32,426 bases of DNA from a candidate division FCPU426 bacterium (GTDB taxonomy: Bacteria; Oederibacteriota; Muellerivitia; Muellerivitales; Muellerivitaceae). The stretch covers positions 1 through 32,426 of the forward strand of contig PLZG01000035.1 in assembly GCA_003152075.1 (NCBI GenBank), read 5' to 3'. A model generated the notes under the pieces. The model was not told where the DNA came from, made no database searches, and was given only the letters and a program-made list of their open reading frames with translations. Position 1 is the stretch's first letter; every line of letters begins with the position of its first letter. Shown here piece by piece: positions 1 through 32,426 of this stretch. The position numbers were made by a program, and so were the translations under genes.

Positions 1-782
1 ACTACGTGGAAACCAAGGGAAAGATATTCGAGAACCAGAAGCCGGAGGACGCGGCCCTCCTGAACGTGATGGACAAGTACACGCCCATCTTTACCAGCCT
101 TATCAAAAGCCAGATTTATCTCTTCGGGTTCACCGGGAACAAGCCGGTCCAGAAGCCGGGGTGCTTTGTGGCGGGCGACAAGATCGAGCTGTTGGGGAGG
201 AAGTTGATATCCACCTCGGATTTGAAGATACCTGGCCCACATAACCTGGAAAACGCCTGCGCCGCGGCGCTCATGGCCTCCCTCGCGGGGGTTCCGGATG
301 AGGCCATCGCCAGGACCCTGGCTGAGTTTACCGGGGTGGAGCATCGGTTGGAATCGGCGGGTGAGATTAACGGGATCAAGTTCATCAACGACTCGAAGGG
401 GACTAACGTGGATTCGGTGATGAAAGCCTTGGAAAGTTTCGATCGGCCCATCGTGTTGATGCTGGGCGGGCGGGACAAGGCGGGGGATTTTACCAAGCTG
501 GCCTCTTTAGTGAAGGAAAGGGTCACCCGGATCGTGGCCTTCGGAGAATGCAAGGCAAAGGTTAGCCAGCAATTATCCAGCTCGGCCACGGTGGTCGAGG
601 CGGGTTCGCTGGAAGAAGCGGTAAACGGAGCCTTCGCGGTTTCCGAAAAAGGGGGGACAGTCCTTTTCTCCCCCGGTTGCGCCAGTTTCGACATGTTCCA
701 GAACTACGAGGATCGGGGCAGGCAGTTCAAGGCGGTGGTGGAGAAGATGCGCCGCCAGAAGGCCGGGAAAGTCAATGTTTGA
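1..782 (+). CDS. murD: UDP-N-acetylmuramoylalanine--D-glutamate ligase (MurD), 5' end missing
   Basis: MurD adds D-glutamate to UDP-MurNAc-L-Ala in the cytoplasm, the second ligation of the peptidoglycan stem peptide. About 259 residues are present, against about 450 for the family. The N-terminal domain and the ATP-binding GTxGKT loop lie upstream of the window. What remains is the end of the central Mur ligase domain and the whole C-terminal domain. Visible signatures are the GVEHRLE stretch that opens the C-terminal domain, FINDSKGTN, which carries substrate- and nucleotide-contacting residues, and VLMLGGRDKAGDF. The frame is open to the left edge, so the missing start is a window effect, not a truncation. 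It is the first visible gene of the dcw cluster, with ftsW about 200 nt downstream. Confidence 0.96.
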   Translation, partial: YVETKGKIFENQKPEDAALLNVMDKYTPIFTSLIKSQIYLFGFTGNKPVQKPGCFVAGDKIELLGRKLISTSDLKIPGPHNLENACAAALMASLAGVPDEAIARTLAEFTGVEHRLESAGEINGIKFINDSKGTNVDSVMKALESFDRPIVLMLGGRDKAGDFTKLASLVKERVTRIVAFGECKAKVSQQLSSSATVVEAGSLEEAVNGAFAVSEKGGTVLFSPGCASFDMFQNYEDRGRQFKAVVEKMRRQKAGKVNV

Positions 783-796
783 AATTAAAGGAAAGC

Positions 797-820
797 CCTC
801 AAATCCCACGGGATTTGAGG
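797..820. repeat. Perfect 11-bp inverted repeat in the murD-ftsW gap
   Basis: The arms CCTCAAATCCC (797-807) and GGGATTTGAGG (810-820) are exact reverse complements separated by AC. The site starts 15 nt after the murD stop. It has no T-run, so it is not a standard terminator. It could be a protein-binding site, an RNA processing hairpin or a REP-like element. Confidence 0.75.
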
Positions 821-882
821 ACATTCGTTTGGAGATGGATTGTATTGAAATTTTATCAAACGAAAGGAGACCCTCATTTTTG

Positions 883-953
883 CGTTCGGATTCTGACAGC
901 AACACCTTCTACACCTTTTCAACACTTACAACACTCTGTTCGGAATCCGAACG
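883..953. repeat. Long-range inverted repeat plus nested hairpin upstream of ftsW
   Basis: CGTTCGGATTC at 883-893 is the exact reverse complement of GAATCCGAACG at 943-953. Within the right arm, GTTCGGA (938-944) and TCCGAAC (946-952) also form a 7-bp hairpin around one base, so two folds are mutually exclusive. The 49-nt stretch between the arms is rich in ACACC/ACACTT words. The ftsW Shine-Dalgarno sequence lies about 17 nt further on. Most of the 198-nt gap between murD and ftsW is made of this structure and the palindrome at 797-820; I see no convincing promoter in it. Confidence 0.6.
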
Positions 954-980
954 AAACAATGAAGTCCCTGGAGGAAAGTC

Positions 981-2150
981 GTGAGTTTTAGAAACGAAAA
1001 AACAGCGTCGCCGGACTTCTTCTTGTTCTTGCTGACGCTCATCCTGGTGACCTCGGGGCTGATCATGGTTTATAGCTCTTCGGCCATATTGGCCCATGAC
1101 CGCTATGGTAGTTCCTACTACTTCTTCGCCCGCCAATTGCTTTGGATCCTGGTGGGTAGTTTCGGCATGTGGGTGGCCTCCCGGGTGGACTTGGAATCAC
1201 TCCGGGCGTTGGCCATTCCGGCCCTGTTTATGGGTCTTTTTCTCATGGTTTTGGTCTGCGTGCCGGGCATCGGGCGGACCGTGGGTGGGGCCCAGCGCTG
1301 GTTCCGCTTGGGGCCCTTCTCCTTCCAGCCTTCCGAGGTCATGAAAATCATCCTGGTCTTTTACCTGGCCGATTCCCTGGATAGGCGCAAGCAAACCCTG
1401 GTGAATTTCTCGGGGCTGATGCCTTACCTGGTGCTTTTAGGCATGGTCATGGTTTTGCTGGAAAAACAACACGACTTTGGGACGGCGGTTTTGCTCGCTC
1501 TGGTGACCATTCTTCTTTTATTCCTGGCGGGCATCCAATGGACCTACTTCCTGATTCCCCTTTCGGTTTTGATCCCGGTCTTCATCTTCCTAGTCCAATC
1601 GGCCAGTTACCGCATGAAGCGCATCACGGCCTTCCTGAACCCCTGGGACGACCCACAGGGGGCGGGCTTCCAGCTGATCCAAAGCCTGATCGCGGTGGGC
1701 AACGGCGGACTCAAGGGTGTGGGATTGGCCAACAGCTCCCAGAAACTTTTTTACTTGCCGGCGCCGCATACGGACTTCATCTTCGCCGTCATCGCCGAGG
1801 AGTTGGGCTTGCTGGGGGCGGGAACGCTGGTGTTCCTCTTTGCGGTCTTCATTCTGCGCGGGTTCAAGGTGGCTTCCATGGCCAGTCAGAGGGAGGGTGG
1901 GTTGTTTCAAGGGCTCCTGGCTTCCGGAATCACGGGGCTTATCGGCTTCCAAGCCCTGGTGAACCTGGGTGTGGTGACGGGACTCTTGCCCACCAAGGGA
2001 ATTCCCCTGCCCCTCATTTCCTATGGCGGCTCCTCCATGGTTTTCACCCTGGTGTCCATCGGGATTCTGTTCAACATTTCACGGGGCATGAAGATGCCCT
2101 CGGCGTTTTCGGAAAGTTCGCTTGCAGTAAGGGGTGGTGTAGGGGTGTGA
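981..2150 (+). CDS. ftsW: Septal peptidoglycan glycosyltransferase FtsW (SEDS family)
   Basis: FtsW is the SEDS-family integral membrane enzyme that polymerises lipid II at the division septum with its cognate class B PBP. The product is 389 residues with many hydrophobic segments, the usual size for the family. SEDS signatures are PHTDFIFAVIAEELGLLG near residue 262 and GIPLPLISYGGSSM near residues 340-350. A GTG start at 981 is preceded by GGAGGAAAG (970-977), a strong ribosome binding site. The last codons, encoding RGGVGV, fall inside a REP-like palindromic element that also carries the stop codon, so the extreme C-terminus is probably an accident of that insertion. murG follows after 63 nt. 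Confidence 0.96.
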   Translation: MSFRNEKTASPDFFLFLLTLILVTSGLIMVYSSSAILAHDRYGSSYYFFARQLLWILVGSFGMWVASRVDLESLRALAIPALFMGLFLMVLVCVPGIGRTVGGAQRWFRLGPFSFQPSEVMKIILVFYLADSLDRRKQTLVNFSGLMPYLVLLGMVMVLLEKQHDFGTAVLLALVTILLLFLAGIQWTYFLIPLSVLIPVFIFLVQSASYRMKRITAFLNPWDDPQGAGFQLIQSLIAVGNGGLKGVGLANSSQKLFYLPAPHTDFIFAVIAEELGLLGAGTLVFLFAVFILRGFKVASMASQREGGLFQGLLASGITGLIGFQALVNLGVVTGLLPTKGIPLPLISYGGSSMVFTLVSIGILFNISRGMKMPSAFSESSLAVRGGVGV

Positions 2151-2188
2151 TAAATCACGCCCAGGGCGCCATGAATGGCGCCCCTACA
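2138..2188. repeat. REP-like double-hairpin element overlapping the ftsW stop codon
   Basis: Two adjacent hairpins are visible. The first is GGGTGTGA (2143-2150), loop TAAA, TCACGCCC (2155-2162), with one G-T wobble. The second is GGGCGCCA (2164-2171), loop TGAA, TGGCGCCC (2176-2183). The whole unit is bracketed by TGTAGGGG (2138-2145) and its exact complement CCCCTACA (2181-2188). The layout matches repetitive extragenic palindromic or MITE-like units of the TGTAGGGGC type. The ftsW TGA (2148-2150) is in the first stem. The element could protect or attenuate the ftsW-murG transcript. Confidence 0.8.
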
Positions 2189-2213
2189 TGATTGGAGAAA
2201 GGCTGAATGAGAA

Positions 2214-3317
2214 TTGGAACCGAAAAAGAAAATTATCATCACCGGCGGGGGAACGGGGGGGCATATTTTCCCCGGAATCGCCATCGCCAGGGAACTATTG
2301 AGACATCCGGAGGCCGAAGTGCTTTATGTGGGTAAGGAGGACGGTCCCGAATCCAAATGGGTTCCGGACTCGGGGTTTGAGTTTGAGGGTATCCAGGCCG
2401 CGGGTTTCCCGCGGAGCCTGTCCGTGAGGCTTTTGACCTTCTGGTTCGGCTTCGCGGCCGGGCTGGCCAGGGCAAATGGCATTGTTAGCCGGTTCAAGCC
2501 GGACGCTGTTTTTTCCACGGGCGGTTACGTGTCGGTGCCGGTTTCGCTGATGTCGGCTTTCCGGGGCGTGCCCGTCGGGCTGTTGGAGCCTAATGTGGTG
2601 CCGGGCTTGGCCGCCCGGTTTTTATCTTTATTCTCAAGGAGGATCTTCGTCGGATTTGAGGACACTTTAAGACGCTTTTCCAAAAGGAGAACTCAATGGA
2701 CGGGAATTCCAGTGCGGGAAGAAATCATGACGGCGGAAAAATCCAAGGCGAGGGCGAGTTTCGGGCTCAACCCGGACACCACGACCCTCTTGATGCTGGG
2801 CGGCAGCCAAGGGGCCCACGCCCTGAACCAATACATGGCCGATGTGATCCAGTTTTTGGGCCAGGGAGAGCGGGCGGTGCAGGTGATCATGATGACCGGC
2901 TGGAACGACTACCGGAAGGTGGTGGATCAGCTGGAGAAATGCGCCCTGAAGGTGGTTTTGAGGCCCTTTATCAGCAACATTCACGAGGCCTACGCGGCGG
3001 CGGACCTGGTGGTGGCCAGGTCGGGGGCCATGACCTGCGCCGAGGTGCTAAGCCGAGGGTTGCCGGCTCTTTTTATACCGTATCCCCACGCTTCCGGACA
3101 CCAGGAGATGAATGCGAGAGCGTTGGAGAAGGCTGGATCGGCAGTCGTGATTTTAGAAAAAGAACTCGAGGAAGAAAAACTGTCGAGAACTCTGATTGAA
3201 CTGCTTTCAGATGAGGCGAGGTTGAAGTCTATGGGCGAGGCGGCGAGGAAACTGGCTAAACCGAACGCGGCCAGGGACATCGTGAAAGAGCTGTTAGAAA
3301 TGGGAGGGAAGAAATGA
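2214..3317 (+). CDS. murG: Lipid II synthase MurG (UDP-GlcNAc:lipid I N-acetylglucosaminyltransferase)
   Basis: MurG transfers GlcNAc from UDP-GlcNAc to lipid I at the inner face of the membrane, making lipid II for FtsW. It is a GT-B fold enzyme of 367 residues, a normal length. GGGTGGH at residues 11-17 is the N-terminal glycine-rich loop that contacts the lipid-linked acceptor. LMLGGSQGAHALN and SGAMTCAEVLSRGLPALFIP with PHASGHQEMNA form the C-terminal donor site. The start is TTG at 2214, because an in-frame stop lies directly upstream (2208-2210) and the glycine-rich loop follows at once. A ribosome binding site, GGAGAAAGG, lies at 2194-2202, about 11 nt away. Its stop overlaps the next small gene by four bases (ATGA). 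Confidence 0.96.
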   Translation: MEPKKKIIITGGGTGGHIFPGIAIARELLRHPEAEVLYVGKEDGPESKWVPDSGFEFEGIQAAGFPRSLSVRLLTFWFGFAAGLARANGIVSRFKPDAVFSTGGYVSVPVSLMSAFRGVPVGLLEPNVVPGLAARFLSLFSRRIFVGFEDTLRRFSKRRTQWTGIPVREEIMTAEKSKARASFGLNPDTTTLLMLGGSQGAHALNQYMADVIQFLGQGERAVQVIMMTGWNDYRKVVDQLEKCALKVVLRPFISNIHEAYAAADLVVARSGAMTCAEVLSRGLPALFIPYPHASGHQEMNARALEKAGSAVVILEKELEEEKLSRTLIELLSDEARLKSMGEAARKLAKPNAARDIVKELLEMGGKK

Positions 3318-3493
3318 AAAGAAAAGATTGGGTGGCGATACCCGACTTATGGCCGGAAGCGGTTAAAACGGAATGGAGGGAGGAAAAGACGGGAAACCAA
3401 AACCTTTTGCTGATCCTGCTTTTGGTTTTCATCGTGTCCAATCCGTTTTTCCTGCCGTTCCTGGCGTCCTGGATGCTTTGGTGGTTTAAGTAA
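3314..3493 (+). CDS. Small single-pass membrane protein between murG and murC (59 aa)
   Basis: I do not recognise this gene. It encodes 59 residues starting MKRKDWVAIPDLWPEAVK. A charged, tryptophan-containing N-terminal half is followed by a hydrophobic segment (about residues 31-55, LLLILLLVFIVSNPFF onward) that ends in WMLWWFK at the stop. The start overlaps the murG stop as ATGA, typical of translational coupling, and GGGAGGGAAG (3302-3311) lies directly upstream. murC begins 25 nt after it. Its position among lipid II and Mur ligase genes suggests a small envelope or division-associated protein. That function is inference from position only. It could occupy the place of a species-specific divisome or MurG accessory peptide. 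Confidence 0.72.
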   Translation: MKRKDWVAIPDLWPEAVKTEWREEKTGNQNLLLILLLVFIVSNPFFLPFLASWMLWWFK

Positions 3494-3518
3494 TTTTATT
3501 AACTTAAAGGGATACGAC

Positions 3519-4919
3519 GTGACTTCTAAAAATTTATCAAACCAACCCCTGGTCAACGTGAAGCGGGTGCATTTCATCGGTATCGGCGGCGCCGGCATGA
3601 GCGGCATCGCCGCCGTTCTCTTAAGCCTGCGTTACCAGGTGACCGGTTCGGACCTGAAGGCCACCGAAGTGACCGACAGTCTGACCAAGCGCGGGGCTAA
3701 GATCCATTTTGGTCACAAGGCCGGAAACGTGATGGGGGCCGACGTGGTGGTTTATTCCGCCGCTGTCCCCACGGACAACCCGGAAATCATGGAAGCCCAC
3801 AAGCGGTCCATCCCCGTGATCCCCCGCACCGAGATGCTGGCGGAGCTGATGCGCCTGAAATACGGAATCGCGATCTCGGGCACCCACGGCAAGACCACCA
3901 CCACCTCCATGATCGGGTTGGTCATGACCGAAGCCAAGCTGGACCCCACACTAGTCATCGGCGGCCAAGTAGACGTGTTCAAGTCCAACGCGAAGTTGGG
4001 GAAGAGCACCTACCTGGTGGCCGAGGCCTGCGAGGCCTTTGGGGAATTCCTGATGCTGACGCCCATGATCGCCATCGTGACCAATATCGATGACGACCAT
4101 TTGGATTATTTCGGTTCCATTGACAAGGTGCGGGACGCTTTTATCGCCTTCTCCAATAAAGTTCCTTTTTACGGCTGCGTGATCTTAGGGATGGATGACA
4201 AACAGGTTCAGATGATCGTCCCGGAAATCAAGCGCAGGATGCTCACCTACGGCATGGCCCCTGGGGCGCAGGTTTTAGCTCGCAAGGTAAAGCTGGAGAA
4301 AGCTGGGTCCGTTTTTGAGGTTGCCTACAAAGGCAAAAAACTGGGAACGGTGAAACTCAATGTGCCGGGACGGTTCAATATCCAGAACGCCTTGGCTTCC
4401 ATCGCGGTGGGAATTGAGCTCAAGATTCCTTTCAAGGCCATGGCCTCGGGGCTGGCGAAATTCCACGGCGCCCAGAGGCGCTTTGAGATCAAGGGTTCCT
4501 ACAAGGGAGCCACTGTGATCGACGATTACGCCCACCATCCCACGGCGGTGTCCGAAACCCTGCGCGCGGCCAAGAATTACGCGGGTTCCAGGAAGCTGGT
4601 GGTGGTGTTCCAGCCCCATCTTTTCTCTCGAACTCAATTACTGAGGGACAAATTCGGCAAGTCCTTCGGAGACGCGGATGAGGTCATTATCACGGCCATT
4701 TACCCTTCCCGTGAGAAACCCATTCCGGGCGTGACCGGAATGACCCTGGTAGAAGCCATCCGGGAGAACGGGCACTCGCAGGTCATCTTCGCGGAAGACA
4801 AGGGCAAATTGCTGGATTACTTGAAGAACCAGTTAACCGAGAAGCATGTGCTTTTGACCATGGGGGCGGGCGACATCTGGAAGATGGGGAACGACCTGGT
4901 TCAGAAACACAAAGGATAA
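3519..4919 (+). CDS. murC: UDP-N-acetylmuramate--L-alanine ligase (MurC)
   Basis: MurC joins L-alanine to UDP-MurNAc, the first amino acid of the stem peptide. It has 466 residues and the three-domain Mur ligase layout: a Rossmann-like N-terminus (FIGIGGAGMSGIA, about residues 17-29), the ATP loop GTHGKTTTT (about 121-129), and the C-terminal domain with VIDDYAHHPTAV near 334. The central motif reads EACEAFGEF, where the better-known form is EADESDGSF. An EACE form occurs in other MurC-type ligases, so this looks like a lineage variant and not damage. GTG at 3519 is chosen because VHFIGIGG follows at the usual distance and AAAGGGA precedes it. PgeF, encoded about 9 kb downstream, is the known corrector of MurC's serine misincorporation. 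Confidence 0.96.
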   Translation: MTSKNLSNQPLVNVKRVHFIGIGGAGMSGIAAVLLSLRYQVTGSDLKATEVTDSLTKRGAKIHFGHKAGNVMGADVVVYSAAVPTDNPEIMEAHKRSIPVIPRTEMLAELMRLKYGIAISGTHGKTTTTSMIGLVMTEAKLDPTLVIGGQVDVFKSNAKLGKSTYLVAEACEAFGEFLMLTPMIAIVTNIDDDHLDYFGSIDKVRDAFIAFSNKVPFYGCVILGMDDKQVQMIVPEIKRRMLTYGMAPGAQVLARKVKLEKAGSVFEVAYKGKKLGTVKLNVPGRFNIQNALASIAVGIELKIPFKAMASGLAKFHGAQRRFEIKGSYKGATVIDDYAHHPTAVSETLRAAKNYAGSRKLVVVFQPHLFSRTQLLRDKFGKSFGDADEVIITAIYPSREKPIPGVTGMTLVEAIRENGHSQVIFAEDKGKLLDYLKNQLTEKHVLLTMGAGDIWKMGNDLVQKHKG

Positions 4920-4931
4920 AAAATGAGATTT

Positions 4932-5022
4932 AACCACCAAGGTCACCAAGGGCACCAAGAAGGTAAAAGATTGAACCTGAAGAATTCATTTTTTATTGGT
5001 GAGCTTGGTGTTCTTGGTGGTG
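4932..5022. repeat. ACCACCAAG-word imperfect inverted repeat in the murC-murB gap
   Basis: The left arm at 4933-4958 is built from ACCACCAAGG, TCACCAAGG and GCACCAA words. Its reverse complement at 4996-5021 matches at 22 of 26 positions. About 37 nt separate the arms. The right arm lies in frame with murB and would add a repetitive MVSLVFLVV leader if an upstream TTG were taken as the start. The element fills most of the gap. Confidence 0.75.
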
Positions 5023-5040
5023 AAAAGGTTGGGGTTTGAA

Positions 5041-6006
5041 GTGCTGACATTAGAAAGGACCGAAGTGGACTTTAGGGAGCTGAAAAACCTCATCAAGGGC
5101 AAGGTGGAACTGAACCACCCTGTCGCACCTTATACCACCTACCACTTGGGCGGGAAGGCTTCAGCTTTCGTGGAGCCCCAAAGCACCGAGGATTTGGGAG
5201 AACTCTTGCGGTGCCTCACCCACGGGGGCGCTCCTTACCTGATGTTAGGGGGCGGAAGCAACGTGTTGTTCGCGGACGAGGGATATCAAGGCGTGGTGAT
5301 CCGGCTGGGCCGGAGTTTTCAGGGAATCCATATCGAAGGTGACCGGGTCAAGATCAAGGCGGCCACTCCCCTGGTGAAGGTACTCAACAAATCCAGGGAC
5401 GCGGGTTTAGGAGGGGTTGAGTTTTTCGCCGGCATACCGGGAACCCTCGGTGGGGCCGTGGTGGGAAACGCGGGGGCCAAGAAGGCCTGGATCGGGCCGA
5501 CCGTCGATGAACTGACCATCGTGACGCCCCGGGGCGAGGTGAAGCGCCTGAAAAAGAGCGAGTATAGCTACGGCTACCGCCAATCCTCCTTGAAGATGAG
5601 CGGCAACGTGTTGGTGGAAGCGGTGTTGAAACTTAAAAAAGAACCAAAATCCGATATCGAAAAGAAGGTGAAGGAATATTTCAAGGTTCGCCGGGGAAAA
5701 CAGCCCCGGATTGAAAAAAACGCCGGAAGCGTGTTCAAGAATCCCGAGGGCAACTTCGCGGGAAGGTTGACCGAATCGGTGGGGTTGAAGGGGTTCAAGG
5801 TCGGCGGCGCCAGGGTCAGCGAGATCCACGCCAACTTCATCATCAACGAGGGCGGCGCGACAGCCCATGACGTGGTGGCGGTGATGCGGGAGATCCAGAA
5901 ACGGGTTAACCAGGAATACCAGATCCGCCTGGAGCCGGAGATCATCCCCTTGGGGGACTGGGATTGGAACGAGATTAAGGACGTGTTTTGGAATTTTAAA
6001 AAATAG
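5041..6006 (+). CDS. murB: UDP-N-acetylenolpyruvoylglucosamine reductase (MurB)
   Basis: MurB is the FAD- and NADPH-dependent enzyme that reduces UDP-GlcNAc-enolpyruvate to UDP-MurNAc. The N-terminal FAD domain shows TTYHLGGKASAFVEP, LMLGGGSNVLFADEG and GIPGTLGGAVVGNAGA. The substrate domain has YGYRQSS (catalytic Arg), NAGSVFKNP (the Ser that protonates the intermediate) and a C-terminal LEPEI carrying the conserved Glu. I place the start at GTG 5041 (321 aa). The open frame extends back to TTG 4996, but those 15 codons come from a palindromic repeat and resemble no MurB N-terminus. AAAAGG at 5023-5028 is a weak, distant ribosome binding site, so the exact start is uncertain. Confidence 0.94.
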   Translation: MLTLERTEVDFRELKNLIKGKVELNHPVAPYTTYHLGGKASAFVEPQSTEDLGELLRCLTHGGAPYLMLGGGSNVLFADEGYQGVVIRLGRSFQGIHIEGDRVKIKAATPLVKVLNKSRDAGLGGVEFFAGIPGTLGGAVVGNAGAKKAWIGPTVDELTIVTPRGEVKRLKKSEYSYGYRQSSLKMSGNVLVEAVLKLKKEPKSDIEKKVKEYFKVRRGKQPRIEKNAGSVFKNPEGNFAGRLTESVGLKGFKVGGARVSEIHANFIINEGGATAHDVVAVMREIQKRVNQEYQIRLEPEIIPLGDWDWNEIKDVFWNFKK

Positions 6007-6072
6007 GGCGTAAGGTCCGAGGTGCGGGGTGCCAGTTGAAGCTGGAACCCTGAGCCTGGTGCCTGGCACCTG
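6007..6072. repeat. GGTGCCAGG-type dyad element, copy A (murB-ddl gap)
   Basis: GGTGCCAG at 6028-6035 pairs exactly with CTGGCACC at 6063-6070. Between the arms lies AGTTGAAGCTGGAACCC (6034-6050). A near copy of that core, 15 of 17 bases, is at 32138-32154 in another gap, again inside GGTACCAGG/CCTGGGACC arms. It is therefore a dispersed intergenic family with at least two members here. It fills the gap completely and supplies the upstream ATG at 6073 that would lengthen ddl. Confidence 0.75.
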
Positions 6073-6126
6073 ATGAGCGACACCTACAACAACACGGTTG
6101 GGAAATTTAGAAGACCGGAGAATGGA

Positions 6127-7062
6127 ATGAAAGTAGGCGTACTGATGGGGGGTTGGAGCCCCGAACGGAAGGTTTCCCTGATGTCAGGGAAGAATGTGGT
6201 GGAGGGTTTGAGGCGGGCAGGCGTGAAGGCGGTGCCTTTCTTGGTGACTGGCGCCGACAAGAACGAAAAACGCCTGGAAAAGCGCTTGAGGGCCGGCCGG
6301 TTTGACGCGGTTTTTATCGCCTTACACGGCGGATTTGGGGAGGACGGGACTTTGCAAGCTTTATTGGACAAATGGGGGATCGCTTATACGGGTTCGGGGG
6401 CACTGGCCTGCGGATTGGCCATGCATAAAGGCTGTTCAAAGCTAGTGTTTGAGGCCAACAAAATCCCAACAGCGTCTTGGCACGCTTTGCACAAGAGCAT
6501 TGAGAAATCCAAGTGGCTTAAGGAAATAAAACTCGGATTGCCGCTGGTCGTAAAACCGGCTGATGTTGGCTCGGCTATCGGAGTAACGATCGTGAAGAAA
6601 AAAAACGAACTGGTGAAGGCCATTCAGACCGCTTTCCGTTACAGCCAGTGGGCCATTGTGGAAAAATTTATTAAAGGAGTGGAAGTTACGGTGGGAGTCT
6701 TGGATAAAAATGTTTTGCCAATCATCGAAATCGTGCCCCGAAACGAGTTTTATGATTTCGACGCCAAGTACACCCCCGGTCATTCGAAACACAGCTTTGA
6801 ACCCCGGATTTCTTCCTGGGCGGTGAAAAAAGCCAAGGCTTATGCCGTGCTGGCCGGGAACGCGCTTGGGTGTGAGGATTTTTACCGCGTCGACTTGATT
6901 GTTCCTAAAAGGGGTGAGCCGCAGGTACTGGAAGTAAACACCGTTCCGGGAATGACTTCGACGAGTTTGTTTCCTGAGGCAGCAAAAGGAGTGGGCATCT
7001 CTTTTCCGCGATTATTGAAGGCGCTGGTTGTGATGGCATTGAAGAAGAAAAGGAAGGGATAA
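6127..7062 (+). CDS. ddl: D-alanine--D-alanine ligase (Ddl)
   Basis: Ddl is the ATP-grasp enzyme that makes the D-Ala-D-Ala dipeptide added by MurF. MKVGVLMGGWSPERKVSLMSG at the start carries the Ser-x-Glu substrate motif. HGGFGEDGTLQ, VVKPADVGSAIGV, VEKFIKGVEVTV and EVNTVPGMTSTSLFPEAA complete the ATP-grasp and metal-binding set. ATG 6127 (311 aa) is preferred to the in-frame ATG at 6073. GGAG at 6117-6120 sits six bases upstream of it, the family normally begins with this strand, and the 18 extra residues would begin at the edge of an intergenic repeat. ftsQ starts five bases after the stop. Confidence 0.95.
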   Translation: MKVGVLMGGWSPERKVSLMSGKNVVEGLRRAGVKAVPFLVTGADKNEKRLEKRLRAGRFDAVFIALHGGFGEDGTLQALLDKWGIAYTGSGALACGLAMHKGCSKLVFEANKIPTASWHALHKSIEKSKWLKEIKLGLPLVVKPADVGSAIGVTIVKKKNELVKAIQTAFRYSQWAIVEKFIKGVEVTVGVLDKNVLPIIEIVPRNEFYDFDAKYTPGHSKHSFEPRISSWAVKKAKAYAVLAGNALGCEDFYRVDLIVPKRGEPQVLEVNTVPGMTSTSLFPEAAKGVGISFPRLLKALVVMALKKKRKG

Positions 7063-7067
7063 AGAAC

Positions 7068-8063
7068 GTGACCTATTACCGTGGGTCAAGGGTGCCTTTA
7101 AGCGATAAGGCCGCCCGTTCTTATTCGGTAAACCTGGGTTGGAAGGGCCGCAAGGACGCGGGGGAGGAAAAAAAGCATTTCTTAAGAGTCTTCGCCCCCA
7201 AAGAAAAGGCGGTCGTTCACGACGAGCCGAGGGCCCACACCTTTTATCGGCCGGGAGTGACGCCGATGGAGGATGTGCCGTCCTTCTCGGAAAAGAAGGG
7301 GGCCTGGGTAGCCAAGGTTCCGGGGCTTGGCGGGATGAAATGGGTATTGCGCCTGGGGGGGATGGTGCTTTTGGCCATGATCCTGGTTTGGTCAAAGCAA
7401 AAGACAACCGCCCTGCTCCAGGACGTGGCGGGATTGAAGCTGGGCAAGGTGAGCGTGGAAGGGAACCATTACTTGACGGAAGAGGAAATTAATAAAACGG
7501 TGGCGTTGCCACTGGGAGAGAACATGTTCAAGCTGGATTTGGAACAAGCGACGGATCGCATCAAGAAACTGGAATGGGTGGACCGGGTCTTCATTGAAAG
7601 GCGCCTGCCATCCTCGTTATTGGTATCCATCCGAGAACGCAAGCCGGTGGCCCTTTTAGACAATGGGACCCTTTACGGTGTGGATGGGGAGGGTCGGGTC
7701 TTGTCTCCCTCGACGGCTCTTTTAACCGAGGACTTGCCTTTGATATCGGGGGTTGCCCTGCAACCGGACGCGGTTGGGACGACCAAGATGGCCGAGATTT
7801 TAAAGCCGGCCTTGGATTTTTTCGCCTTCCTTAAGCGGCATGACGGGGTATTGGCGGCGGACGTGTCGGAGGTGAATCTTTCGGACCGGGAGGCCCTGAA
7901 GGTGACTTTTATCGACGGAATCCAGGCCACCTTTGACCCGCCGATTTCGGAAACCGAATTGAGAAGGATGGCGCTGGTTTTGAGCGATTTGAACCGCAAG
8001 GAAAAACGCGCGGGAACGATGGATTTCAGGTACCGCGACATGGTGCTGGTAAAAACGAGGTGA
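7068..8063 (+). CDS. ftsQ: Cell division protein FtsQ (POTRA domain)
   Basis: FtsQ/DivIB is a bitopic membrane protein that links early and late divisome proteins. This 331-residue version has a long, basic, probably cytoplasmic N-terminus of about 90 residues. A single membrane segment follows (about residues 93-109, LGGMVLLAMILVW), then a POTRA domain opening with KLGKVSVEGNHYLTEEEI and containing WVDRVFIERRLPSSLLVSI. The distal beta domain follows. The GTG start at 7068 lies five bases after ddl, and GGAAGGG at 7052-7058 serves as ribosome binding site inside the ddl 3' end. The N-terminal tail is longer than that of E. coli FtsQ and may bind cytoplasmic division proteins. Gene order (ddl-ftsQ-ftsA-ftsZ) supports the assignment. 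Confidence 0.93.
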   Translation: MTYYRGSRVPLSDKAARSYSVNLGWKGRKDAGEEKKHFLRVFAPKEKAVVHDEPRAHTFYRPGVTPMEDVPSFSEKKGAWVAKVPGLGGMKWVLRLGGMVLLAMILVWSKQKTTALLQDVAGLKLGKVSVEGNHYLTEEEINKTVALPLGENMFKLDLEQATDRIKKLEWVDRVFIERRLPSSLLVSIRERKPVALLDNGTLYGVDGEGRVLSPSTALLTEDLPLISGVALQPDAVGTTKMAEILKPALDFFAFLKRHDGVLAADVSEVNLSDREALKVTFIDGIQATFDPPISETELRRMALVLSDLNRKEKRAGTMDFRYRDMVLVKTR

Positions 8064-8065
8064 AC

Positions 8066-8194
8066 ATGAAAAGCCATAAGCATTCCAAAGACACCCGGAA
8101 GGCCAGGGTATTAAGCGTGAAGGACATCAAGGTTTGTTTCGGCAAGTGCCGCTGTTTCTCGGCGGGAAAAACAAAATTTAAGTCAGGGAGGTGA
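8066..8194 (+). CDS. Possible small basic, cysteine-containing protein between ftsQ and ftsA (42 aa)
   Basis: I do not recognise this frame. It starts with ATG two bases after the ftsQ stop, and ACGAGG (8055-8060) provides a ribosome binding site at five bases. The 42 residues are strongly basic, beginning MKSHKHSKDTRKARVLSVKD, with a VCFGKCRCF cluster (C-x3-C-x-C) that could bind metal. The stop falls inside the ftsA ribosome binding site, so its translation could couple to ftsA. It may instead be untranslated leader: basic, Lys/Arg-rich frames occur readily in such spacers. I know no family that fits. Confidence 0.38.
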   Translation: MKSHKHSKDTRKARVLSVKDIKVCFGKCRCFSAGKTKFKSGR

Positions 8195-8199
8195 GTCGA

Positions 8200-9456
8200 A
8201 TGGCTAAGGAGCAAAAGCAGGACATCGTGGTGGGGCTGGACCTGGGAACGACCAAGGTCTGCACCATCATCGGGGAGCAGGACGACGAGGGGCAAGTCCA
8301 CATCATCGGGGTGGGCACGACGCCTTCCACGGGATTGAAAAAGGGCTCGGTGGTTAATATCGAGCAAACCATCGCCGCGATCAAGAAATCTATCGCGGAC
8401 GCGGAACGCATGGCGGGCGTGGAGGTTACCTCCGCTTTCGCCGGGGTGGCCGGGGGGCATATCAAGGGGCTTAACAGCCGCGGCGTGATCGCGGTTTCCC
8501 GAAAGGACAAGGAAATCACCGAGGAGGACCGGGAGAGGGTCATCGAGGCGGCCCAGGCTATCGCGATTCCCCTGGACCGGGAGATCATTCATGTGATTCC
8601 ACAGGAATACATCGTGGACGACCAGGATGGCATCAAGAATCCCGTGGGCATGTCGGGCGTGCGGCTGGAAGCGGAAGTGCATGTGGTGACCGGCGGAGTG
8701 ACCAGCGTGCAGAACATCGTGCGGAGTGTGGAGCGGGCCGGAATTCAGGTGGCAGACATTATTCTTCAGCCACTGGCCTCGGCCGAGGCCATTCTCTCGG
8801 CGGACGAGAAAGAATTGGGAGTGGTTTTGATTGACATCGGCGGTGGCACCACCGATATCGCGGTCTTCATCAACGGAGCCCTTTGGCACACGGGCATCAT
8901 CACCCTGGGCGGGTCGTTGGTGACTAGTGACGTGGCGGTGGGGTTAAGGACCCCCAACACGGAGGCTGAGAGCATCAAGCTCCAATATGGATGCGCTTAC
9001 ACGGCCATGGTGAAAGAGGAAGAGGAAATCACCGTGCCGGGCGTGGGAGGCAGACCTGACCGGCGTATGCCCAGGCGGGTTTTATCCGAGATCATCGAAG
9101 CCCGCATGGAGGAAATTTTCGAGTTGGTGGGCGCGGAACTCAAAAAACACGGGTTCGAGGATCGCATTCCGGCGGGAGCGGTTATCACCGGGGGTGCCGC
9201 TTTGATGGAAGGTACCGCCGAGCTGGCGGAGAAAATCCTGCAGTTGCCTGTGAGGATCGGCTCGCCCAAGCGGGTGGGAGGCTTGACCGATGTGGTGGCC
9301 AACCCCAGTTATTCAACCGCAGTGGGGCTGGTTTTGATGGGCATGCAATCGGCCCACGCCTCCGGGGCCAAAAAGGGAATGGGTTTCGGGTCAGGCGAAG
9401 ACATGTTTAAGAACGTTTTAGGACGGATGAAGAAGTGGTTTGGAGACTCCATCTGA
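8200..9456 (+). CDS. ftsA: Cell division protein FtsA (actin-like FtsZ membrane anchor)
   Basis: FtsA is the actin-fold ATPase that tethers FtsZ to the membrane and recruits later division proteins. VGLDLGTTKVCTIIGE (phosphate 1), VLIDIGGGTTDIAVF (phosphate 2) and AVITGGAALMEG (adenosine site) are all intact. The C-terminus MFKNVLGRMKKWFGDSI is an amphipathic helix, the expected membrane-targeting sequence. The ATG at 8200 (418 aa) is chosen because AGGGAGGTGA (8185-8194) lies at ideal spacing. An in-frame GTG at 8191 falls inside that ribosome binding site. ftsZ follows after a 162-nt gap containing repeats. Confidence 0.96.
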   Translation: MAKEQKQDIVVGLDLGTTKVCTIIGEQDDEGQVHIIGVGTTPSTGLKKGSVVNIEQTIAAIKKSIADAERMAGVEVTSAFAGVAGGHIKGLNSRGVIAVSRKDKEITEEDRERVIEAAQAIAIPLDREIIHVIPQEYIVDDQDGIKNPVGMSGVRLEAEVHVVTGGVTSVQNIVRSVERAGIQVADIILQPLASAEAILSADEKELGVVLIDIGGGTTDIAVFINGALWHTGIITLGGSLVTSDVAVGLRTPNTEAESIKLQYGCAYTAMVKEEEEITVPGVGGRPDRRMPRRVLSEIIEARMEEIFELVGAELKKHGFEDRIPAGAVITGGAALMEGTAELAEKILQLPVRIGSPKRVGGLTDVVANPSYSTAVGLVLMGMQSAHASGAKKGMGFGSGEDMFKNVLGRMKKWFGDSI

Positions 9457-9543
9457 ACAATAGTTAGGAGTGAGGAGTTAGAAGTTAAGAAAATTGAAAG
9501 GGGTGATAGCCGGTTTAGAGAGTTCGAGTTTCAAGTTGAGGGG

Positions 9544-9587
9544 GCTGTTGGCAGATGGCTATAAACCATTGGCTCTCAGCTAACAGC
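9544..9587. repeat. GCTGTTGGC-word dyad in the ftsA-ftsZ gap
   Basis: GCTGTTGGCAGATGGCT (9544-9560) and GGCTCTCAGCTAACAGC (9571-9587) are imperfect reverse complements, 12 of 17, around ATAAACCATT. A purine-rich word run (GTTAGGAGTGAGGAGTTAGAAGTTAAG, 9464 onward, itself repetitive) precedes it. The words resemble those after ftsZ and after the response regulator at 19011, suggesting one loosely conserved family. No strong promoter is evident, though ftsZ could have one here. Confidence 0.55.
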
Positions 9588-9618
9588 AGATTGCAGCATA
9601 AAAAAAGAGGGGGAAATT

Positions 9619-10779
9619 ATGATCGAGTTCGCGGAAGACGATGTGCAGCAATATTTGGCTCACCTGAAGGTAATCGGGGTGGGCGGTGGCGGATGTAACG
9701 CCATCAACAAGATGATCGAGGCTGGTATCGAGGGTGTGGAATGCATCGCGGCTAATACGGACTTCAAGTCCCTTCGCCGCAGCAAGAGCATCAAGAAAAT
9801 CCAGCTGGGCAAGACCCTAACCAAGGGCCTGGGATCGGGCGGAAATCCGACGATCGGCAAGGACGCGGCCATTGAATCCACCGACGACATCCAGAAGGCG
9901 CTGGAAGGCGCCGACATGGTGGTGATCGCGGCCGGAATGGGCGGCGGGACTGGAACTGGAGCGGCCCCGATCGTGGCCGAAATCTCACGGAAAATGGGAA
10001 TCCTGACGATAGGCGTGGTGAGCCGTCCCTTCGAGCACGAGGGACCGGTCCGCAAGGCCCAAGCCGAGGACGGGCTGCGAGCCATGATGCCTTTCGTGGA
10101 CGCCATCGTGGTGATCCCCAACGAGCGGATCAACCTGGTGTGCGAGCAGGATGTGGACCTGGCTTCCGCCTTTTCCCGCGTGGATGAGGTGTTGGTGCAG
10201 GCCATCCAGGGCATCTCGGTGGTCATCCACTCCGAGGGCATCATCAACCGCGACTTCGCGGACGTGAAACGTATCCTGACCGCCAAGGGCAAGGTCTTGA
10301 TGGGCACGGGTTACGGCACGGGCGAGGATAGGGCCTTGAAGGCTGTCCAAAAGGCCGTGAACAGCCCCCTGTTGGAGGACGTGGATATCGCCGGCGCCAA
10401 CGCCGTGCTGGTCCAAGTCACCGCGGGCGCCAATTTTACCTTGAATGAATTCAACCAAATCAACGGTTTCCTTCAGAAAGCCGCCCGCCCCGGGGCCGAG
10501 ATTATTCCAGGCATCGTGCGGGATGAGAATTTGCGGGACGGCCTTCGGGTTACCATCATCGCCACCGGCTTCGAGACCCAGAAGGTTCAGGATGTGACCA
10601 CGGTCATCGACCTGAAAAACTTCGTGACGCCTAATTTCAACACCGGGAGGGCCAGTTCCTCAGCGCCTCAGCAGTTGGAGGAATTGGAGGGCGACATGGC
10701 CCTTAAGCTTTCCGATGGGCAATATGATATTCCGGCTTACCTGCGCCGCCGTTTGGCCAGCAAGCCGTTTCAAAACTGA
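9619..10779 (+). CDS. ftsZ: Cell division GTPase FtsZ
   Basis: FtsZ is the tubulin-like GTPase that polymerises into the cytokinetic ring. The product is 386 residues. Visible parts are the N-terminal IGVGGGGCNAINKM loop, the tubulin signature GMGGGTGTGAAP, the RPFEHEG segment and the catalytic T7 loop GIINRDFADV. A short variable linker ends in the conserved C-terminal peptide YDIPAYLRRR, which binds FtsA and other partners. GAGGGGGAAATT directly before ATG 9619 is a very strong ribosome binding site, as expected for an abundant protein. Confidence 0.98.
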   Translation: MIEFAEDDVQQYLAHLKVIGVGGGGCNAINKMIEAGIEGVECIAANTDFKSLRRSKSIKKIQLGKTLTKGLGSGGNPTIGKDAAIESTDDIQKALEGADMVVIAAGMGGGTGTGAAPIVAEISRKMGILTIGVVSRPFEHEGPVRKAQAEDGLRAMMPFVDAIVVIPNERINLVCEQDVDLASAFSRVDEVLVQAIQGISVVIHSEGIINRDFADVKRILTAKGKVLMGTGYGTGEDRALKAVQKAVNSPLLEDVDIAGANAVLVQVTAGANFTLNEFNQINGFLQKAARPGAEIIPGIVRDENLRDGLRVTIIATGFETQKVQDVTTVIDLKNFVTPNFNTGRASSSAPQQLEELEGDMALKLSDGQYDIPAYLRRRLASKPFQN

Positions 10780-10787
10780 AAAAGGCG

Positions 10788-10817
10788 GCTGTCAGCGGTC
10801 AGCTATCGGCTGGCAGC
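10788..10817. repeat. GCTGTCAGC/GCTGGCAGC dyad after ftsZ
   Basis: GCTGTCAGC at 10788-10796 and GCTGGCAGC at 10809-10817 pair at 8 of 9 positions, with further AGC/GGC words between. It belongs to the same word family as the dyads at 9544-9587 and 19013-19029. It lies between ftsZ and the deacetylase and lacks the T-run of a terminator. Confidence 0.55.
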
Positions 10818-10843
10818 AGGCACTTGGGCCTGAAAGGCATGTT

Positions 10844-11977
10844 GTGAGGAAAAGGTGGGGAAAACTTAGCTGCGTTTTTCTTTGGATGGCGACGCTGGGA
10901 CTGTCGTTCCTTGCGTTGTCGCGGGCCGGGGGGATGGTGGATATCCCGACTCCCGAGCCTCTCAAAGACAACGGCTTCATTGTTTTGTGTTACCACCGCT
11001 TTGTGGCCAAGCCGGAGACGGTCAAGAAGCCTTTGTCCGTATATCGGATGCCCATAGAAGAGTTTAAGTGGCAGATGCAGTATTTGAAGGACCAAGGGTT
11101 TAAGCCTATCTCGATGGATCAGTTGAAAGCCTACTGGCTTGAAGGGAAACCCCTCCCCGACAAGGCGGTGCTTTTAACTTTCGATGATGGTTTTCGAAGC
11201 ATCTACGAGAAGGCTTACCCCGTGGTTAAGGAGTTCGGTTATCCGGGGGTATTGTTTCTTTACACCGATTTTATCCGGGGCCAAAGCGATTCCTTGAGGT
11301 ACTCAGAGATTGAGGAAATGCAAAAGAATGGATTTGACCTGGAGTCCCATACCAAGAGCCATCTGCAATTGGGAAAGGAAGCTGAGAAAAGGACTTCGGC
11401 CAATTTTAAAAGCCTAGTGAAAGTAGAACTGAACGATCCCATTACCTTTATCCAGAACAAGTTCGGGGTTTCCCCAAAAATACTGGCTTATTCCTATGGG
11501 GTTTTTAATGAGGTGGTTTTGAATCAGGCCAAGGAATCGGGATACCAATTGGCCTTTACAGTCAATCCCGGCGCCAATGATCGCACCGTTTCGCCTTTGA
11601 AGCTGCGGCGCAACCTGGTTTTGAATCCCATTAACCATGAGTCGTTTAAAAAAATTTTTGAGACCAAGGTTTTGCACTTGGATAGTTTCTGGCCCGGCGA
11701 CGGGGAACTGGTCCGGGACAATGAACCGGCCATCCGGGGGATCATCAAGGACGACATAAAGCCAAAGTCTATTCGGCTTCAATTGGGGGACCAGGAATTA
11801 CCGGTGAGTTACGACTCGAAAACCCATCAGTTGCGCTATCCCCTCAAGACCCCTTTAAAGGTGGGCGGGCACATGCTGATCCTTGAGGCGATGGACGTCC
11901 AAGGGCAAAAGAGAACCTACAGCTGGTATTTCCGCGTGAAGCATCAGAACCCGGAAAAAGGGAAAGCGAAAGAATGA
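10844..11977 (+). CDS. Secreted polysaccharide deacetylase (NodB/CE4 family) with C-terminal beta domain
   Basis: This is a CE4-type metal-dependent deacetylase, likely acting on N-acetylated wall or surface polysaccharide outside the cytoplasm. With GTG 10844 as start (377 aa) it begins with a classic signal peptide: KRWGKLS, then a hydrophobic core to about residue 26. GAAAGG at 10832-10837 is the ribosome binding site. The frame extends upstream into ftsZ, but that part gives an implausible N-terminus. Catalytic features are TFDDG (Asp114, with metal ligand Asp115) and the metal ligands His169 and His173 in SHTKSH; LAYSYG replaces the common AYPYG. After about residue 300 a separate domain (IRLQLGDQELPVSYD onward) resembles a beta-sandwich. 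Substrate, peptidoglycan or exopolysaccharide, is not decidable here. Confidence 0.9.
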   Translation: MRKRWGKLSCVFLWMATLGLSFLALSRAGGMVDIPTPEPLKDNGFIVLCYHRFVAKPETVKKPLSVYRMPIEEFKWQMQYLKDQGFKPISMDQLKAYWLEGKPLPDKAVLLTFDDGFRSIYEKAYPVVKEFGYPGVLFLYTDFIRGQSDSLRYSEIEEMQKNGFDLESHTKSHLQLGKEAEKRTSANFKSLVKVELNDPITFIQNKFGVSPKILAYSYGVFNEVVLNQAKESGYQLAFTVNPGANDRTVSPLKLRRNLVLNPINHESFKKIFETKVLHLDSFWPGDGELVRDNEPAIRGIIKDDIKPKSIRLQLGDQELPVSYDSKTHQLRYPLKTPLKVGGHMLILEAMDVQGQKRTYSWYFRVKHQNPEKGKAKE

Positions 11978-13290
11978 ATAGCAAACTAACTTTATTGTTT
12001 TGCGGATTAACGCTTTTTTTACAGACTCGCCTGCAAGGGGCAGACGAGCCAGTCACCTTGAAATATACCTATCGGCCCGAAACGGCGGCGGTCACGATTT
12101 TGCATGACATCCAGGGGAAAACTTATCTGCCCCTATCGGATGTGGCGCAGTTCTTTGGGATTCAAACAAGCTTCGACTCCCAAACCCGCAAGGTCACGCT
12201 AACGAAAGGCAAAAGCCAGGTTAAGTTAATCCTATCCCAACCGGTCTTCATGACGGTTGATCCGCCGGGTTCCTTTCCCATTGATCCGGTGGAAGTGGTT
12301 TTGGGCCAGTTGGGCATCCTTCCCGGGTCCGCGGAGGATATTTTCAGCGAGGTGTTAAATGTCAGCGTCAGGTTTCTTCCGGAAAGCCAATCCTTGGTGG
12401 CCGGAAAAATCCCTCCGGATGAATTGAAAAAAGAAATTCTGGATGAAAAGCAGATAGCGAAAAAAATACAGGATATTCCAACTCCAACCCCGGCCTCCGT
12501 CACGCCAACGGTGGAAGCTGACGAAGATAAGGATGACGAACAGGCTCAGCCTTTGCCGCCACCGGGAAGGGTAGAGGAAAGTGAACCCTCCAGCAACCAA
12601 GTTTACCGGGTCAGGCGGATTATCATTGACCCGGGCCACGGGGGAAGGGATATCGGAGCTAAGGGTTTTGATAAAAAGTACTTCGAGAAGCAGGCTACGC
12701 TTGATATCGCCAAGCGGGTAGCCGAAGTTCTCAAGGAGCAGGACCCGAGTTTGGAAGTTTTTATGACCCGGACCTCGGATTACTACATCACCCTCAAGTA
12801 CCGGTGTGAATTCGCCAACCGACATAACGGAGATGTGTTTGTCTCGATTCATTGCAACTCAAATCCGAAAAGTAAAACGACGGGAACCGAAACCTATGTT
12901 TACAGTCCCCGGGCCTCCAATAGGGTCGCCGCCGTGGCGGCGGTGCGTGAAAACGGGTCTGTGGACTATTTGGGTTCCATGCTGGCCGATCTCCATCAAA
13001 GCGCTTATAAATCACGCAGTTCCAAACTTGCCGAGGAGGTGGTTGGGCTTATTCGGAACCGAATGAAACAACACATTCGTTATATCCAGAAAGCACCCTT
13101 CTATGTCCTGCGCCAAGTGGACATGCCTTCCATCCTGGTTGAGACGGCCTTTATCAGTAACCCCAAGGAAGAAGTTAAACTGCGTGACCCCTACTGGCGG
13201 GACAATATCGCAAAATCCATCGCGGATGGCATTTTATCCTTTCGAGACATCGTGGAGAGTACTAGTGAAAACAAGCAAGCTCGGCGCTGA
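11974..13290 (+). CDS. N-acetylmuramoyl-L-alanine amidase (Amidase_3) with N-terminal copper-amine-oxidase-like domain
   Basis: This zinc amidase cleaves the MurNAc-L-Ala bond, typically to split daughter cell walls. A signal peptide (about residues 1-22) leads to a small domain with TYLPLSDVAQFFGIQ, resembling the Cu_amine_oxidN1/stalk domains of secreted wall proteins. A Pro/Glu-rich linker follows (about residues 168-205), then the Amidase_3 domain. Zinc ligands are His222 in DPGHGG, Glu238 in YFEKQATLD and His293 in SIHCNS; the catalytic Glu is Glu390 in ILVETAF. A gap before the zinc-binding His293 and the YSPRASNR insertion fit AmiC-type enzymes. ATG 11974 overlaps the deacetylase stop (ATGA), indicating translational coupling. 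FtsZ-adjacent placement suggests a role in daughter separation. Confidence 0.93.
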   Translation: MNSKLTLLFCGLTLFLQTRLQGADEPVTLKYTYRPETAAVTILHDIQGKTYLPLSDVAQFFGIQTSFDSQTRKVTLTKGKSQVKLILSQPVFMTVDPPGSFPIDPVEVVLGQLGILPGSAEDIFSEVLNVSVRFLPESQSLVAGKIPPDELKKEILDEKQIAKKIQDIPTPTPASVTPTVEADEDKDDEQAQPLPPPGRVEESEPSSNQVYRVRRIIIDPGHGGRDIGAKGFDKKYFEKQATLDIAKRVAEVLKEQDPSLEVFMTRTSDYYITLKYRCEFANRHNGDVFVSIHCNSNPKSKTTGTETYVYSPRASNRVAAVAAVRENGSVDYLGSMLADLHQSAYKSRSSKLAEEVVGLIRNRMKQHIRYIQKAPFYVLRQVDMPSILVETAFISNPKEEVKLRDPYWRDNIAKSIADGILSFRDIVESTSENKQARR

Positions 13291-14098
13291 AGCCGCCCAA
13301 AACCAGGTGGGTGGAACGGTCACGGTTACTTTCCCAAGGTTGGGGGATTCAACCGCGATTAAACACGCCGTATCCACCCGGTTGGGCGGGGTGAGCCGGG
13401 GAATTCAACAATCCATGAATCTCAGTTTCAAGGTTGGGGACGAGGCGGTCAATGTCGAGGAGAACCGAACGCTCTTGTCCAAAGCGTTGGGGATGAATTT
13501 AAACCGGATTGGTTACGTTAACCAGGTTCACAGCGATAGGGTTTTGAAACTGGACGCTAGCTTTACCCCGGATAACGGTTCGTTGGGCGAGGCCGACGGG
13601 ATTATCACCAACGAGAAAAATATTCCGATCATGATCATGGTGGCCGATTGCCTGCCAGTTATGTTTTACGACCCCATTCATAAGGCCATTGGCCTGGCCC
13701 ACGCTGGTTGGCGGGGAACGGTCAGTCACATCGCGGTTAAAACTCTTCTCGCCATGGGTGAAGCTTATGGAACAAAAGCCGCCGAAGTTAGGGTGGTATT
13801 AGGCCCTTGTATTGGGTCCTGTTGTTATGAGGTTGGGGAAGATGTTGAAAAGGAGTTTACCCATTTGTTTCCCTGGGCCAATGATGTCCTGGAAAAATCG
13901 GGAAAAGAGCACTGGAAACTGGATATTTCCGAAGCAAATGCCCGCCAACTTCTTGAAATTGGTGTTCGGGATGAAAATCTGGTACGCTCCCGCTTGTGTA
14001 CGATCCAAAACATTGATCTCTTTTATTCCCATCGAGCGGAAGCCTCACACGAGAAGCCCACTGGACGTTTCGGAGCCTTAATGATGGTTAACAGCTAA
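13265..14098 (+). CDS. pgeF: Peptidoglycan editing factor PgeF (YfiH/laccase-domain family)
   Basis: PgeF removes L-serine wrongly attached to UDP-MurNAc by MurC; the family was earlier described as multicopper polyphenol oxidoreductase. Zn/Cu ligands are visible as His89 in NQVHSD, Cys129 in ADCLPV and His146 in LAHAGWRG, with GPCIGSCCYEVG and HRAEASHEKPTGR later in the family pattern. I place the start at GTG 13265 (277 aa), which has GGAGAG (13254-13259) five bases upstream and overlaps the amidase by 26 bases. The longer open frame upstream simply runs inside the amidase gene. Presence with murC in the same cluster fits a quality-control role. Confidence 0.92.
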   Translation: MKTSKLGAEAAQNQVGGTVTVTFPRLGDSTAIKHAVSTRLGGVSRGIQQSMNLSFKVGDEAVNVEENRTLLSKALGMNLNRIGYVNQVHSDRVLKLDASFTPDNGSLGEADGIITNEKNIPIMIMVADCLPVMFYDPIHKAIGLAHAGWRGTVSHIAVKTLLAMGEAYGTKAAEVRVVLGPCIGSCCYEVGEDVEKEFTHLFPWANDVLEKSGKEHWKLDISEANARQLLEIGVRDENLVRSRLCTIQNIDLFYSHRAEASHEKPTGRFGALMMVNS

Positions 14099-14125
14099 AA
14101 GTTTTTGGTTTAACGGAGGAAAGCG

Positions 14126-14794
14126 ATGAGCCTTAAAAATAGATGGATATTGGTGGTGTTCTTGATCCTGCCAGCACTACTTTGGGCGGAAGCTGGCAAG
14201 GACGTGAGCCCGGACGAATATTACCAATCAGCGCTCCAAGCCTACCTGAATGGCGATATGGACCAGGCGATTCTTTTGGATTCTAAAGCCCTTCAAATGA
14301 ATCCCCAAAACCAAAAGGCCCAGGCTCTTCTCACGGTTTTAATCGGGGAAAAGGACACGGCTAATAAAACCGTCATTTGGATTGGCGGGAAACCCGCGAC
14401 GATTGAAGCGGCCCCGGTGAGTCAGGCTCCCGTTACGGTGGTGAGGGAAAAATGGTCGGGCGCCCGCGCCCCGCGGATGGATGAGAAGAAGCTCCAGGAA
14501 GTGGAAACTAGGATTCAAACTATCGCCTTTCTTTTACAGCGGGATTCGATAAACCAGTACAAGGAATTAACCGGCGCCCAGGTTCAAACGACGAGCCGCC
14601 TGGATGAAATATCATTTAACATTAAAGAAATGAGATCGGGATTGAACTATGGAAACCTATTGTTTCTTCTCGCACTCATTATCGCCTGCTTGGCACTTTG
14701 GAACAGCTGGAGGACAAGGCAGGAAATGAAAAGACAAAACTCTCGCGGCCGTTCAGATGATTCGAGGGACGACCGGGTTGTCAATCTCCGCTAA
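14126..14794 (+). CDS. Exported TPR-containing protein with C-terminal membrane anchor
   Basis: No precise family is recognised. The 222-residue product has a signal-like N-terminus (RWILVVFLILPALLWAEAG), then a tetratricopeptide-like helical pair (SPDEYYQSALQAYLNGDMDQAILLD, about residues 30-70). A helical, probably coiled region follows (about 117-170). A strong membrane segment, LLFLLALIIACLALW (about 177-192), leads to a charged C-terminal tail rich in Arg, Ser and Asp. GGAGGA at 14116-14121 is a good ribosome binding site. It most likely sits in the inner membrane with the TPR part outside the cytoplasm, as a scaffold for wall enzymes encoded upstream; that role is inferred from position. 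Confidence 0.78.
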   Translation: MSLKNRWILVVFLILPALLWAEAGKDVSPDEYYQSALQAYLNGDMDQAILLDSKALQMNPQNQKAQALLTVLIGEKDTANKTVIWIGGKPATIEAAPVSQAPVTVVREKWSGARAPRMDEKKLQEVETRIQTIAFLLQRDSINQYKELTGAQVQTTSRLDEISFNIKEMRSGLNYGNLLFLLALIIACLALWNSWRTRQEMKRQNSRGRSDDSRDDRVVNLR

Positions 14795-14836
14795 AGTTTT
14801 TGATATGGGCAAGTATCGGATTTAAAGGAGAGAGTT

Positions 14837-15016
14837 ATGGGATGGTTTAAAGAACTTTTGATGAATCTCTACTTGATCGACCGCCCCATCGCGGACCGGA
14901 TTAGAAAAGACCGCCGCAAGGACGAGAGACGGTGGAAAGGACCGGAAGGGAATATGCCGAAACCCCAACGCGATCCGCGCCGAAAAAAAGAAAGACGGAA
15001 GAAAAAGAGAAGGTAA
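14837..15016 (+). CDS. Small highly basic protein (59 aa)
   Basis: I do not recognise this gene. ATG 14837 follows AAAGGAGAG (14825-14833) at good spacing and opens a 59-residue frame. MGWFKELLMNLYLIDRPI, a short amphipathic helix, is followed by an extremely Lys/Arg-rich tail (for example RKKERRKKKRR at the C-terminus) with DRIRKDRRKDERR in the middle. The tail suggests contact with nucleic acid or anionic lipid, and the N-terminal helix could touch the membrane. It comes 42 nt after the TPR protein, so the two may be co-transcribed. It is convergent with the lacI-type gene, and no terminator is visible between them. Confidence 0.62.
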   Translation: MGWFKELLMNLYLIDRPIADRIRKDRRKDERRWKGPEGNMPKPQRDPRRKKERRKKKRR

Positions 15017-15040
15017 TTTGTTGATAAAGTGGAGGTTGAA

Positions 15041-16087
15041 TTATTTCTTTTTTGACCCGCAGGATTGACGCACAATCAATTGTGTGGGCACGAGTACTTG
15101 GCGGGCCTTCCAACCTTTGGGATTCTGGATTTTCTCGATAAGCAAGCGGGCCGCTTGGGTGCTGATTTCCCGATAATCTTGCTTGATGGTGGTAAGGGAA
15201 TAGGGAGCGGTCGAAGCTTGGGGAATATCATCAAAACCCACCAGCGAAATATCCTTACCCACTTTTAGCCCTTCCTCCAATAGGCTATCCCAGGCGCCCA
15301 GGGCCATCAAATCATTTGACGCGAATATTGCAGTGGGCCTTTCTTTCAGAGCCAAAAATTTTTTCATGGCTTTCGCCCCGGAGCCCTTGCTGAAATCCCC
15401 CTCGACCACGAAGCTGTCTGGAACCGTAAAGCCGTGTCGTTTCATGGTTTGTTTAAATTCTCGTAAACGGTCTGCGGCGTTGGCGGAAATATTAATTTCC
15501 CCGGTGATGCAGGCTATTTTTTTGTGTCCCTTTTTAATCAAGTGCTCCACAATTTCCGCGACCGCCTTCTCATTATCGCAATCCACGTAATCCACCGAGG
15601 GATCATTCACCCTGCAACCTATCAAGACCAGAGGCACCTGAAAGTCCTTGAGTTGCCGCAGTTCCTCCTCTTTGAGATAGGGGGAGACCATCAAAACCCC
15701 GTCCACGGCGGTGCGGGCAACCCGTCGGTCAACTTCTTGAAGATCAAAAACACCCGAGATGGTGTTGATCAATAGACCGTAACGTTTTTCCTGAACGACG
15801 TCGTTAATGCCGTTCAAAAGCCCCAGGTACCATTCGTTTTCCAAGTTGATCTGGATGCTCGACCAGGAAAAACAAACCTCAAGCAGGTTGAATTGTTTCA
15901 CCACCAAGCTGCGGGCGAAGGGGTCGGCTTTGAAATCCAAATCCTCAATGGCCTTGAATATCTTTTGACGGGTTAGTTCTTTCAGGTTGTTTTTTTTGTT
16001 CAGGGCCCGGGAAACGGTGGAAATTGAAACGCCGGCTTTATCCGCGACGTCATAAATCGTTGGGTTTAGATTTTTTTTACGTTTCAA
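15041..16087 (-). CDS. LacI-family transcriptional regulator
   Basis: This is a LacI/GalR repressor-type protein of 348 residues. The N-terminal helix-turn-helix is clear: TIYDVADKAGVSISTVSRALN, in two parts, near residues 10-30. A hinge region and a periplasmic-binding-protein-like effector domain follow, with DGVLMVSPY, IGCRVNDPSVDYVDCDN and VGFDDIPQASTAPYSLTTI. These normally bind a sugar or related ligand. The start is TTG at 16087; an in-frame stop lies a little upstream and no ATG or GTG is available. No sugar transport or catabolic operon is adjacent, so its targets are probably elsewhere. It is the only minus-strand gene in the window. Confidence 0.92.
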   Translation of the reverse strand: MKRKKNLNPTIYDVADKAGVSISTVSRALNKKNNLKELTRQKIFKAIEDLDFKADPFARSLVVKQFNLLEVCFSWSSIQINLENEWYLGLLNGINDVVQEKRYGLLINTISGVFDLQEVDRRVARTAVDGVLMVSPYLKEEELRQLKDFQVPLVLIGCRVNDPSVDYVDCDNEKAVAEIVEHLIKKGHKKIACITGEINISANAADRLREFKQTMKRHGFTVPDSFVVEGDFSKGSGAKAMKKFLALKERPTAIFASNDLMALGAWDSLLEEGLKVGKDISLVGFDDIPQASTAPYSLTTIKQDYREISTQAARLLIEKIQNPKGWKARQVLVPTQLIVRQSCGSKKK

Positions 16088-16173
16088 AGATTTTGTCCGT
16101 TTCCGCTTTATCCATGGGTATTATCATATCTTCAAAAGGGACAACTTTGGGCCCCTGAAATTTCCGAGGTTTC

Positions 16174-16500
16174 ATGAATAGTTCACGACCCCCTTTACTC
16201 ATTATCCTCATCATTTGCGGACTCGCGGGATGTTTCCTGAACATGTTCATGGTGATTTCGCCCCCCGCCCGGAATGTGGCCCATTGGTACCCCCTTTACC
16301 TATCCCTCAGCACCCTTTACGCCTTGATTTGTTTGGGTGGCATGGGTTCGATGAAAAAATGGGGGGTCATTGCTTATAGCTTTTACGCCCTGGCCCAACA
16401 AGGGGTGTATTTATTTTTGGGAACTTGGGACGCCCACGCCCTTGTTTTACCGGCCGCCATCACCATCGTCGGTTGGATTTATTATCGAAAGATGAGTTAA
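16174..16500 (+). CDS. Small multi-pass membrane protein (108 aa)
   Basis: No family recognised. The product has about four hydrophobic segments: LLIILIICGLAGCFLNMFMV, YPLYLSLSTLYALICLGGMG, WGVIAYSFYALAQQGVYLFL and ALVLPAAITIVGWIYY. It ends in a short basic tail. GAGG at 16166-16169 precedes ATG 16174 closely. It lies divergent from the LacI-type gene and its stop is immediately followed by the ogg start, so it is probably co-transcribed with the glycosylase. The layout resembles generic four-helix DUF membrane proteins of bacteria. A link to DNA repair is not supported by its sequence. Confidence 0.8.
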   Translation: MNSSRPPLLIILIICGLAGCFLNMFMVISPPARNVAHWYPLYLSLSTLYALICLGGMGSMKKWGVIAYSFYALAQQGVYLFLGTWDAHALVLPAAITIVGWIYYRKMS

Positions 16501-17523
16501 ATGTTCAAAGACTCCCTGACCTTGCCCAAACCATTTTCCCTAGGCCTGACCCTGCTTTGCGGCCAATGCTTCCGGTGGGAAGGCCCGGATCTGGGTGGAT
16601 GGTTCCAGGGGGTTGCGGGGCGTGCTTTTTGGCGGTTGAAGCAGGAGGGCAGAGGACTTCAATGGGAATGTAGCTCGGAACTTGTTGATGGGAAGACCCC
16701 TTCGGAATGGCTTGCCCGCTATTTATGCCTGGATGACGACCTTGAGACCTGGTCCCGTTCGCTGGAAGCTGACCCCATCCTTGGCAAACCATTGAAGTTA
16801 CTCGCAGGTCTCCGGGTTCTGCGACAAGACCCTTGGGAGTGCACGATTTCCTACATGTTCGCCCAGGGTTTATCGGTTTCGGTCATCCGCAAGGCACTCA
16901 AGAAATTTTGCGTGGAATATGGCCGGTCCATCCCCGGAGCGCCTGGTTTTTACGCCTTTCCCGAGGCAAGTGCCTTAACCGAGCTTTCCCCGGACTTCTT
17001 GAGGCCCTTTACCAATAATTACCGGGCCCGGGCGGACCGGGTTATCCGTGTGGCTCGAGCGGTGGAAGCCAAGGTCATTTCTTTGGAGCATTTAAGGGGT
17101 ATTCCCTGTGATGAGGCCCGGGAAGCCCTCACGGCCCTGGATGGAATTGGCCCTAAAATCGCTGATTGTATCCTCCTCTTTTCCATGGACCAGGCATCAG
17201 CTTTTCCGGTGGATCGATGGGTCCTGAGGGCCATGAAACGATATTTTCGGTCGGTAAAGGTTCTGGGGGCCGGGGAAGAAGCCCCTACGCCGGTTCATTA
17301 CCTCAAAATCGTTCGAAAGGCCAGGGCGGCCTTTGGGGACCGTTGCGGGGTGGCCAGTGAGTACCTTTTTCTTTACTTAAGGTTACTGGAAGATGAAAAG
17401 CTCCGCCAAGAATTGACGCCCTATTGCCAAAATCCTGGCTTGTTTTTTGCGCTTTCGGAGAATTCCCATTCCTCGATTAATAGCCCAATAAATCGTACTC
17501 AAAGGCCCAGAAAGTCTTTATAA
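16501..17523 (+). CDS. ogg: 8-oxoguanine DNA glycosylase/AP lyase, Ogg1 type
   Basis: This enzyme removes 8-oxoguanine opposite C and nicks the abasic site, in the helix-hairpin-helix glycosylase superfamily. The N-terminal OGG domain is recognisable as LTLLCGQCFRW. The hairpin reads LDGIGPKIADC with Lys219 as catalytic nucleophile, and FPVDRWV carries Asp238. The Lys-Asp spacing of 19 residues equals that of human OGG1 (249/268). Length is 340 residues. ATG 16501 abuts the previous stop. The 8-oxoG enzyme most common in bacteria is MutM; Ogg1-type enzymes occur in a minority of lineages, for example Clostridium acetobutylicum. The C-terminal 40 residues are not conserved in appearance. Confidence 0.93.
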   Translation: MFKDSLTLPKPFSLGLTLLCGQCFRWEGPDLGGWFQGVAGRAFWRLKQEGRGLQWECSSELVDGKTPSEWLARYLCLDDDLETWSRSLEADPILGKPLKLLAGLRVLRQDPWECTISYMFAQGLSVSVIRKALKKFCVEYGRSIPGAPGFYAFPEASALTELSPDFLRPFTNNYRARADRVIRVARAVEAKVISLEHLRGIPCDEAREALTALDGIGPKIADCILLFSMDQASAFPVDRWVLRAMKRYFRSVKVLGAGEEAPTPVHYLKIVRKARAAFGDRCGVASEYLFLYLRLLEDEKLRQELTPYCQNPGLFFALSENSHSSINSPINRTQRPRKSL

Positions 17524-17538
17524 ATCCCACAAAAAAAT

Positions 17539-17544
17539 TATAAT
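17539..17544 (+). promoter_or_regulatory. Possible -10 element before the signalling block
   Basis: A perfect TATAAT lies 54 nt before the response regulator start. The hexamer 17-18 bases upstream (about TCTTTA at 17515-17520) is a poor -35. The surrounding AT-rich stretch could give TATAAT by chance. Confidence 0.3.
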
Positions 17545-17598
17545 GAAAACATTGAGAAACACGATACCAACACTTTTCCTTCCCGAACGAGGTTCTCC

Positions 17599-19011
17599 AT
17601 GAAGCCAGTTCTTTTGATTGTTGATGATGAAGAAAGCGTTCGCGAATCCTTTCGGCTAACGCTTCAGGATGATTACAGCCTAACTTTCGCCGAAGACGCC
17701 AAAACCACCCTCCGTATTCTCAAGAGCCAATCATTCGACTTATGTCTTTTGGACATCATGCTTCCGGACGGATCGGGTTTGGATTTGTTGCGCCAAATCA
17801 AACGCCGGGACGAATCCATCGACGTCATTATGGTAACGGCGCTTACCGGGGTCGATACGGCCTTGGAAGCCATGAAAATGGGCGCTTACGACTACATCAC
17901 CAAGCCCTATAAAATTGACGAGCTTTATGAGTTGATCAAAAGGGTTCTCACCAAACGCGCCCTTCAAAAAGAAAACCGCTTCCTGCGCGAGGAAATGAAT
18001 CAGCGAAAACCCGTCAGCTTGATTGGTCATAGTAAAGCCCTCCAAGAATTGACAAAAAAAATCTCAGGGGTGGCCAAGGCTGATTTACCCGTTTTAATCA
18101 CGGGTGAAATGGGGTCTGGGGTTGAAGAGGCGGCCCGTGAAATTCACGCCCAAAGCCTTCGGGAGAAGGGGTCCTTTATTGTCGTTCCCTGCGCATCCTT
18201 TCCCAAAAACCAGCTTGAGAGGGAGCTGTTTGGGGAAGAAGGGGACGAAACCAAAAACAAGCAACCTCAAATCGGGAAATTGGAATTTGCCGACAAGGGG
18301 ACGCTCTTTTTGGACCAAGCCGACCGATTACCACTGGACCTGCAGGATAAGTTGATGAAAGTCTTCTTGGAAAAGAAGATGTCAAGGCTTGGAAGCCAAG
18401 TTCAGTTCCCATTGGATATCCGGGTGATCTCCTCAACGGACACGGACCTCCCCCAGGGTGTTGAAAAGGGAGCGGTTCGCAAGGATTTTTACCAATTTTT
18501 AAACTCTTTTTTCATTTCGATCCCGCCTTTGCGGGAACGCAAAGATGATATTCCTGAACTTCTGGATTATTTCCTTAAGATCGCCAATCAAAAGGCGAAG
18601 GTGCCGGTCAAAAATATCCAGAAAGAGGCCGTCCAATTTTTAACCCAATACACTTGGCCTGGCAACTTGAGAGAAGTGGAAAACAGCGTGGAAATGATGG
18701 TTTTATTCGCGGGTAAGGAAACACTGACCCTGGAGGACATTCCATTGGATATTTTGGTCAAGCAAATTGACTTGGCCAAGACAAAGGAAGAGGCGAAGTT
18801 ATCCCTTAAAAGGGTTCGGCGGCAATTTGAGCGGCAATATATCCGTAAAGTTTTGGAAAGGACCCGCGGCAATCAAACCCGTACCGCAGCCACCCTTGGC
18901 CTTCACCGAAATACATTGATATGGAAGTTAAAAGAACTCAACCTTGAGGAAGATTACAAGAAAATTGTTAAGAAACGCCGTGAACGCGGGGTTGGTTTTC
19001 GAAATCTCTGA
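17599..19011 (+). CDS. NtrC-like response regulator with degenerate AAA+ domain
   Basis: Domain order is REC, AAA+ sigma-54 interaction domain, Fis-type HTH, 470 residues. REC looks functional: Asp9/Asp10, phospho-acceptor Asp52, Thr80 and Lys102. The AAA+ domain is not. Walker A reads GEMGSGVEE, with Val175 replacing the ATP-binding Lys. The GAFTGA loop that contacts sigma-54 is replaced by sequence reading GDETKN and is one residue short. Walker B is LFLDQ (Asp239-Gln240) where DE is normal. Sensor I has TD for TN, and the second Arg finger region reads FYQFLN for LYYRLN. WPGNLREVEN and the HTH (NQTRTAATLGLHRNTLIWKL) are intact. It probably binds DNA under phosphorylation control without remodelling sigma-54. 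The cognate kinase follows after 86 nt. Confidence 0.93.
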   Translation: MKPVLLIVDDEESVRESFRLTLQDDYSLTFAEDAKTTLRILKSQSFDLCLLDIMLPDGSGLDLLRQIKRRDESIDVIMVTALTGVDTALEAMKMGAYDYITKPYKIDELYELIKRVLTKRALQKENRFLREEMNQRKPVSLIGHSKALQELTKKISGVAKADLPVLITGEMGSGVEEAAREIHAQSLREKGSFIVVPCASFPKNQLERELFGEEGDETKNKQPQIGKLEFADKGTLFLDQADRLPLDLQDKLMKVFLEKKMSRLGSQVQFPLDIRVISSTDTDLPQGVEKGAVRKDFYQFLNSFFISIPPLRERKDDIPELLDYFLKIANQKAKVPVKNIQKEAVQFLTQYTWPGNLREVENSVEMMVLFAGKETLTLEDIPLDILVKQIDLAKTKEEAKLSLKRVRRQFERQYIRKVLERTRGNQTRTAATLGLHRNTLIWKLKELNLEEDYKKIVKKRRERGVGFRNL

Positions 19012-19012
19012 A

Positions 19013-19029
19013 GCCAGTCGGTAGCTGGC
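19013..19029. repeat. Short GCCAG/CTGGC dyad between response regulator and kinase genes
   Basis: GCCAG (19013-19017) and CTGGC (19025-19029) pair across seven bases. The run continues with AGTCCGCGGTCGACAGG. The words resemble the dyads beside ftsZ. It begins right after the regulator's stop codon. Confidence 0.4.
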
Positions 19030-19097
19030 AGTCCGCGGTCGACAGGAACTTTAAACAAAAGTCTTAATACAAAAAACAACGCCACCAAGGTGAAGCT

Positions 19098-20216
19098 TTG
19101 AACCCGATCGCCGTCCTTCAAGAACTCTTCCAGCAATTTCCCGGCCGTGAGAACAAAAACTTTAATCCCTTCGAAATTGGGAAGATCCTTAAAGCGAAAC
19201 TTGGGCTTACCCAAGCAATTTTTTTTTATCGCGATAAAGAAGGCCTGATTAATCCGGCCATAAAAACCTCGATACCGAAAAGCGTTTATAAAACCTTAAA
19301 TCAAGGATCTGATCAAAACCTTAAACCCTGGTATTGCCCCAAAAAAGTTTCTTCCGCGTGGCTTGGGTTTTGGCCGGTGAAATCCGGAATTGGTTGGGGC
19401 ACATGTTACGGGTTGGGCCGGAAAAGAAACGGGGAGGCCTTGAGCGCGGAGGAAAAAAAACTCATGGAGCTCCTGGTTGACCGAACCTCACTAGAATTAG
19501 AAACCCAGCGATTGTGGGAGAGCCTTGAACGTTCAGACCGTTTAGCCTCCGTCGGCTTCATGTCCGCTTCGATGGTCCATGAAATACGGAATCCCTTGAC
19601 CGCGTTGGGAACTTTAGTTCAGTTGTTGCCGCGGAAAAAGAACAACCCGGAGTTCATGGAATCCTTTCAAAAATTAATGCTGAGGGAAATTGACCGCTTG
19701 AATTGTTTGACCGAGACTTATTTGAATTTTTCGAAATTCAATGTGGAAAAAGCCGAATGGGTTGACCTTCACCAATTGATTGGGCAGAAAATCCAATTGC
19801 TAGCCCCCCTTTTTGCCTCCAAAAATGTCCAGTTAAAATCAGACAACCCACCCGGTCTTCGGCTAAAGGGTGATGGGACACAAATTGAAAGCCTGGTGGT
19901 GAATTTGCTACAAAATGCCTTGCAATCGGTTGGGCCTCGGGGAAAGGTGGCCATTTCGAGCAGCTTTATACCGCGGAAAAAAGACAAGGGGCCATTTGCG
20001 GAGATCAAAGTCAGGGATAACGGCCCGGGAATTACAAAGGAAAACCTGGATAAGATATTTGACCCTTTTTATTCCACCAAGGCAGATGGTACAGGGCTGG
20101 GTTTGGCCATATGTCGTAAAATCGTTGAAAATCATAATGGTTTATTGACCGCGGCAAGCCCTGCTAATGGAGGAACCCATTTCAGAATCATGCTTCCTGC
20201 CACTTTAAAAACTTAA
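19098..20216 (+). CDS. Soluble sensor histidine kinase
   Basis: This is a cytoplasmic histidine kinase of 372 residues without membrane segments. The first 140 residues look like a degenerate GAF-type sensor domain (LTQAIFFYRDKEG, GTCYGLGR). A linker helix leads to the dimerisation domain with the phospho-acceptor His161 in ASMVHEIRNPLTALG. The ATPase domain has an N box (VVNLLQNALQSV), G1 (VRDNGPGI), F box (DPFYSTKADG) and G2 (GTGLGLAI), all intact. This resembles NtrB/AtoS-class kinases that pair with NtrC-type regulators, here the gene just upstream. TTG 19098 is the start, with AAGGTGA at 19088-19094. The ligand is unknown. Base composition is more AT-rich than the dcw cluster. Confidence 0.93.
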   Translation: MNPIAVLQELFQQFPGRENKNFNPFEIGKILKAKLGLTQAIFFYRDKEGLINPAIKTSIPKSVYKTLNQGSDQNLKPWYCPKKVSSAWLGFWPVKSGIGWGTCYGLGRKRNGEALSAEEKKLMELLVDRTSLELETQRLWESLERSDRLASVGFMSASMVHEIRNPLTALGTLVQLLPRKKNNPEFMESFQKLMLREIDRLNCLTETYLNFSKFNVEKAEWVDLHQLIGQKIQLLAPLFASKNVQLKSDNPPGLRLKGDGTQIESLVVNLLQNALQSVGPRGKVAISSSFIPRKKDKGPFAEIKVRDNGPGITKENLDKIFDPFYSTKADGTGLGLAICRKIVENHNGLLTAASPANGGTHFRIMLPATLKT

Positions 20217-20284
20217 AAAGACGGTAACTAATTTGGGTTTTTTCTGGTATTTTAAAGGGGTAACTTTTTGGTAAGGAGTTGAAA

Positions 20285-20872
20285 GTGACCACAAATCATA
20301 AATCTCAAATCCTTATACTTGAGGATGACGCTTATTTTCGGAATCAATTGGAATCCTCCTGCCCTGAAATGGCTGATATTGAGGCGGTTGGAGATGTATC
20401 CTCGGCTTTAGGCCTGTTGGTTCAGCATAACTTTGACCTAATTATGGTGGATTGGCATCTTATTCAGGCTGATCTATTATCTTTTAACTCAACAATTGAA
20501 AATTTTCAGCCGAACGTGGTTTTAATGTCCCTTTTTACGGTTCCAGACCTAGCCAATGTCATCTCAGCCATGAAGTTGGGGGCGAGTGACATTATTTGGG
20601 CCGCCCAGGACCCAAAAGCCATGAAGGAAAAGATCATTGAGGCTTTATCTGTTCCAAAGCCTAAAGCCATCGCCCACTCATTCGTTTCCAAACTAGCCGA
20701 ATCACTCACCGAGAAAGCAATGACGCAAAAAACGAGCTTATTTAAGGCCCGCAGGGAGTTTTCCAGGACTTTTTTGCATCAAATTCTAACCCAACAGAAC
20801 CTGCGCCGTACCCAATTGGCAAGCTTGATGAGCGTCAGCCCCAGGACCCTTCACCGGCATTTATCGGCCTAA
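20285..20872 (+). CDS. Atypical response regulator: degenerate REC plus Fis-type HTH
   Basis: The product is 195 residues from GTG 20285, chosen because AAGGAG (20273-20278) sits six bases upstream; TTG 20279 in the same frame is too close to it. The receiver domain keeps the acidic pocket (Glu13, Asp14, Asp15) and Asp56 in IMVDWHL. It has Ser82 for the usual Thr and has lost the invariant Lys (Ala106 in DIIWAAQDP). The C-terminus is a Fis-like HTH (RRTQLASLMSVSPRTLHRHL). No AAA+ domain is present. Loss of the Lys suggests altered or phosphorylation-independent signalling. It follows the kinase by 68 nt and may be a second output or a competitor of the NtrC-like regulator for DNA. Confidence 0.88.
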   Translation: MTTNHKSQILILEDDAYFRNQLESSCPEMADIEAVGDVSSALGLLVQHNFDLIMVDWHLIQADLLSFNSTIENFQPNVVLMSLFTVPDLANVISAMKLGASDIIWAAQDPKAMKEKIIEALSVPKPKAIAHSFVSKLAESLTEKAMTQKTSLFKARREFSRTFLHQILTQQNLRRTQLASLMSVSPRTLHRHLSA

Positions 20873-20938
20873 AGCATAGCTTTATAGCTCTTCAAAAAAT
20901 GGATTGCCCCAAAAACCCTTATAAATGGCAGATATTTC

Positions 20939-20967
20939 TTGCAAAGGCCCATTTTCTCTTGTATAAA
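20939..20967 (+). promoter_or_regulatory. Sigma-70 type promoter of the HU gene
   Basis: TTGCAA (20939-20944) and TATAAA (20962-20967) are separated by exactly 17 bases. The expected transcript would start near 20974, giving a short leader that contains GGATTT/AAATCC (20974-20987) as a weak hairpin just before the AGGAGGTGG ribosome binding site. Confidence 0.7.
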
Positions 20968-20999
20968 TAAGCCGGATTTCAAAATCCAGGAGGTGGACG

Positions 21000-21275
21000 T
21001 TGACCAAGAGCGAACTGCTGGGGACGTTAGCTAATGAGACTGGGCTAAAGAAAAAAGACATAGACAATGTGATGCAAGCCTTAAGAGGCACAATTTACAA
21101 GACTTTGAAGAAGGAATTCAAAATCAAGCTGGATGGTTTGGGAGTGTTTCAGTTGAAAGACCGGAAGGCCCGTATGGCCCGAAATCCTCGTACTGGTGAG
21201 ATGGTTAGCGTTCCCGCCAAGAAAGTCGTCAAATTCCGCGTTTTGAAAGATTTAAAGGAAGCTGTTCTTTCATAA
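21000..21275 (+). CDS. hup: HU/IHF-family nucleoid DNA-binding protein
   Basis: This 91-residue protein belongs to the bacterial HU/IHF family, which bends and packages DNA as dimers. Family signatures are KSELLGTLANETGLKKKDIDNV in the helical body and GLGVFQLKDRKARMARNPRTGE, spanning the GxGxF turn and the RNPxTGE tip of the DNA-binding arm. The intercalating proline is in that arm. Start is TTG 21000, four bases after a very strong AGGAGGTGG (20988-20996). It is an independent transcription unit with its own promoter and a perfect terminator. HU versus IHF subunit cannot be decided from sequence alone. Confidence 0.95.
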   Translation: MTKSELLGTLANETGLKKKDIDNVMQALRGTIYKTLKKEFKIKLDGLGVFQLKDRKARMARNPRTGEMVSVPAKKVVKFRVLKDLKEAVLS

Positions 21276-21294
21276 CATTAGGGTTTTCGTTCAA

Positions 21295-21327
21295 AGCCCT
21301 GTAGCGAAAGCTACAGGGCTTTTTTTA
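21295..21327 (+). terminator. Rho-independent terminator of the HU gene
   Basis: AGCCCTGTAGC (21295-21305), loop GAAA, then GCTACAGGGCT (21310-21320): a perfect 11-bp stem followed by seven T residues. It is 19 nt after the HU stop. Confidence 0.95.
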
Positions 21328-21378
21328 TTATATGCCTTGTTTAGGGTAGGTTCAGTTCAATGGTCTCCTGGAGGTTTC

Positions 21379-23649
21379 ATGAAGAAAACCTCACTTTTTA
21401 ACCTTCCTTCCAGTCTTCTATTTGGCAGTCAAAAGTGGCTATTTCCCGTCTTGATCCTCTGGATTTCCTTTGTTTTCATTTTCTTTTTTGTAAAGCTTTA
21501 CGCAGGTTGGGACGGTTTTGCTAATTTTTTTTCTTCCTCCCCTTTTTCTCCTCCGTCGGCTGATTTCTCCAAGAGATTAAATGTTTGGAAAGAGTCGTTT
21601 TTAGGCCTGGCTACAGGTTTTCTGGTCATGGGAATTTTATGGAGCTATGGAAAAAGGCTGTTTCATTGGCTTTCATTAGAAGCGCCTCCGGCGACCAGGT
21701 TTTGCCTGGAAATTGGTTTGGGTATTTTTTTGCTGAACACTTTCTGGTTGGGCCTTGGCCTAACCAGGCTTTGGATGGAACCCTTGTGGCTCGCGGGTTT
21801 TGTATTCTCGACCTTCCTATTCTTGAAAGATTTATTGAAGTTATACCGAAAGGGAATCGCGATAGTATCACCAAAAAGCATTAACCTTTGGCTTGCGCTG
21901 ATCTGCGGGTTTTACTTTGTTTTTCTCCTGCTCCACAGCTTGCTTCCTGAGACTTTCTTCGATTCCCTCAACTATTTCCTAGGGATGCCGTCTTTTTGGT
22001 TGTGGCACCATGGGATTTGCGATTATCCCACCCATTTGCTTTCGGGCTACTTCCACGGCGGCTCGCTGTTTTTCATGAACGGATTTGTCCTGGCGGAGAC
22101 AGAAGGGGCGAAGGTATTGGCGGCGCTGGTGCTTTTATGGATCGCCTTGGCTTGCTATGGCTGGGCAAAGGAATTGGCTGGTCCAAAGGCAGGAGCGGTG
22201 GCCGCCACTGCTGTAATGACCTTTCCCCTGCTTTACTTGAATTCCTGGGCAGTGCGGGTTGACGGCCTTCTCACCTTTGTTCTTCTGCCCTTCCTTTACG
22301 CTTTGGAAAAGGGAGGTTCCCTGAAAAAAGGTGGAAGAAATTGGATAGTTATTGCCGGGATTTTTGCGGGACTCGCCCTTTCAATCAAACCCACCGCGAT
22401 TGTGACAATTGGGGCGGCTTTGATAGCACTTTTGTGGCGAGATGGTTTTGAGATTTTTAAGAGAAAAGGTTGGATGATTTTTGCAGGAATCCTGCTTCTG
22501 GAAATCGGACCCTGGCTTTTGAAAAACGCCTGCTTCGCGGGGAATACTTTTTTTCCTTACGCTATTTCCCGGATGGGAGGGAGATCTTTCCCGGTCTGGA
22601 GCCAGGAAAGACTTCTACATGAGAACCAACAGTTCCTGCCGATGGACCATGGGATTCTTTCTGTTTTGAGTTTGCCTTGGAGATTCACTATGCCGGGAGC
22701 GGGAGATGACCAATTCATTGGGCCTCTTCTGCTAGCTTTTCTTCCACTATTGTTGCTTCTCCGGTTTAAGAATCCCTCCTTGAAGTTTTTGGCACGGACC
22801 CTTCTCTTATCTTTCGTTCTTGGTTTAACCCTTTCCCATATGCTCCGGTTTTCTATTCCTGCTTTCGTTTTGGTTTTTCTTGTTCTTTCGGTCACTCTAA
22901 CGTTTCTCAAGGATGGAAGATTAAAATTGCTGTGGACAGGCGCGATTGTTTTGAGCGCGCTTTTATGTTTTGGCCAATATTTTTCCCTTAGCGCCACCCA
23001 ATATGACGGATGGGGAATTTGGAGCGGGAAGGAAAGCCATCAAGGATATTTGTCTCGAAACATAAGCGCTGTCGATCAGAGGGGCTCCGCCGATAATCAG
23101 TTGATTCATTGGATAAACGGGAATTTGCCTAAAGATGCTCGGCTATTTGTTGTTGGCGATTCACAAGTTCTTTATTTTCCAAGACAGGTTTACGCTAATT
23201 CGGTTTTCGATGAGCAATTCTTTGCAATTGCTGCACGAAATGAAAAAGATTCCGAAGGCATTCTGCGTAAGCTCAAAGAGTTGGGGATTGCTTATTTAAT
23301 TATTAATGAGCGTCTGGGAAGAAGAAATTCGCGAGAATATCACCAATATGAACTGAGCCGAGATCAATGGAGAAGGATGGACGATTTTGTGCATAGAGGA
23401 TTAGAACCTTTGTCTTCAAGTAATCTTGGAATCCTTTACCATGTAAAAGAGAATCTGGGAAAGTTTGAACCTCGAATTTCAAATCCTTTTTTATATTTCT
23501 CCCCGCAAGCTATGAATTTCTTTCAAGACTTGACTAACAAAAACCAACAAAAAGCTATTCTGGATTTGGAAGAGCTAATCAAGTGCTTTCCGGGAGAAAA
23601 ATTTTTGATTTCTAAACAAGACCAACTTATAAACGGGCAGAAAACCTAA
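21379..23649 (+). CDS. GT-C/GT39-like integral membrane glycosyltransferase (first paralog)
   Basis: The product is a 756-residue polytopic membrane protein resembling glycosyltransferase family 39/ArnT-like enzymes, which move sugars from polyprenyl-phosphate carriers outside the membrane. ETFFDSLNYFLGMPSFWL (about residue 191) matches the loop after the early membrane helices, where GT39-type proteins have an acidic motif before YHL. LSIKPTAIV near 334 is a second family-like stretch. After about residue 570 a soluble C-terminal region begins, with DARLFVVGDSQVLYF and NSVFDEQFF. ATG 21379 is chosen because GGAGGT (21370-21375) precedes it. The open frame further upstream starts near the HU terminator. 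It shares block order with the next gene. The C-terminal third is AT-rich. Confidence 0.82.
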   Translation: MKKTSLFNLPSSLLFGSQKWLFPVLILWISFVFIFFFVKLYAGWDGFANFFSSSPFSPPSADFSKRLNVWKESFLGLATGFLVMGILWSYGKRLFHWLSLEAPPATRFCLEIGLGIFLLNTFWLGLGLTRLWMEPLWLAGFVFSTFLFLKDLLKLYRKGIAIVSPKSINLWLALICGFYFVFLLLHSLLPETFFDSLNYFLGMPSFWLWHHGICDYPTHLLSGYFHGGSLFFMNGFVLAETEGAKVLAALVLLWIALACYGWAKELAGPKAGAVAATAVMTFPLLYLNSWAVRVDGLLTFVLLPFLYALEKGGSLKKGGRNWIVIAGIFAGLALSIKPTAIVTIGAALIALLWRDGFEIFKRKGWMIFAGILLLEIGPWLLKNACFAGNTFFPYAISRMGGRSFPVWSQERLLHENQQFLPMDHGILSVLSLPWRFTMPGAGDDQFIGPLLLAFLPLLLLLRFKNPSLKFLARTLLLSFVLGLTLSHMLRFSIPAFVLVFLVLSVTLTFLKDGRLKLLWTGAIVLSALLCFGQYFSLSATQYDGWGIWSGKESHQGYLSRNISAVDQRGSADNQLIHWINGNLPKDARLFVVGDSQVLYFPRQVYANSVFDEQFFAIAARNEKDSEGILRKLKELGIAYLIINERLGRRNSREYHQYELSRDQWRRMDDFVHRGLEPLSSSNLGILYHVKENLGKFEPRISNPFLYFSPQAMNFFQDLTNKNQQKAILDLEELIKCFPGEKFLISKQDQLINGQKT

Positions 23650-25934
23650 TGAATAATCTATTAGGTAAAACTTCTGTTGCTGAAAGCCGGGCGGGGCTAC
23701 CGCTTTTGGGACTCGCCTCGCTTTGGGCGGCCATGGTTTTTTTTGTCTATTTTTCCTTTAAAACCCACCCCCTATCCCAAGTGCTGCCCTTTCTCTGGAA
23801 AACCTTTGATGCCAGCTCTTTTCCGCAGGCAGGTACCCAATTCTGGAAAATCCAGGGTGAATCCCTGCGCATCCTATTCACTTCTTTTGTCATCTCAGGA
23901 GCAACTTGGGCCTTGGGGCGCAGGGTTAGGCAATGGCTTACTTTGAATTTACCTGACCCCTGGGTTCGGTTGGCTTTTGATTTTGGCCTGGGTGTTTGTT
24001 TTTTGAATCTCTTTTGGGTTGGAACGGGTTTGGAGAGGCTTTGGTTCAAACCCCTTTGGATGACCGTCGGGGTCCTTTTATCTCTTCTGTTCGTAATAGA
24101 CCTTTTTAAGATAATGAAGAGAAAGACATCCGCTCCTTCCTTTAATTTTTTCCCTCAAGGTGCCAGTTACATCTTTCTCTTCCTGATGGGCTTGTTTTAT
24201 TGGCTTTTTTCCATAATGCAAAATCTTGCTCCCGAAACCTTTTACGATTCCATGGTTTATCACCTGGCCGTTCCCAGCTATTGGCTCTTCCAACACGGCC
24301 TCAGGGACTTTCCTACGAACTTTTTTTCCAACTATCCCTATGGAGCCGAAACTTATTACTTGAATGGGCTGGTTTGGCAGGGAACCGAAGCAGCCAAGAT
24401 GCTCCACGCTGTTTCGTTTGGAATTTGCGCCTTATTGGCCGGGGGATGGGCCAGGGAAATAGGCGGGGAAAAAGCTGGCTGGCTTACTTTGGGCTTAATC
24501 CTCACTCTTCCACTTATCGCCGTCAATCTTTGGACTTCCCAGGTTGAGGGATTCTTGTCCTTGGCCGTTGTCCTTTTTATCTACTCCTTGAACCGATTTG
24601 CCCGGGGCTTGGAGAAGCCCACGGTTTGGGCGCTTATGGCGGGGCTCTTTGGGGGATTAGCCTTTTCTACTAAATACACGGCTATATTGGTGGCGGGAAG
24701 CGCATTGTTGGTCCTGACTTTCCAAAAATTTTCACTTTTTCACAAGGATCGGTGGAAGTTTTGGATTGTAATGCTGGTCGGCCTTTTTCTCTTATTGGGG
24801 CCCTGGGTCCTCAAAAACCTGGTTTATACCGGCAACCCATTCTTTCCCTACCTGATGTCCCATTTCCCCGGGAGGCATCTGCTTACCAGTGGCTACGAGA
24901 AATTATTGGAAGAACAACATTCCAGGATTACTTCCGAATGGTGGTCCTGGTTTTTGCTGCCCTGGACCCTCACTATGATCAACCCCGACAGCTACAACTT
25001 CTGCGGGCCCATCGCTTTAGCCTTAACACCCTTACTTTTTCTTTTTCGCTTGCGCCATCCGGCCTTGAGGTTCCTGGCGGCGGTCACACCCCTTCTTTTT
25101 ATCGGCGGGTTCGCGGTAACCCAAATCCTCCGGTTCGTGCTTCCGGGCTTCGTCCTTTTTTACGTCCTGATCGGGGCCGTGTTAGCTGGGGGGGACAAGC
25201 CGGTATGGGGCAAGGGAACGGCTTTGGTTGCGGCCCTATCCGCAGTGTTTTGTTTCGCTTATTTGGGAGCGATCAGCTATTACTACTACGCCCGCGCCGA
25301 ACTTTGGTCGGGGCTGCAAACAAGAGCCGAGTATTTTTTTAGCCAAGGGAAAGTCACGCCCTACTATAGCCTCGCCAAATGGATTTCGACCAATGTCCCG
25401 GCGGACGCCCGCCTGCTGATGGTGGGGGACGCGCGAGGGCTTTATTACGACAGGCCTTTCCTGACGAATTCTGTTTTTGATGAGCAGGTTCTTGCCAAGA
25501 TCGTCCGGGAAGAAAAAGACACGGTTGGAATCGCCCACCGCTTGAGGGAATTAGGCGTGGACACTTTGGTTATAAACGGTTCTGAGGGGATCAGGGTTTC
25601 CTCCGATTACCACCATTACGATTTAACTAAAGAAGAATGGAAGAGGCTTGATGATTTCATCCAGCGGGGCACGGATTTAAATTACTTTCAAAATTTCCAG
25701 GGGGTTTACCGCATTCTTCCTGCCTTGAAAGAGTCCCCTAAGGTAGAGGCGATGGATATCCTCTTGTTTTTTTCGAAACCCGCTTCGGATTTTGTTAAAT
25801 TCGTCCAAGGCCGCAAGGAACCGGAAGCCAAAGCGGCCTTAACCCGGGCCCTTGAGCTTTACCCCTTTTCACAGACCTGGAAAAATCAGGAAAAGGAATT
25901 CGAAAGTCAATTCGAAATGAGCTCAAATGGATAA
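23649..25934 (+). CDS. GT-C/GT39-like integral membrane glycosyltransferase (second paralog)
   Basis: A 761-residue paralog of the preceding gene, overlapping it by one base (TAATG). ETFYDSMVYHLAVPSYWL (about residue 197) is closer to the usual GT39-type Y-D-x-x-x-Y-H-L pattern than that of the first copy. AFSTKYTAILVAG follows near 338. The soluble tail carries ARLLMVGDARGLYYDR, TNSVFDEQ and DTLVINGSEG, matching the first copy block by block. The many hydrophobic helices place it in the cytoplasmic membrane. The donor is probably an undecaprenyl-phosphate sugar, by analogy. Its 3' end overlaps the ligase gene by eight bases, so the three genes form one operon. Which acceptor is modified is unknown. 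Confidence 0.85.
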   Translation: MNNLLGKTSVAESRAGLPLLGLASLWAAMVFFVYFSFKTHPLSQVLPFLWKTFDASSFPQAGTQFWKIQGESLRILFTSFVISGATWALGRRVRQWLTLNLPDPWVRLAFDFGLGVCFLNLFWVGTGLERLWFKPLWMTVGVLLSLLFVIDLFKIMKRKTSAPSFNFFPQGASYIFLFLMGLFYWLFSIMQNLAPETFYDSMVYHLAVPSYWLFQHGLRDFPTNFFSNYPYGAETYYLNGLVWQGTEAAKMLHAVSFGICALLAGGWAREIGGEKAGWLTLGLILTLPLIAVNLWTSQVEGFLSLAVVLFIYSLNRFARGLEKPTVWALMAGLFGGLAFSTKYTAILVAGSALLVLTFQKFSLFHKDRWKFWIVMLVGLFLLLGPWVLKNLVYTGNPFFPYLMSHFPGRHLLTSGYEKLLEEQHSRITSEWWSWFLLPWTLTMINPDSYNFCGPIALALTPLLFLFRLRHPALRFLAAVTPLLFIGGFAVTQILRFVLPGFVLFYVLIGAVLAGGDKPVWGKGTALVAALSAVFCFAYLGAISYYYYARAELWSGLQTRAEYFFSQGKVTPYYSLAKWISTNVPADARLLMVGDARGLYYDRPFLTNSVFDEQVLAKIVREEKDTVGIAHRLRELGVDTLVINGSEGIRVSSDYHHYDLTKEEWKRLDDFIQRGTDLNYFQNFQGVYRILPALKESPKVEAMDILLFFSKPASDFVKFVQGRKEPEAKAALTRALELYPFSQTWKNQEKEFESQFEMSSNG

Positions 25935-27894
25935 GCCGGTTTTTCAACGTATCCTGTTGGCAATGTTGTTTGTTTGGATGCCTTTGGCTTTTTTCAATCG
26001 GGCGGCGGACGGAGTTCTCCTAACAAAAGAATTGATAGGGCTGGTAGTTTGTGTTTGTTTTGGTGCCCTTGTCTCTATGGAAGGTCGTTGGGTTTTTCGC
26101 TTGGCCCTGGTCCAGTGGCTGCTTTTGTTCACTCTTTGGATGGTGGGGGATTCTCTTTTTATCAGTTTGGTGAAAATGGAAGCCTTGAAAGGTTCAATCC
26201 ACTTGCTTTTGATTGCCGGTTCTTTTCTGGCGATTCTCTTTGCCTGTTCCCGAAGTATTTCTTATGAAAAGCTCATTCGCTTTTCCCTTTCCGCGGGATT
26301 CCTCATGGCCATTTATGGATTGGTCCAAAGTTTAGGTTTGCAAGGCATCAATTGGAACAACCGATTTGAAAACAGGGCTTTCGCCACATTGGGTAGCCCC
26401 GATTATCTGGGAGGCTATTTAGTTGGGTTACTGCCCTTGGTTTTCATTTTGACTTTGCGGTCGAAAAATCCAAAAACCTGGCTGTGGTTCCGGGGAATCA
26501 CAATGGCTTTGTTCGCCGGGCTCATGGTGACACGCGTTCGGGGGTCCTATTTAGCGCTGGCGGGAGCCATGCTTTTTATCCTGGCGTCATTCCTTTTTCC
26601 TTGGGGAAGGGATCTGGCCCGCCGGAATTATCGCTATATTTTGCTTGTCTTTGGAATTCTCTTACTAGGCGGCGGTGCTTTTATCGCCCGGCACGGGGGT
26701 TTGGCCCTCTTCAGCCGGTCGCAAGTTTCCGTCCAGCAACGAATGGAGACTTACCGGGTGGCTTGGGAAATGGTGAAGGACCATCCCTGGTTTGGGATCG
26801 GCCTGGGTCAACTGGGAATCCAATATCCCCTCTATCAACACCGGCCCTTCCAACCGGCGGATTATCCCCAGCATCCTTACACCTATTCGGAGCATGTCCA
26901 TAATGAGTTCCTTCAGTTTTGGGTGGAAGGGGGCTTGCCGGGTCTTTTACTTTTCCTTTCCCTTCTCACCGCTTTCGCCTGGGCCCTTTACCGCTTTTGG
27001 ACAAATCCGGTTTCAAAAGCGGAGGATAAAGAATTGTTGATCGGGGTTTCGGGAAGCATGGTGGCCCTGCTGATTCAATCCCTGAGTAATTTTCCTTTGC
27101 AGGTGGCCCCTACCGCCGTGCTATTTGGTTTGTTTTTGGCGGGGCCGCTTGTTTTGGCAAATTCCATAAACGGAACCCCTCACCCTAGGCCATCTCCCGA
27201 AAAGCTCTCACAGGGAAGACCCCCTGTGTACCCTCAAAACCAAAGCCAAGGGGAGAGGAGGAGAAAATTAACTACTTCTTGGGTTCTTTGTTTTGCCATG
27301 GCTGTCGTACTTCTTGTAGGGATGCACACTGTTGCCGCATCCATTGCTTACCGGGATACGGTTGGTGAAACATCCTTGAATAATCTTCAAGAAGCGGTTT
27401 ATTACGGAGAAAGGTTGGTCAAGCTATCACCCTATAACCATAAGGCTTGGTATGCCTATGGAAAAGCTTTGGAGGGGGCGGGAAAGCTTCCAGAAGCCAT
27501 CTCCGCTTATGAAAAGTCAGTTGAAACTAATCCGAACTATGCGGAAGGCCTTGCGGCTATGGGGAATTTGCAATTGCAAACGGGGCAATTGGTCGAAGCG
27601 GTTACCAATTTTGAAAGGGTTGAAAAATTAACTCCCAATTATTCGGGACCCATTTGGTTGAGGGCCGTGGGGCTTTACCAATTAAAGCGGTATGACGAAG
27701 CCATTCAGGAATATGAGAAGTTCCTGGTTTGTTCTCCCAACAACTTCGAGGCATATTCCAACCTGGGGGTTTGTTATTTCCAGTTGAAGCGTAAGGCCGA
27801 GGCGGTGTCGGCTTGGAAAAAAGCTTATTCGCTTAACCCGAACGATCAGCAAGTCGTTCAGTATTTAAAAGCCCAGGGTGTTTCTCTGAAATAG
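25927..27894 (+). CDS. O-antigen ligase/Wzy_C-type membrane protein fused to TPR repeats
   Basis: A 655-residue fusion. Residues 1-410 form a polytopic Wzy_C/O-antigen ligase-like domain, with PWFGIGLGQLGIQYPLYQ and the hallmark EHVHNEFLQFWVEGGLPGLLLF. This superfamily includes WaaL, Wzy and PglL-type oligosaccharyltransferases. A linker (about residues 417-447, TPHPRPSPEKLSQGRPP and on) is encoded by a repeat element. One more membrane helix follows (about 452-470), then several TPR units to the end (KAWYAYGKALEGAGKLPEAISAYEKS; AEGLAAMGNLQLQTGQLVEAV; EAYSNLGVCYFQLKRKAEAV). Operon with the two GT-C genes suggests polymerisation or transfer of a surface glycan. Ligase, polymerase or protein glycosylation cannot be distinguished here. 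Confidence 0.88.
   Translation: MDKPVFQRILLAMLFVWMPLAFFNRAADGVLLTKELIGLVVCVCFGALVSMEGRWVFRLALVQWLLLFTLWMVGDSLFISLVKMEALKGSIHLLLIAGSFLAILFACSRSISYEKLIRFSLSAGFLMAIYGLVQSLGLQGINWNNRFENRAFATLGSPDYLGGYLVGLLPLVFILTLRSKNPKTWLWFRGITMALFAGLMVTRVRGSYLALAGAMLFILASFLFPWGRDLARRNYRYILLVFGILLLGGGAFIARHGGLALFSRSQVSVQQRMETYRVAWEMVKDHPWFGIGLGQLGIQYPLYQHRPFQPADYPQHPYTYSEHVHNEFLQFWVEGGLPGLLLFLSLLTAFAWALYRFWTNPVSKAEDKELLIGVSGSMVALLIQSLSNFPLQVAPTAVLFGLFLAGPLVLANSINGTPHPRPSPEKLSQGRPPVYPQNQSQGERRRKLTTSWVLCFAMAVVLLVGMHTVAASIAYRDTVGETSLNNLQEAVYYGERLVKLSPYNHKAWYAYGKALEGAGKLPEAISAYEKSVETNPNYAEGLAAMGNLQLQTGQLVEAVTNFERVEKLTPNYSGPIWLRAVGLYQLKRYDEAIQEYEKFLVCSPNNFEAYSNLGVCYFQLKRKAEAVSAWKKAYSLNPNDQQVVQYLKAQGVSLK
27177..27261. 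repeat. CCCCTCACCCTAGGCC-type repeat inside the ligase-TPR gene
   Basis: CCCCTCACCCTAGGCCATC (27177-27195) continues into TCCC, and CCAAGGGGAGAGGAGG (27246-27261) closes the unit. Between them CACAGGG (27209-27215) and CCCTGTG (27222-27228) form a perfect 7-bp hairpin. CCCCTCACCCnnnCCCTCTCCC...GGGGAGAGG is a well-known intergenic palindrome style whose translation typically reads PHPRPLS. Here the frame reads TPHPRPSPEK, preserving the open frame between two domains. Confidence 0.7.
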
Positions 27895-27968
27895 GGCGTG
27901 GCACGTAAACTAGAAACAAAAGGAATAGGCAAACCAGCGGTAAATATCAGCTTTAGACCCCTCCAGCG

Positions 27969-27985
27969 TTGAAACATTGTTTCAA
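27969..27985. promoter_or_regulatory. Perfect 8-bp palindrome upstream of rel, possible operator/-35 region
   Basis: TTGAAACA and TGTTTCAA are exact complements around one T. The first six bases (TTGAAA) resemble a -35 box. A weak -10 candidate, TAGAGT, follows 17 bases on at 27992-27997. The site is 107 nt before the rel start codon. A dimeric regulator could bind here and block transcription. The 197-nt gap (27895-28091) otherwise shows no gene. Confidence 0.45.
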
Positions 27986-28091
27986 TCTCCTTAGAGTGTT
28001 AAATTATTCGTAAGGTTCTGTTTCCTTTGGGGGGTGGGACTTATGGCTTTGAGGTATCGCGGTTTCTGCCTTACGGCCGGCAAGGTTAACA

Positions 28092-30299
28092 ATGGGTATC
28101 CAGGCACTGCTTGATAAAACTTCGTCCGCTTCAGCTGGGGTTTCTCCGTCTGAAAGTTCCCTCGACCGTCCTTTGATCCAAAAGGCCTATGAATTCGCAA
28201 AAAAAGCCCACCAGGGTCAGCAACGCCTTTCGGGCGATGAGTACCTAACCCACCTAGTTGGGGTGGCCGACATCCTGGCCGAACTGCATATGGATTCGGT
28301 GACGATCGCGGCGGGGCTCCTGCACGACATTCTGGAAGACACCAAAGTCACCTTCGATGAACTCAAAGCCGAATTTGGCGAGGAGATCGCCAACCTGGTG
28401 GAAGGGGTCACCAAGATTTCCAAACGGAAATTCCAGGACGCTACCGTCATACATGCAGAAAGTACCCGCAAGATGCTGGTGGCCATGGCCAAGGATGTTC
28501 GCGTTATCCTTATCAAACTGGCTGACCGAACCCACAATATGCGGACTCTTGAATTCCTCCCCCCCGAGCGGCGGGAAAAGATGGCCAAGGAAACTCTCGA
28601 TATTTACGCTCCCCTAGCTCACCGGTTGGGAATGGCCAGGATCAAAAGCGAACTGGAGGACCTCTGCTTTCGGTATCTCCAACCGGAGGCCTATTATGAC
28701 CTCGTCAAAAAAATCGCCCTCAAAAAAGCCGAACGCGAGAAGATGCTGGAAGCGGTCATCCAAATCATCGAAGCCAAGCTGAAGGAATCGGGCATCACCG
28801 CTCAGGTGCAGGGCCGCTCCAAGCATTTCACCAGCATTTACCACAAGATGGTCCAACAGCAGAAAACTTTCGACGAGATTTTCGACCTGATGGCCATCCG
28901 GGTGCTCACGAATTCGGTAAAGGAATGTTACGAGGTTTTAGGAATGGTCCATACCGTTTGGAAGCCCCTTCCGGGACGGTTCAAGGATTACGTGGCCATG
29001 CCGAAGAATAATCTTTATCAAAGTCTTCACACCACCGTCATGGGGCCGGAAGGCCAGCCCGTGGAAATCCAAATCCGCACTTATGAAATGCACCGGACTG
29101 CTGAAGAAGGTATCGCGGCACATTGGATTTATAAAGAGGGGCGCGCGGTTGAGAAGGAAGACCAGAAATTCGCTTGGATGCGCCAGCTCTTAGACCTTCA
29201 GCAGGACATCAAGGACACCACCGAGTTCGCCGAGGCCATGAAGGTGGATCTCTTCGAGGATGAGGTTTTTGTCTTTACCCCCAAAGGTGAAGTGAAGGAA
29301 CTGCCAAAGGGAGCCACGGCCCTGGATTTCGCCTATATCGTCCATACGGACGTGGGGACCCATACCATGGGGGTAAAGGTCAACGGCCAGATGGTGCCCT
29401 TGCGTTATGTCCTCAAGAACGGCGACATCGTGGAAGTCCTCACCCAGTCTTCCCGCGCGCCAAGCCGGGACTGGCTGAAGATCGTGGTGACCAGCCGGGC
29501 CAAGAACAAGATAAGGCATTGGTTCCGGACCCACCTTTCCGCCGACGAGATCGACAAGGGAAAACACATGTTGGAAAGGGAAGCTCCCCGCATGGGGATG
29601 GATGCCAACGCCGTTCTCAAATCGGGTGTCTTGGAAGGCCTGCTGGAGCATTTTGGATGCCACAATGTGAACGAGTTGCTGGCCAACATTGGCCATGGGG
29701 AAATATCGGCGAAACAAATCCTGAACAAACTGGCGCCTAAGGCTCCTCCCGAGGAACACGGAACTAAGGTTGAGAAGCACCCTGAGGAAAAGGGCGGCGA
29801 GCACAAACCCGCGAAAAGCGCTACCCCCGTTGCTTCCACATCTTCCAACATCAAGGGAATTTCGATCGGTGGCCAAAAGGATTTCTTGATCCGTTTCGCC
29901 AGATGCTGTACCCCCGTTCCGGGCGACCCGATCGTGGGTTATGTCACCCGGGGAAGGGGGGTTTCCATTCATCGGACCGATTGCCCCAATACGCTCCAAT
30001 TACCCGAGGGAGAAAGCCGGATGACGCCTGTTTCCTGGGATGGACAAGCGGGCCAGGTTTACGAGGTGGCGGTGGAAGTGAAAGCTAAAGACCGCGGGAA
30101 ATTGCTCGCCGACATGCTTTTGGCCATTTCCGAGGAAGGCGTAGTTATTAACGAGGCTAACGCCAAGGCCCTGGATGGCGGCTGGGCCCAGGGTTATTTT
30201 GTCATCGGAATTTCCCAATCTGACCAGTTGGATAAAGTGTTGAAAAAGTTGCAGCGGGTGCAGGGAGTCCAAAGCGCCAAACGCATTGAACCGCGGTAA
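28092..30299 (+). CDS. rel: Bifunctional (p)ppGpp synthetase/hydrolase (Rel/SpoT family)
   Basis: A full-length 735-residue RelA/SpoT homolog controlling the stringent response. The hydrolase HD site is intact: His54 in YLTH and His78-Asp79 with Glu82-Asp83 in LLHDILED. The synthetase has the RxKD motif (RFKD, residues 296-299), typical of bifunctional enzymes; monofunctional RelA has ExDD. LYQSLHTTVMG and VEIQIRTYEMH complete that site. The TGS domain follows (EVFVFTPKGEVKELPKG), then a low-complexity charged linker near residues 555-580, a zinc-finger/RIS domain (RFARCCTPVPGDPIVGY) and a C-terminal ACT domain. AAGG at 28082-28085 precedes ATG 28092. Only one such long homolog is visible in the window. 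Confidence 0.97.
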   Translation: MGIQALLDKTSSASAGVSPSESSLDRPLIQKAYEFAKKAHQGQQRLSGDEYLTHLVGVADILAELHMDSVTIAAGLLHDILEDTKVTFDELKAEFGEEIANLVEGVTKISKRKFQDATVIHAESTRKMLVAMAKDVRVILIKLADRTHNMRTLEFLPPERREKMAKETLDIYAPLAHRLGMARIKSELEDLCFRYLQPEAYYDLVKKIALKKAEREKMLEAVIQIIEAKLKESGITAQVQGRSKHFTSIYHKMVQQQKTFDEIFDLMAIRVLTNSVKECYEVLGMVHTVWKPLPGRFKDYVAMPKNNLYQSLHTTVMGPEGQPVEIQIRTYEMHRTAEEGIAAHWIYKEGRAVEKEDQKFAWMRQLLDLQQDIKDTTEFAEAMKVDLFEDEVFVFTPKGEVKELPKGATALDFAYIVHTDVGTHTMGVKVNGQMVPLRYVLKNGDIVEVLTQSSRAPSRDWLKIVVTSRAKNKIRHWFRTHLSADEIDKGKHMLEREAPRMGMDANAVLKSGVLEGLLEHFGCHNVNELLANIGHGEISAKQILNKLAPKAPPEEHGTKVEKHPEEKGGEHKPAKSATPVASTSSNIKGISIGGQKDFLIRFARCCTPVPGDPIVGYVTRGRGVSIHRTDCPNTLQLPEGESRMTPVSWDGQAGQVYEVAVEVKAKDRGKLLADMLLAISEEGVVINEANAKALDGGWAQGYFVIGISQSDQLDKVLKKLQRVQGVQSAKRIEPR

Positions 30300-30309
30300 C
30301 GACAATTGT

Positions 30310-30385
30310 GAATTTTGAGTTTTGAATTTTAAATTTTGGTGGTTTTCGCGAAGCGAAAACTTCGATCATTCAAAATTAATAATTC
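30310..30385. repeat. Nested cruciform-like repeat between rel and ridA
   Basis: Outer arms: GAATTTTGAGTTTTGAAT (30310-30327) and ATTCAAAATTAATAATTC (30368-30385) are complementary at 15 of 18 positions. Inner hairpin: GTTTTCGC (30342-30349), loop GAA, GCGAAAAC (30353-30360), perfect. It has the nested form of a mobile REP/MITE-like unit. The gap (30300-30420) holds little else. Confidence 0.7.
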
Positions 30386-30396
30386 GGCGTTAATAT
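30369..30396 (+). promoter_or_regulatory. Possible ridA promoter at the edge of the repeat
   Basis: TTCAAA (30369-30374) and TAATAT (30391-30396) are 16 bases apart. The -35 candidate is part of the repeat's right arm. Region-wide AT-richness makes chance matches likely. Confidence 0.35.
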
Positions 30397-30420
30397 TTGA
30401 GGTAATATTGGGGAGGTACA

Positions 30421-30804
30421 TTGGACCGAAAAGTAGTCATGACAACTAAGGCCCCGGCGCCGATTGGGCCCTATTCCCAGGCAATTGCGGTTAGTAATTT
30501 CATATTCTGCTCCGGCCAAATTCCACTGGATCCCCAAACCAGCCAACTTATTCAGGGTGATATTTCGGCGCAAACCAAAAGAATTCTGGATAACTTTGAG
30601 GCGGTTTTGAAAGCTGCCGGTTCTTCCTTGGACAAAACGGTAAAGCTGACGGTTTATTTGACGAATTTGGCGGATTTTGACGCGCTCAACAAGGTTTTAG
30701 CGGAACGTTTCAAGAAAGAGCCTCCGGCCCGGGCTGTTGTTCAGGTTTCGGCTCTTCCTAAAAACGCCTCAATTGAGATGGACCTGATCGCGTTGAAAGA
30801 TTGA
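30421..30804 (+). CDS. ridA: Enamine/imine deaminase RidA (YjgF/YER057c/UK114 family)
   Basis: RidA hydrolyses reactive 2-aminoacrylate and related enamines from PLP enzymes, protecting other enzymes. The 127-residue product has the family landmarks PIGPYSQAI near the N-terminus, FCSGQIPLDPQT, VKLTVYLTNLADFDALN, the carboxylate-binding Arg in PPARAVVQV and the C-terminal Glu in IEMDLIAL. TTG 30421 is preceded by GGGGAGGT (30410-30417), a strong ribosome binding site; the next ATG would remove the first strand. Trimeric, cytoplasmic by family. The zinc-finger membrane protein follows 15 nt later, so they may share a transcript. Confidence 0.95.
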   Translation: MDRKVVMTTKAPAPIGPYSQAIAVSNFIFCSGQIPLDPQTSQLIQGDISAQTKRILDNFEAVLKAAGSSLDKTVKLTVYLTNLADFDALNKVLAERFKKEPPARAVVQVSALPKNASIEMDLIALKD

Positions 30805-30819
30805 ACAAGGAAAAATTTT

Positions 30820-32106
30820 ATGCCAGCTGACGTTAAATGCGTGACCCATAGTGACAAGCCGGCGTCGGGGTATTGTTCCCGATGCACGATGCCCTATTGC
30901 ATCGACTGCCTGGACGTTGAAATGGGTCAACCCCTTTGTAAGATTTGTAAAAGCAAATTCGCGGCCGCCTCCCCTGGCCCGTTTGGAGGGGGATCACCCC
31001 TGAACTTCAAGGGCAAAGGGATGGATGACGATCCCCTGGGTCTTTTCGGCGGGGGACCGAGTTCGGCGCCTGCCCCTAAATTGGATCTTCCAAAAACTCA
31101 GCCTTCCCCTTCGCCCCCAACGGCATCTTATTCATCACCGCCTCCAATGCCAAAGCCGCCCCAACCTACGAGTTCGACTCCGGCCATGCCACCGCCCATA
31201 GCCGCTTCCACACCAGCCCCTGCTCCTAAGCCATCCATGGATTTGAATTCACTCATTCATGATCCCCAACCCGTTCGTCCGCCCTTTCCCAAGGCTCCAT
31301 CTTTGAGCGCGCCTACGCTAAGCCCTGGAGTGGGAGCACCTTCACCTTTTTCAACCGATTCAACGGCTGGAATAGCCCTTCCCAATAAAAAGAAGAACCA
31401 ATTCATTTCCTTGGCCAAGGTTTGGACTAAATATCTTATTCGCCGTTCCTATGAGATGTTTGACCCGCTGGCGAAAAAGTTGCGTTTGCCAACCTACGTA
31501 TTCCTTGTGCTTTTGGCTTCCCTTATCACAGCCGCCGTCATCGGTTTGGGCACTCTCTTAAACCGTCCTTCGGTGTCCATGGCCGAAACCATCCCCGCCA
31601 TCCATATCATCAAGGTGAACGCCAGCCAAGTGAGTGAAATGGATGTCACGACCTATACCGACTACCAAAACCAGCTGCAGGGCATGGGTTTTACCGCCCT
31701 GCTTCAAATGACCGTGCCCCAGCTTCCCTCGCCTAATTTTTTCGACGTGGGGATCAAGGATAACATCGGGGTTTACAGTGAAATCCTGAAGATGCCCGGG
31801 CAAATTACCCCCCATTTATCCTTTGTGACAGTTTTCTCTAACGGGGTTTGGTTCTCGACCAATGGGTGGCCGGGGGATAACCAATCCATGGAATATTTGA
31901 TGAGCGTTTATTACCCCAAGGACAACCCCGACCAACTTTACGTCAAACATGTCCAGGCGGTTGAGAAAATTAAGCAAGAGAAGGATTGGCAGGTAGCCGG
32001 CATGAACGAGAACCGCTACATGGCGGCCCTGTCGGATCATTTGCGCTGGTTCCTCGTCAAGAAGGACATCCAGGCTTACAAGGCCGAGTTCGCGATGTGG
32101 CACTGA
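30820..32106 (+). CDS. Membrane protein with N-terminal B-box-type zinc finger and Pro-rich linker
   Basis: I recognise the layout, not the function. Residues 7-43 contain Cys7, His10, Cys19, Cys22, Cys27, Cys30, Cys40 and Cys43, a two-zinc cross-brace like B-box zinc fingers (SGYCSRCTMPYCIDC). A long Pro/Ser/Ala-rich, probably disordered linker spans about residues 50-190. One membrane helix follows near 224-244 (YVFLVLLASLITAAVIGLG). The C-terminal ~180 residues, presumably outside the cytoplasm, form an unfamiliar globular domain with many aromatic residues. AAGGA at 30807-30811 precedes ATG 30820. Proteins with B-box fingers plus membrane helices occur in other environmental bacteria, with no established role known to me. 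Confidence 0.82.
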   Translation: MPADVKCVTHSDKPASGYCSRCTMPYCIDCLDVEMGQPLCKICKSKFAAASPGPFGGGSPLNFKGKGMDDDPLGLFGGGPSSAPAPKLDLPKTQPSPSPPTASYSSPPPMPKPPQPTSSTPAMPPPIAASTPAPAPKPSMDLNSLIHDPQPVRPPFPKAPSLSAPTLSPGVGAPSPFSTDSTAGIALPNKKKNQFISLAKVWTKYLIRRSYEMFDPLAKKLRLPTYVFLVLLASLITAAVIGLGTLLNRPSVSMAETIPAIHIIKVNASQVSEMDVTTYTDYQNQLQGMGFTALLQMTVPQLPSPNFFDVGIKDNIGVYSEILKMPGQITPHLSFVTVFSNGVWFSTNGWPGDNQSMEYLMSVYYPKDNPDQLYVKHVQAVEKIKQEKDWQVAGMNENRYMAALSDHLRWFLVKKDIQAYKAEFAMWH

Positions 32107-32124
32107 CGGAAGGGCAAGGCGCAA

Positions 32125-32426
<302 letters not shown>

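Follow-up and report, generated by a model that had tools for sequence, protein, structure and literature searches.

A degenerate NtrC-type response regulator lacking ATPase and sigma-54 contact motifs is conserved across a bacterial order

The window (the whole 32,426-nucleotide stretch of DNA that was analysed) encodes NtrCd, our name for a degenerate response regulator of the NtrC type. NtrCd is probably a phosphorylation-controlled, sigma-54-independent DNA-binding regulator that keeps its AAA+ domain as an ATP-free scaffold. It almost certainly cannot act as a sigma-54 activator. A preliminary description of the window had suggested that selection favours another mechanism, one that dispenses with sigma-54 and uses the AAA+ domain as a scaffold, and this suggestion is supported by losses throughout the clade, purifying selection, conservation of the receiver (REC) and helix-turn-helix (HTH) domains and the presence of rpoN.

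Domain Structure and Motif Losses

The NtrCd reading frame runs uninterrupted over 470 aa, as had been described, and matches Response_reg, Sigma54_activat, AAA_lid_14 and HTH_8 in Pfam, each above its cut-off (Table 1). The order of its domains (REC, AAA+, lid and Fis HTH) and its phosphorylatable-type REC are those of NtrC, and a score of 148 bits against PF00158 (cut-off 20.2) places its AAA+ domain as a homolog of those of sigma-54 activators. Scores against the NCBIfam equivalogs were below cut-off both for NtrX (NF051870, 356.8 against 600 bits, the best NCBIfam score) and for NtrC (TIGR01818, 346 against 558.6 bits).

Table 1. Positions in the window of NtrCd, its domains and adjacent features.
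Feature	Position	Strand	Remarks
Conserved promoter-like element GAAAGTCTTTATAAA...TATAAT	17510..17545	+	Noncoding in G001, G002 and G007
NtrCd, degenerate NtrC-type response regulator	17599..19011	+	REC 1-118, linker, AAA+ 141-311, lid 312-390, Fis HTH 403-449; Pfam, alignment, AlphaFold2
NtrCd receiver domain	17599..17952	+	Phospho-acceptor set D9/D10, D52, T80, K102 unbroken
NtrCd AAA+ and lid	18019..18768	+	V175, Q240, D281, F300; GAFTGA absent
NtrCd Fis-family HTH (HTH_8)	18805..18945	+	Best-conserved part of the protein
Cytoplasmic sensor histidine kinase	19098..20216	+	HisKA and HATPase_c; HEIRNP box intact
REC-HTH protein, pseudo-receiver	20279..20872	+	197 aa, no AAA+
HU-family DNA-binding protein gene	21000..21275	+	TTG start; listed as gene context, no functional link implied

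NtrCd lacks the features by which a bEBP is recognized: the Walker A Lys, Walker B DE, sensor I Asn, Arg finger and GAFTGA loop. Its Walker A reads GEMGSGV175E where GESGTGKE is expected, and loop 1 reads LFG-EEGDETKNKQ in place of LFGHEKGAFTGA, so that GAFTGA is missing. The Walker B DE has become DQ (LFLD239Q240), the sensor I Asn is replaced by D281, and VRKDFYQF300L stands where FREDLYYRL is expected, the Arg finger being Phe300. Residue alignment thus agrees with each substitution listed in the preliminary description, including the replaced and shortened GAFTGA loop, and with its statement that the REC catalytic residues and Fis HTH are intact. Its broader claim that every ATPase and sigma-54 motif is lost went too far, since this copy still has D239 of Walker B, R294 as the first residue of the Arg finger and R358 of sensor II; each of the three is missing from some NtrCd orthologs.

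We compared eight full-length NtrCd orthologs with an alignment of 52 other homologs, in which 48 AAA+ and lid columns are at least 93% conserved. K175, R300 and the F and A of GAFTGA are each 100% conserved across the 52 homologs; among the eight orthologs K175 is retained in one and the other three in none, while sensor II R358 is retained in 3/8. Over all conserved AAA+ and lid cells the orthologs retain 285 of 384, and the core glycines and packing residues of the AAA+ domain are mostly kept in all eight. Judged from these columns, the motif losses exceed chance. Because the losses fall on functional positions and the structural residues are kept, we conclude that the fold is retained with its motor chemistry gone.

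An AlphaFold2 prediction made from a nine-sequence alignment gave a mean pLDDT of 83.4, with all AAA+ elements predicted and AAA+ blocks mostly at 82-92, falling to 67-75 near the missing loop 1. The closest folds in the PDB were Brucella NtrX and Aquifex NtrC1.

Distribution, Selection and Sister Group

The source genome is 4.1 Mb in size and 99.97% complete. The phylum, which is uncultivated, was sampled with 45 genomes, nine of which, in two families, belong to the order. An NtrCd ortholog with an open frame was found in each of the nine, which are independent assemblies. The GAFTGA loop is missing from 9/9 orthologs, and the catalytic Glu and Arg finger are missing wherever the sequence is complete (L025 is a C-terminal fragment without the Walker A region). 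One ortholog, L024 (G008), has Lys at the Walker A position, but within GSHKK instead of GTGKE, and both of its Walker B acids are altered. Elsewhere the replacements at position 175 are hydrophobic (V, I or M) and differ between lineages. A same-genus contig (candidate division FCPU426, L049) encodes a protein identical to L021. The preliminary description had named intact motifs in sister genomes as the finding that would tell against it; none were present, and the eight other order members have losses of the same kind, which rules out recent decay and an error of assembly.

The rpoN gene, which the preliminary description had proposed to look for, is present in the source genome and throughout the order (9/9), so the motif losses are no by-product of losing sigma-54 and rpoN loss is ruled out as their cause. 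PF00158 has 17 matches in the source genome: NtrCd, 11 better-preserved paralogs at 211-248 bits, L013 and four weak matches. Most of the 11 carry all motifs. One of them, L011 (G000:C81:17399-20896), has a Walker A of GERGMGEE (Lys to Glu) and GAFPGA for GAFTGA, with the Walker B DE kept. L013 (G000:C111:12750-16166) consists of a PAS-like N-terminus, AAA+ and HTH; its GAFTGA loop is deleted, its Walker B reads LDG and its Walker A Lys is kept (GEKGTGKK).

Domain identities were determined from five close genomes, with a canonical NtrC-type paralog of the same five as control. In NtrCd they were 87.5% for REC, 68.6% for AAA+, 83.9% for the lid and 96.5% for the HTH plus tail, against 92.0, 94.7, 87.1 and 97.3% in the paralog. 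The AAA+ is therefore the fastest-changing domain of NtrCd, and the relaxation is confined to it. Synonymous sites were saturated in most pairs, making dN/dS unusable for them; in the unsaturated pairs the AAA+ dN/dS was about 0.12-0.17, and the domain is therefore under purifying selection and no relic.

In a FastTree phylogeny the NtrCd clade has a support of 1.0 and a long branch, and its sister is a group from the same phylum, with moderate support (0.858). Members of that group (L028, L029, L031-L036) retain the Lys of Walker A, the Asn of sensor I and the two residues of the Arg finger, and have a loop 1 of GAFTSA, GSFTSA or GAFSSA and a Walker B of DD. They are the nearest relatives by tree, yet their gene neighbours differ from those of NtrCd where checked, and orthology of the two by neighbourhood is unsupported. 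Many NtrC-type regulators, both in this phylum and in the Elusimicrobia, have GAFTSA or GAFTDA in place of GAFTGA and are otherwise intact in their ATPase motifs (L028-L036, L050-L051, L037, L041-L047).

The combination in the sister group of an intact Walker A and Arg finger with a GAFTSA-type loop is suggestive, though no proof, of a sigma-54 contact that was altered before the ATPase was lost. We tentatively propose, as a possibility still somewhat short of an even chance, that NtrCd represents an order-wide, complete conversion of an NtrC-type motor regulator to a response regulator that works without ATP and became fixed along with a kinase and a pseudo-receiver partner, the latter without AAA+ and of similar HTH type, and that sister families preserve a form plausibly halfway there (GAFTSA and Walker B DD in an otherwise intact ATPase). 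If this is true, living lineages of one phylum record how sigma-54 activation was lost step by step.

The Three-Gene Unit and Its Upstream Region

NtrCd is the first gene of a three-gene unit, followed by a cytoplasmic histidine kinase and a REC-HTH pseudo-receiver. The kinase adjoins NtrCd in every order genome whose contig extends that far, and the trio is linked wherever the contig allows, including in G004 and G005, where it is kept although synteny with the flanking cell-division and glycosyltransferase genes has been lost. G006 has its REC-HTH gene on a separate contig. The module of G004 and G005 adjoins several other two-component genes, and its kinases there (L132, L133) are without most of the N-terminal sensor region. 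An HU gene, 78-93% conserved, follows the module wherever the ancestral synteny persists.

The REC-HTH protein is predicted to consist of a REC, a long helix and a helix-turn-helix, the last with a weak match to HTH_8 (best 18.9 bits, cut-off 22). Within the phylum it is restricted to this order. Its acceptor Asp is found in 7/8 orthologs, being absent from the most distant one (L136), and the conserved Lys is gone from all aligned orthologs.

Upstream of NtrCd, five genomes share a block, GAAAG(G/T)CTTTATAA, 89-104 bp before the gene. A spacer of 17-18 bp separates CTTTAT from a perfect TATAAT in the five genomes, and a AAAGNCTTT palindrome conserved in all five occupies the -35 position upstream of TATAAT. 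This geometry is sigma-70-like, and a strict sigma-54 site was absent from the eight upstream regions examined. The upstream glycosylase gene ends before the element in G001, G002 and G007, so its conservation there is not due to coding and an artefact of the glycosylase coding end is ruled out in these three. When whole genomes were searched with the element, near matches did not rise above a reversed-pattern control, and the search yielded no set of binding sites. In four of the five genomes an exact copy is present solely upstream of NtrCd, and the element may consequently be an autoregulatory operator or just the gene's own promoter; the position of the palindrome weakly favours an operator.

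Proposed Function and Alternative Explanations

The loss of the motor parts, with REC and HTH almost unchanged, suggests that NtrCd probably regulates by simple DNA binding and not by driving sigma-54. We envisage that, its AAA+ motor having been abandoned, NtrCd would be phosphorylated at REC D52 by the adjoining kinase, that phosphorylation would alter its dimerisation or oligomerisation, and that the Fis HTH would then bind DNA at its target sites. It would work at ordinary sigma-70-type promoters, probably including its own, as a repressor or contact activator; we infer that either role could apply and that oligomerisation through the AAA+ domain may continue. The AAA+ fold would stay as an ATP-independent connector, ATP binding being unlikely with the Walker A Lys lost. 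The REC-HTH pseudo-receiver, with its similar HTH type, probably either joins NtrCd at its sites as a partner or competes with it there. For PspF E108Q, a Walker B E-to-Q change is described that by itself leaves the protein competent for remodelling (PMC4132715).

An unlikely alternative is that NtrCd modulates active bEBPs, as an inactive subunit in mixed AAA+ rings with one of the 11 paralogs or as a competitor for enhancer sites. The genome does hold rpoN and these better-preserved paralogs, the HTH is of NtrC type, and all eight orthologs retain the AAA+ fold together with several of its core positions. However, the AAA+ surface has diverged rapidly (69% identity within a family), as would hardly be expected if a hetero-ring interface were conserved; the Arg finger and the Walker sites, from either side of the interface between subunits, are lost; and the nearest homologs come from other families of the phylum and not from co-resident paralogs. 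We consider it quite unlikely that the remodelled pocket binds another ligand, such as c-di-GMP or a metabolite, making NtrCd an ATP-independent allosteric sensor. FleQ, VpsR and VfmH bind c-di-GMP through their AAA+ domains (PMC10723142, PMC10714721), and the Walker A glycines of NtrCd persist despite the loss of the Lys, but the orthologs show no sign of a new, conserved polar pocket and the residues that replace the Lys are hydrophobic and lineage-variable.

It is highly improbable that NtrCd is a dispensable paralog on its way to becoming a pseudogene, or the product of an assembly error. The AAA+ domain does evolve faster than the remainder of NtrCd, as would be expected of decay, but the frame is open in nine independently assembled genomes, the dN/dS at unsaturated sites is low, the HTH is nearly invariant, and the losses are common to two families and hence old.

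Sigma-54-independent DNA binding by NtrCd, the reading that we prefer, has consequences for annotation: assignments based on PF00158 label NtrCd a sigma-54 activator, and it inflates the number of activators counted in phyla of this kind. NtrCd also offers a natural experiment on the role of the AAA+ domain in an NtrC regulator once ATP and sigma-54 contact are unneeded, in genomes where sigma-54 is still used elsewhere.

Comparison with Known Systems

The best fold match of NtrCd, NtrX (NF051870; Brucella abortus 5m7n/5m7o/5m7p), shares its REC-AAA+-Fis architecture, and the Brucella chain likewise has a loop 1 without GAFTGA. Unlike NtrCd, NtrX keeps a Walker A of GAGKE and a Walker B of DE and was crystallised with ATP or ADP. 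The kinase of NtrX, NtrY, has a membrane-bound layout, which the NtrCd kinase lacks. The companion REC-HTH protein resembles regulators of the ActR/PrrA/RegA type in combining a REC with a Fis-like HTH without AAA+, but differs from them in that its REC is without the conserved Lys and its HTH_8 match is under the cut-off.

TyrR, DhaR and VpsR have a different N-terminal domain or no phosphorylation control. Together with HupR and YplP, they are bEBP paralogs that have lost the sigma-54 contact through deletion or substitution, and the GAFTGA-less TyrR, DhaR and HupR are sigma-70 dependent (PMC3162934); the literature here agrees with the preliminary description, which had cited TyrR and HupR as known activators without GAFTGA. 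What the cited work describes for these five proteins is a defect in GAFTGA, and not the loss of a whole ATPase set as in NtrCd. The NtrC proteins of Rhodobacter capsulatus and Caulobacter, also without GAFTGA, act at sigma-70 promoters, with the REC Asp being important, and they keep and need their Walker residues and need ATP binding (PMC10274813). Loop 1 is lost in these proteins and in NtrCd, whereas the Lys, catalytic Glu and Arg finger are lost in NtrCd.

Precedent for action at sigma-70 promoters is solid, and that for an ATP-free AAA+ domain is thinner, as the Rhodobacter and Caulobacter proteins still need ATP binding; the Lys-less NtrCd would stand one step beyond them, without direct precedent in the cited literature. 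GAFTGA-less relatives of NtrC are thus already known. NtrCd goes further than the cited cases, and than the 52 comparison sequences and the phylum surveyed here, in that GAFTGA, the Walker A Lys, the catalytic Glu and the Arg finger have been lost jointly and throughout an order in which sigma-54 is retained.
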